Below are positions 1 through 64,000 of a stretch of 64,000 nucleotides of DNA, one piece after another. A program made the translations under genes and the position numbers. Within the stretch, counting starts at the first letter, position 1. Every line of letters starts with the position of its first letter. The stretch lies in NCBI GenBank assembly GCA_021792365.1, contig JAJYUT010000002.1:640313-704312 (forward strand). Reading direction: 5' to 3'. Below the pieces are notes generated by a model, which was not told the origin of the DNA, searched no databases, and saw nothing but the letters and a program-made list of their open reading frames with translations. Source of the DNA: Pseudomonadota bacterium (GTDB lineage: Bacteria > Pseudomonadota > Alphaproteobacteria > Dongiales > Dongiaceae).

Positions 1-492
1 CCCGAGCAGGAAGTCGTTGATGCGCAACGCCAGCGACAGCATCTCGTCGATGTCTTGCGGCGTCGCCCAGCCGAAAGCGGTGATGTGCTCCTCCGAGACC
101 ATCGGGTCGGCCAGCTCGTCGGACTTGTAATAGTACTCGATGATCGAGCGCGGGAGCTGCGTGCCCTCCGGTATCCCGAAGCGCTTGGCGAGCGAGCCGG
201 CCACCACGTTGCGCACGACGACCTCGAGCGGGATGATCTCCACCTCGCGCACGAGTTGCTCCCGCATGTTGAGGCGGCGCACGAAATGCGTCGGCACCCC
301 GATCTCGCCCAGCTTCACCATCAGGTATTCGGAGATACGGTTATTGAGGACGCCCTTTCCGGTGATCGTCCCCTTCTTCTGGTTGTTGAAAGCCGTCGCG
401 TCGTCCTTGAAATACTGGACCAGGGTCCCAGGCTCCGGACCTTCGAACAAGACCTTCGCCTTGCCTTCGTAAATGCGCCGGCGACGGGTCAT
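1..492 (-). CDS. purC: SAICAR synthetase PurC, 5' part (runs off window start)
   Basis: Phosphoribosylaminoimidazole-succinocarboxamide synthase joins CAIR and aspartate in purine synthesis (cytosol). The 164 codons present begin [16 protein letters not shown] and include the family hallmarks IYEGKAK, LNNRIS and [16 protein letters not shown] (about residues 93-108). The 3' end lies beyond base 1, so the protein is incomplete here only because the window cuts it. In many alphaproteobacteria purB, a DUF1476 gene and purC are close together; here DUF1476 and purB lie 4-7 kb away with an insertion between. Start is the ATG at 490-492. Confidence 0.93.
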
Positions 493-635
493 CCGGGGCT
501 CTCCAATTCTGAAAAAGCGCGCCAACCAAGGGGGCCGAGGTCGGAATCGGCACCCTTCTAGCAGGGGACCCCTGGAAACTCAATCGATCTCGCAGGTGCA
601 GCGCGACTCGCGCGGGGCAAAATTCCGCTTTAAGA

Positions 636-1607
636 TCAGGCGCTTGACGTCGCCACAAGGATCGACAGCTCGGCCAAAAACAGCAACCCACCTATGATCA
701 GGATGAGGAGCGGGCCGAGCAGCCCGAGCCAACGGGCCGCGTTGCCGCGATTGGGCAGGCGAATGGCGACCTGATGCCGCAGCGCCATGCTGGCCAGCCC
801 CAGCCCCGCCAGGGTCAAGGCCATGCCCATGGCAATGGCCAGCACCATTACCACGCCGCTGGCCAGGATGCCGTTCGCGAAGGCGAAGGTGAGGATGAGG
901 ATGGCGCCGGAGCACGGTACGAAGCCGGCCGCCACCGCCAGCAGGCGTCGGTGCCCCGCCCCGCCGTCGTGATGGCCGCCGTGGTGATGGTGGTCGTGAT
1001 CGTGGCCGCAATGGTGATGTCCACCGGTGCCGCGCAGGCGCCGCCATGCGGCGACCAGCATCCCGCCGCCGACCAGCGCGATCGCGCCGAAGCTGACCAG
1101 GCGAATCCAGTGGTTCTGCTCGACCGGCGAGATCATGGTGCGCGCCAGGATCCAGTGCGCGGCCAGCGCGACCACGATGGCGCCGAGCACGTGGCTGACA
1201 GCGATCCAGCTTGCCATGCCGACCCCGTGGATCGGCCGCGCCCGGTTGCCGATGAAATAGCCGACCACGACCGTCTTGCCGTGCCCCACCGCCAGGGTGT
1301 GGAACGCGCCATAGAGAAATGCGGCGAGAATCCCGGCCAGCAGCGCGGCGGAACCTTCGCCGCGCCGGATCGCGCCGAGCTGCCGGTTGAGTTGGCGGCT
1401 GAGGTCGCGCTCGGCGCGCACCACGAAGCCCGCAGCCTGCCGCCAGAGCGATGGCGACACTGGGGGCTGGGCCGCCGCGGATGGTTCGCCGGCCGGAGCC
1501 GGGAACAGAGGCGCGGGCTGCTGCTGCGCTTGGATCGCGGCCGGCCAGGCCAGCAGGGCCGCAAGCAGCGCAAGCAGCGCCAAGATGTGCCGCGCCCTCA
1601 GCGGCAT
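636..1607 (-). CDS. zevB: NicO-family metal permease, ZevB-like
   Basis: Inner-membrane permease of the NicO/RcnA superfamily (COG2215 type), 323 aa. A signal-like hydrophobic segment lies at residues 8-27, followed by several membrane segments. The family signature HTLAVGHGK is at residues 103-111, and a His-rich loop (about 197-219, many HH and HDH) probably binds metal. It overlaps the preceding DUF1007 gene by 10 bases and is last of four genes behind a Zur operator. Haemophilus influenzae ZevA/ZevB is a DUF1007 plus NicO pair required for zinc acquisition, so zinc is the likeliest substrate; nickel or cobalt cannot be excluded from sequence alone. Confidence 0.82.
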   Translation of the reverse strand: MPLRARHILALLALLAALLAWPAAIQAQQQPAPLFPAPAGEPSAAAQPPVSPSLWRQAAGFVVRAERDLSRQLNRQLGAIRRGEGSAALLAGILAAFLYGAFHTLAVGHGKTVVVGYFIGNRARPIHGVGMASWIAVSHVLGAIVVALAAHWILARTMISPVEQNHWIRLVSFGAIALVGGGMLVAAWRRLRGTGGHHHCGHDHDHHHHGGHHDGGAGHRRLLAVAAGFVPCSGAILILTFAFANGILASGVVMVLAIAMGMALTLAGLGLASMALRHQVAIRLPNRGNAARWLGLLGPLLILIIGGLLFLAELSILVATSSA

Positions 1608-2197
1608 TGGATCGAGATCTCCTGCGGGATGACGAAACCGCCGAAATAAGCGCTCTCGGTATCGTCACGCAGCATGGCGCCGCACGGAACGCCTTCCGCA
1701 TTCTCGAGCATCACGGGATCCTGCTGCGCAAGATCGATCGCCACGTAGTATTCCCGGTCGTAGACCTCGGCCGCGAGCGCCGCGTTGCGGGGATCGACCG
1801 GCTCGGGCAGCGGGACCGTCATCCGGAACGTGACGATGCGGTTCTCGTCCGCGCTGGCGACGAACGCCGTCGGTGCGATTGGGTCGAGTTGCCTGCCGTC
1901 GACGAAGATGTAGGTGAAGTAGTGGAACATCGCGAGATTGGGCAACACGCCTTCGCCGACGGCAGTGCTTTCCCATCCATCAAACACGCCATCGCCGTCC
2001 GCATCGAACTGGCTTAGCAGGCTATCGCTGAAGACGTCGTCGAACACCCAGTCGAGGCGCAGCGCCGTCACCTTTCCGGCCTCGAACACGAAGGTGACCC
2101 TGTTGTCGATGAAGACGTGCGGATGGGCTTGCGCGGGCTCTGCGGCGGACAGCACGGCGGTGAGCAGCGCGCAGGCGGCGGCAGCGCGTCGCTTCAA
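1598..2197 (-). CDS. zevA: DUF1007 periplasmic protein, ZevA-like
   Basis: Secreted DUF1007 protein, 199 aa from a TTG start whose bases overlap the stop of the upstream 101-aa gene; the same frame is open to an ATG at 2278, but that start would put 81 more bases inside the neighbour and displace the signal peptide. From the TTG the product has a clean signal peptide (KRRAAAACALLTAVLSA, cleavage near AQA-HPHVF). The mature N terminus HPHVFIDN is typical of DUF1007 and offers two His for metal. An acidic DADGDGVFDGWE stretch resembles a calcium-binding loop. Its partner downstream is the NicO permease; together they look like ZevA-ZevB of Haemophilus. Confidence 0.8.
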   Translation of the reverse strand: MKRRAAAACALLTAVLSAAEPAQAHPHVFIDNRVTFVFEAGKVTALRLDWVFDDVFSDSLLSQFDADGDGVFDGWESTAVGEGVLPNLAMFHYFTYIFVDGRQLDPIAPTAFVASADENRIVTFRMTVPLPEPVDPRNAALAAEVYDREYYVAIDLAQQDPVMLENAEGVPCGAMLRDDTESAYFGGFVIPQEISIQCR

Positions 2198-2499
2198 TTC
2201 GCGGCGTCCGCAGTGACTGCGAACGTGCAGCCGCAGGTCGGGCAGCCGACCCGCTCGCTGGCGCCGGGCGGCAGCCACCCTTTTGCGATCCGCTGCACGA
2301 GCGCCTGACGTGCGCCGGCAATGAGGGCCGCGTGATTCTCCGGCGCGCCGCCGGGCGCGGCGCGGCAGGCCGCAGCGATGGCGGCAGCCTGGTCGGGCGT
2401 CAGGTCTTCAAAGTACCAGGCGAAGGCACGGTTCGACAGAAAGCCGAAGCCGGCCGCCCCGGCCACCAGTCCCAGCAAGAGTTCCCGGCGGGTGTTCAT
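2194..2499 (-). CDS. Small exported protein with CxxCxC motif in zinc operon
   Basis: A 101-aa protein not assigned to a named family. The N terminus MNTRRELLLGLVAGAAG is a twin-arginine-like or Sec leader, followed by a short helical region and a C-terminal CPTCGC motif (Cys86, Cys89, Cys91; another Cys at 45). It sits between znuA and zevA, 35 bases after znuA and overlapping zevA by four bases, so it is almost certainly co-transcribed under Zur. The Cys cluster and context suggest a periplasmic zinc-binding accessory protein; this is inference. It is a good candidate for an undescribed component of this type of zinc importer. Confidence 0.72.
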   Translation of the reverse strand: MNTRRELLLGLVAGAAGFGFLSNRAFAWYFEDLTPDQAAAIAAACRAAPGGAPENHAALIAGARQALVQRIAKGWLPPGASERVGCPTCGCTFAVTADAAN

Positions 2500-2534
2500 C
2501 CTTGCGCTCCGCGTTGAACGGCGCGGAGTCTACG

Positions 2535-3536
2535 TCACTGCATGGCAGCGAGCAATTGCTTCGCGTTGTGGCGCACGAGCGACAGATAGTCCGGCGCCGG
2601 GCCAGTGGACTCCGACAGCGCATCGGCGTAGAGCGCGCCGCCCATCTTGACACCGGATTCCTCCGCCACCGTTTCCGCCAGACGCGGATCCGTCATGTTC
2701 TCCAGGAAGATGGCCGTCACATGCCCGTCGCGCGCCTGGCGCACGATCTTCGCCAGGTCTTCGGCGGAAGCTTCGGCCTCCGTACTGACGCCCTGGACCG
2801 ACGCGAACTCGATGCCATAGGCCCGGCCGAAATAGTGGAAGGCATCGTGGGAAGTGAGAACGCGCCGACGCTCCTTGGGGATTGCCGCGAACGCGCTCTT
2901 CAACTCCTCATCGAGCGCAGCCATCTCGGCGATCAGCGCATCGGCGTTCGCCGTGAAATCGGCGGCATGAGCGGGCGCCGCTTCCGACAGGCCCTGCGCG
3001 ATATTGGCCGCATAGATCTGCGCATTGGCGAGATCCTGGAAGGCGTGCGGATCGACCGGACCATGATCGTGGTCATGGCCCTCCTCGCCCTCATGCGCCT
3101 CCTCGGCATGCGCGTGTTCTCCGTGGGCATGTTCCTCGTCGGCGTGCTCGTCGTGCGCCTCGTCGTCGTGGTGCTCGTGATCCTCCGCTTCGGTGGCCAG
3201 AGGCGTAACGCCGGCGCTCGCCTCGATGACCTTGCCCTGGAAGCCCGACGATTCCTCGAGGCGATGCAGCCATGGCTCGAAATCCAGGCCATTGGCGACC
3301 AGCACGGCGGCCTTCGCCAGCGTCGTGGACTCACGGGGCCCCGGCTGGAGCACGTGAGCGTCGCCGTCCGGGCCGACCAGCGTCAGAACCTCGACATGCT
3401 CGCCGCCGATTCGCTGGGCGAGATCGCCGAGAATGGAAAAGGTCGCCACCACCGGCAGCCGGTCCTGGGCCCCGGCTGCTTCGGAAATGACCGTCAAAAC
3501 CGCCAGGAACCCCGCCAGCCACATCCAACGACGCAT
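2535..3536 (-). CDS. znuA: Zinc ABC-type substrate-binding protein ZnuA
   Basis: Periplasmic high-affinity zinc-binding protein of the cluster A-I family, 333 aa. Signal peptide at residues 1-23 (cleavage near AGA-QD). Expected ligands are visible: His61 in GDAHVLQP, His164 in VDPHAFQD, and the His of TSHDAFHYFG. A long acidic His-rich loop (about residues 117-158, HDH/HEH/HAH repeats) is typical of ZnuA and may sense or collect zinc. Start is the ATG at 3534-3536, preceded by AGAAGGAG; longer upstream open frame runs through the neighbouring gene and is not coding. A Zur operator lies 17 bases upstream. No znuB or znuC is present in the window. Confidence 0.93.
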   Translation of the reverse strand: MRRWMWLAGFLAVLTVISEAAGAQDRLPVVATFSILGDLAQRIGGEHVEVLTLVGPDGDAHVLQPGPRESTTLAKAAVLVANGLDFEPWLHRLEESSGFQGKVIEASAGVTPLATEAEDHEHHDDEAHDEHADEEHAHGEHAHAEEAHEGEEGHDHDHGPVDPHAFQDLANAQIYAANIAQGLSEAAPAHAADFTANADALIAEMAALDEELKSAFAAIPKERRRVLTSHDAFHYFGRAYGIEFASVQGVSTEAEASAEDLAKIVRQARDGHVTAIFLENMTDPRLAETVAEESGVKMGGALYADALSESTGPAPDYLSLVRHNAKQLLAAMQ

Positions 3537-3553
3537 CGCCGCTCCTTCTCGCA

Positions 3554-3570
3554 ATGTTATAATATAACAT
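3554..3570 (-). promoter_or_regulatory. Zur operator upstream of znuA
   Basis: ATGTTATAATATAACAT is a perfect 8+1+8 inverted repeat (ATGTTATA / TATAACAT) and matches the enterobacterial Zur core GTTATANTATAAC. It lies directly before the znuA ribosome-binding site, where Zn-Zur binding would block transcription of znuA and the three genes after it. The sequence match is direct; binding is inferred. Confidence 0.88.
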
Positions 3571-3607
3571 ACACAGGCCGCGATGCGGCGCAAGAGGATT
3601 GCGTGCG

Positions 3608-4357
3608 CTAGAGTTCGACGTCCTGCCAGGCGCTGCTCTTGTCCGGCCGGCCGCCGACGAACTTCCAGACGGGGCGGCGTGCGGCGAATTGCGGCGCGGG
3701 CAAGGCGATCAGCGACGAGGAAACCGTGCCGAAGCCGGTGTTCGAGACGATGTTCATGGCGTCGAAGACCGTGCCGGCGGGATCGTGGCTGCGATCGCAC
3801 AGCACCTCCTGCCACGCGCTCCAATCGCCGATTTCGGGATCGGGCACTTTCGCTTCCTTCCAGCGCGGCAGGTACCAGCGGATGCGCTTGCTGGTGAGGT
3901 CGTTGCGGTCCGACGCCGTGATCATCGAGAGACCCGGTGGCAGCACCTCCACCTCGACCTGGGTGCCCATATTGCGCAGCCAGAACGCATCCCGGTTGTC
4001 GCACACGACCATGTTGAAGGGACGAAAGGCGTGCGCGTCGAGTTGGCGCAACATCTCCACCGCGTCGGCAGCGTCGGGAAAATCGAGGGCATCGAGCACC
4101 AGTTCGCCGCGACTGCGCTTGCCGGGCTGCGGGCCCAGCGTGTTGCGCCGGTTGAGGACGCCCGCCACGAGTCCCGCATCGTTGATGCCGAGCCACGAGC
4201 CGCCGGCGAGATCGTCGCGTCCGGCGGTCACGTCGGCCCGGTCCGGCCAATGGCGCGCGGGCGGCGACCAGGGTCGGTCGGCCATCTCGTCTCGATTGCT
4301 GGCCCACAGCAGAGGCCAGTCGTGGCCGGGCCGGTAGAGCACTATGACGGAACACAT
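3608..4357 (-). CDS. NRDE-family (TANGO2-like) protein
   Basis: A 249-aa cytosolic protein of the NRDE/TANGO2 family. The signature Asn-Arg-Asp-Glu is in LLWASNRDE near residue 23, after the conserved MC start (Cys2 is common at this position in the family, which has an Ntn-hydrolase-like N terminus). GGSWLGIND and VLNRRN are further conserved blocks. The biochemical role of bacterial members is not established; TANGO2 homologues are linked to haem or lipid handling. It precedes znuA on the same strand but has its own end 72 bases upstream, with the Zur operator between, so it is probably not part of the zinc operon. Confidence 0.85.
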   Translation of the reverse strand: MCSVIVLYRPGHDWPLLWASNRDEMADRPWSPPARHWPDRADVTAGRDDLAGGSWLGINDAGLVAGVLNRRNTLGPQPGKRSRGELVLDALDFPDAADAVEMLRQLDAHAFRPFNMVVCDNRDAFWLRNMGTQVEVEVLPPGLSMITASDRNDLTSKRIRWYLPRWKEAKVPDPEIGDWSAWQEVLCDRSHDPAGTVFDAMNIVSNTGFGTVSSSLIALPAPQFAARRPVWKFVGGRPDKSSAWQDVEL

Positions 4358-4436
4358 GGGCGGCGCGGTTAACCTTGACGGGGACCTGCCCCGCGACCAT
4401 CTTAGGCCGTATGTGCATCAAGGGGCTAGCATTCAG

Positions 4437-4769
4437 ATGACCACATTCGACGAGCGCGAGAGCAGCTTCGAGGCCAAGTTCAAGCACGACAAGGAGCTGC
4501 AGTTCAGGGTGAACAACCGCCGCAACAAGCTGCTGGGCCTGTGGGCGGCAAACCTGCTGGGCATTCACGGCGCCGACGCGGAGAGCTACGCCAAGGAAGT
4601 GGTCAAGTCTGATTTCGCCACCCCCGGCGACCATGACGTGCTTCAGAAGGTCCTTGCTGACTTCAAGGCCAAGAACGTAGAGATGAGCGAGCATCGTTTG
4701 CGCAAGCAGATGGATGATCTCATGAAGATCGCCGCCGACCAGATCCGCACGGAAGTGAAGAGCGACTGA
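4437..4769 (+). CDS. DUF1476 protein, F1-ATPase inhibitor zeta subunit
   Basis: A 110-aa alphaproteobacterial zeta-type protein; in Paracoccus the zeta subunit binds F1 and blocks reverse rotation (ATP hydrolysis). The start MTTFDERESSFEAKFKHDKELQF and the core RRNKLLGLWAA are typical. The N terminus is predicted as the inhibitory helix, and the rest as a four-helix bundle. Start is the ATG at 4437; earlier in-frame Met codons give a tail without family similarity. It is divergent from the NRDE gene and convergent with the desaturase. Its position between purB and purC is usual in this class. Confidence 0.9.
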   Translation: MTTFDERESSFEAKFKHDKELQFRVNNRRNKLLGLWAANLLGIHGADAESYAKEVVKSDFATPGDHDVLQKVLADFKAKNVEMSEHRLRKQMDDLMKIAADQIRTEVKSD

Positions 4770-4776
4770 GCCGGCC

Positions 4777-5694
4777 CTACAGAGGCTTCCCCAGCCTCAT
4801 CGCCTGCCAGATCCCCGCTAAGGCCGCGCGGTAGCCCGGCGCCGTCGTCCGCAGTCTGTCGCGGACGAGCAGGTTCGCCCGCGGCAAAGCATGGAACGGG
4901 ATCGAGGGCCAGGCGTGATGCTCGGCATGGAACGGCATGTTCCAGGCGAGGAAGCGCACCAGCGCGTTGGTGTAGGTGGTGCGCGAGTTCTCCAGCATGT
5001 CGCGGCTACGCGGGCATGCGGAATGCTCCGCCAGCAGATAGAGCCGCAGCACCGGCTGACCCAACAGCGCTGGGATAACCCAATACCACAGCAGGGCGGC
5101 GCTGCCGGCCGCGATCGAGCCGGCCAGTGCGATGGCGTAGATCGCAAGCACCCAGCGCGCCTCCAGAATGACGCCGCGGCGCACGCGATCGGTGGCATAG
5201 ACCGGCTCGCGCAGGATGCCTGCCGCGCGCTGGAACAATCCGCGGAACCCCGCGATCCAGTATGGCATGCCCGTCACGCACCATAGGAACTGCCGGACGC
5301 TGGCTGGCTTGGGCACGGCAAGCTCCGGATCAGTGTCTTCCTGCGTGAACCGGTGATGCGCGAAGTGGAAGGCGCGGAAATACTCCCGCGGCAGGACCAG
5401 CAGCACGCCGATGACGAACGCCACCGCGTCGTTCAGCGCACGGCTGCGGAAGGCGGTGCGGTGGATGCTTTCGTGCAGCGGCGCGAACAGGAATATCAGC
5501 ACGACGCCATGGGCGAACAGCGCCGGCCAGAGCCAGATCATGCCGAATGACTGATGGATGAGCGCGCCGGTCGCGATCAGCAGCGCGACGTGCCCGCCGA
5601 GCCGCAGCAGCCCGGGCGCATCGCGGCGCTCGGACACGCGTTTCAACTCGTTCCGTCCGATCAAATCCGTCGCGACGTGTGCCCAATCATTCAC
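4777..5694 (-). CDS. Membrane fatty-acid desaturase family protein
   Basis: Integral membrane di-iron oxygenase of the desaturase/hydroxylase superfamily, 305 aa. The three His boxes are present: HESIHR, HFAHHRFT and HAEHHAWP, spaced as in acyl-lipid desaturases, with hydrophobic segments between. The His-box pattern shows the class but not the substrate (fatty acyl, sphingolipid or carotenoid). It lies 68 bases after purB on the same strand and converges with the DUF1476 gene, with only seven bases between stops. Confidence 0.85.
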   Translation of the reverse strand: MNDWAHVATDLIGRNELKRVSERRDAPGLLRLGGHVALLIATGALIHQSFGMIWLWPALFAHGVVLIFLFAPLHESIHRTAFRSRALNDAVAFVIGVLLVLPREYFRAFHFAHHRFTQEDTDPELAVPKPASVRQFLWCVTGMPYWIAGFRGLFQRAAGILREPVYATDRVRRGVILEARWVLAIYAIALAGSIAAGSAALLWYWVIPALLGQPVLRLYLLAEHSACPRSRDMLENSRTTYTNALVRFLAWNMPFHAEHHAWPSIPFHALPRANLLVRDRLRTTAPGYRAALAGIWQAMRLGKPL

Positions 5695-5762
5695 GGCGCG
5701 ATCGCCATAGGCGGAAGCTTCCTAGATCGTGACTGGTTGATCGGTCCATCGGCGGCCACGCT

Positions 5763-7055
5763 CTATTGGAAGACTCTGGCAAAGATCGTGTCCACATGCT
5801 TGGTGTGATAGGCAAGATCGAAGCACGCCTCGATCTCCGCCGGCTTGAGGCGCTGTGTCACCTCCGGATCGCCTTTCAGCTCGGCCAGGAAGTCCTTGCC
5901 CTCCAGCCACACCTTCATCGCGTTGCGCTGCACCAGCCTGTAGGAATCCTCGCGGCTGACCCCCGCCTGGGTCAAGGCCAGCAGCACGCGCTGCGAATGG
6001 ACAAGACCGCCATACGTCTCCAGGTTCTTCGCCATCGCCTCCGGATAGACGATGAGCTTGTCGATAACGCCGGCAAGACGCACCAGCGCGAAGTCGAGCG
6101 CAATGGTGGCGTCGGGGCCGAACACCCGCTCCACGGCGGAATGCGAGATGTCGCGCTCATGCCACAAAGCTACGTTCTCCAGCGCCGGCGTCACCGCCGC
6201 CCGCACGATACGCGCGAGGCCGGTCAGGTTCTCCGTCAGCACCGGATTGCGCTTGTGCGGCATGGCGGAGGAACCCTTCTGGCCCGGCGAGAAGTACTCC
6301 TCCGCCTCGCGCATCTCAGAGCGCTGCAGGTGCCGGATCTCGATCGCGAGGTTCTCGATCGACGAGGCGATCACGCCGAGGGTCGCGAAGAACATCGCGT
6401 GCCGGTCGCGCGGAATGACCTGGGTGGAGACCGGCTCGATCTTGAGGCCGAGCTTCGCGGCGACATGCGCCTCCACCTTCGGATCGATATTAGCGAAGGT
6501 GCCGACCGCGCCGGAGATGGCGCAGGTCGCGACCTCATCGCGCGCGGCGATCAGGCGCCGCCTCGCCCGGTCGAAAGCCGCGTAGTGGCCGGCGAGCTTG
6601 AGGCCGAAGGTGGTCGGCTCGGCATGGATGCCGTGGCTGCGGCCGATGGTCGGCGTCATCTTGTGCTCGAGCGCCCGCTTCTTCAGGGCGGCGAGCACCA
6701 GGTCGAGATCCTTCAGCAGCAGGTCCGATGCCTGCTTCAACTGGACGGAGAGGCAGGTGTCGAGCACGTCGGACGAGGTCATGCCCTGGTGCACGAAGCG
6801 CGCGGAAGGGCCGACATGCTCGGCAAGGTTGGTCAGGAACGCGATGACGTCATGCTTGGTCTCGCGCTCGATCTCGTCGATGCGCGCGATCTCCCACTTG
6901 CCCTTGGCCCACACCTCCTCGGCTGCCTTCTTCGGGATCACGCCCAGCTCCGCCTGCGCATCGCAGGCATGCGCCTCGATCTCGAACCAGATGCGGAATC
7001 GGTTCTCCGGCTCCCAGATCTGGGCCATTTCGGGGCGGGAATAACGTGGAATCAT
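5763..7055 (-). CDS. purB: Adenylosuccinate lyase PurB
   Basis: Splits SAICAR to AICAR and adenylosuccinate to AMP, each with release of fumarate (cytosolic homotetramer). At 430 aa it has the expected length. The fumarase/aspartase signature GSSAMPHKRNP is intact, as is the GRSHGIHAEPTTFG block with the catalytic His and the MTSSDVLDT block. Start is the ATG at 7053-7055 (MIPRYSRPEM), the usual N terminus; upstream in-frame Met codons would add an unrelated tail. Confidence 0.96.
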   Translation of the reverse strand: MIPRYSRPEMAQIWEPENRFRIWFEIEAHACDAQAELGVIPKKAAEEVWAKGKWEIARIDEIERETKHDVIAFLTNLAEHVGPSARFVHQGMTSSDVLDTCLSVQLKQASDLLLKDLDLVLAALKKRALEHKMTPTIGRSHGIHAEPTTFGLKLAGHYAAFDRARRRLIAARDEVATCAISGAVGTFANIDPKVEAHVAAKLGLKIEPVSTQVIPRDRHAMFFATLGVIASSIENLAIEIRHLQRSEMREAEEYFSPGQKGSSAMPHKRNPVLTENLTGLARIVRAAVTPALENVALWHERDISHSAVERVFGPDATIALDFALVRLAGVIDKLIVYPEAMAKNLETYGGLVHSQRVLLALTQAGVSREDSYRLVQRNAMKVWLEGKDFLAELKGDPEVTQRLKPAEIEACFDLAYHTKHVDTIFARVFQ

Positions 7056-7221
7056 CGAAATCAAGCCTCGGCCAGCAGCGGATGGAATGTCGCCGGTAAA
7101 CGAACCGGCAGCCTCGCCCTTGTCAATGGGAATTGTGGCCGCCACGGCCCGCAATCCATGGCGGAACTCCTCGCCGCGCGCTTAGAGTGCGACATCCTGG
7201 GCCATACTGGGAGTCGCGGAC

Positions 7222-7785
7222 TTGAGAACCTTGCTGGTATTCGCCCATCCGCGTCGGTCATCCCTCACCGGCCACGTCGCCGATGCCTTCGCCGCGGCGG
7301 CAGCCGCCAATGGTCACGCATTCGAATGGGCGGATCTGGCGCGGGAGAGGTTCGATCCCGTCCTGCGCGAAGCGGACGAACCCGAATGGGACGACCCGGA
7401 CAAGATCTACTCCGAGGAGGTCCGGTGCGAGATGCGGCGCGTCGAGCGCAACGAAGCGACGGTCATGGTCTTTCCGGTCTATTGGTGGTCGGTGCCAGCG
7501 CTGCTGAAAGGCTGGATAGACCGTGTCTGGAACAACGGCTGGGCCTATGGCGCGCGCAGGTTCCCGCAGAGGCGGGTCTGGATGATCGGTGTCGCCGGCG
7601 GCACCGAAAGCGGCTTCGCCAAGCGCGGATACGACAATGCCATGCGGACCCAGCTCGATGTAGGTGTCCTGGATTATTGCGGCGTTGCCGAGCGCAGGCT
7701 GGAACTGCTGTACGGCTCCATCGAAGGCGAGCCCTACCCGGCAGAAATCCTAGCCAAGGCGCAAGCCCTCGGCCAGGCGTTTTGA
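7222..7785 (+). CDS. Flavodoxin-fold NAD(P)H oxidoreductase
   Basis: A 187-aa flavodoxin-like protein of the NQO/MdaB group, predicted to reduce quinones or similar acceptors with FMN or FAD. The strand-1 and phosphate loop LLVFAHPRRSSLTG and the FPVYWWSVPALLKGWIDRVW block are characteristic. Start is a TTG at 7222 directly before RTLLVFAHP; no closer ATG gives a complete first strand. It is monocistronic and converges with the HPP-CBS gene, leaving four bases between stops. Confidence 0.85.
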   Translation: MRTLLVFAHPRRSSLTGHVADAFAAAAAANGHAFEWADLARERFDPVLREADEPEWDDPDKIYSEEVRCEMRRVERNEATVMVFPVYWWSVPALLKGWIDRVWNNGWAYGARRFPQRRVWMIGVAGGTESGFAKRGYDNAMRTQLDVGVLDYCGVAERRLELLYGSIEGEPYPAEILAKAQALGQAF

Positions 7786-7789
7786 CACT

Positions 7790-8914
7790 TCAGCGCGCCG
7801 GCCCCTCCACCGACAACCTTCGCGCCAGGGCGGCCAGCAGATCGGTCTGAGTGATGAGGCCCTGCACGTGCATCTGCGCGTCAACAATGATGACGGCATG
7901 TTTCTGGCCATCGGTCAGAATCCGCACCAGGCTCACCGCCGGGTCGTCCGGCGCCGCCGTCGCCGGCGCCGAGACATGCTCGCCCACCCTGCCCGCACCC
8001 CGCGCAAGCTCGCGCAGCCCGACTGTCCCGACCAGGACCCGATGGTGGTCCAGCACCGGCAGGGTGCGGATGTTGTGCTCGATGAGCAATCGCCGGGCGC
8101 GATCCGGGTCGTCGTCCACGGTGACGCTCACCACGTCGCGCGACATGAGGTCCTTGCACAGGAGATCGCCGTGCGCCCGCGTCATTGCCTGCAGCTCCAC
8201 CTCCCGCAGGATGCGCCCGAGATCGTCTCGATCAATGTCAAAGGTCTCGTGCAGGTTGGCGAGCGCAGCGTCGACATCCTCCGGCCGAAAGCTGATGCGC
8301 CGCTGCGGCGGCATGTCCTGCGTGCCGTGCTGGCTGGCCGCGGTCGCAGCAGCGTGGTGCGGATAGGCGCGGCGGGTGAGCTTGTGGAACAGGATTCCGA
8401 GCCCCACCAGGAGGACCGAATTCAATGCCACCGGCGCGAGCGGGAACCAGAAGCCGAAACTCTCCACCTGCGCCCCGCCCATTGCCGCGATCAGCGCCGC
8501 GGCGCCACCTGGCGGATGCAGGCAACGCGCCAGCGACATGCCGGCGATGGCGAGCATGAGCGCCAGCCCCAGCGCCAGGACCGGCTCCGGCACCAGATGC
8601 GCGACGATGAGCCCGATGAGCGCCGACAGCGCATTGCCGCCGATGATCGGCCAGGGCTGCGCCAGCGGGCTGGCAGGAACGGCGAACAGCAGCACCGCGG
8701 ACGCGCCGACCGGCGCCACGATCAGCGGCAAATGCGGATCGTGCCGGAACAAGAATCCGCAGATCGCGGCCGTGCCGCACACGCCGATCAACGCGCCGAG
8801 GCAGGCGATCAGGCGATCCCGCAGGTTGGCGCCGGCCAGGATCGGGTGGAACAGGCGCGAGCCGGGCCTTGCCGACGGGCGCGCGTTGGAGATCTGCGGA
8901 TCGATCGAGGTCAT
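7790..8914 (-). CDS. HPP-family membrane protein with two CBS domains
   Basis: A 374-aa protein with an N-terminal HPP domain (about residues 20-175, several membrane helices, signature LHPPGGAAAL) followed by a linker and a C-terminal pair of CBS motifs (about 245-365; blocks LMSRDVVSV, LPVLD and GLITQTDLL). HPP proteins have been linked to nitrite transport in plastids and cyanobacteria; for bacterial HPP-CBS fusions the substrate is unknown. The CBS pair probably binds an adenine nucleotide and gates the membrane part. Confidence 0.85.
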   Translation of the reverse strand: MTSIDPQISNARPSARPGSRLFHPILAGANLRDRLIACLGALIGVCGTAAICGFLFRHDPHLPLIVAPVGASAVLLFAVPASPLAQPWPIIGGNALSALIGLIVAHLVPEPVLALGLALMLAIAGMSLARCLHPPGGAAALIAAMGGAQVESFGFWFPLAPVALNSVLLVGLGILFHKLTRRAYPHHAAATAASQHGTQDMPPQRRISFRPEDVDAALANLHETFDIDRDDLGRILREVELQAMTRAHGDLLCKDLMSRDVVSVTVDDDPDRARRLLIEHNIRTLPVLDHHRVLVGTVGLRELARGAGRVGEHVSAPATAAPDDPAVSLVRILTDGQKHAVIIVDAQMHVQGLITQTDLLAALARRLSVEGPAR

Positions 8915-9039
8915 ATGTATGCGGAAGGACGTATACGGACGGACGCGAGCACGTTGGTGGCAGGCGGTGCGCGCATTTACTGACCGATCCGCCTAGCGCA
9001 TTCAACCCCAATGCGCGAAGGGTAGCCTTGCACCCGGGG

Positions 9040-9099
9040 CACATTGCGCCACGCGTCGCGCCCTACACTGCGCCGCACATTGCGCCTTTCGCGGCTCCT
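9040..9099. repeat. Five degenerate 12-bp tandem units
   Basis: Five consecutive 12-base units read cacattgcgcca, cgcgtcgcgccc, tacactgcgccg, cacattgcgcct and ttcgcggctcct. Units 1 and 4 differ at one base only. They lie in the intergenic space before the EutQ-like cupin gene; no convincing gene uses them. Confidence 0.6.
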
Positions 9100-9139
9100 C
9101 GCTAGGTTGCCTCGCCGTCAATGCCTGGGAGAAGCAGCG

Positions 9140-9499
9140 ATGCCGGAATCGAACGTCATTCACTATCGCAAATCCGACATGGACTTCGCCGCCTACGGCG
9201 GGCCGCCGGGCGCGGCGACCATCGCGCGGCTGGTCGGGCCGGAATTGAGCAAGACCATGGGCGCCGGCATGGCGACCTTCGACGGCTGCTCGATCGAATG
9301 GACCGTCCTGTACGACGAGGTGATCGTGGTACTGGAGGGTACGTTCCGCCTGGTCGTCGCCAACCAGACGCATGTCTGCGCGCCCGGCGACGTGGTGTGG
9401 ATCCCGGAGAACACCCCGCTCAAATACGAGGGCGACAAGGCCAAGGTGTTCTACGTGCTGCATCCAGTCGACTGGCGGCAAAAGCACGGGTTGGCGTGA
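9140..9499 (+). CDS. EutQ-like cupin protein
   Basis: A 119-aa single-domain cupin related to EutQ of ethanolamine utilisation. Cupin motif 2 is visible around APGDVVWIPENTPLKY, and motif 1 is degenerate (VLEGTFRLVV), so metal binding is uncertain. Start is the ATG at 9140 after a GGAGAAGCAGCG ribosome-binding site. It ends seven bases before the start of a large flavin oxidoreductase and is certainly in the same operon, suggesting a joint role in amine or small-molecule catabolism. No other eut gene is nearby. Confidence 0.75.
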   Translation: MPESNVIHYRKSDMDFAAYGGPPGAATIARLVGPELSKTMGAGMATFDGCSIEWTVLYDEVIVVLEGTFRLVVANQTHVCAPGDVVWIPENTPLKYEGDKAKVFYVLHPVDWRQKHGLA

Positions 9500-9506
9500 G
9501 GCGATT

Positions 9507-11462
9507 TTGGCACCGTCCTCTCTCTCTCACCTGTTCTCGCCCATCCGCATCCGCGGGCTGGAGATCAAGAACCGCATCCTGTCCACCGGGCACGATACGA
9601 CGCTCATCACCGGCGGCGTGCCCAATGACGCGCTGATCGCCTATCACGAAGCGCGGGCGAAAGGCGGCGCCGGCCTGATCATCGTGCAGGCGGCCGGCAT
9701 CCACGAGACCGCGAAATACACCTCGCACGTGCTGATGGCGTCGGAGCAGAGCGTGCCGGGTTATCGCCGACTGGCGGAGACGGTGCACAAGCACGGTTGC
9801 AGGATCTTCGGGCAGCTGTTCCACCCGGGGCGCGAGATCATGGAAAGCCAGGACGGCAGCGCGCCGGTGGCCTATGCGCCGTCCGCCGTGCCCAACGAGC
9901 GCTTCCACGTCATGCCGCGGCCGATGAGCAAGGCGCTGATCGCCGAGGTGATCGAAGGCTACGGCGAGTCCGCACGGCGGCTGCGCGGCGCTGGATTGGA
10001 CGGACTCGAGATCGTCGCCAGCCACGGCTACCTGCCTGCGCAGTTCCTCAATTCGCGGATCAACCGGCGTGATGACGAGTATGGCGGCTCGTTCGAGAAC
10101 CGCCTGCGCTTCCTGCGCGAGGTCATCCACTCGGTGCGGGCGCATGTCGATGACGATACCATTGTCGGACTGCGGATCAGCGGCGACGAGAAGGACCCCG
10201 ATGGCCTCCAGGAATCCGAAAGCCTGCAGGCGATCGTCGCGCTTGACGGGCTGCTTGACTACGTGAACGTGATCGCCGGCTCCTCCGCCGGCATCGGCAG
10301 CGCGGTCCACATCGCGCCGCCCATGGCGATCGCCAACGCCTACGTCGCGCCCTTCGCGGCGGCGGTGAAGGCGAAAATCAAGGCAGCCGTGTTCGTCGCC
10401 GGCCGCATCAACCAGCCGCAGGACGCGGAAAAGGTGATCGCTTCGGGCCAGGCGGACATGGTCGGAATGACGCGCGCCATGATCTGCGACCCGGAGATGG
10501 CGGCGAAGGCCGAATCGGGAAGGCTGGATGACATACGCGCCTGCATCGCCTGCAACCAGGCCTGCATCGGGCATTTCCATCTGGGCTATCCGATCTCCTG
10601 CATCCAGCATCCGGAAACCGGGCGCGAGCTGACCTACGGCACGCTGCAGCCCGCGGCGCGCAAGAAGAAGATTCTCGTCGCTGGTGGCGGACCGGGCGGC
10701 ATGAAGGCGGCCGCGGTGGCCGCCGCGCGCGGTCACGATGTCACGCTCTATGAAGCGGGCGAGCGGCTCGGCGGCCAAGCGCTGCTGGCGCAGATGCTGC
10801 CCGGGCGCGCGGAGTTCGGCGGGATCGTCACCAATCTTTCCCGCGAGATGACCCTGGCCGGAGCGCGCGTCGCGCTGCGGACGGAGGTGACGCGCACGCT
10901 CGTGGAAGCCGAGAGGCCGGATGCGGTCATCATCGCCACCGGCGCCACGCCTCGCGCCGCGGAGATCGAGGGCGTCGAAAGCGCCCATGTGGTCAATGCC
11001 TGGCAGGTGATCCGGAACGAGGCCAATGTTGGCCAGTCGGTCGTGATCGCCGATTGGCGCTGCGACTGGATCGGACTGGGGGTGGCGGAAATGCTTGCGC
11101 GGCAGGGCTGCCGCGTGCGCCTCTGCGTCGACGGCTACATGGCGGGCCAGCGCATCCATCAATATGTGCGCGATCATTGGGTCGGAGAGCTGCACAAGCT
11201 GAGCGTCGAGATCGTGCCTTACGCGCGCATCTATGGGATCGACGGCAATACCGTTTATTTCCAGCACGCAACCAGCGGCGAGCCCATCGTCTTCGAAGAA
11301 GTCGACACCCTCGTCGCCTCGCTCGGCCATCATCGCGTGGCCGGGCTGGAGGATGAACTGGCCGGCTGGTCCGGCGCGGTGCACGTCATTGGCGATGCGC
11401 AGACGCCGCGCACCGCCGAGGAAGCCGTGCTGGAAGGATTGAAGGTGGCTGCCACGCTGTGA
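9507..11462 (+). CDS. Old-yellow-enzyme-type FMN/FAD/[4Fe-4S] oxidoreductase
   Basis: A 651-aa protein with the architecture of 2,4-dienoyl-CoA reductase, trimethylamine dehydrogenase and N-methylproline demethylase. An N-terminal FMN TIM barrel (about 1-345) is followed by a CIACNQAC-x11-C iron-sulphur cluster motif and a C-terminal dinucleotide-binding part (GGGPGGMKAA). The barrel N terminus LFSPIRIRGLEIKNRI is typical. Start is a TTG at 9507 (LAPSSLSHLFSPI); no in-frame ATG fits closer. The substrate cannot be told from sequence; the EutQ-like cupin upstream and the nearby Rid protein fit amine oxidation. Confidence 0.85.
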   Translation: MAPSSLSHLFSPIRIRGLEIKNRILSTGHDTTLITGGVPNDALIAYHEARAKGGAGLIIVQAAGIHETAKYTSHVLMASEQSVPGYRRLAETVHKHGCRIFGQLFHPGREIMESQDGSAPVAYAPSAVPNERFHVMPRPMSKALIAEVIEGYGESARRLRGAGLDGLEIVASHGYLPAQFLNSRINRRDDEYGGSFENRLRFLREVIHSVRAHVDDDTIVGLRISGDEKDPDGLQESESLQAIVALDGLLDYVNVIAGSSAGIGSAVHIAPPMAIANAYVAPFAAAVKAKIKAAVFVAGRINQPQDAEKVIASGQADMVGMTRAMICDPEMAAKAESGRLDDIRACIACNQACIGHFHLGYPISCIQHPETGRELTYGTLQPAARKKKILVAGGGPGGMKAAAVAAARGHDVTLYEAGERLGGQALLAQMLPGRAEFGGIVTNLSREMTLAGARVALRTEVTRTLVEAERPDAVIIATGATPRAAEIEGVESAHVVNAWQVIRNEANVGQSVVIADWRCDWIGLGVAEMLARQGCRVRLCVDGYMAGQRIHQYVRDHWVGELHKLSVEIVPYARIYGIDGNTVYFQHATSGEPIVFEEVDTLVASLGHHRVAGLEDELAGWSGAVHVIGDAQTPRTAEEAVLEGLKVAATL

Positions 11463-11487
11463 GGCGTGGCGCACCGCCGCCATTCGA

Positions 11488-11886
11488 TCAGGTGGCCTGG
11501 GGAAGGCGCGCGATGACCTTGATCTCAAAGTCGAAGCCCGCCAGCCAGTTCACGCCCACCGCGGTCCAGTTCGGATAGGGCGGCTCACCGAATGCCTTCT
11601 GCTTGGCCGCCAAGACGGCCTCGAACTGCGTGGCCGGGTCGGTGTGGAAGGAGGTTACGTCGACGACGTCGTCGAACGTGCAACCGGCCGCCTTCAGCAC
11701 CGCCGCGAGATTGTTGAAGGCAAGCTGGACCTGCTTCTCGAAGACCGGCTCGGGCGAACCGTCTTCACGGCTGCCGACCTGGCCCGAGACGAACAGAAAG
11801 TCGCCGGATCGGATCGCCGCCGAATAGCGGTTGATTTCGTAAAGCGCCTGCCGGCCGGCAGGAAAGATCGCATCGCGTTTGGTCAT
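11488..11886 (-). CDS. RidA/YjgF-family protein without catalytic Arg
   Basis: A 132-aa Rid-family trimeric protein; RidA members hydrolyse reactive enamines and imines. The fold motifs GDFLFVSGQVG and FNNLAAVLKAAG are clear. The RidA catalytic arginine sits in a PARSCVEV-type motif, but here the aligned block reads PNWTAVGV, with Trp in place of Arg. This puts it in one of the Rid subgroups without proven deaminase activity. The second of two adjacent ATGs is chosen because GGAG lies six bases before it. It converges with the flavin oxidoreductase gene. Confidence 0.85.
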   Translation of the reverse strand: MTKRDAIFPAGRQALYEINRYSAAIRSGDFLFVSGQVGSREDGSPEPVFEKQVQLAFNNLAAVLKAAGCTFDDVVDVTSFHTDPATQFEAVLAAKQKAFGEPPYPNWTAVGVNWLAGFDFEIKVIARLPQAT

Positions 11887-11922
11887 CATTCACTCCTATG
11901 TCGAGGTAACGTCGCCGCCGCT

Positions 11923-12237
11923 TCATGAAACGCGGCGCACCTGCAGGCCGAACTCCTTCAGGCGGCGCAGCGCATAACCGGGCTCGATCAGGCTGTCCGG
12001 CAAGTAGAGCCCGGGTTCTAGCTTGGCGCCGCCGGCAAGGTCCGGCCGGGTCAGGTCGACCGCCACGGCCTCCGCATTGCCGACTTCCTGCGCAATCTTC
12101 TCCGCGCGGTTCACATTGCGTCCGCCGATCGCGATGGGAAGATCGGAGTGAAGCCGGCGCAGGGTCCTGGCGGCCTGGGAGCCGACGAGTCCCGAACCGC
12201 CGACGATGAGCGCGGGTTGAAGTGCGCTGGCTGACAT
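11923..12237 (-). pseudogene. Internally deleted saccharopine-dehydrogenase-like protein
   Basis: The first ~70 codons are the Rossmann start of a saccharopine-dehydrogenase-type NAD(P) protein (ALIVGGSGLVGSQAARTL, then GGRNVNRAEKIA and VAVDLTRPDL). The last ~33 (LEPGLYLPDSLIEPGYALRR) look like the extreme C terminus of the same family, whose members are usually about 350-400 aa. The frame stays open across the junction near base 12,025, so the lesion appears to be a large in-frame deletion. A short protein could still be made. It is divergent from a TetR gene, with paired operators over the common promoter region, and was probably the TetR target. Confidence 0.65.
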
Positions 12238-12249
12238 GGCATATCTCCG

Positions 12250-12276
12250 TTACCGTTGGTAAGTTACCAATGGTAA
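12250..12276. promoter_or_regulatory. Tandem palindromic TetR-type operators
   Basis: Two 13-base inverted repeats lie back to back with one base between: TTACCGTTGGTAA at 12250-12262 and TTACCAATGGTAA at 12264-12276. Each has perfect TTACC/GGTAA arms. They sit between the divergent starts of the TetR gene (12322) and the remnant dehydrogenase (12237), where a TetR protein would control both. Cognate binding is inferred from position. Confidence 0.75.
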
Positions 12277-12321
12277 TCGGATGGAAGACTTTCAACCGCG
12301 ACCGCTCTGTGGGATTGAGAA

Positions 12322-12927
12322 ATGGGGAAACCGCCACGCCGATCCAAAGCGGCGGCGAAGAAGCTTTCGAAGCCAGCGCGTCGCGCGCAACTGCTCGCGA
12401 CAGCACACACGATCGTGCGCGAGGAAGGCACGGACGCGCTGACACTCGGCCATCTCGCCGAGCGGGCGGGCGTGAGCAAGCCGATCGCCTACGAGCATTT
12501 CGAGACGCGCGCCGGCCTGCTGATCGCGCTTTACCAGGAGATCGACGACCGGCAGGTCGCCGCTCTGAAGGATGCGCTGAAGCGAACCAAGCCGCGTCTG
12601 CAGGATGTCGCCCGCGTGATCGGCAGGGCCCACGTCGAATGCTGCCTGGCGATCGGCCGGGAATCGCAGGCGATTTCCGCGGCCCTCCGTGGGGACGAGC
12701 AAACCGAGAAGTTCCAGCAATCGCTGATCCACCGATATGCAGCGATCTACTGCGATGCGCTGGCGCCCTATACCAAACTGTCGCGGGAAGAGCTTCGCCT
12801 GCGTTGCCTTGCGCTGATCGGCGCGAGCGATGCGATCACCAGGGAGATGAGCAGCGGCCGCACCAGCCCGGGCGCCGCGGCGTCGACATTGGCATCGCTC
12901 ATCAGCGCATCCCTGGAATCAAAATGA
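12322..12927 (+). CDS. TetR/AcrR-family transcriptional regulator
   Basis: A 201-aa regulator with an N-terminal helix-turn-helix (TLGHLAERAGVSKPIAYEHFETRAGLL, read as separate helices around residues 48-75) and a variable all-helical ligand domain behind it. The Lys/Arg-rich first 20 residues are an extension seen in some family members. It faces the truncated dehydrogenase gene, and twin palindromes in the shared promoter suggest autoregulation. The stop codon overlaps the left arm of a strong hairpin (12926-12956). Confidence 0.88.
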   Translation: MGKPPRRSKAAAKKLSKPARRAQLLATAHTIVREEGTDALTLGHLAERAGVSKPIAYEHFETRAGLLIALYQEIDDRQVAALKDALKRTKPRLQDVARVIGRAHVECCLAIGRESQAISAALRGDEQTEKFQQSLIHRYAAIYCDALAPYTKLSREELRLRCLALIGASDAITREMSSGRTSPGAAASTLASLISASLESK

Positions 12928-12956
12928 CGGCCGCACGTCGGAGAAGTGCGGCCGTC
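12926..12956 (-). terminator. Hairpin terminator after the 62-aa gene
   Basis: GACGGCCGCAC (12926-12936) pairs perfectly with GTGCGGCCGTC (12946-12956): 11 base pairs with a nine-base loop. On the minus strand the stem is followed by ATTTTG, fitting factor-independent termination of the small minus-strand gene ending at 12990. It also overlaps the end of the tetR gene and may stop transcription from that side less efficiently. Confidence 0.7.
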
Positions 12957-12989
12957 GAGGTGGAGGATAGGAGAGGGTACTCGGTCGAA

Positions 12990-13178
12990 CTAGCAGGCCC
13001 GGTGAACAATGTTGCCGGAAGACTCCGCCGACGCACGCGCCGGACCGGCGCCGGTGACGTGCTCGGGCGCGATATTGGGCCAGTCGGCGAGGGCGCTGGT
13101 GTCCCAATCGACTGCGTCGGGCGAGCCGGCCTCCAGCAGGCCGGCGAGGGATTGGCTGCGTGCGATGGCATCCATCAT
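12990..13178 (-). CDS. Small protein of unknown function (62 aa)
   Basis: An orphan 62-aa frame starting MMDAIARSQSLAGLLEAG and ending in Cys. I recognise no family. It is supported as a gene by a good ribosome-binding site (GAGGAG nine bases before the ATG) and by a strong hairpin with a T-tract placed 34 bases after its stop. The composition is acidic in the middle (DAVDWDTSALADW), with no membrane segment or signal peptide. A leaderless peptide or regulatory small protein are both possible. Confidence 0.45.
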   Translation of the reverse strand: MMDAIARSQSLAGLLEAGSPDAVDWDTSALADWPNIAPEHVTGAGPARASAESSGNIVHRAC

Positions 13179-13321
13179 GTGGCGCGCTCCTCGGTCTTCA
13201 AAGCGCGGCGGTCCAGCGAACCGCCTCTCCGCATGAAGGCAGCCTGACTCCCGAAGCTTTAATTTTCGTTAAAATGCGGGGAAAATTGGCCCTATCCGAG
13301 AAGGCACTGCACAGGTGCCTC

Positions 13322-13723
13322 CTATTCCGCCTGCGTCGCATAGGCCGCCGCGGCCGTGCTCGCGCGCCGGGCCGCGACGCGCCGGGACCACTCAACAACC
13401 TTGCTCTCGCGCCGGACCGGGCGGCGCCGCATGCCGACGCCAGGATGCGTGAGGGCTACTGTCTGGACCAGGGCGTGTTGCCAGTCGATGCCGTATTCCT
13501 CGACCCAGATACGGTTCGCCTGAACGGCGGCGAGGTCTGACGGCTCCGGCATCGCCTTCTTGATGTCGAACAGGACCGCGCACATCTCGCGCGCGCCGGC
13601 CGTCGCCCGCTCGATCGCAAGCTGCATGGAAGGAGCTCGTCCCGTGATTCCGACAAAGTCCGGCAGTACCGCCACCCAGCCGCCCGAGGGATGCTGGAGC
13701 GCCACAACCAGGTAATCGACCAT
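13322..13723 (-). CDS. HicB-like protein without HicA partner
   Basis: A 133-aa protein whose first 70 residues (VDYLVVALQHPSGGWVAVLPDF, then GITGRAPSMQLAIERATAGA) follow the HicB antitoxin pattern: a beta strand, G-W-V-A-x-x-P-D, then a helix of repeated Ala. The second half is basic with RRRPVRRE and no clear DNA-binding ribbon-helix-helix. No HicA toxin (a ~60-aa double-stranded RNA-binding-like protein) is adjacent, so a toxin-antitoxin role is doubtful. Start is the ATG at 13721-13723. Confidence 0.6.
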   Translation of the reverse strand: MVDYLVVALQHPSGGWVAVLPDFVGITGRAPSMQLAIERATAGAREMCAVLFDIKKAMPEPSDLAAVQANRIWVEEYGIDWQHALVQTVALTHPGVGMRRRPVRRESKVVEWSRRVAARRASTAAAAYATQAE

Positions 13724-13823
13724 ACCGCCTCCGATCGCCGCACAAGGGGACCATCGGCTGGACTGCCAGCAGTCCGGCCCCGTTTCTCCCCCGACTTTTT
13801 GAATCACTCCAGACGGACAGCGT

Positions 13824-14033
13824 TCACCCGCTGCCCATGATCCGGCCTATATCGTCCGCGATCCGCTGCCAGTGCACGACGGCACGCCGCAGCTCCTCGT
13901 ATTGCTGGATCGACGGCATCCTGCGGGCATGGCCGGCGATCTGAATATCTTTTCCGATCCGGATGATATCGATGCGCGCCTTGCCTTCCAGCTCCATCGC
14001 GCGCATCAGACCGTCGATGTTTTTCGCATTCAT
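13824..14033 (-). CDS. Small hypothetical protein (69 aa)
   Basis: A mostly helical 69-aa protein beginning MNAKNIDGLMRAMELEGKA. I do not recognise a family; it lacks the HicA motif, so it is not the missing partner of the HicB-like gene 100 bases downstream. GAGGGGACCGAA before the ATG is an acceptable ribosome-binding site. Charged helices (EELRRAVVHWQRIADDIG) suggest an amphipathic, soluble protein. Confidence 0.45.
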   Translation of the reverse strand: MNAKNIDGLMRAMELEGKARIDIIRIGKDIQIAGHARRMPSIQQYEELRRAVVHWQRIADDIGRIMGSG

Positions 14034-14313
14034 TTCGGTCCCCTCGCCTCAAGCGGAATCAAGCGCCGGAGTCCGCGGCCCGATACAACCGCTGCCACGG
14101 AAGGCGGCAGCGCATCTTTCCGCCGGCGACCATAATGCAGAATGCGTCCCCGGGGTTCCCCGCTGGCGTGCCAAATCTGCCGCGCCAACGCGCGGGGGGC
14201 TTGCCGGACGTGGCTGAGGGCGGGTTTCCGCACGCGAAACCGCTAGGCCGCGCGAAGCCCTAGGATAATCTTCCGCCAGACGTAACCGCGGTGAAATCAG
14301 GAACCGGGCAAAT
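14034..14313. other. Non-coding stretch, nothing recognised
   Basis: About 280 bases between the 69-aa gene and the EamA transporter stop. Neither strand holds an open frame with coding character, and I see no tRNA, riboswitch or terminator with a T-tract. Confidence 0.4.
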
Positions 14314-15252
14314 TCAGGAGCCGGGCGAGCCCTCGGCGGCGGCCCTCGCCCGCAGCAGCCGCCACTCGCACCAGGCGACGCCACCCACCACCAGCGCGCC
14401 GCCGGCGATTTGCGCCGGGGTCGGCGCTTGGCCGCCGACCGCGAGCAGCGTGACCGCCACGATCGGCACGAGATTGGTGTAGAGCGAGGCGACGACCAGG
14501 TTGGTCTTGGAGACGCCGAAGTTCCACAGCAGCAAGCCAACCACCACCGAGCCCGCGATCATCCAGATGAAAATACCAATATCCCAACCGCGCGGCATGG
14601 CAGGCACGTCGTGAGCCCAGCCGAGTTCGCACGCCAGGAAGTAGCCGATGATGAGCGGCACCGCCCCATGCGCCATGGTGTTCGCGGCCTTGCGCAATTG
14701 CGACCAGCCGCCCAGCCAGCGTTGGACCGCGACGGAATACCAGGCCCAAAGGCCGGAGGCGATCAGCACCAGAAATTCGCCGCCGCGCAGTTCGAGGCTG
14801 AGATCGCCACCCGACCAATCGATGCTCGCCAGGGCGCAGCCGATGACCGCCAGAACCACCGCCGACGTCAAGCGCCGGTCGAACGGAATGCGGAAGATCA
14901 GGCCGCCGATGAGAGCGGCGATCACCGGGTTGGCCGCACTCAGCACCGCGGCGATCACCGGATTCGCATGGGCGACGCCGATCGTATAGAGGAACGCGAA
15001 GCCGCCCAGGCCGAGCCAACCCGGCACCAAGGCCCGCCACATCGCCGGCCGCACGGCCGGACGCTCGAAACCCTCGGCGATCCAGAGCGCGGCATAGAGC
15101 AGAGGCACGCCTCCGACATAGCGCACCGCGCCGAGAAAGAACGGATCCCAGGTCTGCGCCAGATAGGCGATGACCGGGATCATCGTGCCCCAGGCACAGG
15201 CCACCGCCACCAGGGCGAGGTTGCCGAGCTTGCGCTGATCTATCGAAGACAT
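14314..15252 (-). CDS. EamA/DMT-family transporter
   Basis: A 312-aa inner-membrane protein with two EamA repeats (about residues 8-135 and 145-290) and roughly ten hydrophobic segments. WGTMIPVIAYLAQTWDP begins repeat 1, and NFGVSKTNLVVASLYTNLVP in repeat 2 is a typical late motif. Such carriers export amino acids or other metabolites; the substrate is unknown. The start is taken at MSSIDQRKLG (15250-15252), because an upstream in-frame ATG would lie in the rpsD terminator region. Confidence 0.87.
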   Translation of the reverse strand: MSSIDQRKLGNLALVAVACAWGTMIPVIAYLAQTWDPFFLGAVRYVGGVPLLYAALWIAEGFERPAVRPAMWRALVPGWLGLGGFAFLYTIGVAHANPVIAAVLSAANPVIAALIGGLIFRIPFDRRLTSAVVLAVIGCALASIDWSGGDLSLELRGGEFLVLIASGLWAWYSVAVQRWLGGWSQLRKAANTMAHGAVPLIIGYFLACELGWAHDVPAMPRGWDIGIFIWMIAGSVVVGLLLWNFGVSKTNLVVASLYTNLVPIVAVTLLAVGGQAPTPAQIAGGALVVGGVAWCEWRLLRARAAAEGSPGS

Positions 15253-15281
15253 GACACCAGGAAGAGCCGTTGGCCGCACGC

Positions 15282-15312
15282 AAAAAGGCCCGCCGGCTGA
15301 GCGGCGGGCCTT
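15282..15312 (-). terminator. Rho-independent terminator of rpsD
   Basis: AAGGCCCGCCG (15285-15295) pairs perfectly with CGGCGGGCCTT (15302-15312) around a six-base loop. On the minus strand the stem is followed by TTTTT, directly after the rpsD stop. Confidence 0.9.
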
Positions 15313-15336
15313 GCTGCGCTCACACAATCCTGTCCG

Positions 15337-15951
15337 TTAGCGCGAGTAGAACTCGACGACCAGATGCGGCTCCATTGTCACCGGATAGGGCACGTCCGCG
15401 AGTTGCGGGATGCGCGCCAGCCTGGCCGTCATCTTCTTGTGATCGACCTCGATGTAATCCGGCACGTCGCGCTCGCCCATCTGGGTGGCGCCGAGAACGA
15501 TCGTCAGGTCCTTGGACCTCTCCCTCACCTCGACGACATCGCCTTCCTTCAACTGCATGGAGCCGATGTTGACGCGCTTGCCGTTGACCTTGATGTGGCC
15601 GTGACTGATGAACTGGCGGGCGGCGAACGGGGTCGGCACGAACTTGGCGCGATAGACCACGGTCTCTAGCCGGCGCTCGAGCAGGCCGATCAGGTTTTCC
15701 GAGGTGTCGCCGCGGCGGCGCGAGGCCTCCTGATACATCCGGCGGAACTGGCGCTCGCCGATATTGCCGTAGTAGCCCTTGAGGCGCTGCTTGGCCATCA
15801 GCTGCAGGCCGAAATCGGTCGGCTTCTTGCGGCGCTGGCCGTGCTGACCGGGGCCATATTCGCGATCGTTGATCGGGCTCTTCGGGCGGCCCCAGAGATT
15901 GACGCCCAGACGACGGTCAATCTTGTGCTTGGCGCTGATGCGCTTCGACAT
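15337..15951 (-). CDS. rpsD: 30S ribosomal protein S4
   Basis: Primary 16S rRNA-binding protein that nucleates 30S body assembly, 204 aa. It starts [26 protein letters not shown] as in other alphaproteobacteria and carries an S4 RNA-binding domain (about residues 94-155: [14 protein letters not shown], then [13 protein letters not shown]). GGAAG precedes the ATG. It is monocistronic, with its own strong terminator downstream. Confidence 0.98.
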
Positions 15952-16279
15952 AACGCTTCCTTTCTCGCTGCGAGAGCGATGTTGTTGTTATCCCGGCTGT
16001 CCGCTCCGTCCCGCTCGGGACGGCGGCTGGGCAGGGTCTCAAGGACCCGCCCGGCTCGGGAGCGCGCGGACTATAGTGTCAAAAGCGGCCAAGTCAAGGA
16101 ACCGGGCATGGCCCGGCCGGTAGTCAGGCGCACCCAAGTAAAAAGCAGTATTTTCAACGCATTGCCTATTCCCGGCCGGCGTGAATTGCCAGCACTTCGG
16201 GGGATCGGCTAGTCTCTGCGCGGCGAGTGCAAGCCCCCAGAACGGGGGCTGCCGGCGCCTCCATCATCAAACGGTTATC
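15952..16279. other. Intergenic region between rpsD and the glutamine-synthetase-like gene
   Basis: This 328-base stretch holds the divergent promoters of rpsD and the following gene. In the leader of the latter, AGCCCCC (16232-16238) and GGGGGCT (16244-16250) form a 7-bp hairpin with a five-base loop about 30 bases before the start codon; there is no T-tract after it. No open frame of coding character was seen. Confidence 0.5.
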
Positions 16280-17629
16280 ATGAAATACCTGGAAGAATGG
16301 CTCGACGAACGGAAGGTCGATGAGGTCGAGTGCCTTGTCCCCGACATGAACGGCATCCCGCGCGGCAAGATCCTGCCGGCGCAGAAATTCACCAAGAGCG
16401 TGCGCGAATACGGCCTCAGGCTGCCGGAAAGCATCTTCCTCCAGACCGTGACCGGCGAGTATCCCGATCTGGACGAGGACGACATCGGCTCGGACGAGGA
16501 TCCCGACATCTATCTTCGCCCGGATCCCGATACCATCCGCATGGTGCCGTGGTACGCCGACCCGACCGCGCAGGTGATCCACGACGCTTACCACGCAGAC
16601 GACACGCCGGTGCAGCATTCGTCGCGCTATGTGCTGAAGAAGGTTCTGAAGCTCTATGACGACAATGGCTGGAAGCCGATCGTGGCGCCGGAGCTCGAGT
16701 TCTACCTTGTCAGCGTCAACACCGACCCGGACCTGCCCTTGGTGCCCCCGACCGGCCGCTCCGGCCGGCCGGAGACCGGCAGCCAGGCCTACGGCATCGA
16801 CGCCACCAACGAGTTCGACCAGATTTTCGAGGACGTCTATGATTTCTGCGAGAAATCGGACATCGACGTCGACACGCTGACGCACGAATCCGGCGCGGCG
16901 CAGATGGAGATCAACTTCAACCACGGCAACCCGCTGGAGCTCGCGGACCAGGCCTTCCTGTTCAAGCGCACGGTTCGCCAGGCGGCGATGAAGCACAACG
17001 TCTACGCCACCTTCATGGCGAAGCCGCTCGCCAACCAGCCGGGCAGTTCCATGCACATCCACCAGTCGGTGGTGGAGAAGCGCACGGGCAAGAACCTGTT
17101 CGCGGACAGCAAGGGGCGCGACACAGCCCTGTTCCGCGCCCATGTCGCCGGCCTGCAGCGCTATCTGCCGCAGGTGGTGCCGATGCTGGCGCCGAACGTG
17201 AATTCCTATCGCCGTCTGCGTCCGCGCTTCGATGCGCCGATCAACGTGCAATGGGGCATCGACAACCGCTCCTGCGGGCTGCGGGTGCCAATCTCCAGCG
17301 CTTCGAGCCGGCGCATCGAGAACCGCCTGGCGGGCGCGGATGCAAACCCTTATCTCGCGATCGCAGCCTCCCTGCTCTGCGGCTATATCGGCATGACGGA
17401 ACGGCTGAAGCCGACCAACCAGATCGAGGGCAGCGCCTATCGCATGGCGCATACGCTGCCGAAGACCCCGCACGAGGCGTTGTCCAAGTTCCTGGCGTGC
17501 AAGCCGGTCAAGGCGTTGCTCGGCGAGAAGTTCGTGAAGGCGCTCTACATCGTGAAGATGGCGGAGCTGGAGGCCTACCAGAACGTCATCAGCTCGTGGG
17601 AGCGCGAGCATCTGTTGTTGAACGTCTAG
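16280..17629 (+). CDS. Glutamine synthetase family, probable gamma-glutamylpolyamine synthetase
   Basis: A 449-aa ATP-dependent ligase of the PuuA/GlnA4 branch, predicted to couple glutamate to an amine such as putrescine. It has the beta-grasp N-terminal part (MNGIPRGKILPAQKF) and the catalytic domain with APELEFYLV (metal-binding Glu), GAAQMEINF and PGSSMHIHQSV (metal His, ATP site), then NRSCGLRVP. The adenylylation loop of true GlnA is not apparent. The gene is followed 228 bases later by an omega-aminotransferase of SpuC type, which together suggest polyamine use. The other Puu enzymes are not in the window. Confidence 0.85.
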   Translation: MKYLEEWLDERKVDEVECLVPDMNGIPRGKILPAQKFTKSVREYGLRLPESIFLQTVTGEYPDLDEDDIGSDEDPDIYLRPDPDTIRMVPWYADPTAQVIHDAYHADDTPVQHSSRYVLKKVLKLYDDNGWKPIVAPELEFYLVSVNTDPDLPLVPPTGRSGRPETGSQAYGIDATNEFDQIFEDVYDFCEKSDIDVDTLTHESGAAQMEINFNHGNPLELADQAFLFKRTVRQAAMKHNVYATFMAKPLANQPGSSMHIHQSVVEKRTGKNLFADSKGRDTALFRAHVAGLQRYLPQVVPMLAPNVNSYRRLRPRFDAPINVQWGIDNRSCGLRVPISSASSRRIENRLAGADANPYLAIAASLLCGYIGMTERLKPTNQIEGSAYRMAHTLPKTPHEALSKFLACKPVKALLGEKFVKALYIVKMAELEAYQNVISSWEREHLLLNV

Positions 17630-17857
17630 GCGGCTGGTAGACTGCGCGTCATGGGAGCATGGACCGATCCTCTGGCGTTGTTGAGCGCGAGCCGGCATCA
17701 CGGGCCGGCCAGCCACCGGTCCCTGCGCGCCGAGATCCTGATCCTGACCGCGCGCATCAATTTCAATCCGTGACTACGCGCTGAGCGCTTTCAGTCCGGC
17801 GCGCGCAGCGGCGCGGCGCCGTTTTCATTCCGTTGTTTCAACGCGAGGGTTCCATCC

Positions 17858-19234
17858 ATGACCGCACTCCCGAAGCGCAACTCGACCGCCGAATGGCAGG
17901 CGCTGGATCGCAGCCACGTCCATCCCTTCACCGACCATGCCGAACTGCACAGGATCGGCAGCCGCGTCATCACCAGGGCGGAGGGCACCTATCTCTGGGA
18001 TTCCGAGGGCAACAAGCTGCTGGACGCCTTTGCCGGCTTGTGGTGCGTGAATGTCGGCTATGGCCGCAAGTCGATCGCCGAGGCGGCCTACAAGCAGCTC
18101 CAGGAGCTGCCCTACTACAACACCTTCTTCAAAACCACGAACCCGGCCGCCGCGGAGCTGAGCGAGATCCTGGTCGGCCTGACGCCGAAGCAGTTCAACC
18201 ACGTCTTCTATGGCCTCAGCGGCTCCGACGCGAACGACACCATCGTGCGCATGGTGCGCACCTATTGGAACCTGAAGAAGAAGCCGAGCAAGAAGACGAT
18301 CATCAGCCGGGTCTACGCCTATCACGGCTCGACCATGGCATCGGCTTCGCTTGGCGGCATGAACTACATGCACGAGCTGGCGGACCTGCCGCTGCCCGGT
18401 TTTGTGCACGTGCGGCGGCCCTATTGGTACGCGGAAGGCGGCGACCTGTCGCCGGAAGAGTTCGGCAAGGTCTGCGCCAAAGCGATCGAGGACAAGATCC
18501 TGGAGCTCGGCCCCGACAACGTGGCCGCCTTCATCGGCGAGCCGATCATGGGCGCAGGCGGTGTCGTGATCCCGCCATCGACCTATTGGCCGGCGGTGCA
18601 GGAAATCTGCAAGAAGTACGACCTGCTGCTGATCGCCGACGAGGTGATCTGCGGGTTCGGTCGGACCGGCCACTGGTTCGGCTCGGAGCATTTCGGCATC
18701 GACGGCGCCGATTTCATGACCATGGCGAAAGGTCTGAGCTCCGGCTATCTGCCGATCTCGGGCGTCATGATCTCCGACCGCGTCGCGGAGGTCCTTTCCA
18801 GCGGCATCGATTTCAATCACGGCTACACCTATTCGGGCCATCCGGCCGCCTGCGCGGTCGCGATCGAGAACATCCGCATCCTGAAGGAGGAGAAGCTGGT
18901 CGAGCGCGTGCGCGACGAGACCGGCCCCTATCTCGCCAAGCGGCTGCAGGAGCTGCTCGACCATCCGCTGGTGGGCGAAGTGCGCAATGTCGGCCTGATG
19001 GGCGCGATCGAACTGGTGAAGGACAAGAAGGCGAGGCGCACCTTCGAGCCAATCGGCGAGGTCGGCACCATCTGCCGCGATCATTGCTTCGCCAACGGGC
19101 TGGTGATGCGCGCCACCAAGGACACGATGATGGTCTCCCCGCCCCTTACCTGGACCAAGGAGAACATCGACGAATTCATGCGCCTCACCGGCAAGGCGCT
19201 CGACCTGACGGCAAACGACGTGATGCGGAAGTGA
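17858..19234 (+). CDS. Class III omega-aminotransferase, SpuC-like
   Basis: PLP-dependent aminotransferase of 458 aa, fold type I. The PLP lysine is Lys291 in MTMAKGLSSGYLP; LLIADEVICGFGRTG with the PLP-binding Asp and YHGSTMASASLGG are also diagnostic. The N terminus HVHPFTDHAELHRIGSRVI is typical of putrescine/beta-alanine:pyruvate aminotransferases. With the upstream glutamine-synthetase-like ligase it fits deamination of putrescine or another diamine. It ends 35 bases before a disrupted glycosyltransferase gene. Confidence 0.88.
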   Translation: MTALPKRNSTAEWQALDRSHVHPFTDHAELHRIGSRVITRAEGTYLWDSEGNKLLDAFAGLWCVNVGYGRKSIAEAAYKQLQELPYYNTFFKTTNPAAAELSEILVGLTPKQFNHVFYGLSGSDANDTIVRMVRTYWNLKKKPSKKTIISRVYAYHGSTMASASLGGMNYMHELADLPLPGFVHVRRPYWYAEGGDLSPEEFGKVCAKAIEDKILELGPDNVAAFIGEPIMGAGGVVIPPSTYWPAVQEICKKYDLLLIADEVICGFGRTGHWFGSEHFGIDGADFMTMAKGLSSGYLPISGVMISDRVAEVLSSGIDFNHGYTYSGHPAACAVAIENIRILKEEKLVERVRDETGPYLAKRLQELLDHPLVGEVRNVGLMGAIELVKDKKARRTFEPIGEVGTICRDHCFANGLVMRATKDTMMVSPPLTWTKENIDEFMRLTGKALDLTANDVMRK

Positions 19235-19269
19235 CACTGCGGATGGATCTTCGGTGAGTGCCTGGCTCG

Positions 19270-20739
19270 ATGGCCAGCGAGGGGAAAGGCGAGTTGAGCA
19301 GGTTGGGCAGGCTGTGGGCACGCGCGGCGCAGACGCTTGATTTCGAGTTCAAACCGGCGTTCCGCTTTATCGCGTCTGCGCTACGGGAAAGTTTGCAAGA
19401 TCGGCTGGCCAGCGAGGATTCCGAGTCGAAGAAGACCGTCGTGGTCGGCCAATCGCTCTGGCTGGCTCGCGCCCTTGGACTGAGGAAGACCCGGATCCTC
19501 CATCTCGCCTATCCCGACTTCACGATCGAAAATCTGGCGCTGCTTAGCGATGAGTACGACTTTCTGATCGCCGACCGCGTTCTCCATCGTTGTCTGAGCC
19601 TCGAGGATGCCGGGCGCGAGACAATCCGTGTGTTGCGGCCCGGTGGTTGGTTCGTTCACACTGCCAGCGTTCTGGATTTCGCTTTGCGGTCGCCGGTCGG
19701 CCGGCGCTCGTTGAGCCCGCGCCGGCTTGCCACCCTTTTTCCTCACGTGACAAACGCGTCTGCGTCGGGATGGGGGCATCCGCTGGCGTCCGTGCCTTCA
19801 TTGCGAGCGAACCGCACCGGCGACTACGCCCTGGTTTCATGGGTGATCGGGCAGAAATCAGAGACGGCTCCTGCCATTGCACCCAGCGTAGCGAAGCGCA
19901 TCTTGCGGCCAACCCGCTACCGGTATCGACCGCAACCCGCCAAGTTCGGGGTCGTGGCGATGTGTCGGAACGAGGCGCCCTATCTCCTCGAATGGATTGC
20001 GCACTACCGGGCGCTCGGGTTTCAGCAGGTCACTATCTACGACAATCAAAGCAACGATGCGTCGGCCGACATTCTCTTGCCGCTAGCGTAGGCCGGAATC
20101 ATCAACGCCTTCTTCTGGCGCGATCGGAACAATAAGCAGAATAGGGCTTACAACCACGCAGTTCGACGGTTGCGGCCCTACGTCGATTGGTGCCTCTTCG
20201 CAGATCTCGACGAATTCCTGCTGCTTGATCCCGGCCTGTCTCTCGAAGACATCCTGTCCAGGGAGCCCGATGTCGCTGCAATCTCCATACCGTGGCGCGT
20301 GTACGGATCAGCGGGTTTCCGTAATCGCGAGACTGTCCCGACAATCGAGCGGTTCACGAAGGCGCACCCGCGGAACAGCGCAATCGTCAAATCGATCGTC
20401 CGCCTTCGGGATATCTGGCGGGCGGAGGTGCATATCCCACGGGGAATCAACGGACGCGTCACAGACGTTCAAGGGAGAACCGTCACCAACGTCCATGCCT
20501 GCGGATTGCCCTGGATCGCCAACGGTCCGGCGCGAATCAATCACTACATCAATCGCTCGTGGGAGGAGTTCGAGTCCAAGCGGGCTCGTGGACGCGGCGC
20601 CATCGTGGGCGCCTTTCGTTCGGCCGATGCGTTCGACAGGGCCGGTCCCGGTAGTGACGAGGTGCTTGACGCACTCCGCCTAGTGCCTGCCGTGAAGGAA
20701 GAGTTCGCACGCCTGCGCAAGATCGTCGGCGAACGCTGA
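19270..20739 (+). pseudogene. Methyltransferase-glycosyltransferase fusion, split by an amber codon
   Basis: One open frame is interrupted only by TAG at 20089-20091. Upstream it encodes a degenerate SAM-methyltransferase-like part (YDFLIADRVLHR, then VLRPGGWFVHTAS) and the start of a GT2/GT92-type domain (FGVVAMCRNEAPYLLEWIAHY, then TIYDNQSNDAS). Immediately after the TAG the same frame continues the domain through AGIINAFFWRDRNNKQNR and the DxD-like WCLFADLDEFL to the stop at 20737-20739. The full product would be about 489 aa. Either a recent single-base nonsense mutation (GAG or CAG to TAG) or a sequence error explains it. Base composition looks less GC-rich than the neighbours, hinting at transfer. 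A GTG at 19258 is an alternative start. Confidence 0.75.
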
Positions 20740-20744
20740 GTCCC

Positions 20745-21374
20745 CTATTCTGCAGGCACGATCCGGTACGCGCACCGACGCGCGCCGCCGAGGATATGCT
20801 CTTCGCGCTCGACCCTGGCATCGGGTCCCAGCACGTCGCGGAACAGCTTCAGCTCGGATCGGCAGAAGCCCTGGCAGGCCCTGGCGGCGACGCAGATCGG
20901 GCAGTGGTTCTCGATCAGCAGCAGCGAGCCGTCGGGCTGGCGCTTGACCTCCGCCATGTAGCCCTCCTCCGCGCGCTGCTCGGCGAGCAACCTGGCGCGC
21001 TCCGCCAGCGAGCGGCCGGGCCGCAGGCGCTCGGCGTAAAGGCGGCGGGTCGCCCGTTCGCGCTCCGCGATGACGCGATCCAGCCCCTCGGCGCCGAATG
21101 CCGCGCCGATCGCCTGGATGAGATCAACGGTCGCGGCAGCATGAGAATCCGGAAAACGCGCATGGCCGGCATCGCTCAGCGACCAGACGCGCTTCGGCCG
21201 GCCAACCCCTTCGCGCCGGTCTTCGAACCTCACCAATCCCTTGTCGAGGAGACGCCCAAGCTGCTGGCGGGCCGCGACCACCGTCACCTTCAGGCGGCGC
21301 GCAAGGGCCTCGGCGCCTTGCGGGCCGGTCGATTTGAGGGCGTAGAGCACGCGGGTCGCGCCTTTATCTTCCAT
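20745..21374 (-). CDS. SufR-like iron-sulphur winged-helix regulator
   Basis: A 209-aa transcription factor with an N-terminal winged helix (VLYALKSTGPQGAEALARRL, then GVGRPKRVWSLSDAG) and a C-terminal Cys-rich part: Cys158, Cys161, Cys167, Cys171 and Cys201 in ENHCPICVAARACQGFC and GGARRCAYRI. Cyanobacterial SufR and its relatives bind a [4Fe-4S] or [2Fe-2S] cluster through comparable cysteines. The target is unknown; the AT-rich 97-base gap to the divergent DUF1127-like gene is the obvious place for an operator. No suf genes are nearby. Confidence 0.82.
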   Translation of the reverse strand: MEDKGATRVLYALKSTGPQGAEALARRLKVTVVAARQQLGRLLDKGLVRFEDRREGVGRPKRVWSLSDAGHARFPDSHAAATVDLIQAIGAAFGAEGLDRVIAERERATRRLYAERLRPGRSLAERARLLAEQRAEEGYMAEVKRQPDGSLLLIENHCPICVAARACQGFCRSELKLFRDVLGPDARVEREEHILGGARRCAYRIVPAE

Positions 21375-21471
21375 GCGCCCATGTTAGCACCGCCTCGGCT
21401 ATAAAGAAACATATTGATTTTCTAATTATCTGAATATAGAAATAGATATGCATTCTAATCTGGAGGATGCG

Positions 21472-21654
21472 ATGCGGCTCTTCCGCCTGCTGGTGTCGAG
21501 TCATCGCTTCCATATTGGATGGCAGTCGTTCCTGGCAGGCTTATTTCCTCTTCCGACGAGACGCGCAGACATTCGCGACCTGCCGCCTTACCTGCTGCGC
21601 GACACCGGCGTCAGCGAACATTGCAGCTCCGATCAGGACCGGCTGCTAAGATAA
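21472..21654 (+). CDS. DUF1127-like small protein (60 aa)
   Basis: A small basic protein whose C-terminal half, TRRADIRDLPPYLLRDTGVSEH, follows the DUF1127 (YjiS) pattern of R-L-x-x-L-x-D-x-x-L-x-D-x-G. DUF1127 proteins bind RNA or other partners and have been linked to stress and phosphate physiology; function here is unknown. Start is the ATG at 21472, five bases after GGAGG; an earlier Met at 21448 lacks such a site. The promoter region is strikingly AT-rich for this genome. Confidence 0.6.
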   Translation: MRLFRLLVSSHRFHIGWQSFLAGLFPLPTRRADIRDLPPYLLRDTGVSEHCSSDQDRLLR

Positions 21655-21679
21655 ACTCACATCAGACAGGAACGACCTC

Positions 21680-22255
21680 GTGCCGGATCGCACTCTCAAC
21701 CTCGCCATCATCATCGGCAGCACCCGCGAAGGGCGCTTCGGCGACACCGTCGGGCGCTGGTTCGCGACGGAAGCCGCAGCCCATGGCGGATATGCCGTCG
21801 ACCTCATCGATCTGCTCGAGGTCGGGCTGCCGCCGACCCACGGCGGCCAGCCGACGCCGGACATGGACGCCTACCGTCAGCGCCTCGCGCGCGCCGACGC
21901 GTTCGTCATCGTGACGCCGGAATACAACCACTCCTATCCCGCGTCGCTGAAGCACGCCATCGACCAAGCTTATGCGGAGTGGATGGCCAAGCCCGTCGGG
22001 TTCGTCTCCTATGGCGGGACGGTCGGCGGGGTGCGCGCCATCGAGCATCTGCGGCACGTGTTCGCCGAACTGCACGCGGCGACGATCCGCGACTATCTCT
22101 GCTTCATCAATGCGCGGCGGCAATTCGATGCGGACGGCAACCCGGGCGATCCGGAAGGGCCGCGCAACGCCGCCAAGGTCATGCTGGACCGCCTCGCCTG
22201 GTGGGCAGACGCGCTGCGCACGGCGCGCGAAGCCCGACCCTATGTCAAGAAGTAG
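21680..22255 (+). CDS. NADPH-dependent FMN reductase family protein
   Basis: A 191-aa flavodoxin-fold flavoprotein. IIIGSTREGRFGDTVGRWF is the FMN phosphate-binding loop of the NADPH-dependent FMN reductase/azoreductase family, and TPEYNHSYPASLKHAIDQA is the second conserved block. It would reduce FMN, quinones or azo compounds. The start is a GTG with AGGA nine bases upstream. It follows the DUF1127-like gene by 25 bases and may share its promoter and regulation by the SufR-like protein. Confidence 0.88.
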   Translation: MPDRTLNLAIIIGSTREGRFGDTVGRWFATEAAAHGGYAVDLIDLLEVGLPPTHGGQPTPDMDAYRQRLARADAFVIVTPEYNHSYPASLKHAIDQAYAEWMAKPVGFVSYGGTVGGVRAIEHLRHVFAELHAATIRDYLCFINARRQFDADGNPGDPEGPRNAAKVMLDRLAWWADALRTAREARPYVKK

Positions 22256-22345
22256 ATCGGGCAAGTCCCCCTTGAGTGCGTGCGCGCTCTGTGATCGAGT
22301 GGGCGCGCTTTCCGGATCGATTCAGTCCATCACTCGCTCCCTTTC

Positions 22346-23767
22346 ATGACCCAACCCGCGGCGCAGACGAGGATCACCTGGGGGGACCTGCTGCTGGGCC
22401 CCAAGAAAGCCGCCGTTTGGACCATCTGCCTCGGCGTCGCCCTGCATGCCTTCAACTGGTTCGTGATCAATACGATCACGCCCTCCGCGGTGCTGGAGCT
22501 GGGCGGCGAGGAGCTGCTGAGCTGGGTGACGGCTTTCTACCTGGTCTTCTCGATCGTGGGTTCGTCGGGGGCGGCCTTCCTCAAGGGGCGGCTTGGACTG
22601 CGCACGGTGCTGCTCGGCTCCTCGCTGCTGGCGATCGCCGGCAGCCTGGTCATCGCGGCGGCCCCCACCATGGAGGTGCTCCTCGCCGGCCGGATCGTGC
22701 AGGGCTTCGCAGAAGGCATGGTGATGGCCCTGTGCTACGTCATCGCCGCGGATACCGTGGGGGAGGAGGCGTTGCCGCCCTTGTTCGGGCTGCTCGCCGT
22801 TGTATGGGCCCTCGCCACGATCGGGGGGCCGATCCTCGGCGGCGTGCTGGCGCATCTCTGGTCGTGGCGCATTGCCGCCGCCTCGCTCGCGCCGATGGCG
22901 GTCCTGTTCCTCATCCTGGCGCTGATCGTGCTGCCTGCGCGGCCGAAGACTGCGGACAACAAACGCGGCTGGCCGCTTCTGCGCCTGACGTTTCTCACCG
23001 GCGGCAGCCTGGCGATCTGCGTCGCCAGCGAAGCCGATACGCCGCTCCGTGCCTCTTTGATCGTGGTGACGGGCCTCGTCGCGCTGTGGATCGGATTGCG
23101 CATGGACCGCTGGGCGCGCGCCCCTCTGTTCCCCGCGCAATTGCTTTCGGCGCGGTCCGCCAGTTCCCTCGGCCTCTGGATCGTCGGGCTGATGCCGCTT
23201 GCGGAAGCCAGCGTATTCCTTTTCATCCCCTATGTCGGCCAACTGCACATGGGGCTGAGCGTCATGCATGCGGGTCAGCTAGCCTCGGTCGTCGCGCTCG
23301 GGTGGTCCGCCAGCGCCATCATGGTTGCACGGATGACGGAGAAGCAGGCGACGCGCCTCATCGTCCTCGGCCCGGTGCTGTTGACGCTCGGCATGTTCCT
23401 GCTGGCATGGGCGGTGGAAGACGGGAGCCTCATCGTCACCTCCATTGCGCTCGCCGCCTGCGGCGTGGGCTTCGGTATCAGCAACGGCTTCATCTGCCAG
23501 CGCACGATCGGCGCCAGCGGCAACGCCGAACGTGACGTCACGTCCGGCGCGATCCCGACCTTCGAAGGGCTGGGCGCGGCCCTGGGCGCGGCCTTCTCCG
23601 GAATCATCGCAATCAGTGCGGGCTTTCCCGATCTCGACACCAGCACGCGGCCGATCGTCTGGGCGTTCCTGATCGGCGGATTGCTGGGCGTGCCGGCGAT
23701 CTTTGCCGCGATGCGCTTCGCTCGGCAGACCTCGGCGGCAGCGCTCGCGCCGCAGCCCGCCGAATAG
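22346..23767 (+). CDS. MFS transporter (DHA2-like)
   Basis: A 473-aa major facilitator protein. The loop between segments 2 and 3 (LKGRLGLRTVLLGSSLL) and the GRIVQGFAEGMVMA block are MFS motifs; hydrophobicity and length fit 14 segments as in the DHA2 drug/H+ antiporters. Substrate is unknown. Cytosolic ends are charged, and the final segment ends about 20 residues before the C terminus. It lies 90 bases after the flavin reductase gene. Confidence 0.87.
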   Translation: MTQPAAQTRITWGDLLLGPKKAAVWTICLGVALHAFNWFVINTITPSAVLELGGEELLSWVTAFYLVFSIVGSSGAAFLKGRLGLRTVLLGSSLLAIAGSLVIAAAPTMEVLLAGRIVQGFAEGMVMALCYVIAADTVGEEALPPLFGLLAVVWALATIGGPILGGVLAHLWSWRIAAASLAPMAVLFLILALIVLPARPKTADNKRGWPLLRLTFLTGGSLAICVASEADTPLRASLIVVTGLVALWIGLRMDRWARAPLFPAQLLSARSASSLGLWIVGLMPLAEASVFLFIPYVGQLHMGLSVMHAGQLASVVALGWSASAIMVARMTEKQATRLIVLGPVLLTLGMFLLAWAVEDGSLIVTSIALAACGVGFGISNGFICQRTIGASGNAERDVTSGAIPTFEGLGAALGAAFSGIIAISAGFPDLDTSTRPIVWAFLIGGLLGVPAIFAAMRFARQTSAAALAPQPAE

Positions 23768-23915
23768 ATCCCTCGCCGCACGGATTGTCTCGCTACAAAG
23801 ACTTGGGCAGCCATGCGCAGCCGGCATCGGAGCATGGCGCATCGCGACCTATCTGCAATGCGTGCCGCCCGCTACCATGCGCACGAGAGCGCCGGTTCTG
23901 GGGTACCCTTCCGTG

Positions 23916-25118
23916 ATGTCACGTCGCGCAGCGATCTTCTTCATCAGCATCGGCGCCCTGTCGATGGTCCTGACCTTCGGCATCCGCCAGACCTTCGGCC
24001 TGTTCCTGCGGCCGCTTCATGAAGAGCTCGGCTGGAGCGTCGCCGCACTCTCGCTCGCCTGGGCGGTGCAAAACCTGCTGTGGGGGGCCTTCCAGCCGAT
24101 CGCCGGCGCGATCGCCGACACCAGGGGGCCGACCTCGGTCGCCTTCTTCGGCGGCGTCGCCTATATCGCAGGCGTCTGGCTGATGAGCGAGGCGCAGTCG
24201 CCGCTCACCTATGGCATCGGCAGCGGCGTCCTGGTCGGGATCGGGCTGGCCTGCAGCGGCATGTCGGTGGTGCTGGGCGCCATCATGCGCGCCTCGCCGC
24301 CGGACAAGCGCGGGCTCTATGGCGGCATCGTCACGGCGGGCGGCTCGGTCGGGCAGATGATCTTCATGCCAGTGACCCAGGAGCTGATCGAACGGCTCGA
24401 TTGGCAGGCAGCCCTGCAGATCCTGGCGCTGATCAGCATTGCCATCGCGCTGTGCGCCTTCGGCCTGCCCCGCGCGCGCAAGCAGGCCGGGCCCGCGACG
24501 GACGCGATCAGCGCCAACAGCATCGGCGAAGCGCTGCGCACGGCGTTCGAGGACCGCTCCTATCTGCTGCTGATTTCGGGCTTCTTCGTCTGCGGCTTCC
24601 ACCTCGCCTTCATCGGATTCCATCTGCCGCAATTCGCCGCCCTGTGCGGGCTTTCGCCGACGGCGGCCTCCGATTCGCTGGCGCTGGTCGGCGGGTTCAA
24701 CGCGGTCGGCTGCGTTCTCATCGGGCTGATGATGCGCCGGGTGCAGTCGAAATACCTGCTGAGCTGGATCTACCTCCTGCGCGCGGTCGCGATCGCCGCC
24801 TTCTTCCTGCTGCCGGTCACTGAGGTCTCCATCCGCGTGTTCGGTGCGGCGATGGGGCTGCTGTGGCTCTCCACCGTCCCGCCGACCAGCGGGCTGGTGG
24901 CGCGGCTGTTCGGAACGCGGTATCTTACCATGCTGTTCGGCATCGCTTTCTTCAGCCACCAGGTGGGCGCGTTCATCGGCGCCTACTGGGCGGGCTGGCT
25001 GTATGACACGCAGGGCAATTACGATGCGGTCTGGTGGGTTTCCATTGCGCTGGGCGTTCTCTCCGCCGCCGTGCACCTGCCGATCCGCGAGCGCGCGCCG
25101 GTCGCGGCGATGGCCTGA
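23916..25118 (+). CDS. MFS transporter (OFA/monocarboxylate type)
   Basis: A 400-aa, 12-segment major facilitator of the oxalate/formate or monocarboxylate branch (FGIRQTFGLFLRPLHEELGWS, then AQNLLWGAFQPIAGAIADTRG in parts). The C-terminal half repeats the pattern (FFSHQVGAFIGAYWAGWLYD). The start is taken at the ATG at 23916; the longer upstream frame has no signal for translation. It ends six bases before the ruvX start, so the two are probably one transcript. Confidence 0.85.
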   Translation: MSRRAAIFFISIGALSMVLTFGIRQTFGLFLRPLHEELGWSVAALSLAWAVQNLLWGAFQPIAGAIADTRGPTSVAFFGGVAYIAGVWLMSEAQSPLTYGIGSGVLVGIGLACSGMSVVLGAIMRASPPDKRGLYGGIVTAGGSVGQMIFMPVTQELIERLDWQAALQILALISIAIALCAFGLPRARKQAGPATDAISANSIGEALRTAFEDRSYLLLISGFFVCGFHLAFIGFHLPQFAALCGLSPTAASDSLALVGGFNAVGCVLIGLMMRRVQSKYLLSWIYLLRAVAIAAFFLLPVTEVSIRVFGAAMGLLWLSTVPPTSGLVARLFGTRYLTMLFGIAFFSHQVGAFIGAYWAGWLYDTQGNYDAVWWVSIALGVLSAAVHLPIRERAPVAAMA

Positions 25119-25124
25119 GACGAC

Positions 25125-25601
25125 GTGATCCTTGCCGGTATCGATTCCCTGCGCGCCGCGCTGCCGCGTCACCAGCGGCTGCTCGGCCTCGATGTCGGCG
25201 AGAAGACCATCGGCCTCGCCCTCAGCGACCCGGCACTGCGCGTGGCCTCGCCGGTCGCCACTATCAGGCGCACCAAGTTCACCGCCGACGCCAATGCGCT
25301 GCTGAAGCTGGCAGCGGAGCGCCAGGTCGGCGGATTGGTGATCGGCCTGCCGCTCAACATGGACGGCAGCGAGGGGCCGCGCTGCCAGTCCACCCGACAA
25401 TTCGCCGTGAACCTCTTGAAACTGAAAGATTTGCCCATCCTGTTCTGGGACGAGCGGCTCTCCACCATGGCGGTGGAGCGTGCGATGATCGCCCACGACG
25501 TGACGCGCGCGAAGCGGGACAAGGTGATCGACCAGGCCGCCGCCGCCTTCATCCTGCAAGGCGCGCTGGACGCGATCTCACGCGCGCATCCGGCCCCTTG
25601 A
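25125..25601 (+). CDS. ruvX: Holliday-junction resolvase-like RuvX/YqgF
   Basis: A 158-aa RNase H-fold nuclease of the YqgF family, involved in 16S rRNA 5'-end maturation and possibly in recombination. The family motifs are intact: LGLDVGEKTIGLALSD with the first catalytic Asp, VIGLPLNMDGSEGPR, and the last Asp in DERLSTMAVERAM and DQAAAAFILQGAL. The start is a GTG just after the MFS stop. Confidence 0.92.
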   Translation: MILAGIDSLRAALPRHQRLLGLDVGEKTIGLALSDPALRVASPVATIRRTKFTADANALLKLAAERQVGGLVIGLPLNMDGSEGPRCQSTRQFAVNLLKLKDLPILFWDERLSTMAVERAMIAHDVTRAKRDKVIDQAAAAFILQGALDAISRAHPAP

Positions 25602-25618
25602 TTTTGGCCGGCCGCCCG

Positions 25619-25652
25619 TCGAGAGTGCGCGGGCTTTCCCGCACACTCTCGA
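25619..25652 (+). promoter_or_regulatory. Long hairpin adjoining the CoA-transferase ribosome-binding site
   Basis: TCGAGAGTGCGCGGG (25619-25633) pairs with CCCGCACACTCTCGA (25638-25652) at 14 of 15 positions around a four-base loop. The 3' arm runs into GAGGGG (25651-25656), the ribosome-binding site of the gene starting at 25663. There is no T-tract. It may terminate or attenuate ruvX read-through or mask translation; both are inferences. Confidence 0.55.
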
Positions 25653-25662
25653 GGGGCACCCC

Positions 25663-26880
25663 ATGTCGGGACCATTGTCCGGCATCCGCGTTTTCGACCT
25701 GAGCCGTATCCTGGCCGGCCCGACGGCCACGCAGATTCTCGGCGATCTCGGCGCCGACGTGATCAAGATCGAGCGTCCCGGCCAAGGCGACGATACGCGC
25801 AAATGGGGCCCGCCCTTCGTGAAGGACACGGCCGGCCACGATACCAGCGAGAGCGCCTATTACCTCTCGGTCAACCGCAACAAGCGCTCGGTCACGCTGG
25901 ACGTCGCACAGCCGGAGGGGCAGGAGATCGCGAAGCTGCTGATCGCGCGCTGCGATGTGTTCGTCGAGAATTTCAAGGTCGGCGACATGGCGCGCTACAA
26001 TCTCGCCTACGAGCAGATCAAGTACGACTTTCCGCGCCTCATCTATTGCTCGATTACCGGCTTCGGACAGACCGGACCCTATGCGCCGCGCGCCGGCTAC
26101 GACTTCCTGGCCCAAGGCATGGGCGGCATCATGTCGGTAACCGGCGATCCCTCGACCGCGCCGCAGAAGGTGGGCGTCGCGGTCACGGACATCATCTGCG
26201 GCATCTACTCCGTCGTCGGCATCCTGGCGGCGCTGCAGCACCGGCACCTGACCGGACGCGGGCAACTGGTCGACCTGGCGCTGCTCGACACGCAGGTGAG
26301 CTGGCTCGCGAATATCGGCCTGCAATACCTGACCTCCGGCCAGGTGCCGAAGCGCCTGGGCAACGAGCATCCCAGCATCGTGCCCTATTCGGTCGTGCCC
26401 TGCTCCGATGGCTTCTTCATCCTGGCGGTCGGCAACGACAGCCAGTTCGAGAAGTTCGCCAAGTTCGCCGGCAAGCCGGACTGGGCCGAGGACGACAAGT
26501 TCAAGACCAATCCCGCGCGCGTGCGCAACCGGGTGGAGCTCTATGGCCTGATCCACGAGGTCACGTCGCGGAAATCGCAGGCATACTGGATCGAGGGCCT
26601 GACCGAGCGCGGCGTGCCGTGCGGCCCGGTCAACAACGTCGACCAGGTGTTCCAGGACCCACAGGTACTGTTCCGCGGCATGAAGGTCTCGATGCCGCAT
26701 CCGCTCGCCGGCAAGGGCACGGTCGACCTGATCGGCAACCCGATCAAGCTGTCGGAGACGCCGGTCGATTATCATTTGCCGCCGCCGATCTGCGGGCAGC
26801 ATACCGAGCAAGTCCTGCGCGAGATGCTGCACCTGCGCGATGACGAGATCGCGTCGCTGCGCGCCAAGAAAGTGATCTGA
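25663..26880 (+). CDS. CaiB/BaiF-family CoA-transferase
   Basis: A 405-aa class III CoA-transferase moving CoA between carboxylic acids through an aspartyl-CoA thioester. It has the N-terminal GIRVFDLSRILAGPTATQILGDLGADVIKIE in pieces, VENFKVGDMARYNL, and Asp147 in GYDFLAQGMGGIM, which is the expected nucleophile. The acids are unknown. It is followed nine bases later by a diaminohexanoate-dehydrogenase-like gene, suggesting a linked catabolic step. Confidence 0.92.
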   Translation: MSGPLSGIRVFDLSRILAGPTATQILGDLGADVIKIERPGQGDDTRKWGPPFVKDTAGHDTSESAYYLSVNRNKRSVTLDVAQPEGQEIAKLLIARCDVFVENFKVGDMARYNLAYEQIKYDFPRLIYCSITGFGQTGPYAPRAGYDFLAQGMGGIMSVTGDPSTAPQKVGVAVTDIICGIYSVVGILAALQHRHLTGRGQLVDLALLDTQVSWLANIGLQYLTSGQVPKRLGNEHPSIVPYSVVPCSDGFFILAVGNDSQFEKFAKFAGKPDWAEDDKFKTNPARVRNRVELYGLIHEVTSRKSQAYWIEGLTERGVPCGPVNNVDQVFQDPQVLFRGMKVSMPHPLAGKGTVDLIGNPIKLSETPVDYHLPPPICGQHTEQVLREMLHLRDDEIASLRAKKVI

Positions 26881-26888
26881 GGCGCGTC

Positions 26889-27905
26889 TTGCCGGCGCCT
26901 TGCCCGTTCGGTTCGCATCGTGCCGCTGGCGCTCTGCCGCAATCGGCCGCGCATCTGGATGCGCGCTTGCCGATCCGCGGCAACGAGCTGCTGATTGCCG
27001 TCGAGTGCCTGCATCTCGATTCCTCCTCGATGCGGCAGATCGCGGAGAGCTGCGGCCACGACCAGGAGCGCATGCGCGCACAGATCGGCGAGATCGTGCG
27101 CACGCGCGGCAAGATGCACAATCCGGTGACGGGCTCCGGCGGCGTTCTGGTCGGGCGCGTCGCTGAGATCGGGCCGGACTTCCCGGCGCACGATATCGCG
27201 GTGGGCGATGCGATCTGCACACTGGTCTCATTGACCCTGACCCCGTTGCATCTGGACAGGATCGGCGCCATCGACGAGGTGGCCGCGCGGGTCGCGGTCG
27301 CAGGCCACGCGATCCTGTTCGCGAGCGGCCTCTGCACCCGCCTGCCGAGTGACATTCCGCAGCATGCAGCGATGGCCCTGTGCGACGTCGCCGGCGCGCC
27401 GGGCCACGCGGCGAAGCTGGCGACGCCGGGTCAGGCCGTTTGCGTGCTGGGATGCGGCCGCGCCGGCTTGTTGTCGCTGTGTGCGGCGCGCCAGGCGATG
27501 GGCCGGGACGGATTTCTGATCGGCCTTGATGCGAGTAAGAGCGCGCTCGATCGCGCACGGTCGCTGCACGTTGCCGACATGCTGCTGGACGTGGATTTGC
27601 GCGACCCGCTCGCCACCCATCGTGCGGTGTCCGCCGTGACCGGCGGCCGGCTGTCCGATCTGACCATCGTCACGACCAACGTTTCGGGCTGCGAAGGCGG
27701 TGCGATCCTGGCCACCCGGCCGAAGGGCCGCGTCCTGTTCTTCAGCATGGCCACCTCGTTCACGGCCGCCGCGCTGACGGCGGAGGGCGTCGGACGCGAC
27801 GTCGAGATGATCATCGGCAACGGCTACACCGAGGGCTGGATCGACGCCGCCTTTTCGCTCTACAGATCCAACCCGGCCCTCGCCGCCGCGTTCGACGCGC
27901 TCTAG
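26889..27905 (+). CDS. L-erythro-3,5-diaminohexanoate dehydrogenase-like protein
   Basis: A 338-aa medium-chain dehydrogenase resembling Kdd of the lysine fermentation pathway: HNPVTGSGGVLVGRV, GDAICTLVSLTLTPLHLDRI, HAILFASGL and AMALCDVAGAPGHAAKL are family blocks. The nucleotide-binding segment reads VCVLGCGRAGLLSL. Kdd oxidises 3,5-diaminohexanoate to 5-amino-3-oxohexanoate, which then enters CoA chemistry. The start is a TTG close to the preceding stop. No lysine aminomutase gene is in the window, so a different amino acid substrate is possible. Its stop overlaps the stop of the convergent LysE remnant. Confidence 0.7.
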   Translation: MPAPCPFGSHRAAGALPQSAAHLDARLPIRGNELLIAVECLHLDSSSMRQIAESCGHDQERMRAQIGEIVRTRGKMHNPVTGSGGVLVGRVAEIGPDFPAHDIAVGDAICTLVSLTLTPLHLDRIGAIDEVAARVAVAGHAILFASGLCTRLPSDIPQHAAMALCDVAGAPGHAAKLATPGQAVCVLGCGRAGLLSLCAARQAMGRDGFLIGLDASKSALDRARSLHVADMLLDVDLRDPLATHRAVSAVTGGRLSDLTIVTTNVSGCEGGAILATRPKGRVLFFSMATSFTAAALTAEGVGRDVEMIIGNGYTEGWIDAAFSLYRSNPALAAAFDAL

Positions 27906-28512
27906 CGTTCGGCAAAGGCGAGCTTGGCGCCGAGCGCGGCGAAGGCGGCCGCGAAGGTCCGGCGCATCCAGGTGAGCACGCGCGGCCGCGAGATGATCTG
28001 GTCGCGGACCGAAGCGGCGAACAGGCCGTAGATGACGAAGACCACCAGCGTCATCAGCATGAAAACCCCGCTCAGCTCAAGCATGCGCGCGAGCGGCTGG
28101 GCCTCCTCGGTGCTGACGAACTGCGGCAGGAACGCGAAGAAGAAGATCGACAGCTTGGGATTGAGGATGTTGATCAGGATGCGGAGACGATCACCTGAGT
28201 CGCCGATTTCGCATCCACCTCGCTGTCGACGCGCAACGCGCCGCGTTCTCTGAGCGCGTTCCACGCCATGTAGATCAGGTAGGCGACGCCGAGATACTTG
28301 AGCGTCTGGAAGGCGAGCGCGCTGGTGTGCAGGAGAGCCGCGAGCCCCATGATCGCCGCCGCCATGTGCGGCACGATGCCGAGCGTGCAGCCGATCGCGG
28401 CGATCATGCTGGCGCGCGAACCGCGGGTCAAACCAGCGGCCAGCGTATAGAGCACGCCCGTACCTGGTGAGGCGACGATGATCAGCGACGTGACCAGGAA
28501 CTCTATGCTCAT
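27902..28512 (-). pseudogene. LysE/RhtB exporter with a single-base frameshift
   Basis: The first half (MSIEFLVTSLIIVASPGTG, then LKYLGVAYLIYMAWNALRERG) ends in a new stop soon after VIVS. The second half resumes in another frame with ILINILNPKLSIFFFAFLPQ and runs to a stop at 27902. Family members read VSGILINILNPKLS here, so one G is missing from TCCGGCATC near base 28182. Everything else in the ~200-aa amino-acid exporter is intact, which points to a recent mutation or a sequencing error. Confidence 0.85.
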
Positions 28513-28567
28513 CTGAGCCCTCCGCATATGCCGAGACATCGGAGCTTAGCCTTCAGCCTCGAGCTGT

Positions 28568-29215
28568 CTAGAGCCCCTTCTCCACCATCGCGATCACGCG
28601 TTCGCCGATCGCATGGATGTCGCCGCGCGACACCGTGTGCAATGGCCCGTCGATCACCAGCATGGCGAAGCCGTGCACGGCGGACCAGGCCAGGAATTCC
28701 GCCCCGGGCCTGCGCTCCGCCGGGAGCGATCCAGCCTGCGCCATCTGATCCAGGGCCGCGCTCAACAGCTCGAAAGGACCGAGGCCGCTGTCGCCGGCGC
28801 GCGCCGGATCGCCGGTGAAGCCGCGGAACTCCGGCGTTGCGAATGCGGTCCGGAACAAACCCGTCTCCGTCAATGCGAACCGCAGGTAGCCGGCGCCCAC
28901 CGCCCTCAGATTGGCGCGCGCGCCCGCTTCGCCGGACTTGCCGCGGCCCACCAGGGCGATCTCCGCCTCCATCGTTTTGGCCAACTCTGATAGGGCGGCG
29001 GAGCGCACCGCTTCCAGCAGGTCCTGGCGGCTGGCGAAATGGCGATAGGCGGCGTTGGGCACGACGCCCGCGCGCCGCGTCGCCTCCCGAAGCACGACCG
29101 CATCCGGCCCGCCCGCCCTGGCCAATGCGATGCCGGCCTCCAGCAGGGCCCGCCTCAAATCTCCATGCCGATAGGTCGTGCGTGCCGGCGCCTTCGATCT
29201 CAGCTTTCTTGTCAT
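28568..29215 (-). CDS. TetR/AcrR-family regulator with WHG-type C-terminal domain
   Basis: A 215-aa regulator. The helix-turn-helix lies around residues 37-63 (VVLREATRRAGVVPNAAYRHFASRQ in parts) after the Arg/Lys-rich start MTRKLRSKAPARTTYRHGDL. The C-terminal half contains the WSAVHG block of the TetR WHG subgroup. It faces the GST gene across 137 bases that carry several repeated or palindromic sequences, so it may control that GST. Confidence 0.87.
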   Translation of the reverse strand: MTRKLRSKAPARTTYRHGDLRRALLEAGIALARAGGPDAVVLREATRRAGVVPNAAYRHFASRQDLLEAVRSAALSELAKTMEAEIALVGRGKSGEAGARANLRAVGAGYLRFALTETGLFRTAFATPEFRGFTGDPARAGDSGLGPFELLSAALDQMAQAGSLPAERRPGAEFLAWSAVHGFAMLVIDGPLHTVSRGDIHAIGERVIAMVEKGL

Positions 29216-29231
29216 ACCCGACCCGAGCGCA

Positions 29232-29281
29232 ATGTGGACAGCGTCCAGTTTCTCTGCTAGCGTATGTGGACGGTGTATACA
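29232..29281. promoter_or_regulatory. Repeats in the tetR-GST divergent promoter
   Basis: ATGTGGAC occurs directly repeated at 29232-29239 and 29264-29271, 32 bases apart (about three helical turns). GGACAGCGTCC is a short palindrome inside the first copy, and TGTATACA (29274-29281) is a perfect palindrome just past the second. These are candidate operator elements for the TetR protein; assignment is by position only. Confidence 0.4.
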
Positions 29282-29352
29282 TCGTATCAGCTGCCCCGCG
29301 CCCAGTCATTAGCGGCGAAAATTATGTACTCACGCCTCGGTGGGAGGAGAAC

Positions 29353-29982
29353 ATGATGAAACTCTACGGTTTCGGCCCCACGCGCTCCCTGCGCGCGCTC
29401 TGGGGTCTCAAGGAATTGGGCCTGGAGTGCGAGTTCGTGCCGGTCAATCTGCCGGCCGGCGAGCACCGTCGAGAGGATTTCCTCGCGCTCAATCCCGCAG
29501 GGAAAGTGCCGGTACTGGTCGATGGCGACCTTGTGATACCCGAATCGGCGGCGATCGTTCTGTATCTGGCGGAGAAGTATCCCGAGAAGGGCTTGATGCC
29601 CGCCAGCTTGGCGCAGCGGGCGCAAATATATCGCTGGATCATGTTCGCCGTGACTGAGCTCGAGCAGCCGCTGTGGCGGATCACAAAGCACACCTTTCTT
29701 CTTCCCGAGCACAAGCGGATAGCGCAGGATATCGATCTTGCCCGCGAAGAATTCACCGCCATGGCGTCCGTGCTCGAATGCCATATGGAGGGAAGACAAT
29801 TCGTCGTGGGCGATCGCGTCACCGTGGCCGATTGCGTAACCGCCTACCTGATGGATTGGGCGAACGAGCAGCACCTGCTCGAGAGCCTTCCGAATCTCGC
29901 AGCCTATCTGCGGCGGATGTATGCGCGGCCCACGGCACCTCAGCGGATCGCTGAGGCATTCGCCAGCATTCGAGCGGCGTGA
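29353..29982 (+). CDS. Glutathione S-transferase family protein
   Basis: A 209-aa cytosolic GST. The thioredoxin-like N-terminal domain is clear (MKLYGFGPTRSLRALWGLKE, NPAGKVPVLVDGD and the gamma-glutamyl contact IPESAAIVLYLAEKYP), followed by an all-helical domain (GDRVTVADCVTAYLMDWA with the N-capping Asp). GGGAGGAG precedes the first of two adjacent ATGs. Class and substrate are unknown. A divergent TetR gene may regulate it. Confidence 0.88.
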   Translation: MMKLYGFGPTRSLRALWGLKELGLECEFVPVNLPAGEHRREDFLALNPAGKVPVLVDGDLVIPESAAIVLYLAEKYPEKGLMPASLAQRAQIYRWIMFAVTELEQPLWRITKHTFLLPEHKRIAQDIDLAREEFTAMASVLECHMEGRQFVVGDRVTVADCVTAYLMDWANEQHLLESLPNLAAYLRRMYARPTAPQRIAEAFASIRAA

Positions 29983-30069
29983 GGCGGCGCGGGGCGTTCC
30001 GCCCAAGCCGGCAGGCCGGCTATGCACACCCTTGTTTCGAACACATAACGACGATGCGGAGAGAACATC

Positions 30070-30480
30070 ATGAAGGTACAGCCTTATTTGTTCTTCGATG
30101 GAAAGTGCGAGGAAGCGCTGGAGTTCTACAAGCGCGCGCTGGGCGCGAAGGTGACCGCGCTGATGCGCTTCAGCGAAGGGCCTGACCAGGCGATGGTCAA
30201 GCCGGAGAACAAGAACAAAGTCATGCATTCGGAATTCCAGGTCGGCGAGGCCGTGATCATGGCGTCCGACGGCTATTGCAATGGCGCACCGAGCTTCCAG
30301 GGATTTTCGCTGACCATCACCGTTCCGAACGATGCCGAGGCCAAGCGTGTCTTCGACACCATTTCGGCCGGCGGCGAAGTCAAGATGCCGCTCGAGAAGA
30401 CCTTTTTCGCATCCAGCTTCGGTATGGCCGAGGACAAATACGGTGTGGGCTGGATGGTGATCACCGACGGTCCGCAATAG
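30070..30480 (+). CDS. VOC-family (PhnB-like) protein
   Basis: A 136-aa vicinal-oxygen-chelate fold protein of the PhnB/YjdN group. It has the typical N terminus VQPYLFFDGKCEEALEFYKRALGA and the C-terminal SSFGMAEDKYGVGWMV. Many PhnB-like proteins have lost the metal site, and no specific reaction is known. The ribosome-binding site GGAGA is eight bases before the ATG. Confidence 0.88.
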   Translation: MKVQPYLFFDGKCEEALEFYKRALGAKVTALMRFSEGPDQAMVKPENKNKVMHSEFQVGEAVIMASDGYCNGAPSFQGFSLTITVPNDAEAKRVFDTISAGGEVKMPLEKTFFASSFGMAEDKYGVGWMVITDGPQ

Positions 30481-30555
30481 GAGCAATCTAACCAACCGGT
30501 CAGCATTTCCGGCCTCGAGCGCGCCGCCGTTTCTCAGCCACGCGAATCGATTGAC

Positions 30556-30587
30556 CGGGGGCGCCTCGTGGATATGATGCGCCCCCG
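30556..30587 (+). promoter_or_regulatory. Hairpin and minileader at the pyrB start
   Basis: CGGGGGCGC (30556-30564) pairs perfectly with GCGCCCCCG (30579-30587), and the 3' arm ends at the base before the pyrB ATG. A tiny frame, ATG ATG CGC CCC CGA TGA (30574-30591), lies across the arm and its stop overlaps the pyrB start. No separate ribosome-binding site is visible, so translation of pyrB may depend on this structure. Translational control is inferred. Confidence 0.5.
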
Positions 30588-31550
30588 ATGATCGGGTCGC
30601 CCAGCGCCGCCAACGCGTTCTTTCCACACCGGCATCTGCTCGGGATCGAGGCGCTTTCGGCGGCTGAAATCGAGCGTTTGCTCGATTTGGCCGACAGCTA
30701 CGCCAACCTGCCCAAGGATGACGAGCGCGCGCGCAAGCTGCTGCGCGGCCGCACCGTCATGAACCTGTTCTTCGAGACCTCCACTCGCACCAGCACCTCC
30801 TTCGAATTGGCCGCCAAGCGCCTGGGCGCGGATGTCATCGCCATGTCGGTCGGCACCTCCTCCATCAAGAAGGGGGAGACCCTGCTCGACACCGCCATGA
30901 CGCTGAACGCCATGAAGCCGGACGTGATGGTGGTGCGGCACAACGAATCCGGGGCGGTCAACCTGCTGTCGCAGAAGGTGGACGGGTCCGTCATCAATGC
31001 CGGGGACGGGCGGCACGAGCATCCGACCCAGGCGCTGCTCGATGCGCTCACCATCCGCCGGCGGCTCGGCAAGCTGAGCGGGCTGCTGGTCGCGATCTGC
31101 GGCGATATCCTGCACAGCCGCGTGGCGCGCTCCAACATCCACCTGCTCACCAAGATGGGCGCGCGCGTGCGGGTGATCGCGCCCTTGACCCTGTTGCCCA
31201 GCAACATCGACCGCATGGGGGTCGAGGTCTTCACCGACATGAAGAAGGGGCTGAAAGACGTCGACATCGTCATGATGCTGCGCCTGCAGCTTGAGCGGAT
31301 GCAGGGCGCCTATGTGCCTTCGACCCGCGAATATTTCCGCTTCTACGGCCTCGACTACGCCAAGCTGGCGCTCGCCAAGCCGGATGCCCTCATCATGCAT
31401 CCCGGCCCGATGAACCGCGGTGTCGAGATCGATTCGGAGGTCGCCGACGACATCAACCGCTCGGTGATCCGCGAGCAGGTGGAAATGGGCGTCGCCGTGC
31501 GCATGGCGTGCCTCGATGCGCTCACCCGCAATTTGACGGGGAACCAATGA
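30588..31550 (+). CDS. pyrB: Aspartate carbamoyltransferase catalytic chain
   Basis: Catalyses carbamoyl aspartate formation in pyrimidine synthesis; 320 aa. The carbamoyl-phosphate site [20 protein letters not shown] is intact, as are [10 protein letters not shown] and [12 protein letters not shown]. It forms an overlapping operon with pyrC and plsY: its TGA overlaps the pyrC ATG. In several bacteria ATCase of this class is assembled with an inactive dihydroorotase, and the adjacent PyrC lacks catalytic ligands. Confidence 0.96.
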
Positions 31551-32902
31551 CGCCCCCGCCCCTGCCGCCCCACCAGACGCCCAGGCCGCCGAAGAAGCAG
31601 GACCGGCCTCTCGCCCTCCTCAACGCGCGGCTGGTCGATCCCGCCAGCAATCGCGATGAGACCGGCGGCATCCTGGTGGAAAATGGCGTGATCGTCGCGA
31701 TGGGCGCGCAGGTGACGCGCGCTAATGTCTCGCAGGATGCGGAGGTCCAGGATTGTCTCGGCCGCGTGCTGGCGCCCGGCTTGATCGACATGCGCGTGCA
31801 ATTGCGCGAGCCGGGCGAGGAGCATAAGGAAACGATCGAGACCGGCAGCCTTGCCGCTGCCGCGGGCGGCGTCACCTCCATGGTGTGCCTGCCCAATACC
31901 GATCCGGTGCTCGACGACGTGGCGGGCATCGAGTTCATCGCGCGCCGCGCGCGCGAGGTGCGGCGCGTGAAGATCTATTGCTACGGCGCGCTGACCCAGG
32001 GCCTGGAAGGCAAGGACCTGGTGGAGATGGGGCTGCTGGCGGATAGCGGCGCGCTCGGCTTCACCGACGGCCTCAATGCTGTGCGCGACGTCCAGGTGAT
32101 GCGCCGCGCCCTCACCTATGCGCGCAGCTTCGATGCGCTGGTGATCCAGCATCCGGAGGAGTCGGGCCTGGCCGCCGGGGGCGCGATGAACAATGGCGAG
32201 CTGTCGACGCGCCTCGGCATTCCGGGCATACCCGCCTATGCCGAGGTCATGATGATCGAGCGCGACCTGCACCTGGTGCGCGCCTCGGGCGCGCGCTATC
32301 ACGTCGCCCACGTTTCGACCGGAGCCGCGGTCGAGGCGATTCGCAAGGCCAAGCAGGAAGGTCTGCGCGTGACCTGCGATACCGCCCCGCCTTACTTCTC
32401 GCTCAATGAAAACGAGATCGGCGATTATCGCACTTTCGCCAAGCTGTCGCCGCCTTTGCGCGGCGAAGCGGATCGGCGCGCGATTGCCGCCGGCCTGGCC
32501 GACGGCGTGATCGATTGCATCGCCAGCGATCACGCACCGCACGACGTGGAAAGCAAGCGCGTGCCGTTCGCTCAGGCGGAAGCCGGCGTGATCGGCCTGG
32601 AGACCTTGCTTCCGATCGTACTCGAGCCCTACCACAAAGGCGCCATGAGCCTGCTGGCGACGCTGCGCTGCATCACCAGCCGGCCGGCGGATGTTCTCGG
32701 CCTGCCGCAAGGCCGGCTCGCGAAGGGCGTGCCGGCGGACATGGTGCTGCTGGACATCGACCGGGCCTATCGCATCGACGTCTCGAAGTTCCGCAGCAAG
32801 TCGAAGAACTCGCCTTATGACGGCCGCCCGGTCCAGGGCCTCGTGCTCAGGACCTTCGTCGACGGCAGGACGGTCTTCGCGCTCGAAGGCGAGCGGGCAT
32901 GA
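31547..32902 (+). CDS. pyrC: Dihydroorotase-like protein without metal ligands (PyrC/PyrX type)
   Basis: A 451-aa amidohydrolase-fold protein directly after pyrB (4-base overlap). Overall it is dihydroorotase ([37 protein letters not shown]), but the HxH metal motif reads [10 protein letters not shown], with Arg83 and Gln85 in place of both His. The PHH segment of active enzymes reads APPYF, while the later His (AHVST) and Asp (ASDHAP) remain. It is therefore probably a non-catalytic ATCase partner, as described for the PyrC' of Pseudomonas; a functional dihydroorotase should lie elsewhere. A Pro-rich N terminus (about residues 2-20) is unusual. Confidence 0.9.
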
Positions 32903-33507
32903 CGTTTGGGCTTCCGGAGATTGCGGCCGCCGTTCTCGGCTATCTGCTGGGCTCGATCCCATTCGGGCTTGTGCTGACGAAGATCGCGGGGCTCGGCGAC
33001 ATCCGATCGATCGGCTCCGGCAATATCGGCGCCACCAATGTGCTGCGCACCGGGCGCAAGGATTTGGCGCTCGCCACCTTGCTGCTGGACGGCGGCAAGG
33101 GCGCGATCGCCGTGCTGCTCGCGCGCCTGGTGAGCGAGGACCTGACTGTCATCGCCGGCGGCGCGGCGATCCTCGGCCACCTCTTCCCGGTGTGGCTGAA
33201 GTTCAAGGGCGGCAAGGGCGTCGCCACCACGCTCGGCACGCTCATCGCGGCCAATTGGATGGTCGGCATCGGCGCGTGCGTAATGTGGCTCGCGGCCGCG
33301 GCGTTGTTCCGCTATTCGTCGCTCTCCGCCTTGATCGCCGTTGCGGCGGCACCGTTCCTGGCGCTCTGGCTGGGCACCCTGCCGCAGGCCTGGCTCGCGG
33401 GATTCGCGGCGGTGCTGGTGTGGATCCGGCATCACGAGAACATCCGCCGCCTGCTCAAAGGCGAAGAGCCGAAGATCGGCAGGAAGAAGGAAGCACCGCA
33501 AAGCTGA
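32899..33507 (+). CDS. plsY: Glycerol-3-phosphate acyltransferase PlsY
   Basis: Integral membrane acyltransferase that uses acyl phosphate to acylate glycerol-3-phosphate, first step of phospholipid synthesis; 202 aa. The three family motifs are present: GSIPFG, GSGNIGATNVLR and FKGGKGVATTLG, plus HHENIRRLLKGEE near the end. It overlaps pyrC by four bases (ATGA), the usual neighbourhood in this class. Confidence 0.95.
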   Translation: MTFGLPEIAAAVLGYLLGSIPFGLVLTKIAGLGDIRSIGSGNIGATNVLRTGRKDLALATLLLDGGKGAIAVLLARLVSEDLTVIAGGAAILGHLFPVWLKFKGGKGVATTLGTLIAANWMVGIGACVMWLAAAALFRYSSLSALIAVAAAPFLALWLGTLPQAWLAGFAAVLVWIRHHENIRRLLKGEEPKIGRKKEAPQS

Positions 33508-33655
33508 GCGGCGCCGCTCCGTGTCCAATTTGCGTCACGGGTTCCCGCGTTTTGATCGTTGACTTTGACGGAAGCCCCACAGATATTGCGCGCCTCCATG
33601 AGGGAGCGCGGCTCTTATGGCGCATTCTATATCTATGCACCCCAAGGAGGAACTG

Positions 33656-34033
33656 ATGCCACAATCGATCATGGATCAGGTTGCGGCCGCCAAGGCGGTC
33701 GTCCCGGCTATCTCGCCGCAAGAGGCCAAGCAGTTGCAGGACAGCGGCGCGCTCATCGTGGATGTGCGCGACGCGCCGGAACTGCAGGCGAGCGGCAAGG
33801 TGAAGGGCGCGCTGAACGTCTCGCGCGGCATGCTGGAGTTCAAGGCGGATCCGAAGTCGCCCTATCACGACAAGGCGTTCGATCCGGGCAAGACCGTGAT
33901 CCTCTATTGCGCGTCCGGCGGGCGTTCCGCGCTGAGCGGCAAGGCGCTCAAGGATCTCGGCTTCCAGGATGTGCGCAACCTCGGGGCCTTCAAGGATTGG
34001 GCCGAAAGCGGCGGCGCGGTCGAGAAGATCTAG
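33656..34033 (+). CDS. Rhodanese-domain protein
   Basis: A 125-aa single-domain sulphurtransferase. The active loop is CASGGRS with nucleophile Cys85; the DVRDAPEL and GALNVSRGMLEF blocks also belong to the domain. No signal peptide from the chosen ATG (33656), which follows AAGGAGG by five bases; an upstream in-frame ATG at 33617 lacks such a site. Sulphur acceptor unknown. It lies between plsY and dprA on the same strand with its own promoter space. Confidence 0.9.
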   Translation: MPQSIMDQVAAAKAVVPAISPQEAKQLQDSGALIVDVRDAPELQASGKVKGALNVSRGMLEFKADPKSPYHDKAFDPGKTVILYCASGGRSALSGKALKDLGFQDVRNLGAFKDWAESGGAVEKI

Positions 34034-34082
34034 CGCTTTCCGGTTGGTTGCATTTCCGCAGTCGCTTCTCTAGCGTCGCGGG

Positions 34083-35222
34083 ATGCAGCCGCATGCACTT
34101 ACCGAGCAGGAGCGCTTCGATTGCCTGCGCTTGGCGCGCAGCGAGCAGATCGGGCCCGCCAATTATCGCCGGTTGATCCGTCGCTACGGATCGGCCGGCG
34201 AAGCCCTGGTGCGGCTGCCGGACCTCGCCAAAGGCGGCGGGCGCTCGCGCCCGCTGGCTGCGGCGCCGGTGAAAGCGGTCGAGGCCGAGCTGGCCGATGC
34301 GGCGAAGCTTGGCGCCCGGCACGTCTTCATTCATGAGGCCGCGTATCCGCCCGCCCTCGCAGCGATCGAGGACGCGCCGCCTTGCATCGTCCTGCTCGGC
34401 GAGGCAATGCGGCTGGCCCAGCCTTGCGTCGCGCTGGTCGGCGCGCGCAACGCGTCCGGCAACGGGCAGAAGCTGGCGCGCGAGTTGGCGAACGGCCTGG
34501 CGGCGGCTGGATGGTGCGTCGTCTCCGGCCTCGCGCGCGGGATTGACGGCGCGGCGCATCAGGGCGCCCTGGCCGCCGGACCGGACAAGGCCGGGACCAT
34601 CGCCGTCGTCGCCGGCGGGGTGGACAATGTCTATCCGCAGGAGAACGCCGGCCTGCGCGAGCGCATCCTCGAGGACGGTCTGGTGGTCTCCGAGATGCCG
34701 CCGGGGTTCAAGCCGCGCGACATCCACTTCCCGCGCCGCAACCGGATCATCTCCGGGCTCAGCAAAGGGGTCGTGGTAGTGGAGGCGGCGCTGCGCTCCG
34801 GGTCCCTCATCACCGCCCGGATGGCGGGCGAACAGGGACGCGAAGTGATGGCGGTTCCGGGCTCGCCGCTCGATCCAAGATGCCGCGGCGCGAACCGCCT
34901 GATCCGCGAAGGAGCCGGCCTAATCGAGGATGCCGAGCAGATTCTGGAAATCTTAACCGGTCTGAGGCACCAATCGATCGAGGTCGATCAATCCCTCAGC
35001 GAAATCGACCAACCCATTGATTTTACAGCAGAGCAGGATGTCGAAAAGACCCGGCGCGACGTTCTGGGCCGGCTTGGGCCTAGCCCTATCGCGGTTGACG
35101 AATTGCTCCGACAGTGCCAATCCTCACCGCCCGTTATCGGGCAGGTGCTCCTGGAGCTTGACCTCGCAGGTCGCCTGGAACGCCATCCCGGCAATCGCGT
35201 TTCGTTGCTGGCCGCTCCCTGA
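34083..35222 (+). CDS. dprA: DNA-processing protein DprA
   Basis: RecA-loading single-strand DNA-binding protein used in transformation, 379 aa. A helical N-terminal domain is followed by the Rossmann-like DprA core (VALVGARNASGNGQKLARE, GLARGIDGAAHQGAL, FPRRNRIISGLSKGVVVVEA) and a C-terminal winged helix (VLGRLGPSPIAVDELLRQC). It is widespread also in bacteria not known to be competent. It precedes topA as usual in alphaproteobacteria. Confidence 0.95.
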   Translation: MQPHALTEQERFDCLRLARSEQIGPANYRRLIRRYGSAGEALVRLPDLAKGGGRSRPLAAAPVKAVEAELADAAKLGARHVFIHEAAYPPALAAIEDAPPCIVLLGEAMRLAQPCVALVGARNASGNGQKLARELANGLAAAGWCVVSGLARGIDGAAHQGALAAGPDKAGTIAVVAGGVDNVYPQENAGLRERILEDGLVVSEMPPGFKPRDIHFPRRNRIISGLSKGVVVVEAALRSGSLITARMAGEQGREVMAVPGSPLDPRCRGANRLIREGAGLIEDAEQILEILTGLRHQSIEVDQSLSEIDQPIDFTAEQDVEKTRRDVLGRLGPSPIAVDELLRQCQSSPPVIGQVLLELDLAGRLERHPGNRVSLLAAP

Positions 35223-35294
35223 ACTGGGGTTCAGAGAGTCGCTGGTGGCGGCTGCCGGCGCCTCAATGACTGAAGAGAGAGCCGCAAGACGCAC

Positions 35295-38039
35295 ATGAAA
35301 GTCGTCGTTGTCGAATCGCCGGCAAAAGCCAAGACGATCAACAAGTATCTCGGCCGTGATTACCACGTCCTGGCCTCCTTCGGCCACGTGCGCGACCTGC
35401 CCTCCAAGGACGGCTCGGTGCAGCCGGAGAACGATTTCGCCATGAACTGGCAGGTCGAAGGGCGCGGCCAGAAGCAGCTCAAGGAAATCGCCGACGCGGT
35501 CAAGACCGCCGACAAGCTGATCCTTGCGACCGACCCGGACCGCGAGGGCGAGGCCATCTCCTGGCACATCATCGAGGCGCTGAAGGCACGGCGGGTCCTC
35601 AACAAGCTGCCGATCGAGCGCGTGGCGTTCAACGAGATCACCAAGGGTGCGGTGCTCGATGCCATCAACAACCCGCGCAAGATCGACCAGGAGCTGGTCG
35701 ACGCCTATCTGGCGCGCCGCGCTCTGGACTATCTGGTGGGATTCACCCTGTCACCCGTGCTGTGGCGCAAGCTGCCGGGCAGCCGCTCGGCCGGGCGCGT
35801 CCAGTCGGTCGCGCTGCGCCTGATCTGCGAGCGCGAGGCGGAGATCGAGGCGTTCAAGCCGCGCGAATACTGGACCATCGAGGTGGACTTCACCGCGCCG
35901 GACGGCTCGCTCTTCACCGCGCGCCTGACCCACGTCGACGGCACGAAACTCGACAAATTCGATCTGCCGGACGAGGCAGCGGCCCAGGCGGCGGCGGCCA
36001 AGGTGCGCGCGGGCGCGCCGTTCACGGTTTCCAATGTCGAGCGCAAGTCGGTCAAGCGGCATCCCTTTCCACCGTTCACCACCTCGACCCTGCAGCAGGA
36101 AGCCTCGCGCAAGCTGGGCTTCGGGGCGACCCACACCATGCGCATCGCGCAGCGGCTGTACGAGGGCGTGGACATCGACGGCGAAACCGTCGGCATCATC
36201 ACCTATATGCGCACCGACGGCGTCGCCCTGGCGCAGGATGCGATCGAGGCCAGCCGTAGGCTGATCGGCGAGCAATATGGCCGGGAGTTCCTGCCGGATA
36301 CGCCGCGCATCTACAAGAGCACGGCCAAGAACGCGCAGGAGGCCCACGAGGCCATCCGCCCGACCGACCTGTTCCGCCGGCCGGACCGCATCCGCCGCCT
36401 GCTGCGCGACGACGAAGCCGCGCTCTATGACCTGATCTGGAAGCGCACGCTGGCAAGCCAGATGGAAAGCGCGGAACTGGACCAGGTCGCGATCGACATC
36501 GCCAGCGCCGATGGCAGAACCACCTTGCGCACCACCGGCTCGGTGGTGAAGTTCGCCGGCTTCCTGACGCTCTACCAGGAGAGCCGCGACGATCCGGCAG
36601 ACGAGGATGACAGCGGCCGGCGCCTGCCCGACCTCAAGACCAGCGATCCCGTGAAGGAAGGCCCGGTCAAGCCGGAGCAGCACTTCACACAGCCGCCGCC
36701 GCGCTACAGCGAAGCCAGCCTCATCAAGCGGCTGGAGGAGCTCGGCATCGGCCGGCCGTCGACTTACACCTCGATCCTGCAGACGCTGGAGGATCGCAGC
36801 TACGTGCGGCTCGAGAAGAAGCGCCTGATCCCTGAGGATCGCGGCCGCATCGTCACGGCCTTCCTCACCAACTTCTTCGACCGCTACGTCGAATACGGCT
36901 TCACCGCGGATCTCGAAGAGAAGCTGGACGACATTTCCGGCGGGCGCGCGCAGTGGAAGGAAGTGCTGCGCGATTTCTGGCTCGATTTCAGCCGGCTGCA
37001 CCAGCCCGCCAATGATGACGGCGACGGCAAGCTGCCCTCGATGGACGATGCGGTCAGCTTCCTCGATTCCGGGATCGGCAAGCGCTCGGTCGTCATCGAC
37101 GTGCTGAACGAGGCGCTGGCGCCGCATTTCTTCCCGCCGACCGAGGATGGCCGCGATACGCGCGTCTGCCCGGCCTGCAAGAGCGGCCAGCTCGGCATCA
37201 AGCTCGGCAAGACCGGCGCCTTCATCGGCTGCAGCAATTATCCGGAATGCCGCTACACCCGCCCGCTCGCGGTGGCGAATGGCGAGGAGAGCGAGCAGGT
37301 CGGGCCGATGGAACTGGGGTCGGACCCCAAAACCGGCAAGAACGTGACGCTGCGCAAGGGCCCTTACGGCCACTATGTGCAGCTCGATGAGGAGAGCACC
37401 GAGAAGCCGAAGCGTGTTTCCATTCCGCGCGGCCTGGCACCGGACCAGGTCACCCTCGACCTGGCGCTTGGCCTCTTGTCGCTGCCGCGCGTGGTGGGCG
37501 ACCATCCCGAGACGCGGAAGCCGATCATGGCCGGCATCGGTCGCTTCGGTCCGTACCTGCAGCATGATGGCAAGTACAAGTCGATCCCCAAGGATGACGA
37601 CGTGCTGACCATCGGCCTCAACCGCGCGGTCGACCTGCTGGCTCAGGAGAGCAAGGGGCGCGGTCGCAACGCGCCGGCGCCGGGCAAGCCGATCGGCAGC
37701 CATCCGGAGGATAGCCAGCCGGTCACATTGCATGATGGCCGCTATGGCCACTACGTGAAATGGGGCAAGATCAACGCCACCATCCCGAAGGGCCTGGCGC
37801 CGGACTCCATCACAATGGACCAGGCGGTCGGCCTGCTCGCCGAGCGCGCTGCCAAGACCGGCGGCGGCCGGGCCAGAAAGGCCACGAAGACGCCGCCCAG
37901 GAAGGCCGAGCCGCAGCCGGAACTGAGCGCGCCCGCGCTCAAGGCGGTCAAGCCCAAAGCCACGAAGAAGGTCACGAAAAAGGCCGCGGCAAAAACGCCG
38001 AAAGCGGCGAAGAAGGCGGCCAAGAAAAGCGCCGAATAG
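35295..38039 (+). CDS. topA: DNA topoisomerase I
   Basis: Type IA topoisomerase, 914 aa, relaxing negative supercoils. The Toprim domain starts MKVVVVESPAKAKTINKYLG with acidic TDPDREGEAISWHI. The catalytic Tyr is in the block GIITYMRTDGVAL. One zinc-ribbon-like motif (CPACKSGQ, then GCSNYPEC) comes after the core at about residues 625-655, followed by topoisomerase C-terminal repeats (GPYGHYVQL, GRYGHYVKWG) and a Lys/Ala-rich tail (about 850-914) for DNA contact. Confidence 0.97.
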   Translation: MKVVVVESPAKAKTINKYLGRDYHVLASFGHVRDLPSKDGSVQPENDFAMNWQVEGRGQKQLKEIADAVKTADKLILATDPDREGEAISWHIIEALKARRVLNKLPIERVAFNEITKGAVLDAINNPRKIDQELVDAYLARRALDYLVGFTLSPVLWRKLPGSRSAGRVQSVALRLICEREAEIEAFKPREYWTIEVDFTAPDGSLFTARLTHVDGTKLDKFDLPDEAAAQAAAAKVRAGAPFTVSNVERKSVKRHPFPPFTTSTLQQEASRKLGFGATHTMRIAQRLYEGVDIDGETVGIITYMRTDGVALAQDAIEASRRLIGEQYGREFLPDTPRIYKSTAKNAQEAHEAIRPTDLFRRPDRIRRLLRDDEAALYDLIWKRTLASQMESAELDQVAIDIASADGRTTLRTTGSVVKFAGFLTLYQESRDDPADEDDSGRRLPDLKTSDPVKEGPVKPEQHFTQPPPRYSEASLIKRLEELGIGRPSTYTSILQTLEDRSYVRLEKKRLIPEDRGRIVTAFLTNFFDRYVEYGFTADLEEKLDDISGGRAQWKEVLRDFWLDFSRLHQPANDDGDGKLPSMDDAVSFLDSGIGKRSVVIDVLNEALAPHFFPPTEDGRDTRVCPACKSGQLGIKLGKTGAFIGCSNYPECRYTRPLAVANGEESEQVGPMELGSDPKTGKNVTLRKGPYGHYVQLDEESTEKPKRVSIPRGLAPDQVTLDLALGLLSLPRVVGDHPETRKPIMAGIGRFGPYLQHDGKYKSIPKDDDVLTIGLNRAVDLLAQESKGRGRNAPAPGKPIGSHPEDSQPVTLHDGRYGHYVKWGKINATIPKGLAPDSITMDQAVGLLAERAAKTGGGRARKATKTPPRKAEPQPELSAPALKAVKPKATKKVTKKAAAKTPKAAKKAAKKSAE

Positions 38040-38068
38040 CGCGCCTCCACCGCCTCAACTCAGGATAA

Positions 38069-38175
38069 GTCATTCCGGACGCTTCGCCGCGGCGCGCTCC
38101 CGAACCTATGCACCCTTTCGCGCCGCGGCGATGGCGCATGGGTCGTGGCGCTCGCTTTCGCTCGGCCGGGATGAC
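38069..38175. repeat. REP-like palindromic element, copy 1
   Basis: A 107-base intergenic unit beginning GTCATTCCGG and ending CCGGGATGAC, that is, with inverted ends. The interior has further complementary GC-rich segments (CGCCGCGGCG, GCGCCGCGGCG). A second element with the same ends and similar length is at 56982-57085. Such elements are common between genes in alphaproteobacteria and can affect mRNA ends. Confidence 0.7.
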
Positions 38176-38227
38176 AGATGCGGGCGCTGCTCTGTATGAT
38201 CGTGCCCGACAACAAGCGCGAGTCCCG

Positions 38228-38524
38228 ATGTCCCGCCCTGCCGCCGTTCCCATCGTGCAAGTCGACAATGACCGTGTCCTCGTCACCCAATGGCGCTTCG
38301 CGCCGGGGGCGGAGACGACGTGGCATCGGCACGGCTACGACTATGTCGTGGTGCCGCTGACCACGGGCAAACTGCAGATCGATGACGGGAAAACCCAGCG
38401 GATCGCGGAACTGACCGCAGGCCAGTCCTATTACCGTCCCGTGGGTATCGAGCACAACGTCATCAACGCCAACGAGTACGAATTCGCCTTTGTCGAAATC
38501 GAATTCAAGACGCCGCAAGGCTGA
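38228..38524 (+). CDS. Small cupin-domain protein
   Basis: A 98-aa single cupin barrel. Motif 1 residues are present (HRHGYDYVVVPLTTGKL) with two His for a metal, and motif 2 is ELTAGQSYYRPVGIEHNV. Function unknown. Start is the ATG at 38228 following a C-rich stretch; upstream codons lie in the REP-like element. Its 3' end overlaps the likely TTG start of rnr by 35 bases, implying co-expression. Confidence 0.8.
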   Translation: MSRPAAVPIVQVDNDRVLVTQWRFAPGAETTWHRHGYDYVVVPLTTGKLQIDDGKTQRIAELTAGQSYYRPVGIEHNVINANEYEFAFVEIEFKTPQG

Positions 38525-40856
38525 CACGCCCGCGACCGACGACGGCGCGGCGACCGAACAGCGCGGCAAGACGCGCGGCGCGAAGCGTGTCCCCTTCCCC
38601 ACCAAGGAACAGGTGCTGGCCTTCATCCGCGAAAGCGAGGGCCCGGTCGGCAAGCGCGAGATCGCCCGCGCCTTCCACCTGAAGGGAGCGGACCGCATCC
38701 CGCTCAAGGCGATGCTCAAGGAACTGGAGAAGGAAGGCCAGGTCGACCGTGGCCGCAAGCGCCTGGCGGCAGCCGGCGCGCTGCCTGAGGTCACGGTCGT
38801 GCAGGTGATCGGGCCGGACGCCGATGGCGATCTATGGGCGCGGCCTGTCGATCTCCGCCCGGATGATGCCGAGCCGAAAATCGTCATCGTCGACGACCGC
38901 AAGGTCGATCGCCCGCTCGCAGCCGGCGACCGCGTGCTGGTCCAGTTGAAGCAGGCCGATGCCGATGTCTATGAGGCCCGCGCGATCCGCCGGTTGGAGA
39001 GCCGCGCCCAGCGGGTCGTCGGGCTGTTCGAGAAAGGCCGGGACGGCTTCGGCCGCCTCACGCCCACCGACAAGCGCATCAAGACCGAGTTCTCGATCCA
39101 CCCCCGCGACATCGGCACCGCCAAATCGGGCGATCTGGTGATCGTCGAAGCGGAGCCGGTGCGACGCCTCGGGACGCCGAAGGCCCGGGTGGTGGAACGC
39201 ATCGGCCGCGCGGACGAAGCGCGCTCCATCAGCCTCATCTCCGTCGCCGAGCATCAGATCCCGTTCCAGTTCTCGCCCGCCGCCCTGACCCAGGCGAAGG
39301 AGGCCGGCCCGGCGAGGCTCGACAGCCGCACCGATCTGCGCCAGGTGCCGCTGGTGACGATCGACGGCGACGACGCGCGCGACTTCGACGACGCGGTGTT
39401 CGCGGAGCCCGATACGGATGCGAAGAATCCCGATGGCTGGCGCCTGCTGGTGGCGATCGCGGACGTGGCGCATTACGTGCGGGCGGGCGACGCGCTGGAC
39501 AAAGCAGCGCGCGAGCGCGGTAACTCCGTCTACTTCCCCGATCGCGTCGTGCCGATGCTGCCGGAGGAATTGTCCAACGGCTGGTGCTCGCTGAAGCCGA
39601 ACGAGGACCGCCCGTGCATGGCGGTCGAGATCGTCATCGACGCCGAGGGCAAGAAGCTGCGCCACCGTTTCATGCGCGGCCTGATGCGCTCGCAGGCGCG
39701 GCTGACTTACGAGCAGGTGCAGGAGGCGCAAGACGGCCGGCCCAATGACCTCACCGGGCCGCTGCTCAAGCCGATCATCCAGCCGCTCTACGGCGCCTTC
39801 CGCGCACTGCTGAAAGCGCGCGAGGCGCGCGGCACGCTGGACCTCGACATCCCGGAGCGGCGCGTCTTCCTGGGCGAGGACGGCCATATCGAGCGCATCG
39901 TGCCCCGCAGCCGGCTTGATTCCCATCGCCTGATCGAGGAGTTCATGATCGCGGCCAACGTTGCCGCGGCGGAAGCGCTGGAAAAGCGCCGCCAGCCCTG
40001 CATGTACCGCGTGCATGAGCCGCCGGACCCCGCGCGGGTCGAGGCGCTGCGGCAATTTGTCGATGGGCTGGGGCTGAAACTGGCGCGCGGCCAGGTGATC
40101 AGGCCCAAGCATTTCACGCGCCTGCTGGAACAGGCCAGGAAAACGCCCTATGCCGCGATGATCCACACGCTGACGCTGCGCTCGCAGATGCCCGCCGTCT
40201 ATGCGCCGCAGAACCTGGGTCATTTCGGCCTGGCTTTGCAGCGCTACGCCCACTTCACTTCGCCCATCCGGCGCTATTCCGACCTGCTGGTCCACCGCGC
40301 TTTGATCTCCGCCTATGGCTTCGGCGAGGACGGATTGCCGGGCGACGCCCTCGCGACCTTCGAGGCAACCGGCCAACACATCTCCGCGACCGAGCGCCGC
40401 GCCGCGGCGGCGGAGCGCGACGCGAACGACCGCTATGTCGCGCGTTTCATGGCGGAGCGGGTCGGCGAGAATTTCGACGGCCGGATCGGCGGTGTCGCGC
40501 GGTTCGGCCTGTTCGTCACCCTGGACGAGACCGGCGCCGACGGGTTGCTGCCGGTCGGCATGCTGCCACCCGATTTCTATGACCATGACGAGCGGACCCA
40601 TGCCCTGATCGGCCGCCGCCACGGCCGCGCCTTCCAGTTGGGGGCGCCGATCACCGTCCGCCTGACATCGGCCCAGCCGCTGACCGGGGGCCTCAGCCTC
40701 GAGCTGGTTGCGGGCGGCAGCGCCCACCAGGACGACCGAGCGGTCCGGAAGCTGGTCGGCGAGGAGCGCCGCACCGCCCCTCAGCGCGTCGGCCGGAAAT
40801 CGAAGGCCAAGCTTAAGTCGATGAAATCACGCGCAAAAGCTCGCAGACGGCACTAG
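38490..40856 (+). CDS. rnr: Ribonuclease R
   Basis: Processive 3'-5' exoribonuclease of the RNB family, 788 aa. In order: a winged-helix region (FIRESEGPVGKREIARAFHL), cold-shock domains, the catalytic RNB domain with DGDDARDFDDAVF (metal Asp residues), a C-terminal S1 domain (FDGRIGGVARFGLFVTL) and a basic tail. The start is a TTG overlapping the cupin gene; no ATG gives the complete N-terminal helix. Placement after topA is conserved in the class. Confidence 0.94.
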   Translation: MSKSNSRRRKADTPATDDGAATEQRGKTRGAKRVPFPTKEQVLAFIRESEGPVGKREIARAFHLKGADRIPLKAMLKELEKEGQVDRGRKRLAAAGALPEVTVVQVIGPDADGDLWARPVDLRPDDAEPKIVIVDDRKVDRPLAAGDRVLVQLKQADADVYEARAIRRLESRAQRVVGLFEKGRDGFGRLTPTDKRIKTEFSIHPRDIGTAKSGDLVIVEAEPVRRLGTPKARVVERIGRADEARSISLISVAEHQIPFQFSPAALTQAKEAGPARLDSRTDLRQVPLVTIDGDDARDFDDAVFAEPDTDAKNPDGWRLLVAIADVAHYVRAGDALDKAARERGNSVYFPDRVVPMLPEELSNGWCSLKPNEDRPCMAVEIVIDAEGKKLRHRFMRGLMRSQARLTYEQVQEAQDGRPNDLTGPLLKPIIQPLYGAFRALLKAREARGTLDLDIPERRVFLGEDGHIERIVPRSRLDSHRLIEEFMIAANVAAAEALEKRRQPCMYRVHEPPDPARVEALRQFVDGLGLKLARGQVIRPKHFTRLLEQARKTPYAAMIHTLTLRSQMPAVYAPQNLGHFGLALQRYAHFTSPIRRYSDLLVHRALISAYGFGEDGLPGDALATFEATGQHISATERRAAAAERDANDRYVARFMAERVGENFDGRIGGVARFGLFVTLDETGADGLLPVGMLPPDFYDHDERTHALIGRRHGRAFQLGAPITVRLTSAQPLTGGLSLELVAGGSAHQDDRAVRKLVGEERRTAPQRVGRKSKAKLKSMKSRAKARRRH

Positions 40857-40990
40857 CAGGCCCCGGCGGCGGCGCGGTCGCTCGGACCTGCTCAAGATGG
40901 TCCAACAGGCGCTGTCAGGTTCGGGCGAATTTGCTAATGTGACCACGCTGTTAACATGTTCTTGGGGCAAGGGCCCAGTTTGGCTCAAGT

Positions 40991-42586
40991 ATGATCAGAT
41001 CGGTTCAGATGCCGTCCCTTAACTTTCTTCGGCAGGCTCGTGCCGCAGCGGCTGTTGCGCTCCTTGGCCTCGCCGTTGCCGGTTGCGCCGGCCACTCCTC
41101 CGAAACAGACCCGGCCGCGCTCTCCCGCCAGATGTTCGAGGCCGGCTTCGAGGACATCGAAGCCGTCTATATCGAGAAGCCGGACATCGGCAGCCTCGCG
41201 CTCGCCGGCATGCAGCAGCTCAGCACGATCGATTCCGACGTGACGGCGCGCCGCACGGGGAACAATGTCGAACTACTGCTGAAGAATCAGATTGCCTACA
41301 GCCGAACCGTCGGCAGCAATTTCGACGCCGAGGATTGGGGCGGCTTGACGGCCGATGTGCTGGAGGAAGCGACCGCAGGGTCGGAGAAGATCAAGACTAC
41401 GCCGATGGAGCGACTCTACGAGGCGATGTTCAGCGGGGTGGTCGGCAAGCTCGACCAGTTCTCCCGCTACGCCAGCGCGCAGAACGCGCGCGAGAACCGG
41501 GCCGCGCGCGACGGGTTCGGCGGCATCGGCGTGCGGATCTCGGTCGAGGACGACCAGGTGCGCGTCATCTCTGTCATGCACTACACGCCGGCGGAGCGCA
41601 TGGGTCTGAAGACCGACGACGTCATCATCGAGATCAATGGCGAGCCCACCATTGGCCTCAACCAGCAGCAGGTGGTGGAACGCCTGCGCGGGCCGGTGGA
41701 CAGCAAGGTCGACATCACCGTGAAGCGCGCGGGACGTGACCCCTTCGGGGTGTCGATCACGCGCGCGCATGTCGTGCCGGAAACCGTGACGTACCGGCGC
41801 GAGGGTGACGTCGCCTATTTCCGCATCTACAGCTTCAATTCCGAAACGGCCGAAAGCTTGAAGCGCGCCGTGGCCGATGCCGAGCAGGAGATCGGGCCGC
41901 GCCTCAAAGGCCTGATCATCGACCTCAGGGACAATCCGGGCGGGCTGCTCAACCAATCGGTCGCCGTCTCCAACCTGTTCCTGCGGCAAGGACGCGTGGT
42001 CTCGACCCGCGGGCGCCATCCCGACAGCCATCAGTATTTCGAGGCCAGCGGCGACGACATCGTGGGGGGCAAGCCGATTGCGGTCCTGGTAGACGGCAAT
42101 TCCGCGTCCGCCGCCGAGATCGTCGCGGCTGCGCTGCAGGACAACCGCCGCGCCGTGGTGGTCGGCAGCAACACCTATGGCAAGGGCACCGTGCAGACCG
42201 TCCTTCCCCTTCCCAACCAGGGGGAGATCACGCTGACCTGGGCGCGGTTCCATGCGCCGTCGGGTTACACGCTGCATCACCTCGGCGTGCTGCCGAGCGT
42301 GTGCACCTCGATCTATCGCAGCGCGGACGACGTGATGCGGGACCTGAGCATCGGCCGCGTGCCGCAGGTGCCGACGGACCGGCGCAACGCCGTGAAGCCG
42401 GAGGACACGAAGGGCCTCGATGCGCTGCGCGAGACCTGCCCGGCCCGGGAACAGGATAACCCGATGGATGTGGAGATCGCCCTGCGGCTGGTCTCGATGC
42501 CCGCGATGTTCGCCAGCGCGGTGCGCCTGGCCGAGCCGCCGCAACTGGGGCTGACCGAGGACGACAGCGTCGCTCTCACGCAATGA
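40991..42586 (+). CDS. S41-family C-terminal processing protease, lipoprotein
   Basis: A 531-aa periplasmic serine protease of the CtpA/Prc family. The signal peptide ends in the lipobox LAVAGC with Cys32 as the probable lipid site. A PDZ domain lies around 180-265 (GFGGIGVRISVEDDQVRVISV), then the catalytic domain with the Ser of NSASAAEIVAAAL and Lys of NTYGKGTVQTVLP. FRIYSFNSETAESL is also characteristic. It trims or degrades envelope proteins. It lies between rnr and a NUDIX gene, the latter only seven bases away. Confidence 0.9.
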   Translation: MIRSVQMPSLNFLRQARAAAAVALLGLAVAGCAGHSSETDPAALSRQMFEAGFEDIEAVYIEKPDIGSLALAGMQQLSTIDSDVTARRTGNNVELLLKNQIAYSRTVGSNFDAEDWGGLTADVLEEATAGSEKIKTTPMERLYEAMFSGVVGKLDQFSRYASAQNARENRAARDGFGGIGVRISVEDDQVRVISVMHYTPAERMGLKTDDVIIEINGEPTIGLNQQQVVERLRGPVDSKVDITVKRAGRDPFGVSITRAHVVPETVTYRREGDVAYFRIYSFNSETAESLKRAVADAEQEIGPRLKGLIIDLRDNPGGLLNQSVAVSNLFLRQGRVVSTRGRHPDSHQYFEASGDDIVGGKPIAVLVDGNSASAAEIVAAALQDNRRAVVVGSNTYGKGTVQTVLPLPNQGEITLTWARFHAPSGYTLHHLGVLPSVCTSIYRSADDVMRDLSIGRVPQVPTDRRNAVKPEDTKGLDALRETCPAREQDNPMDVEIALRLVSMPAMFASAVRLAEPPQLGLTEDDSVALTQ

Positions 42587-42593
42587 TGGCGCA

Positions 42594-43280
42594 ATGAAGC
42601 CGGTCCGGCCTGCCGACGCCGCAGGGCTGATCCTGCTGCGCGGCCCACGCGAATCCCCCGAGATCCTGCTCGGCAGGCGCCATGCCAAGATGAGCTTCCT
42701 GCCCGACATCTATGTTGTGCCGGGCGGGCGCGTCGATCCGGAGGATCATCTGCCGTCGGGGTTCCCGGAGCGGCTGCATCCCAACGTCGCCACGGCGCTA
42801 CAGGCCGGCAACGGACGACGGCCGCCGGTCACCTTCCTGCGCGCAGCCCTGCGCGAGATGCACGAGGAAACGGGTCTTATTGTCGGGCGCCGCGGTCGCG
42901 GGACATCAGGTGCCGGGACCGTCTGGCGGGCCTACGCCGATGCCGGTACCGTGCCGGACTTCAGCGCCTTCGACTTCGTGCTGCGCGCCATTACGCCGGT
43001 CGGCTCGCGCCGGCGCTATAACACCCGCTTCTTCCTGGGCGACGGCAGCGGGGCGACCGGCGATCTGCGCGGCAATGGCGAACTGCTGGACCTGCGCTGG
43101 CGGGCGGTGAAGGAACTCGACAGTCTCAACATCGTCGATGTGACCTGGACGCTGATCCGCCTTGCGATGACGCGCTGGCGTGACCGTGTTCCGGTCGGCC
43201 GAGGCCAAGCCAAGCTGCTGACATATCGCAACAATTCCCTGGTCTTGCGGCCGTTGGTCGGCATCCGCCCGCGATCCTGA
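42594..43280 (+). CDS. NUDIX hydrolase
   Basis: A 228-aa NUDIX protein. The box spans FLRAALREMHEETGLIVG (essential REMHEE intact) with VVPGGRVDPED as strand before it; the usual G-x5-E start of the box is stretched by a longer insert (residues about 55-80). The enzyme would hydrolyse a nucleoside diphosphate linked to another moiety; substrate not assignable. It is in the conserved rnr-rpmG interval. Confidence 0.87.
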   Translation: MKPVRPADAAGLILLRGPRESPEILLGRRHAKMSFLPDIYVVPGGRVDPEDHLPSGFPERLHPNVATALQAGNGRRPPVTFLRAALREMHEETGLIVGRRGRGTSGAGTVWRAYADAGTVPDFSAFDFVLRAITPVGSRRRYNTRFFLGDGSGATGDLRGNGELLDLRWRAVKELDSLNIVDVTWTLIRLAMTRWRDRVPVGRGQAKLLTYRNNSLVLRPLVGIRPRS

Positions 43281-43365
43281 ACGGCCCTTCGGGCTTGACT
43301 TTGGGCTTTCCCTGGCTATGGTGCGCCGACCTTTTTTGCCCCTATTGCACTGACGAGATTTGAGA

Positions 43366-43533
43366 ATGGCCAAGTCCAACACGGTCCTGATCAAGCTGGT
43401 GAGCACGGCGGACACCGGCTACTACTATGTGACCAAGAAGAACCCGCGCACCTCGACCGAGAAGCTCGAATTCAAGAAGTACGATCCGGTCGCGCGCAAG
43501 CACGTCGCCTTCAAGGAAGCGAAGATCAAGTAG
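43366..43533 (+). CDS. rpmG: 50S ribosomal protein L33
   Basis: A 55-aa ribosomal protein, [20 protein letters not shown]... ending FKEAKIK. It is the C-minus form without zinc-binding Cys pairs. Start is the ATG at 43366; the stop TAG at 43531-43533 is followed 26 bases later by a terminator. Its position before pleD-divK is conserved in alphaproteobacteria. Confidence 0.96.
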
Positions 43534-43558
43534 CCGCGACTGCGGCTCTGTTCTGAGG

Positions 43559-43588
43559 AGGCGCTTGGCATCCGTCAGGCGCCTTTTT
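43559..43588 (+). terminator. Rho-independent terminator of rpmG
   Basis: AGGCGCTTG (43559-43567) pairs with CAGGCGCCT (43576-43584) with one G-U pair around an eight-base loop, followed by TTTTT (43584-43588). Confidence 0.88.
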
Positions 43589-43753
43589 GCTGTTCCGCGA
43601 CCAAACCCCGCCAGCGCGCCCAACGCGGATGTCAGCAGGGCGCCCGAACCAGTTGTTTGATCCAGATGCCCGTTTGCATCGGGCCAGTGGAACCAATCCC
43701 TGTAAGATCGGTTAATGACCCTGGGGCCTCGGCCTGGGGGTGTGAGGGTTTGC

Positions 43754-46369
43754 ATGAGCGGCTATCTATCCGATGACGAGCAGCGCGCGAGCTGGGCGTT
43801 TCAGCGCGCGCTGGGATCCGAGACGTTTCTGCAAGCCTTGCCCATCGGCATCTATTGCTGCGACCGCGACGGTATCATCCGGCATTACAACCGCCGCGCT
43901 GCGGAGCTGTGGGGGCGCGAGCCTGTCATCGGCGATGGCTGCGAGCGCTTCTGCGGCTCGGTACGGCTGTTCCTGACCGACGGGACGCCTCTGCCCCACG
44001 CCGAGACACCCATGGCGGCGGTCCTCCGCACGGGGGTTGCCGAACACAACCATCGGGTCGTGGTCGAGCGGCCGGACGGCAGCCGGGTCACCGCCCTCGT
44101 CAACATCGATCCGCTGTTTGACGAGAACGGCGTGCACGTGGGCGCCGTCAACTGCTTCCAGGACATCAGTGAACTCGCCCGAGCCTATGAGGACCTGCAG
44201 CGGAGCAAGGATGATCTCGAAGACTTCTTCGAGAACAGCGCGGTCGCACTCCATGTCGTGGGTACCGACGGGACAATCCTGCGCGCCAACAAGGCCGAGC
44301 TGACGCTGCTGGACTACGAGGCGGAGGACTATGTCGGCCGTCGAATCGCCGAGTTCCACGCCGACGCCTCCACGGTGGAGGACATCCTCCTGCGATTGAG
44401 ACGTGGCGAGAGCATTCGCAACTACCCCGCACGGTTGCGGGCAAAGGATGGGTCCATCAAGCATGTGCTGATCACGTCCAATGCGCAGATCAAGAACGGC
44501 GAACTGGTCCAGACGCGATGTTTCACGATTGACGTGACCGCGACCAAGCGGGCGGAACAGCGCGCGGACGAAGGCCAGAAACTGTTCTATCGCGTGTTGG
44601 ACACCTTGCCGGCCGCCGTCTACACCACCGATCCTGAAGGCAAGGTCACCTTCTATAATCGCGCCGCCGTCGAGCTGGCCGGCCGCGAGCCGCAACTCGG
44701 CACGGATGAATGGTGCGTGACGTGGCGGCTGTATCGGCCCGATGGGACCTTGCTGCCGCACGACGAGTGCCCGATGGCGGTCGCACTGCGGCAGCAGCGC
44801 GCCATGATCGGCCCCGAGGCCATCGCCGAGCGGCCGGATGGCACGCGCGTGCGCTTCCTTCCACATCCGACGCCGTTGTTCGGGCAGGATGGTCGCCTGG
44901 TCGGCATGATCAACATGCTGGTCGACATCACGGCGCGACACGAGGCGGAGTTCCAGTCCGCCCAGCTTGCGGCAATCGTCGAATCCTCGAACGACGCGAT
45001 CATCAGCAAAAGCCTCAACGGCAAGGTCTACTCGTGGAACGCGGGCGCAGCGCGTCTGTTCGGCTACCAGCCCGAAGAGATGGTGGGTCAGCCGATCACC
45101 CGCATCATCCCGGAGGAACTGCATCGGGAGGAGGAGCACATCCTCGCACGCCTGCAATGCGGCGAATGCATCGACTCCTTCGAGACGATCCGGGTGGCGA
45201 AGAATGGGCGCAGGGTGGACGTTTCGGCCACCATCTCGCCGGTCAGGGACAAGGATGGCACGATCATCGGCGCGTCGACCGTCGCGCGCGACATTACCGA
45301 GCGCAAGCGCGCCGAGGAACTGCAGCGCCTGCTGATCAGCGAACTCAATCACCGGGTCAAGAACACGCTGGCAACCGTCCAATCGATTGCGAACCAGACG
45401 GCGCGGCTGGCGCACAGTCCGGCCGATTTCGCTGATAGTTTCAGCGGCCGCATCCGCGCCCTGGCCTATACCCATGACCTCCTGACCCGCAACTCCTGGC
45501 AGGGAGCGGACATGCTGGCCCTGGTCCAGGACCAATTGCTGCTAGGCGGTGTGACGGATTCCCGCATCAGCTTGTCAGGGCCGTCGGTCACCCTGAACAC
45601 GCAATCCACCCTGCATCTCGCCATGGTGCTGCACGAGCTCGGCACGAACGCGCGGAAATACGGCTCGCTCTCGGTCCCGCATGGCCGGTTGTCCGTCAGA
45701 TGGTCGGTGGAGCCGGGCGCCACGCCGACGCTCAAGCTGACCTGGGAAGAGAGCGGCGGTCCTGCGGTCAGCCTGCCTGGGCGCACCGGGTTCGGCGCCA
45801 CGCTCATCGAGCGGAGCCTGTCGGCGCATGGTGGAGAAGCGCGCCTGCGCTATCGGCCCAGCGGGGTTGTGTGCGAGATCACCATGCTGCTGCTGGAACA
45901 GGCGGACTGGCACCGGACGCTGTTCGCGGCAAGCTGGCCGTCGACTACGCCCCAGCCGGCACCCGAACCGCCGCCGGCGCTCGCGGCCGTGCATGGGCAG
46001 CGGGTGCTGGTGATCGAGGACGAGCCGCTCATTGCCCTCGACCTCACGCACATCCTGTCCGACGCGGGTGCCATCCCCGTCGGGCCGGCGACGACCGTCG
46101 AGGACGCCCTCGAGTTGATCGCGGCCACCGACTTCGACGCGGCGCTGCTGGATGCCAATCTTGGTGGCAAGCCGGTCGATGCCGTGGCAGCGGAGTTGAC
46201 GCGCCTTGGCACGCCCTTCGCGTTCGTGACCGGATACGGGCGCGACTGGCTGCCCACCGCGTTTCAAGGGGTGCCAGTGGTCACCAAGCCATTGACCGGC
46301 GAGATTGTCGTGCAGACGATCGCCCGCCTGCTCAAGGCTCAGGCCGACCTGCAGCGGTCGATGGCCTAA
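43754..46369 (+). CDS. HWE-type PAS sensor histidine kinase with C-terminal receiver
   Basis: An 871-aa cytosolic hybrid kinase with no membrane segment. Four PAS domains occupy about residues 20-135, 140-265, 275-400 and 405-520; they have DRDGIIRHYNRRAAELWG, GTDGTILRANKAEL, DPEGKVTFYNRAAVEL and NGKVYSWNAGAARLFGY as landmarks. The HWE/HisKA_2 kinase has His533 in ELNHRVKNTLATVQSIA and an ATPase domain to about 715. A receiver follows, with VIEDE near 754-757 and phosphoacceptor Asp800. Start is the ATG at 43754 after GAGGG. HWE kinases often act on general stress (PhyR) or light/redox signals. It converges with pleD. Confidence 0.9.
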   Translation: MSGYLSDDEQRASWAFQRALGSETFLQALPIGIYCCDRDGIIRHYNRRAAELWGREPVIGDGCERFCGSVRLFLTDGTPLPHAETPMAAVLRTGVAEHNHRVVVERPDGSRVTALVNIDPLFDENGVHVGAVNCFQDISELARAYEDLQRSKDDLEDFFENSAVALHVVGTDGTILRANKAELTLLDYEAEDYVGRRIAEFHADASTVEDILLRLRRGESIRNYPARLRAKDGSIKHVLITSNAQIKNGELVQTRCFTIDVTATKRAEQRADEGQKLFYRVLDTLPAAVYTTDPEGKVTFYNRAAVELAGREPQLGTDEWCVTWRLYRPDGTLLPHDECPMAVALRQQRAMIGPEAIAERPDGTRVRFLPHPTPLFGQDGRLVGMINMLVDITARHEAEFQSAQLAAIVESSNDAIISKSLNGKVYSWNAGAARLFGYQPEEMVGQPITRIIPEELHREEEHILARLQCGECIDSFETIRVAKNGRRVDVSATISPVRDKDGTIIGASTVARDITERKRAEELQRLLISELNHRVKNTLATVQSIANQTARLAHSPADFADSFSGRIRALAYTHDLLTRNSWQGADMLALVQDQLLLGGVTDSRISLSGPSVTLNTQSTLHLAMVLHELGTNARKYGSLSVPHGRLSVRWSVEPGATPTLKLTWEESGGPAVSLPGRTGFGATLIERSLSAHGGEARLRYRPSGVVCEITMLLLEQADWHRTLFAASWPSTTPQPAPEPPPALAAVHGQRVLVIEDEPLIALDLTHILSDAGAIPVGPATTVEDALELIAATDFDAALLDANLGGKPVDAVAAELTRLGTPFAFVTGYGRDWLPTAFQGVPVVTKPLTGEIVVQTIARLLKAQADLQRSMA

Positions 46370-46371
46370 GG

Positions 46372-47763
<1,392 letters not shown>

Positions 47764-47776
47764 GAGCGAATACGAC

Positions 47777-48190
47777 CTACTGCAAGAAGCGGTCGACGGT
47801 TTCCAGGAATTGAACGACGGAGATCGGCTTGGCGATATAGGCTTCGCAACCGCCTTCGCGGATCTTCTCTTCGTCGCCCTTCATCGCGAACGCCGTGACA
47901 GCAATGATGGGAATGGATTTCAGGTTGTCGTCTTCCTTGATCCACTTGGTGACTTCCAGCCCGGAAACCTCCGGAAGCTGGATGTCCATCAGGATCAGGT
48001 CCGGCTTGTGCTGCCGCGCCAGCTTCAGCGCTTCCATGCCGTCCTTGGTCTGCAGGATGTTATAGCCGTGTGCCTGGATCAAATCGTGGAAGAGCTTCAT
48101 GTTCAGCTCATTGTCCTCGACGATCAGGATTGTCTTCTCGGACGCGCGGCGGCGCTTCTCTTCCGGCGTCATCTGTTGCCTGTCAAGCAT
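47777..48190 (-). CDS. divK: Single-domain response regulator DivK
   Basis: A 137-aa receiver that controls the CtrA cell-cycle pathway. [24 protein letters not shown] and [21 protein letters not shown] (phosphorylated Asp) and AYIAKPIS (switch Lys) are typical of DivK. The first 18 residues, [18 protein letters not shown], are an extension; that start is chosen because GGAGG sits four bases before the ATG, while Met7 has no such site. It is the first gene of the divK-pleD operon. Confidence 0.94.
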
Positions 48191-48322
48191 TGTTCCTCCG
48201 GCCCGATAGTCCCCGGTGCAAATCGGCCAATTGGTGGCGAGCCCAACCTACCGTATCGACTCGACCCCTACGGGCAAGCTCCACCCAACTTATGCATAAT
48301 TGGACATTGGTAAACAAATCGT

Positions 48323-48337
48323 TCAACCTTGTGTTAA
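48323..48337 (-). promoter_or_regulatory. CtrA-like box between divK and dinB
   Basis: On the minus strand TTAA-N7-TTGA differs from the CtrA consensus TTAA-N7-TTAA at one base. It lies 133 bases before divK, in an AT-rich promoter gap, and 22 bases before dinB. CtrA control of divK is known in some relatives; the site is a weak prediction. Confidence 0.35.
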
Positions 48338-48359
48338 CCTTTTGATCAGTGCGTAAATA

Positions 48360-49667
48360 ATGTCGTACGAGCCAACGGAGCACGACCAATTCCTGCATGG
48401 GTTCTGCCGGGATTGCTGTGCGCGCCCGCCGCTCGATGGCGAGCCCGCTGTTCGCTGCCCCATTTGCCGTTCCCCGCGCCTCATCCGCCATGCGGAGCTC
48501 TTCGATCTCGCCATCGCGCACATCGATTGCGATGCTTTTTACGCAGCAATCGAGAAGCGCGACAATCCTACCTTGCGGGATAGGCCTGTGATTATCGGTG
48601 GCGCGACCCGGGGCGTCGTTTCAACGGCATGCTACATCGCGCGAATTTCCGGCGTCCGCTCCGCCATGCCGATGTTCCAGGCTAGGAAACTTTGCCCCGA
48701 AGCCGTCGTTCTGCCGCCCAATATGACCAAATACCAGAAGGTGGGCCGGGAGGTGCGCGCCCTTATGCTGGAGCTGACGCCGCTGGTCGAGCCCATTTCC
48801 ATCGACGAGGCCTTTCTTGACCTCACCGGCACACAAACGCTGCACAAATGCAGTCCGGCGGAGAGCCTCGCGCGGCTCGCTCTGAAGATCGAGCGGGATA
48901 TCGGGATCACGGTCTCGACCGGCCTCAGCCACAACAAGTTCCTCGCCAAGATCGCCTCGGACCTCAACAAGCCGCGAGGCTTCTCTGTCATCGGCAGGGC
49001 GGAAACCCTGTCGTTCCTGGCGGACAAGCCGGTGCGCTTCGTCTGGGGCATCGGCCAGAAGACCAGCGACAGCCTGGCGAAAGACGGACTGACGACCCTG
49101 GGCCAGATCCAGTCCATGGCGGAGCGCGACCTGGTCGCGCGCTACGGCAAGCTGGGCGCGCATCTCTGGCATCTGGCGCGCGGCCACGACACGCGCATGG
49201 TCGATCCGGAGTCCGAGACCAAGAGCGTATCCGCCGAGACCACCTTCGACGTGGACATCGCCGAATTCGACGCCCTGGCGCGCGAGCTCTGGCCGTTGTG
49301 CGAAAAAGTGTCGGAGCGGCTGAAGCGCGCGGGACTTGCCGGCGGGAACGTCCACCTCAAGCTGAAGACCGCGGGGTTCCGCACCATCTCGCGCCAGATG
49401 TCGCTGGGCGCGCCGACGCAACTCGCGGAAACGCTGTTCCGCTGCGGCCGCACCATGCTGCAGCGAGAGGCGAACGGCATGCGCTATCGTCTGATCGGCA
49501 TCGGCGTCGGCGATATCCGTGATGCGGCATATGCCGATCCCCTGGACCTCGCTGATCCTGGCGCGGCCCGGCGACGCAAGGTCGAGGAGGCAATCGACGC
49601 GGTGCGGGCCAAGCTGGGCAAGGGCAGCATCGGCAAGGGCCGGGGCTTCGAGGGCAAGCGGAAGTGA
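48360..49667 (+). CDS. dinB: DNA polymerase IV
   Basis: Y-family translesion polymerase, 435 aa. Palm motifs are intact: AHIDCDAFYAAIEKRDNP with catalytic Asp, PISIDEAFLDLTG with the SIDEA acidic pair, and GVSTGLSHNKFLAKIASDLNKP-type block. The first ~45 residues carry CRDCCARPP and CPICRSPRL, a four-Cys, zinc-ribbon-like addition found in a subset of alphaproteobacterial DinB. The C terminus is basic (KGKGS... GFEGKRK), with no obvious beta-clamp motif seen. It is divergent from divK. Confidence 0.93.
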   Translation: MSYEPTEHDQFLHGFCRDCCARPPLDGEPAVRCPICRSPRLIRHAELFDLAIAHIDCDAFYAAIEKRDNPTLRDRPVIIGGATRGVVSTACYIARISGVRSAMPMFQARKLCPEAVVLPPNMTKYQKVGREVRALMLELTPLVEPISIDEAFLDLTGTQTLHKCSPAESLARLALKIERDIGITVSTGLSHNKFLAKIASDLNKPRGFSVIGRAETLSFLADKPVRFVWGIGQKTSDSLAKDGLTTLGQIQSMAERDLVARYGKLGAHLWHLARGHDTRMVDPESETKSVSAETTFDVDIAEFDALARELWPLCEKVSERLKRAGLAGGNVHLKLKTAGFRTISRQMSLGAPTQLAETLFRCGRTMLQREANGMRYRLIGIGVGDIRDAAYADPLDLADPGAARRRKVEEAIDAVRAKLGKGSIGKGRGFEGKRK

Positions 49668-49679
49668 GCGGAGGCTGCG

Positions 49680-50108
49680 ATGCCGGACGCGAGCGACCCC
49701 TACAACCTGCAGCGTTTCGTGGATGCGCAGGATTCGGTCTATGAGCGCGTTCGCGGCGAGCTGAGGCGCGGCCGCAAGCAGAGCCACTGGATGTGGTTCA
49801 TCTTCCCCCAGATCGCCGGCCTCGGCAGCAGCCCGATGACGCGGCTTTATGCAGTTTCATCGCTGATGGAGGCCGGAGCCTATCTCAGGCATCCGGTGCT
49901 GGGCGCGCGATTGCGGGAGTGCACGCGCCTGATGCTGGAGGTGGAAGGCCGCTCCGCCCTGGAGATACTGGGGTCTCCCGACGACATGAAGTTCCGCTCG
50001 TGCCTCACCTTGTTTGTGCGCGCCGCGCCGGAGGAGCCGGCCTTTCGCCAGGCCTTAGCCAGATACTTCAACGACGCGGAGGACCCGCGGACCCTTGAAA
50101 GGCTGTAG
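49680..50108 (+). CDS. DUF1810-family protein
   Basis: A 142-aa member of DUF1810; DPYNLQRFVDAQDSVYERV, GRKQSHWMWFIFPQIAGLG and SPDDMKFRSCLTLF are family blocks. The molecular role is unknown. It follows dinB by 12 bases and is probably on the same mRNA. Its stop is 11 bases from the convergent eipB end. Confidence 0.88.
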   Translation: MPDASDPYNLQRFVDAQDSVYERVRGELRRGRKQSHWMWFIFPQIAGLGSSPMTRLYAVSSLMEAGAYLRHPVLGARLRECTRLMLEVEGRSALEILGSPDDMKFRSCLTLFVRAAPEEPAFRQALARYFNDAEDPRTLERL

Positions 50109-50119
50109 GCCGCGCGGGC

Positions 50120-50938
50120 CTATTCGCAGCTCTGCGGCTCGAGCATCTCCAGCCTGCGCAACGTGCCGAGTACAGGCAGCCCGCCGAACTCGAAGCTCAC
50201 GCGCGTGACCACGCCGTTGTCGAACAACTCGATGCTCTGCTCGAAATCCGGCGTGCCGTCGGGCAGATTCTGCACATAGAACGCAAAGTCGATGTGACGC
50301 GAGGGCACGTTCTTCAGCGGCGCGAACTCCTTCGCCTGGGTGTCCGGCTGCGTGAGCGACGGGCCAAAGCTGGCGCTGAGGTCGATCGGCTTCTCATCGA
50401 CCGTGGCATCGAAAACCTGGGCGATGAAGATCGCCTCGCCCGCGCTCGCCCGATCGATCAGTTCGAGGGTATGTTGGATTGGCAGCAGCGCCGGCGGAAT
50501 CTCCGCCTCGCCCCGCTGTGGCAGTTCAGTGGTCAGCGTGCCGGCCTCTCCGGGATGGGGATAGACGAGTTCGCCCCGGCGCTGGGTGCCGGTGCTGCCG
50601 TTCTGACTATCCTTGATGAAATAGCGATAGCTGGTGCCGTCCTTGGCTTCCCAGGTGGCCTGGCTCCACTCGAAGCGATGCCCGTCGCCTTCCGCTGCCG
50701 ACACGTCGAGCCCGGCCTTCTGGTTCACGCTCCAGCCGTCGCAATCCTCCATGAGCTCGTAGGTCAGGATGCCACGCAAGGACCCGCTCCGTCCGAATCC
50801 GCCGGCGGACTTGCCGGTCAGTTCGTAGACCGCGCGATGCGGCACCAGTTGCGCGGCCTCCGCAGCGGTGCCCGCCAGCGCTAGCAGGCCGGCCGACATG
50901 ACAAAAGCCCGTGCTATTCCAATCATTTGCCCGCGCAT
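50120..50938 (-). CDS. eipB: Cell-envelope integrity protein EipB (DUF1849)
   Basis: A periplasmic beta-spiral protein, 272 aa from the ATG at 50938, which in Brucella maintains envelope integrity. A signal peptide (MRGQMIGIARAFVMSAGLLAL, cleaved near AEA-AQLV) is followed by PHRAVYELTGKS and by two Cys that probably form the conserved disulphide: EDCDGWS and the terminal EPQSC. The frame opens 33 bases earlier at another ATG; the chosen one gives the most ordinary signal peptide, but the choice is not certain. Confidence 0.85.
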   Translation of the reverse strand: MRGQMIGIARAFVMSAGLLALAGTAAEAAQLVPHRAVYELTGKSAGGFGRSGSLRGILTYELMEDCDGWSVNQKAGLDVSAAEGDGHRFEWSQATWEAKDGTSYRYFIKDSQNGSTGTQRRGELVYPHPGEAGTLTTELPQRGEAEIPPALLPIQHTLELIDRASAGEAIFIAQVFDATVDEKPIDLSASFGPSLTQPDTQAKEFAPLKNVPSRHIDFAFYVQNLPDGTPDFEQSIELFDNGVVTRVSFEFGGLPVLGTLRRLEMLEPQSCE

Positions 50939-51060
50939 GCCGGAACCGCTCACCTGTCGCCACTTCACCAATCGGGGCCGCTTTCAGAAATTATCGCACG
51001 GGCCGCATCGCCATGATAGGCCCACTACCGTTAGAAATCGCGAGTATTCCAGAGGGTTCC

Positions 51061-52026
51061 ATGCCGCAGAAGCCGATCATCTTCGTCACCCGCCGGCTGC
51101 CGGATGCCGTAACGCAGCGCCTGACCGCCAGCTACGACGCGCGGCTGAACGAGCACGACGGCGTGCTGTCGGCGGACCAGGTCGTATTGGGCGCCGAAGG
51201 CGCCGACGCGCTGCTGGTGACGCCGACCGACAAGCTGACGGCCGAGGTGATCGGCCGCCTGCCGAAATCGATCAAGATGATCGCGACCTTTTCGGTCGGC
51301 TACGAGCATATCGACGTCAATGCCGCGAAGGCGCGCGGCCTGCCGGTGTCCAACACGCCCGACGTGCTGACCGACGCGACCGCCGATATCGCCCTGCTGC
51401 TGATGCTGGGCGCAGCGCGCCGCGCCTATGAAGGCGAGCGGGCGGTGCGCGAGGCGACCTGGAAATCCTGGTCCACCACCTACATGCTGGGCGTGCACGT
51501 GACCGGCAAGCGGCTCGGCATCTTCGGCATGGGGCGGATCGGCCAGGCGATCGCCAAGCGCGCCCGGGCCTTCGACATGCAGGTCCACTATTTCAACCGC
51601 CGGCGCCTCCCTGCGGATCTCGAGCAGGGCGCGATCTATCACGCGCGCGCGGACGAGATGCTCCCGGTCTGCGACTTCCTCTCCATCAATGCGCCGGGCG
51701 GGCCGGAGACCCATCACTGGCTGAACGCCGAGCGCATCGCGCGCCTGCCGGACAAGGCGGTGGTGGTGAACACCTCGCGCGGGCCGCTGGTCGATGACAA
51801 CGCGCTGATCGCCGCCCTGAAGTCCGGCAAGCTGTTCGCCGCCGGGCTCGACGTGTTCGAGAACGAGCCCAACATCCATCCGGGCTATCGCGACCTGCCC
51901 AACGTTTTCCTGCTGCCACATCTCGGCAGCGCGACGGTCGAGACGCGCAACGCCATGGGTTTCAAGGCGCTGGACAATCTCGATGCGTTCTTTGCGGGGC
52001 GGGAACTGCCGGACCGGGTGGTCTAG
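51061..52026 (+). CDS. D-2-hydroxyacid dehydrogenase (glyoxylate/gluconate reductase type)
   Basis: A 321-aa NAD(P)-dependent reductase. The nucleotide-binding motif is GKRLGIFGMGRIGQAIAKRA, with LPDKAVVVNTSRGPLVDDNAL (catalytic Arg area) and the catalytic His in FLLPHLGSATVETR. The substrate could be glyoxylate, hydroxypyruvate or 2-ketogluconate. Start is the ATG at 51061 after AGAGGG; upstream in-frame Met codons would add an unrelated tail overlapping the eipB promoter. Confidence 0.9.
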   Translation: MPQKPIIFVTRRLPDAVTQRLTASYDARLNEHDGVLSADQVVLGAEGADALLVTPTDKLTAEVIGRLPKSIKMIATFSVGYEHIDVNAAKARGLPVSNTPDVLTDATADIALLLMLGAARRAYEGERAVREATWKSWSTTYMLGVHVTGKRLGIFGMGRIGQAIAKRARAFDMQVHYFNRRRLPADLEQGAIYHARADEMLPVCDFLSINAPGGPETHHWLNAERIARLPDKAVVVNTSRGPLVDDNALIAALKSGKLFAAGLDVFENEPNIHPGYRDLPNVFLLPHLGSATVETRNAMGFKALDNLDAFFAGRELPDRVV

Positions 52027-52063
52027 GCACGCGCCTCGCGAAACCGACCGCGCGGCCGCCGCT

Positions 52064-52684
52064 CTATCCCCTGCCCTCCGTGGCCAGCGCGCGCTTCACG
52101 GCGGCGCGCTCGTACATGCGCGTGCGATGGTCGTGCACCTTGGGAAAGCGCGCTGGGTCGACGCCGTCGCCTTCGAGCCATTCGGCAATGGTGAACAGGT
52201 ATGGATCGCAGATCGTGTATGCCTCGCCCATCACCCACGGCCCCTTGAACATCGCGCGCTCGACGAGGTCGAAGCAGGCGCCCATGGTTTCGGGCAGCTT
52301 GCGCTTCATGTCGTCGAACGAGGATTGATCGTCCGCCCAGCGATAGCCGCGGCGCCCGTGTGCGTGCGCGACATGCACGGTCGACGCCAGGTAGCTGTTG
52401 AAAGCCTGAACCTGCGCGAAGGCGAAGGGGTCACCCAGCGGCGCCAGATTGGCGGCCGGATAACGTTGCGCAACGAAGGCGAGGATCGCCACGTTTTCGG
52501 TGAGGACGCCGCGATCCGTCACCAGCGCCGGCACGCGACCCTTCGGGTTAACCTGCAGATAGTCCGGCTGGCGCTGCTCGTTCCTGCTGAAATCGACGCG
52601 GATGGCGGTGAACTCCGCCCCGGCCTCCTGCAATGCGATGTGCGATGCCAGCGCACAGGTGCCCGGCCCGTAGAACAGTTTCAT
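52064..52684 (-). CDS. Glutathione S-transferase family protein
   Basis: A 206-aa GST of the bacterial beta-like group: MKLFYGPGTCALASHIALQEAG with Cys10 at the position used by beta-class enzymes, NPKGRVPALVTD and LTENVAILAFVAQRYP for glutathione contact. The C-terminal domain has GEAYTICDPYLFTIAEWL. Start is the ATG at 52682-52684. It follows the deiminase-like gene on the same strand by 31 bases and may be co-transcribed. Confidence 0.88.
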   Translation of the reverse strand: MKLFYGPGTCALASHIALQEAGAEFTAIRVDFSRNEQRQPDYLQVNPKGRVPALVTDRGVLTENVAILAFVAQRYPAANLAPLGDPFAFAQVQAFNSYLASTVHVAHAHGRRGYRWADDQSSFDDMKRKLPETMGACFDLVERAMFKGPWVMGEAYTICDPYLFTIAEWLEGDGVDPARFPKVHDHRTRMYERAAVKRALATEGRG

Positions 52685-52715
52685 CGCGCGAACCTCCGTT
52701 GCGGATGCGCGGCGG

Positions 52716-53753
52716 TCAACCGGCCTTGACGATGGTCCCGACCGGCTGCGGCAGCGTGAAGGCGTGAATGCCGCCGCCGCCATAGGCCAGCTCGAGCGCG
52801 GGAATCTGGACCACCTCGCGCTTCGGGAACAGCCTGCTCATGGCATCGAAGGCCTTGCGATCCGCTGCATTGTCGTCGAAGGCGGGCATCACGATGCCGT
52901 CATTCGGCATATAGAAGTTGGTGTAGGAGAGCGCTAGCCGCCGTCCCTCCGGGTCGAACAAGGGTCGCGGCTGCTCCACCTCGACGACTTCGAGCTGCTG
53001 GCCCTTGGCGCTGCGCGCGGCCTTGAGGCGCTGAATGTTGTCCGCGAGAATCTTGTGATTGGGGTCGGCGGGATCGGAGCAGGTCAGCGCAAGCACCATC
53101 CCCGGCCGCACGAAGCGCGCGACATTGCCGATCTGGCCGCCGGTCATGTCGTCCTGCAGCCCGTCGCCCAGCCAGATGACCTGCTGCACGCCGAGACACT
53201 CGATCAGGACCTCTTCGACCTGCTCGCGCGTCATGTCGGGATTGCGGTTGCTGTTGAGCAGCGTCGCCTCGCTGGCGATCACGGTTCCTTCGCCGTCGAC
53301 GTCGATGCCGCCGCCCTCCAGCACAAGATTGTGGGCATAGGCGCGCATCTGGAGATGCTTCAGGATCTCTTCCGCCACCTTGGCGTCACGCTCGTGGTCC
53401 TCGTAGCGGAAGCCCCAGGCGTTCCAGCGCCAGGTGACGCCCGCAACGCCCTTTGCCTGGTTCATGAGGAAGGTCGGGCCGTAGTCGCGGATCCAGCAAT
53501 CGTCGTGCGGCAGCGAAACCTGCGCGACGCCGTTCGCGGTCAGCAGCGAGACCTCCGCGACGTTCTTCGGCTTGGTGACGATGGTGACCGGCTCGAACCG
53601 CGCGATGGTATTGGCGATCTCGGCAACGACATCGCGGGCGCCATCCAGATGCTCGCCCCAGGTTTCCGCCCGGCTTGGCCAAGCCATCCAGCATCGCTCG
53701 TGTGGCACCCATTCGGCCGGCATGGTGAAGCCGTCGGCCAACGGATTGCTCAT
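52716..53753 (-). CDS. Agmatine-deiminase-family protein lacking catalytic Cys and His
   Basis: A 345-aa guanidine-modifying-superfamily protein. The fold blocks are those of AguA: CWMAWPSRAETWG, DDCWIRDYGPTF, NLVLEGGGIDVDGEGT and LNSNRNPDMTREQVE. Three key positions differ: the DETNGHVDN-like His/Asp motif reads DMTGGQIGN (Gln207 for His, Gly209 for Asp), and the terminal GGGNIHC nucleophile block reads GGGGIHAF (Ala331, codon at 52761-52763, for Cys). The frame and all other conserved blocks are intact, so it is a divergent pseudoenzyme or has another chemistry, not a broken gene. Start is the ATG at 53751-53753. Confidence 0.82.
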   Translation of the reverse strand: MSNPLADGFTMPAEWVPHERCWMAWPSRAETWGEHLDGARDVVAEIANTIARFEPVTIVTKPKNVAEVSLLTANGVAQVSLPHDDCWIRDYGPTFLMNQAKGVAGVTWRWNAWGFRYEDHERDAKVAEEILKHLQMRAYAHNLVLEGGGIDVDGEGTVIASEATLLNSNRNPDMTREQVEEVLIECLGVQQVIWLGDGLQDDMTGGQIGNVARFVRPGMVLALTCSDPADPNHKILADNIQRLKAARSAKGQQLEVVEVEQPRPLFDPEGRRLALSYTNFYMPNDGIVMPAFDDNAADRKAFDAMSRLFPKREVVQIPALELAYGGGGIHAFTLPQPVGTIVKAG

Positions 53754-53857
53754 AGGCGTCCCTGTTTCAAGCCTCGTCTCCACCTGCCGGTTGATCCGGG
53801 GTCCCTCTCCCAAGGCCGGGCAAGTCTAAGCAGGTTGCCCCACCCCTGGCTAGGGGC

Positions 53858-55645
53858 CTATTGGCCCGCCTTCTTCAGGGGGAGATCAAGCCTGATATGC
53901 AATTCCTTCAAGCGTGCGGGCGGAACCTCGGCCGGCGCCTGCATCAACAGGTCTTCCGCCCGCTGGTTGAGCGGGAAAGCGATGACCTCGCGGATGTTCC
54001 TCTCGTCCGCCAGCAGCATGACGATGCGGTCGATGCCGGGCGCCGATCCACCATGGGGCGGCGCGCCGAACTTGAAGGCATTCAGCATGCCGCCGAACTG
54101 GGCCTCCACCTCGCTCGACGGGTAGCCGGCGATCTCGAAGGCCTTGTACATGATCTCCGGCAAGTGGTTGCGGATCGCGCCGGAAGACAGCTCGACGCCG
54201 TTGCACACGATGTCGTACTGGTAGGCCTTGATGGTCAGCGGGTCCTGGTTCAGCAGGGCGTCCAGGCCGCCCTGCGGCATCGAGAACGGATTGTGGCTGA
54301 ACTCGATCTTCTTCAGCTCCTCGTTGTACTCGTACATCGGGAAGTCGACGATCCAGCAGAACTCGAATCTTGTGGCATCGACGAGCTGCAGTTCGTCGGC
54401 CAACCTGGTGCGCACCGTGCCGGCGAACTTCTCGGCGATTGCCTTCTTGTCGCAGGCAAAGAACACGGCGTCGCCATCCTGGGCGCCAGTCGCGGACTTG
54501 ATCGCGGCGATGCGCGCTTCATCGAGGTTCTTGGCGATGGGGCCTTTGGCGCCGCCCGCCTCGTAGACGATGTAGCCGAGGCCGCCGGCGCCCTGCGAAC
54601 GCGCCCACTCGTTCAGCTTGTCGAAGAAGCTGCGCGGCTTGCCCGCCGCGCCCGGCGCGGGAATGCCGCGCACGATCGCGCCGCCGTCGATCGCCTTGGC
54701 AAAGATGCCGAAGCTGGAGCCGCGGAACGGCTCCGTCACGTCGGCGATCACGAGGGGGTTGCGCAGATCCGGCTTGTCCGAGCCGTATTTCAGCATCGCT
54801 TGCTCGAAGGGGATGCGCGGGAACGGCAGGGCCGAGACCTTGCGGTCGCCGGCGAATTCCTCGAACACGCCGTGCAGCACCGGCTCGATGGTGTTGAAGA
54901 CGTCTTCCTGCGTCACGTACGACATCTCGAAATCGAGCTGGTAGAACTCGCCCGGCGAGCGGTCGGCGCGGCTGTCCTCGTCGCGGAAGCAGGGCGCGAT
55001 CTGAAAATAGCGGTCGAAGCCGGCCACCATCAGGAGCTGCTTGAACTGCTGCGGCGCCTGGGGCAGCGCGTAGAACTTGCCCGGATGCAGACGCGCCGGC
55101 ACCAGGAAGTCGCGCGCGCCCTCCGGCGAGGACGAGGTCAGGATCGGCGTCTGGAACTCGGTGAAGCCGGCATCGATCATGCGGCGGCGAATCGAGGAGA
55201 TCACCTGCGAGCGCAGCACGATGTTGCTGTGCACCCGGTCGCGGCGCAGATCGAGGAAGCGGTAGCGCAGGCGCACCTCCTCCCCCGCATCCTCGTCGCT
55301 GTTGACCTGCAGCGGCACGACCTCCGCGGCGGACTGGATGACGTAGTCCTGGATCTGCAGCTCGATCTCGCCGGTCGCCAGCTTCGGGTTGGCGGTTTCC
55401 GCCGGCCGCTTCACTACCTTGCCGGTCACCGTCACCACGCTCTCGACCCGGGTCTGCTCGACCGCCTTGAACAGAGGAGAGGAAACGTCCAGCACGCACT
55501 GGGTCAGGCCGTAATGGTCCCGCAGGTCGATGAAGACCAGGTTGCCGTGATCACGCTTGCGGTGGACCCAGCCGGAGAGCCGGACCTGCTGGCCGACATC
55601 GGCCAGACGGAGCGCGCCGCAGGTATGCGTGCGGTAGGCGTGCAT
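53858..55645 (-). CDS. aspS: Aspartate-tRNA ligase
   Basis: Class IIb aminoacyl-tRNA synthetase, 595 aa. OB-fold anticodon domain ([23 protein letters not shown]), class II motif 2 around [21 protein letters not shown], bacterial GAD insertion (about 290-420) and motif 3 [28 protein letters not shown]. It may charge both tRNA-Asp and tRNA-Asn, as many alphaproteobacteria do; the sequence alone does not decide this. It is divergent from rnd. Confidence 0.97.
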
Positions 55646-55779
55646 GTGAATTTCCTCAAAGATTCCAAGGTTTCGGCGCGAGAAGCCACGGAAAGCCGGG
55701 CTTTGTCAAGGCTGGGCCGGGAGGAGCCGCGACCCGCCCTTTCCAGACTCCGGCAAACCCGCTATAGCATCCGCCAATC

Positions 55780-56961
55780 ATGGTTCGTCACGCCGCCGCA
55801 GATCCCCATCTGATCACCAAATCCGACGCGCTCGCCGAGTTCTGCCACGGCCTGGCACATGCGCCCTTCATCACGATCGACACGGAATTCCTGCGGGAAA
55901 AGACCTATTGGCCGATCCTCTGCCTGGTCCAGATCGCAGGCCCGGAGCAGGACCAAGTGGCGGCCATCGACACCCTGGCGCCGGGGCTCGACCTGACGCC
56001 GCTGCACGCCCTGCTCAACAACACCAAGGTGATCAAGGTCTTCCATGCCGCGCGGCAGGACGTGGAGATCTTTTTCCGCCTGACCGGGAGCATCCCCAAG
56101 CCGATCGTCGACACCCAGGTGCTGGCGATGGTCTGCGGGTTCGGCGATGCGGCGAGCTATGAGACGCTGGCGAGCAAGCTGGCCGGTGTGCGGCTGGACA
56201 AACTGGCGCGCTTCACCGACTGGTCGCGGCGGCCCTTGTCGGCGCGGCAACTCGACTATGCCCTGTCCGATGTCATTCACCTGCGCGGCATCTATCAGAA
56301 GCTGCACGACAAGGCGGACAAGACCGGGCGCCTGGAATGGATCGGGGAAGAGATGGCGCTGCTGACCGATCCCGCGACTTACGAGTTCAACCCGGAGAAC
56401 GCCTGGAAACGCCTGAGGACCCGCTCGGAGAAGCCGCGCTTCCTCTCGGTGCTGAAGGAGGTCGCGGCCTGGCGCGAGCGCGAGGCGCAGACGCGCGATG
56501 TTCCGCGCAACCGCGTGCTGAACGACGAGAACATCGTCGAGATCGCCGCGCACCTGCCGGAGACGCCGGAGCAACTGGCGCAATGCCGCGGCCTGACGCG
56601 CGGATTCGCCGACGGCCGCAACGGCGAGGCGATCCTGGCCGCGGTGCGCCGAGGCCTGGCGGTGCCGGAAAGCGAGGCGCCGAGGCTGCCGCCACGCCCG
56701 GAGATCCCGTCGGGTCTGGGGCCCTTGATCGATCTCCTGCGCGTGCTGCTGAAGCTGCGCTGCGACGAGTTCGAAGTGGCGCAGAAGCTGATCGCCAGCG
56801 CATCGGACCTGGAGCGCATTGCTGCCGACGACCACGCCAAGGTGCCGGCCCTGCATGGCTGGCGCCGCAAGGTGTTCGGCGAGGAGGCGCTGGCGCTGAA
56901 GCACGGCAAGCTGGCCCTGACCGCCAAGGGCCGCTCGATCCGGATCATTTCGCTCGAGTAG
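55780..56961 (+). CDS. rnd: Ribonuclease D
   Basis: DEDD-type 3'-5' exoribonuclease for tRNA maturation, 393 aa. The exonuclease motifs are FITIDTEFLREKTYWP, KVFHAARQDVEIFF and the final LSARQLDYALSDVIHL with Tyr. An HRDC domain follows at about residues 215-290 (LKEVAAWREREAQTRDVPRNRVLND). The ATG at 55780 is the natural start. Its end is 20 bases before the second REP-like element. Confidence 0.95.
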   Translation: MVRHAAADPHLITKSDALAEFCHGLAHAPFITIDTEFLREKTYWPILCLVQIAGPEQDQVAAIDTLAPGLDLTPLHALLNNTKVIKVFHAARQDVEIFFRLTGSIPKPIVDTQVLAMVCGFGDAASYETLASKLAGVRLDKLARFTDWSRRPLSARQLDYALSDVIHLRGIYQKLHDKADKTGRLEWIGEEMALLTDPATYEFNPENAWKRLRTRSEKPRFLSVLKEVAAWREREAQTRDVPRNRVLNDENIVEIAAHLPETPEQLAQCRGLTRGFADGRNGEAILAAVRRGLAVPESEAPRLPPRPEIPSGLGPLIDLLRVLLKLRCDEFEVAQKLIASASDLERIAADDHAKVPALHGWRRKVFGEEALALKHGKLALTAKGRSIRIISLE

Positions 56962-56981
56962 CGGCGCTCTCTACTCCGACT

Positions 56982-57085
56982 GTCATACCGGCCAAGCGAA
57001 ACGCCGAGCCGGGGCCCATGATGCATCACCGCGTTGCCGATGATTGCGTGGGTCCCGGATCACGGCGCTTCGCGGCCGGGATGAC
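56982..57085. repeat. REP-like palindromic element, copy 2
   Basis: A 104-base intergenic element with inverted ends GTCATACCGG and CCGGGATGAC, between the convergent rnd and ppx genes. The interior has further inverted parts (GGGCCCATGATG and the later TGGGTCCCGGATCACG). Ends and size match the element at 38069-38175. Confidence 0.72.
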
Positions 57086-57117
57086 AGAAGAGGATGAGTG
57101 CTCGTGGTGCGCAGTCG

Positions 57118-58626
57118 TCAGACGATCTGCACAGCTTTGTCGAAGGCGCGCCCGACGGCCTCGAGGCGGCGCTGCACGGCTTCGCCGAACAGCAGGCGCG
57201 ATTCCTGCGGCAGATGCAGGCAGATCTTGCCGTCCTTCCTGAAGAGCCGCGTCTGGGTCAGCATCGCGAGGGTGCCGCCGCTCAGCGAGTAAGCAAGGCG
57301 GATCACACTGCCGACGCGCCAGGCGAAGGTCACGTCGTCGTCCTTCACCAGGGACATGAACGGATCGGCATAATGCGTCTCGTCCAGGCTGGCGCCGTAG
57401 CGGATCGCCATGGCGAGCGCCAGGATCACGCGCTCAGCGTGATCGATGCCGGCAACCGGCATCCTGAGGACGCGCATGAAGGTCTGCTCGGAGCGGTAAT
57501 CCGGATGCTCCCGCCAGCCGAGGTCGGAGAGCAGGCAGACCGCTTCGCGCAGGCGCGCGCGCGGCTCATCCTCATCGGAGAACAGGGGCGCGATCCAGTT
57601 ATCGAGGGCATCGCTCACTGATTCGAAACGGCCATCGAGACCGGCGAAGTCCGCACAGCCGACCAGCAAGGGGTCGGCCGCCTGATCGCTCACGCCAAGC
57701 TTGGCGAACAGGCAGCCTTCGCGCAGCCCGTAGGCGGAGAAAAGGGTCCGCTCCGGCCTCGCGACGCGCAGCAGCCGCTCCATGATGAGGGCGCCCAGCG
57801 GCAGCGTGTCGATGCGGCGCTTGGAGATGCCTTCCAATGAGCTCAGGCTGCGCCGGCCGAGGCGGCTCACCACCCGCGCCAGATCCTCCGCCGGGCGCCG
57901 GCTGATCCGATATTCATGGATCACGTGGAGGGGATAGTGCGTCTGATCCATGTGAATCTTGGCCAGCGTACGCCAGGTGCCGCCCACCGGATAGAAGGTG
58001 CGGCCTTTTACTTCCTGCAGCCATGCCAGGTCTTCCAGGTGCCGGTCGATGATCTTCTGCGCGGCGTCCAGATCGCCCTCGGTCGCCTCCGCCAGGCGCA
58101 AAGGACCGATCGGCAGGGTGACCTGCTGACCGATCTTGCCCTTGTTCAGCAGCACCAGCTCCAGGCTGCCGCCGCCGAGGTCGCCCATCAGGCCGTCGGC
58201 ATTGGGGACGCCGGCGAGCACGCCCAGCGCGGAGAGGCGCGCCTCCTCCTCGCCCGAGATCACGCGCACCGCAACGCCGGTGGCGTGCTCGATCTCCTTA
58301 GCGAATTCCTTGCCATCCTTGGCGTCGCGCATGGCGGCGGTGGCCAGCATCTCGACATCCGTCACGTTCATCGCGCGCGTCAGGGCGACGAAACGCCGAA
58401 TGTTGATCAGCGCGTCCTTGCGACCCTCGGCATTCAGCTTGCCGGTCCGCTCCAACCCCTTCCCGAGGCCAGGCAGCGCCTTCTCGTTGAAGATCGGCAC
58501 CAGGCTGCGCGAGCGCTTTTCATAGACCACGAGGCGAACGGAATTCGAACCGACATCGATGACCGCTACCCGCCCGGGCTTCGCCGCCTTGGCGATCGCG
58601 GCCGCTTGCCGCAGCGTTGCCGTCAA
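57118..58626 (-). CDS. ppx: Exopolyphosphatase (Ppx/GppA family)
   Basis: Releases phosphate from polyphosphate ends or hydrolyses pppGpp; 502 aa. The ASKHA-fold phosphate loops are VAVIDVGSNSVRLVVYE and GVPNADGLMGDLGGGSLELVLL; a helical C-terminal region includes an HD-like part (WREHPDYRSEQTFMRV, then DHAERVILALAMAIRYG). It begins four bases after the ppk stop, so ppk and ppx form one operon that both makes and degrades polyphosphate. Confidence 0.95.
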   Translation of the reverse strand: MTATLRQAAAIAKAAKPGRVAVIDVGSNSVRLVVYEKRSRSLVPIFNEKALPGLGKGLERTGKLNAEGRKDALINIRRFVALTRAMNVTDVEMLATAAMRDAKDGKEFAKEIEHATGVAVRVISGEEEARLSALGVLAGVPNADGLMGDLGGGSLELVLLNKGKIGQQVTLPIGPLRLAEATEGDLDAAQKIIDRHLEDLAWLQEVKGRTFYPVGGTWRTLAKIHMDQTHYPLHVIHEYRISRRPAEDLARVVSRLGRRSLSSLEGISKRRIDTLPLGALIMERLLRVARPERTLFSAYGLREGCLFAKLGVSDQAADPLLVGCADFAGLDGRFESVSDALDNWIAPLFSDEDEPRARLREAVCLLSDLGWREHPDYRSEQTFMRVLRMPVAGIDHAERVILALAMAIRYGASLDETHYADPFMSLVKDDDVTFAWRVGSVIRLAYSLSGGTLAMLTQTRLFRKDGKICLHLPQESRLLFGEAVQRRLEAVGRAFDKAVQIV

Positions 58627-58630
58627 TGAA

Positions 58631-60862
58631 TCAACCCTTCAACAAATTCAGCTTGGGAGTCTTGGCACGTTTCTTAAGCGCAGAGCCGCGGCCCGACAAG
58701 CTCGGATTTGTCATGAAATAATGATGCGCGCTGAACGGCGGTTCCTCGCCCGGCTCGACCCGGTGATAGGTGCCGTAGGGGTCGGAAACCCAGCTCTGCA
58801 TGTTGTCCTTGAGGTTCGCGATCATGATCTGGTCGAGGATCTGCTGATGGACGGTCGGGTTCTCGATCGGCACCAGCATCTCCAGCCGGCGGTCCATGTT
58901 GCGCGGCATCCAATCGGCAGAGGAGATGAAGACCTTCGCGTGGCGCGACGGCAGCGCCTGCCCCGCGCCGAAGCAGACGATGCGCGAGTGCTCCAGGAAG
59001 CGGCCGACGATGCTCTTGACGCGGATGTTGTCGGAAAGCCCGGGAACGCCGGGCCGCAAGCAGCAGACGCCGCGCACCACCAGATCGACCTTCACGCCGG
59101 CCTGGCTCGCGCGATAGAGCGCATCGATCAGCTCCGGATCAACCAGCGAATTCACCTTCACCCAGATGCTGCCGGTCCGGCCTGCCTTCACATGCTCGAC
59201 CTCGTCGTCGATCAGGCGCAGCAACGTCGGCCGCAGGGTGATCGGCGCGAAGGCCACCTTCTCAGTCGCCTGCGGCGTCGCGTATCCGGTCATGTAATTG
59301 AACAGCCGCGCCGCGTCGTGGCACAGGCCCGGATCGCAGGTGAAGAAGCTGAGATCGGTGTAGATCTTGGCCGTCACAGGATGGTAGTTGCCGGTGCCGT
59401 AGTGAACATACGTGCGCAAGCTGCCGCTCTCGCGGCGCATCACCATCGAAACCTTGGCGTGGGTTTTGAGCGCCACGAAGCCGTAGACCACCTGCACACC
59501 GGCGCGCTCCAGGTCGCGCGCCCAGCGGATATTGGCCGCCTCGTCGAAGCGCGCCTTGAGCTCGACCAGCGCCGTGACGGATTTGCCCGCCTCCGCCGCC
59601 TCGATCAACGCCTTGACGATCGGGCTGTCCTCGCTGGTGCGGTAGAGCGTCTGCTTGATGGCGACAACGTTCGGATCGCGCGCGGCCTGCAGGATGAACT
59701 GCACGACCACGTCGAAGCTCTCGTACGGGTGGTGAACGACGATGTCCTTCTGGCGGACCGCGGCGAAGCAATCGCCCCCCATGTCGCGGATGCGCTCAGG
59801 AAAGCGCGGGTTGAAGGGCTGGAACTTGAGATCCGGCCGCTCGTCGACGATCAGCCTGGACGTGCTCGCGAGGCCGATCAGCCCGTCGAGCGGGAACACG
59901 TCGGCGCGATCGGCGCCCAGCTCGTCGATGACGAAGGCGAGCAGATCCTCCGGCATCTCGGCATTGACCTTGAGGCGAATGACCGTGCCGCGCCGGCGCT
60001 GCTTCAGGGCGGATTCGAAATGCCGCACCAGGTCTTCCGCCTCTTCCATGATCTCGATCTCGCTGTCGCGGATCAGGCGGAAATGTCCCTTGCTGATGAC
60101 ATCGAATTGCGGGAACAGCCGGTCGAGATAGAGTCCGGCCATGTCTTCGATCGTCAGGAAGCGGATGTTCTTGGTATCGGCGCCCGGCAGCCGGATGAAG
60201 CGCGGCAGCTGCGACGGCAGCGGCAGCAAAGCCCGCAGCATCTTGCCGTCGGCGGCGCGACGCAGCTCCAGCGCCAGGGCAAAGCCCTGGTTGGGCATGA
60301 AAGGGAACGGATGCGCCGGGTCGACCGCCATCGGCGTCAGGACGGGAAAGATCTGGTCCAGGAAATAGGTGTCGAGCCAAGCCTTTTCCGTGCCGGTCAA
60401 TTCGCCTGGATCGACGACCGCGACCCCGGCCTCGCGCAGCAACTGACGCAAGCTGCGCCAATGGGCCTGCTGATCGCGCATCAGCTCGCCGCTGCGCCGG
60501 TTGAGAGCCGCCAATTGCTGCGCCGGGGTCAGGCCGTCGGCGCTGGTGACGGAAACGCCGGCGCGGATCTGTCCGCGCAGGCCGGCGACGCGCACCATGT
60601 AGAATTCGTCGAGGTTGTTCGCGGAGATCGACAGGAACCGCAGCCGCTCGAACAGCGGGTGATTCGGATTGCCCGCCTCGTCCAGCACGCGCTCATTGAA
60701 GGCGAGCCACGATAGCTCGCGATTGATGAAGCGGTTGGGTGAGGTCATCTCGATCTTGAGTGACGATAGGTCCGCTGCAGCGTCGTCCACGGCTTGCTCT
60801 CCAGCTCCGATTCGATTTCTGCCGGCGGCGGCCGCCGCGGCTGTGTTTTCCGTTTCGATCAT
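58631..60862 (-). CDS. ppk: Polyphosphate kinase 1
   Basis: Reversible ATP-polyphosphate phosphotransferase of the Ppk1 type, 743 aa. The N domain begins [20 protein letters not shown]; the core has [13 protein letters not shown] and [21 protein letters not shown]; the autophosphorylated His is in [11 protein letters not shown] ([13 protein letters not shown]), with a second in [21 protein letters not shown]. The ATG at 60862 is used, but another at 60748 ([14 protein letters not shown]) gives the more usual N terminus. A PHO-box-like repeat lies 35 bases upstream. Confidence 0.96.
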
Positions 60863-60897
60863 AATCCGGCCGTTTCAAACGACGCTAAGGAGCATCC

Positions 60898-60915
60898 ATG
60901 ACACTTATGTGACAT
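60898..60915 (-). promoter_or_regulatory. PHO box upstream of ppk
   Basis: The minus strand reads ATGTCACATAAGTGTCAT: TGTCA repeated with an 11-base period, matching the PhoB consensus CTGTCATAAATCTGTCAC at the key positions. It is 35 bases before the ppk ATG, where bound PhoB would activate the ppk-ppx operon under phosphate limitation. Confidence 0.68.
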
Positions 60916-61037
60916 GCTCGCGGTTAAGATCATATAACATGATTTTCGCATTCTTGGACCTTGTTCGGGAACGTATCCAGGGGCATGTATAGCGCCCAAT
61001 GGGCGGTCGTGCGCCGCCGAGGGAACCCTGGCCGACC

Positions 61038-61565
61038 GTGCCCAAAACACTGATCCTGCTGCGCCACGCCAAGTCCGCGTGGGACAATCCCAGCCTCGCC
61101 GATTTCGCTCGCCCCCTGTCCAGCCGCGGGCGCAAGGCGGCACCGCTGATAGGGGCATATCTTGCCCGCCACGGCTTAGTGCCGGACCTCGTCCTCGCCT
61201 CCTCCGCCCAGCGGGTGATCGAGACCCTGGACCTCGTCAGCGCCGGCTGGCCGGGCAAGCCGACAATCCGCAAGTTGAAGAGCCTCTATCTTGCCATGCC
61301 GCGCGAAATGCTGCGGCGGCTCCAGGCCGTGGGGCGTGAGCCGGACCGCGTCATGCTGGTCGGCCATAATCCCGGCATCGCGGACCTCGCCAACTGGCTG
61401 TGCAGTCTGGGCAAGGCGGAGCAGCGGGCCAGCCTTGCGCGCAAGTTCCCGACCGGGGCGACTGCCGTCATCGAGTTCGATGTCGAGGACTGGGCCGAGG
61501 TGGATGCGGAAACGGGGCGCCTGATCGATTTCGCCACCCCGAAACAGATCGAGCGCGCGGACTGA
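61038..61565 (+). CDS. sixA: SixA-type phosphohistidine phosphatase
   Basis: A histidine phosphatase of the SixA family, 175 aa from a GTG (61038). The catalytic motif is LLRHAKSAW; the second His is in LVGHNPGIADLA. SixA dephosphorylates phospho-His in relay or PTS proteins. An ATG at 60999 would add 13 residues in the leader region. It is divergent from ppk and convergent with the CYTH-CHAD gene, inside a polyphosphate cluster. Confidence 0.9.
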   Translation: MPKTLILLRHAKSAWDNPSLADFARPLSSRGRKAAPLIGAYLARHGLVPDLVLASSAQRVIETLDLVSAGWPGKPTIRKLKSLYLAMPREMLRRLQAVGREPDRVMLVGHNPGIADLANWLCSLGKAEQRASLARKFPTGATAVIEFDVEDWAEVDAETGRLIDFATPKQIERAD

Positions 61566-61587
61566 CGGGCGCGGAGACACGCGCCGG

Positions 61588-63135
61588 CTATCGCCAGAAG
61601 CGCTTGGCTTCGGTGAAAGCGGCCCAGGCCTCGGCGCATTGCGCGACCTTCTCGTGCACGGCGTGCACCTGCCAGCCGATGATCATGCCCTGGATGCGCT
61701 GCAATTCGCTCCGCTCCAGCGCCTCCTGCCCGGCCGCGCGCTCCGCCAGCTGCCGCACCAATTGCCGCCCGACCGCGACGTCGTTCACCGCCCCCAGGCA
61801 ATCCTGCAGGTCCGACAGGCGATCCTGGAAGCGCTTGGTCGTCTTCGGCTTGAATAGGGAGGAAAAGGCGAGCCCGAGATAGCGCAGCTTCTTGCCGAAG
61901 ATGCGGAGGCGGTGAAGCTCCGCGTCGGGCAGTTCGGACCAGCGCTCGCCCAGCTTCATCAGGCGCTTGTAGCGGTTCTGCAGCAGCCGTTCCGCGAATG
62001 CGCGAACCGGCGTATCCAGGATCGGGCCGGCGAGTGCATGGCGCCACGCGCCCCTGTGCAGCCCCTGGAACATCTGCAACTGCATGGCCGCATAGCGGGG
62101 ATTGTGCAGAGCCTGGATCGCCTCATGGCGGGCGGCCGCGCGCGCCTCCTCCGAGATCCGCAGGAAGCGCTGGAAGGGCTCGTCATTGGCCAAATGCGGA
62201 GACATCTGCGATAGCGTCTCCAGCACCAGCACGTCCAAGTCCCGCGCGGGACCGCAGGCGCGCTGCGCCCAGCGCAGATCGATCGACCAGGCCGCGTGAA
62301 CGGTATCGTCGATCAGTTCGCGATACGCGCCGACGATGGCCCGCATCCGCCGCAGTGCGACGCGGAACTGATGGATCGCCTCGACCGCGCCAGTCTCCAT
62401 CATCGCGACTTCATTGGCCTGCATCTGGGCCATGCAACCGGCGATGATCTTCTCGAAGGCGGCGGCAACGGTGTCGTCATCACTCAGCTTGACCGGGATC
62501 GCCTTCCGCGGCTGCGGCGTCGCGGCATCCGCCAGGGCATAGCCGCGCGCCGCCTTGGTCGCGTGCCCCAGGCGAAAGGGAACGAGTTCCAGCAAGTCCT
62601 CCGCGGCGCCCCAAAGATCGGCTTGGTCACCGCCCATGAGCTCGATCTCCAGCTCATGGATCGGCTCTTCGCGATCACCCGCGCGAATGCTGCCGCGATC
62701 CAGCGACACCTCGATCTCCGAGCTCCGATAGGGCAAGCGCCATGACGTGCGCTCGAAGGTGGTGTGGAACACCGGCTGCAGCCGCGGCCACACGCCTTCG
62801 CGCAGCTCGCGCGCGAGCGTCCGGTCGCTCACCTTCGCCAGGCTCGGCACGTTGCTCGGGAGCTCCGCCTCCAGTTCGCGGAAGGTCTGCAATCCCAGCG
62901 CGCCGCCATTCGGCACTTTCAGCGTCTGGATGCGCTTGCGGCCGATCTCACGCACGCGCAGGGCCATGCCGCGTTTCGCCAGATCGCGTTCCAAGGTGTC
63001 GAAATAGACGTTGCGAAGAACCTTCTTCGTTCCCTTGGGCCGTGAATCCGGTTTGAGGCGCGCCAGGAGTTGATGGGAATCGACGCGCTGGAGCGTTGCC
63101 GGCAATTGCAGCTTCAGCTCCGTCTCGGTCGGCAT
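61588..63135 (-). CDS. CYTH-CHAD polyphosphate-associated protein
   Basis: A 515-aa two-domain protein. N-terminal CYTH triphosphate tunnel domain (about residues 1-200: the ExExK motif is in PTETELKLQL, with YFDTLERDLAKRGMALRVREIG and ELEIELM); C-terminal CHAD helical bundle (about 215-510: VEAIHQFRVALRRMRAIVGAYRE, RLRIFGKKLRYLGLAF, DLQDCLGAVNDVAVGRQLV). CHAD binds polyphosphate, CYTH acts on triphosphates or short polyphosphate. Start MPTETELKL is chosen over a Met five codons upstream. An 11-base triple repeat of PHO-box type lies 59 bases upstream. Confidence 0.92.
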   Translation of the reverse strand: MPTETELKLQLPATLQRVDSHQLLARLKPDSRPKGTKKVLRNVYFDTLERDLAKRGMALRVREIGRKRIQTLKVPNGGALGLQTFRELEAELPSNVPSLAKVSDRTLARELREGVWPRLQPVFHTTFERTSWRLPYRSSEIEVSLDRGSIRAGDREEPIHELEIELMGGDQADLWGAAEDLLELVPFRLGHATKAARGYALADAATPQPRKAIPVKLSDDDTVAAAFEKIIAGCMAQMQANEVAMMETGAVEAIHQFRVALRRMRAIVGAYRELIDDTVHAAWSIDLRWAQRACGPARDLDVLVLETLSQMSPHLANDEPFQRFLRISEEARAAARHEAIQALHNPRYAAMQLQMFQGLHRGAWRHALAGPILDTPVRAFAERLLQNRYKRLMKLGERWSELPDAELHRLRIFGKKLRYLGLAFSSLFKPKTTKRFQDRLSDLQDCLGAVNDVAVGRQLVRQLAERAAGQEALERSELQRIQGMIIGWQVHAVHEKVAQCAEAWAAFTEAKRFWR

Positions 63136-63193
63136 GCCTTCCCCGTGCACTTTTCCTTTGTGGCGCGCACCATAATGTTTAGCCTCTGCGCAA

Positions 63194-63226
63194 CAAAGTT
63201 ACAGAACGGCGTCAGTTTGATGACAG
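63194..63226 (-). promoter_or_regulatory. Three-unit PHO-box-like repeat upstream of CYTH-CHAD
   Basis: The minus strand has three successive 11-base units: CTGTCATCAAA, CTGACGCCGTT and CTGTAACTTTG. The first unit matches CTGTCAT exactly, the others keep CTG at 11-base spacing, the hallmark of PhoB sites. It points toward the CYTH-CHAD gene. Confidence 0.6.
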
Positions 63227-63364
63227 TGGACCGGGAAGGGTGTCGGGTCACAAACCCGTGAGCAGCGACATGACGGCCTGCCTCCCGGAGCGAGCGGCTG
63301 ATAATGTAACCCTGTCAGTCACTTATGAACCGAGCAATTCGGCAGGCAAAGGGGAGCATACCAG

Positions 63365-63832
63365 ATGAAGGGACGCATCGCGAAGCTGGGCGCCGTCGTC
63401 TTGACCGCAGCCATCGGTTTCACTACCGCCGTTAGCCTGGTGCAGGCAGCGGACCCGATCACCGAGCGCCGGGAGGCCATGAAGGGCAATGGCGCCGCGA
63501 TGAAGGCGATCAACGCCGCCCTGGAGAATGGGAGCGCGGCCGACCAACTGGTCAAGCATGCCGACCAGATCAACAGCACCGCGATGAAGTTGGAGGCCTT
63601 GTTCCCCGCCGGAACCGACCAGCCGCAAGGCAAGGATCCCGGCCACACAATGGCCAAGCCGGACATCTGGCAGGACCCGGAGAAATTCGCGGCCGAGGTC
63701 AAGAAGTTCCAGGACGAATCCGCGATGTTCAAAACCGCCGTGGCCGGCGGCGACATCGGCGTGATCAAGGCGGAGTTCGAGAATCTTGGCGGTACCTGCG
63801 GCAGTTGCCACAGAACCTTCCGCGCCAAATAG
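63365..63832 (+). CDS. Cytochrome c' (class II)
   Basis: A 155-aa periplasmic cytochrome. The signal peptide occupies about residues 1-28 (AAIGFTTAVSLVQA cleaved before ADPITERREAMK). The mature four-helix bundle begins with ERREAMKGNGAAMKAI and ends with the haem site CGSCH near the C terminus, as in cytochrome c' and c-556. It binds NO or serves electron transfer in related organisms. Preceded by AAAGGGGAG before the ATG. Confidence 0.93.
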   Translation: MKGRIAKLGAVVLTAAIGFTTAVSLVQAADPITERREAMKGNGAAMKAINAALENGSAADQLVKHADQINSTAMKLEALFPAGTDQPQGKDPGHTMAKPDIWQDPEKFAAEVKKFQDESAMFKTAVAGGDIGVIKAEFENLGGTCGSCHRTFRAK

Positions 63833-63836
63833 GCCC

Positions 63837-64000
63837 TTACGCCATCAAGGCCAGGTGGATCGTCGCTGGAACGGCGGCGGCGATCACGCCACAGGCGAGG
63901 GCGCGCCGGAGCGGCGCGCGCCTCGTGCTGCCGCTCTGCTCCGCCATGCGCGCGGTCGAGCGCGGCAGGCGCGCGCGGCCAACGATCATGGCCCGCACCA
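63837..64000 (-). CDS. C-terminal end of an unassigned gene (runs off window)
   Basis: An open minus-strand frame enters from beyond base 64,000 and stops at 63837-63839. Its last residues form a hydrophobic stretch (CGVIAAAVPATIHLALMA) after an Arg-rich part (STRRAPLRRALA). Only 53 codons are seen, and no family can be assigned. It converges with the cytochrome c' gene, whose stop is four bases away. Confidence 0.35.
   Translation of the reverse strand, partial: VRAMIVGRARLPRSTARMAEQSGSTRRAPLRRALACGVIAAAVPATIHLALMA

Follow-up and report, generated by a model that had tools for sequence, protein, structure and literature searches.

The operon at positions 636–3570 of the window, as we call the whole 64-kb stretch of DNA analyzed, is most probably half of a Zur-controlled regulon for zinc acquisition that is spread over two loci and comprises a split importer and a parallel ZevAB route. 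The single ZnuA is encoded in the window, the only matching permease and ATPase on another contig, a Zur box lies at each locus, and relatives are organized alike. The zinc pump seemingly missing at the window lies elsewhere in the genome of this Dongia-like bacterium. A substrate-binding protein (SBP) feeding ZevAB is hereby replaced by a testable idea, in which SBP and permease, encoded at two loci that each carry a Zur box, would act in trans and ZevAB would provide a second route.

The sequence-only reading had described a perfect 17-base Zur palindrome directly before znuA and four tightly packed genes, and both descriptions were borne out by box position, Pfam matches and gene spacing. 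The box, a perfect odd palindrome (ATGTTATAATATAACAT), occupies positions 3554–3570. On the minus strand follow znuA (2535–3536; PF01297, 2.8e-82), encoding a zinc SBP of AztC/ZniA type with a His-rich loop, a gene for a small CxxCxC protein (2194–2499; alignment of 13 members) that is predicted to be exported and has a twin-arginine-like start, a gene for a ZevA-like, predicted periplasmic DUF1007 protein (about 1598–2197; PF06226, 7.1e-39), and a gene for a ZevB-like NicO family permease with a His-rich loop (636–1607; PF03824, 1.5e-13). The gaps along the operon from znuA on are 35, −4, and −10 bases; the TTG start of the DUF1007 gene at 2197 was assigned because it gives a 4-base overlap with the upstream gene. 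The label znuA stands for a PF01297 SBP that resembles AztC/ZniA more than the E. coli-type ZnuA model. The adjacent DUF1007 and NicO genes suggest a ZevAB-like pair; in Haemophilus influenzae, we take ZevA to be the DUF1007 and ZevB the NicO protein. As also stated by the sequence-only reading, the locus contains no ABC permease gene: no ABC-3 permease was found in the 64-kb window (contig C21), and the two ABC-3 matches of the genome are located on contigs C28 and C30.

Across the 64-kb window, the 15-base core of the box alone matches TGTTATANTATAACA when up to 3 mismatches are allowed, compared with 0.03 matches expected in shuffled sequence; the 13-base box core sits 19 bases before the znuA start. 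According to the available text of PMC4176598, the box resembles the Zur sites of C. crescentus, which were tested there by EMSA. The second-best Zur box of the genome (CGTTATAACATAACA, 2 mismatches) is located just before the znuCB pair on C28; putative Zur-type boxes precede both the window operon and znuCB, as expected of a Zur regulon. Further Zur boxes in the own genome were rejected, with 12 box matches versus 14 for the reversed pattern on both strands at up to 3 mismatches, placing sites with 3 mismatches at control level. In 22 loci, 23 box matches, including one clearly off-target and one overlapping pair, were obtained versus 0.67 in mononucleotide shuffles. In genera g1 and g3, a box with up to 2 mismatches precedes znuA in all 11 genomes, counting the own one, and a box precedes znuC of znuCB in 10 of them. 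A Fur-family regulator encoded on C21 is Zur-like, its best NCBIfam model being Zur (129.7 bits versus a cut-off of 167).

The own genome (completeness 100) encodes one ZnuA, one strong ABC-3 match, and one NicO protein. The assumption that znuBC is missing from it was rejected, as permease and ATPase genes were found on C28, without an SBP gene, flanked by a GATase gene and a gene for a histidine kinase. The sequence-only reading had named znuBC next to a second znuA under a separate Zur box as evidence against itself; the pair was indeed found elsewhere under its own box, whereas a second znuA was rejected, none being present in the genome. The C30 match was dismissed as a zinc permease, since it scores 297.8 bits to FecCD versus 26.3 to ABC-3 and adjoins a Peripla_BP_2 protein. 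Among NCBIfam models, the C28 pair scores best to AztA (215.9 versus a cut-off of 220) and AztB (262.7 versus 280); the window SBP reaches 268.6 versus 350 for AztC. As these cut-offs were missed, the proteins are referred to as Azt-like and were not filed as AztABC equivalogs.

The nearest solved chains to the window SBP are ZniA (8svc), followed by 5kzj and AztC (5w56), the protein names being taken partly from the available text of PMC12183173. The ligand-equivalent residues H61, H164, H230, and E279 lie in blocks aligning with ZniA 8svc; the same text gives three His and one acidic residue as the ligands of ZniA-type SBPs (PMC12183173). The SBP ligand set is thus present, and a cognate permease and ATPase are encoded on C28. 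The C28 ZnuB matches the linked azt-type operons of genomes G012 and G013 at 56–58% versus 29–34% for other classes, and the window ZnuA matches them at 36–39% versus 23–32% over part of its length, the naming of class loci as azt-type being our own assignment from profile scores and not from the tree. In the ZnuB tree, the split clade joins the azt-type class with 82/93 support; the ZnuA tree does not resolve this join. Because the window SBP and the C28 permease both resemble the AztABC/ZniCBA type of zinc ABC importers, which belongs to cluster A-I, they are expected to be partners acting in trans.

In the own order, ZnuA and ABC-3 were found in 17 of 17 genomes and DUF1007 in 13 of 17. The synteny comparison proposed by the sequence-only reading revealed the same separation in all 11 genomes of the two genera g1 and g3 (own included), with znuA beside DUF1007 and a strong ABC-3/znuCB match on another contig. 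Together with the SBP-less Azt-like znuCB behind its own Zur box on C28, this contradicts the view that the permease of the window operon stands in the place of ZnuBC. Contig positions put at least about 77 kb between znuA and znuCB in 8 of the 11 genomes; the distance is given for these eight because the assemblies of G003, G007, and G011, with both halves on contigs of 5–27 kb, are too fragmented. In family f25, the halves are likewise split and each preceded by a box in G137, where they are at least about 80 kb apart, and in G206, where contigs are too short to be sure.

Since the genome encodes an Azt-like permease and ATPase that fit ZnuA and follow a Zur box, it appears very improbable that ZevA and ZevB receive zinc from ZnuA as its membrane partner in place of ZnuBC. 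Such a handover would fit the tight spacing of znuA with DUF1007–NicO in 10 of the 11 genomes of g1 and g3 (the contig of the eleventh stops inside DUF1007) and their occurrence side by side in a second family (L142, L143). However, in L137–L141 the same operon, znuA-(CxxC)-DUF1007-NicO, is divergent from and adjoins zur-znuC-znuB, ZevAB is near znuCB and not near znuA in G216 and G275, and all three are far apart in G222. The available text of PMC7731109 further argues against it: in Paracoccus, an SBP works specifically with its own permease, and hybrid znu/azt strains grow poorly in low zinc, so SBP and permease must match. Of the earlier operon reading, the handover from ZnuA to ZevAB is thus not supported, while synteny and Zur boxes speak for two bundled routes.

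Beyond these genera, ZevAB recurs in Alphaproteobacteria beside znuA, znuCB, or both, in hand-chosen class loci (11 of the 20 of one set were picked for nearby zinc genes). Of 78 genomes with DUF1007, at least 29 carry it no more than 10 kb from a listed ZnuA or ABC-3 match, and at least 24 of these are outside the own order; the count covers matches down to approximately 224 bits for ZnuA and 199 bits for ABC-3. One comparison was confined to DUF1007 matches of at least 90 bits. DUF1007–NicO also occurs in loci that, as far as they were read, have no ZnuA, ZnuB, Zur, or box (L112, L115, L116, L151–L154, L156), and 3 of the 78 DUF1007 genomes (G066, G076, G163) gave no ABC-3 match. A literature search, mostly of papers free of subscription, gave nothing joining DUF1007 with Zur, and the available text of a P. 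denitrificans zinc-limitation RNA-seq paper (PMC5387054) mentions neither DUF1007 nor NicO, so ZevAB induction is unsupported there. Genes and boxes together favor reading ZevAB as a parallel zinc route under Zur control, with putative metal and direction. Encoding a single SBP of the family, a single zinc-type ABC permease, and a single NicO protein, the genome offers a clean system for studying the ZevAB role.

The NicO family includes RcnA-type exporters, and the only NCBIfam match of the window NicO is the RcnA-type nickel/cobalt efflux model NF007454 (PRK10019). That ZevAB is a nickel/cobalt (or zinc) exporter, merely co-transcribed, is nevertheless unlikely, as the score to this model was 46.1 bits versus a cut-off of 195. 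In the tree, a 100/100 branch parts 33 DUF1007-linked NicO proteins from three NicO-like proteins beside metal-sensing repressors, a small efflux control of weak tblastn matches at which long branches meet; 8 of 27 class proteins (L114, L116, L129, L144, L146, L147, L150, L154) were left out of it. The grouping with nickel/cobalt exporters that the sequence-only reading had considered damaging was thus not seen with these three, and assignment as RcnA was rejected based on score and tree separation. Zur would open the operon under zinc scarcity; import therefore fits. A review credits ZevAB with helping H. influenzae grow in low zinc (available text of PMC3872050).

In the proposed regulon, Zur would leave both boxes when zinc is scarce; ZnuA would catch periplasmic zinc and deliver it in trans to ZnuB–ZnuC for ATP-driven uptake. 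The co-transcribed ZevA, CxxCxC protein, and ZevB would form a second, ABC-independent zinc route, in which ZevA may bind metal, perhaps with the N-terminal His-Pro-His, and hand it on to ZevB, with the CxxCxC protein as a periplasmic metal-binding helper. The predicted mature N-terminus of DUF1007 is His-Pro-His, invariant in 15 of 15 sequences; the protein carries an EF-hand-like loop and was modeled as a beta-sandwich (pLDDT 91.6, pTM 0.86), and this predicted ZevA fold resembles the ligand-binding domain of pentameric receptor channels. Sequence searches against solved structures gave weak EF-hand matches only for DUF1007 (E 0.013 to 0.078) and no solved relative for the CxxCxC protein or NicO.

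The CxxCxC protein matched no Pfam or NCBIfam family at E values up to 0.01. Its invariant residues C45, H56, C86, C89, and C91 (alignment of 13) form the pattern C...H...CPxCGC, and 3 of the 13 members gave a weak TAT_signal match. The model is of low confidence (mean pLDDT 65) and was therefore kept out of the fold search; in its better-modeled C-terminal part (blocks of 80–90), the Cys cluster lies between two strands. The protein is tied mostly to ZevAB, being encoded beside DUF1007–NicO without adjacent znuA in L046, L147, and L156, and is probably a metal-binding accessory of ZevAB, judging from its conserved residues. Two of the three proteins are predicted to be exported and have conserved His or Cys sets, and AztD transfers zinc to AztC in Paracoccus (available text of PMC6689063). 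Both points would suit periplasmic zinc handling, in which ZevA, CxxCxC protein, and ZevB would load zinc onto ZnuA or enzymes of the periplasm instead of importing it into the cytoplasm. This is quite unlikely, as every locus read with a DUF1007 match also has a NicO permease, except L055, where the contig ends.

Among known systems, AztABC(D) of Paracoccus denitrificans, ZniCBA of Klebsiella and Rhizobium, and the TroA system of Agrobacterium match the window SBP and the C28 permease and ATPase best. A Zur box before the genes is common to both, and zniCBA and znuA of R. leguminosarum were reported to be Zur-dependent (available text of PMC12183173). In contrast to that class, the SBP gene is here apart from znuCB and beside DUF1007–NicO, and NCBIfam cut-offs are missed. 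ZevAB of H. influenzae shares the DUF1007 and NicO pair in a zinc context, a likeness of families and gene pairing, whereas here a Zur box precedes the pair and an ABC SBP gene is its neighbor. In H. influenzae, znuA lies apart from znuBC; HI0119 did not occur among the matches listed in a literature search on znu genes. The divergent alphaproteobacterial znuA/zur-znuC-znuB clusters contain the same genes, with DUF1007–NicO after znuA in L137–L141 and L044, but the halves are separated in the genomes of g1 and g3. Bordetella pertussis BP3077–BP3082, given in the available text of PMC9858536 as a TonB receptor, a putative nickel/cobalt transporter, DUF1007, and SitABCD-like ABC genes, likewise bundles NicO-type and DUF1007 genes with a metal ABC transporter; there, the ABC genes are linked, a TonB receptor is added, and the transported metal is putative.

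A conserved, undescribed one-helix microprotein is encoded before Azt-type znuC. The literature search, mostly of papers free of subscription, gave nothing on a microprotein in zinc uptake or on a small membrane protein linked to Zur and a zinc ABC transporter. Tentatively, and with slightly less than even chances, the Zur regulon may here contain two undescribed zinc-import families: the microprotein of 30–60 residues as a small subunit of the Azt-type importer, and the twin-arginine C...H...CPxCGC periplasmic protein acting with ZevAB in an ATP-independent route. The microprotein upstream of znuC offers a concrete candidate for an additional zinc-importer subunit.

Four genes on the reverse strand of the window encode ZnuA (2535-3536), a 101-residue protein with a CxxCxC motif (2194-2499), a DUF1007 protein (ZevA-like, about 1598-2197) and a NicO permease (ZevB-like, 636-1607), with spacings of 35, -4 and -10 bases. 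Family searches confirmed ZnuA, DUF1007 and NicO; for the 101-residue protein neither Pfam nor NCBIfam gave a match with E ≤0.01. The Zur-type palindrome ATGTTATAATATAACAT (3554-3570) resembles Zur sites listed for Caulobacter crescentus, where promoters were EMSA-tested (PMC4176598), and it contains the sole box-pattern match (≤3 mismatches) in the 64 kb (0.03 expected). The palindrome and the compact four-gene unit described in the sequence-only reading were thus recovered, and the locus is real and conserved. Nearby, a gene for an ATPase inhibitor subunit zeta (PF07345; 4437-4769, forward strand) adjoins a TANGO2 family gene.

The sequence-only reading had further proposed that ZnuA may hand zinc to the DUF1007-NicO pair (ZevAB) instead of ZnuBC. 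The source genome comprises 5.43 Mb in 30 contigs, with completeness 100 and contamination 1.56. Searching it revealed one ZnuA match, one NicO protein and ABC-3 matches on two contigs, strong on C28 (186.9 bits) and weak on C30. The latter was rejected as a zinc permease and is a FecCD permease. On C28, permease and ATPase genes lie together without a substrate-binding protein (SBP), with a gene for a glutamine amidotransferase on one side and one for a histidine kinase on the other. The best models for the permease and the ATPase are AztB and AztA, whose cut-offs are narrowly missed. In a genome-wide search the window box ranked first (0 mismatches), and the sole place with two mismatches precedes the C28 pair; sites with three mismatches were not commoner than in the control. 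A Zur-like regulator is encoded on C21, the contig of the window, and Irr and a Fur-like protein also occur in the genome. The "instead of ZnuBC" part of the proposal does not hold, given the Azt-like permease and ATPase behind a box; the second znuA that would have spoken against it is likewise missing, the genome having a single ZnuA match.

Trees of 19 ZnuA and 19 ZnuB proteins, all from the order, resolved three classes. The ZnuA proteins of split loci formed one group (support 96/90), whose join to the azt-type class lacks resolution, and the split ZnuB proteins formed no group of their own and joined the linked azt-type operons of two genomes of the order, G012 and G013 (82/93). The ZnuB of the source genome is 56-58% identical to these operons and 29-34% to others. 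For Paracoccus, PMC7731109 reports on strains that combine one zinc system's SBP with the other's permease and ATPase: at low zinc their growth was as poor as that of a mutant lacking both SBPs. Because of this specificity and the class identity, the lone Azt-like SBP and the lone Azt-like permease are expected to be partners. The window locus supplies the SBP of an Azt-like zinc importer whose genes are split between two loci, and is not a ZnuA-to-ZevAB replacement; its SBP would deliver zinc in trans to the C28 permease-ATPase, presumably under Zur control.

Gene content, boxes, separation and conservation are computed results. In the 17 genomes of the order ZnuA and ABC-3 were always present, and DUF1007 was found in 13 (not in G001, G012, G014 and G015). 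In two genera, g1 and g3 (11 genomes, the source genome included), the sole znuA adjoins DUF1007 and the sole strong ABC-3 gene lies on a different contig, at least about 77 kb away by contig positions in 8/11; contigs of 5-27 kb in G003, G007 and G011 are too short to give the distance. A box with ≤2 mismatches precedes znuA in 11/11 and znuC in 10/11; in the eleventh znuC locus (L060) just 92 bases of contig lie ahead of the assigned start of znuC. The complete order znuA-CxxCxC-DUF1007-NicO was found in 10/11 (locus L055 stops within DUF1007). The 22 loci held 23 box matches, including one off-target (L049) and one overlapping pair (L052), versus 0.67 in mononucleotide shuffles. Outside these genera, znuA-DUF1007-NicO adjoins zur-znuC-znuB in G016, and DUF1007 is placed apart in G013.

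Among 290 genomes of the class, DUF1007 was found in 78, ZnuA in 222 and ABC-3 in 235; ABC-3 was present in 75 of the 78 DUF1007 genomes versus 160 of the remaining 212 (rows read by ourselves). DUF1007 lies ≤10 kb from a listed ZnuA or ABC-3 in at least 29 of the 78, at least 24 of them outside the order. Forty class loci were hand-chosen and are not a fair sample. Two loci of one genus (L137, L138) have the four-gene order of the window divergent from zur-znuC-znuB, and three (L139-L141) the same arrangement minus the CxxCxC gene. In family f25 of the class, a box is followed by znuA-DUF1007-NicO (L142, L143), and znuCB lies on another contig with its own box in front (L170, L171), at least about 80 kb away in G137, the one of its two genomes (G137, G206) to which this distance applies. 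DUF1007-NicO is near znuCB with znuA elsewhere in G216 and G275, all three are far apart in G222, and DUF1007 adjoins azt-type genes on named plasmids of a Thioclava and of Paracoccus alcaliphilus. Hence ZevAB goes with the zinc regulon and not with ZnuA in particular; counter-examples are L112, L115, L116, L151-L154 and L156, where the stretch read showed neither a zinc gene nor a box. Of the suggestion that two routes are bundled, the bundling is borne out by gene order and boxes; ZevAB is probably a second zinc route and may act as an importer. Three genomes that have DUF1007 but lack an ABC-3 match (G066, G076, G163) are candidates for ZevAB working alone. In G054, ZnuA was matched twice and ABC-3 not at all, which may reflect a true ZnuA without permease or an assembly gap. 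In G085, a Zur-like box with two mismatches (L148:4407) stands shortly before the DUF1007-NicO pair, with znuA absent from the stretch.

ZnuA retains H61, H164, H230 and E279 and has a His-rich loop. A His-Pro-His motif of DUF1007 is invariant in 15/15 aligned sequences and in Desulfuromonadales, and was found in 25 of 28 rows of a wider set (hits <90 bits left out), the other three being extra rows of L112, L114 and L152, which each also have a row with the motif. Because an Ala-x-Ala-like site precedes it in 21/25 rows, signal cleavage probably leaves His-Pro-His at the start of the mature protein. The 12 nearer sequences share an invariant EF-hand-like loop (D65, D69, E76), which is not invariant across the set of 15. 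In the 101-residue protein, R4, R5, C45, H56, C86, C89 and C91 are invariant (13/13); relatives in L137, L138 and L156 retain C, H and CPxCGC, and that in L147 has CPLCGG. It occurs with DUF1007-NicO and no adjacent znuA in L046, L147 and L156, and by znuB in G014, a genome without DUF1007. It represents an undescribed, predicted exported family with a C...H...CPxCGC motif, mostly adjoining DUF1007-NicO; roles of this protein and of the microprotein before znuC are putative. In a tree, NicO did not group with NicO proteins from an efflux context, a control of three proteins only. NicO proteins of genus g1 have HTLAVGHGK in a conserved motif versus HALGPGHGK in most others.

Between the Zur box and znuC on C28, a 38-codon ORF (L017:5475-5591, reverse strand) encodes a microprotein with one predicted membrane helix. 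Upstream of znuC, similar ORFs were found in each of the 10 split loci that extend far enough, as well as in 2/2 linked azt-type loci of the order, and a profile trained on these 12 also detected a cut copy in L060. Across 23 class loci that we rated azt-type, it gave 17 matches at E ≤1e-3 (database size set to 1000), weaker values in L130 (0.026), L121 and L133 (>1) and no match in L118, L134 and L136; by eye, a similar helix is visible in all six. It matched 0/13 loci of other ZnuABC classes at the position before znuC, the only one tested there because zur directly precedes znuC in several. Among 6,416 short frames from those loci, upstream frames included, the top 15 all lay upstream of znuC. 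The microprotein was present in 3/3 of L170-L172. By eye, it was seen on Gemmobacter and Thioclava plasmids and not on those of Phyllobacterium and P. alcaliphilus. Many Alphaproteobacteria thus share the microprotein ahead of an azt-type znuC, and it was not found before znuC in the other ZnuABC classes tested. A literature search on small membrane proteins or microproteins of zinc transporters found no description of it; on a Skermanella rosea plasmid it is annotated as hypothetical (WP_203101353.1). The two closest pairs are under purifying selection (pN 0.06, pS 0.38 and 0.35), and more distant pairs within g3 show less selection (pN 0.20-0.34, pS 0.42-0.72).
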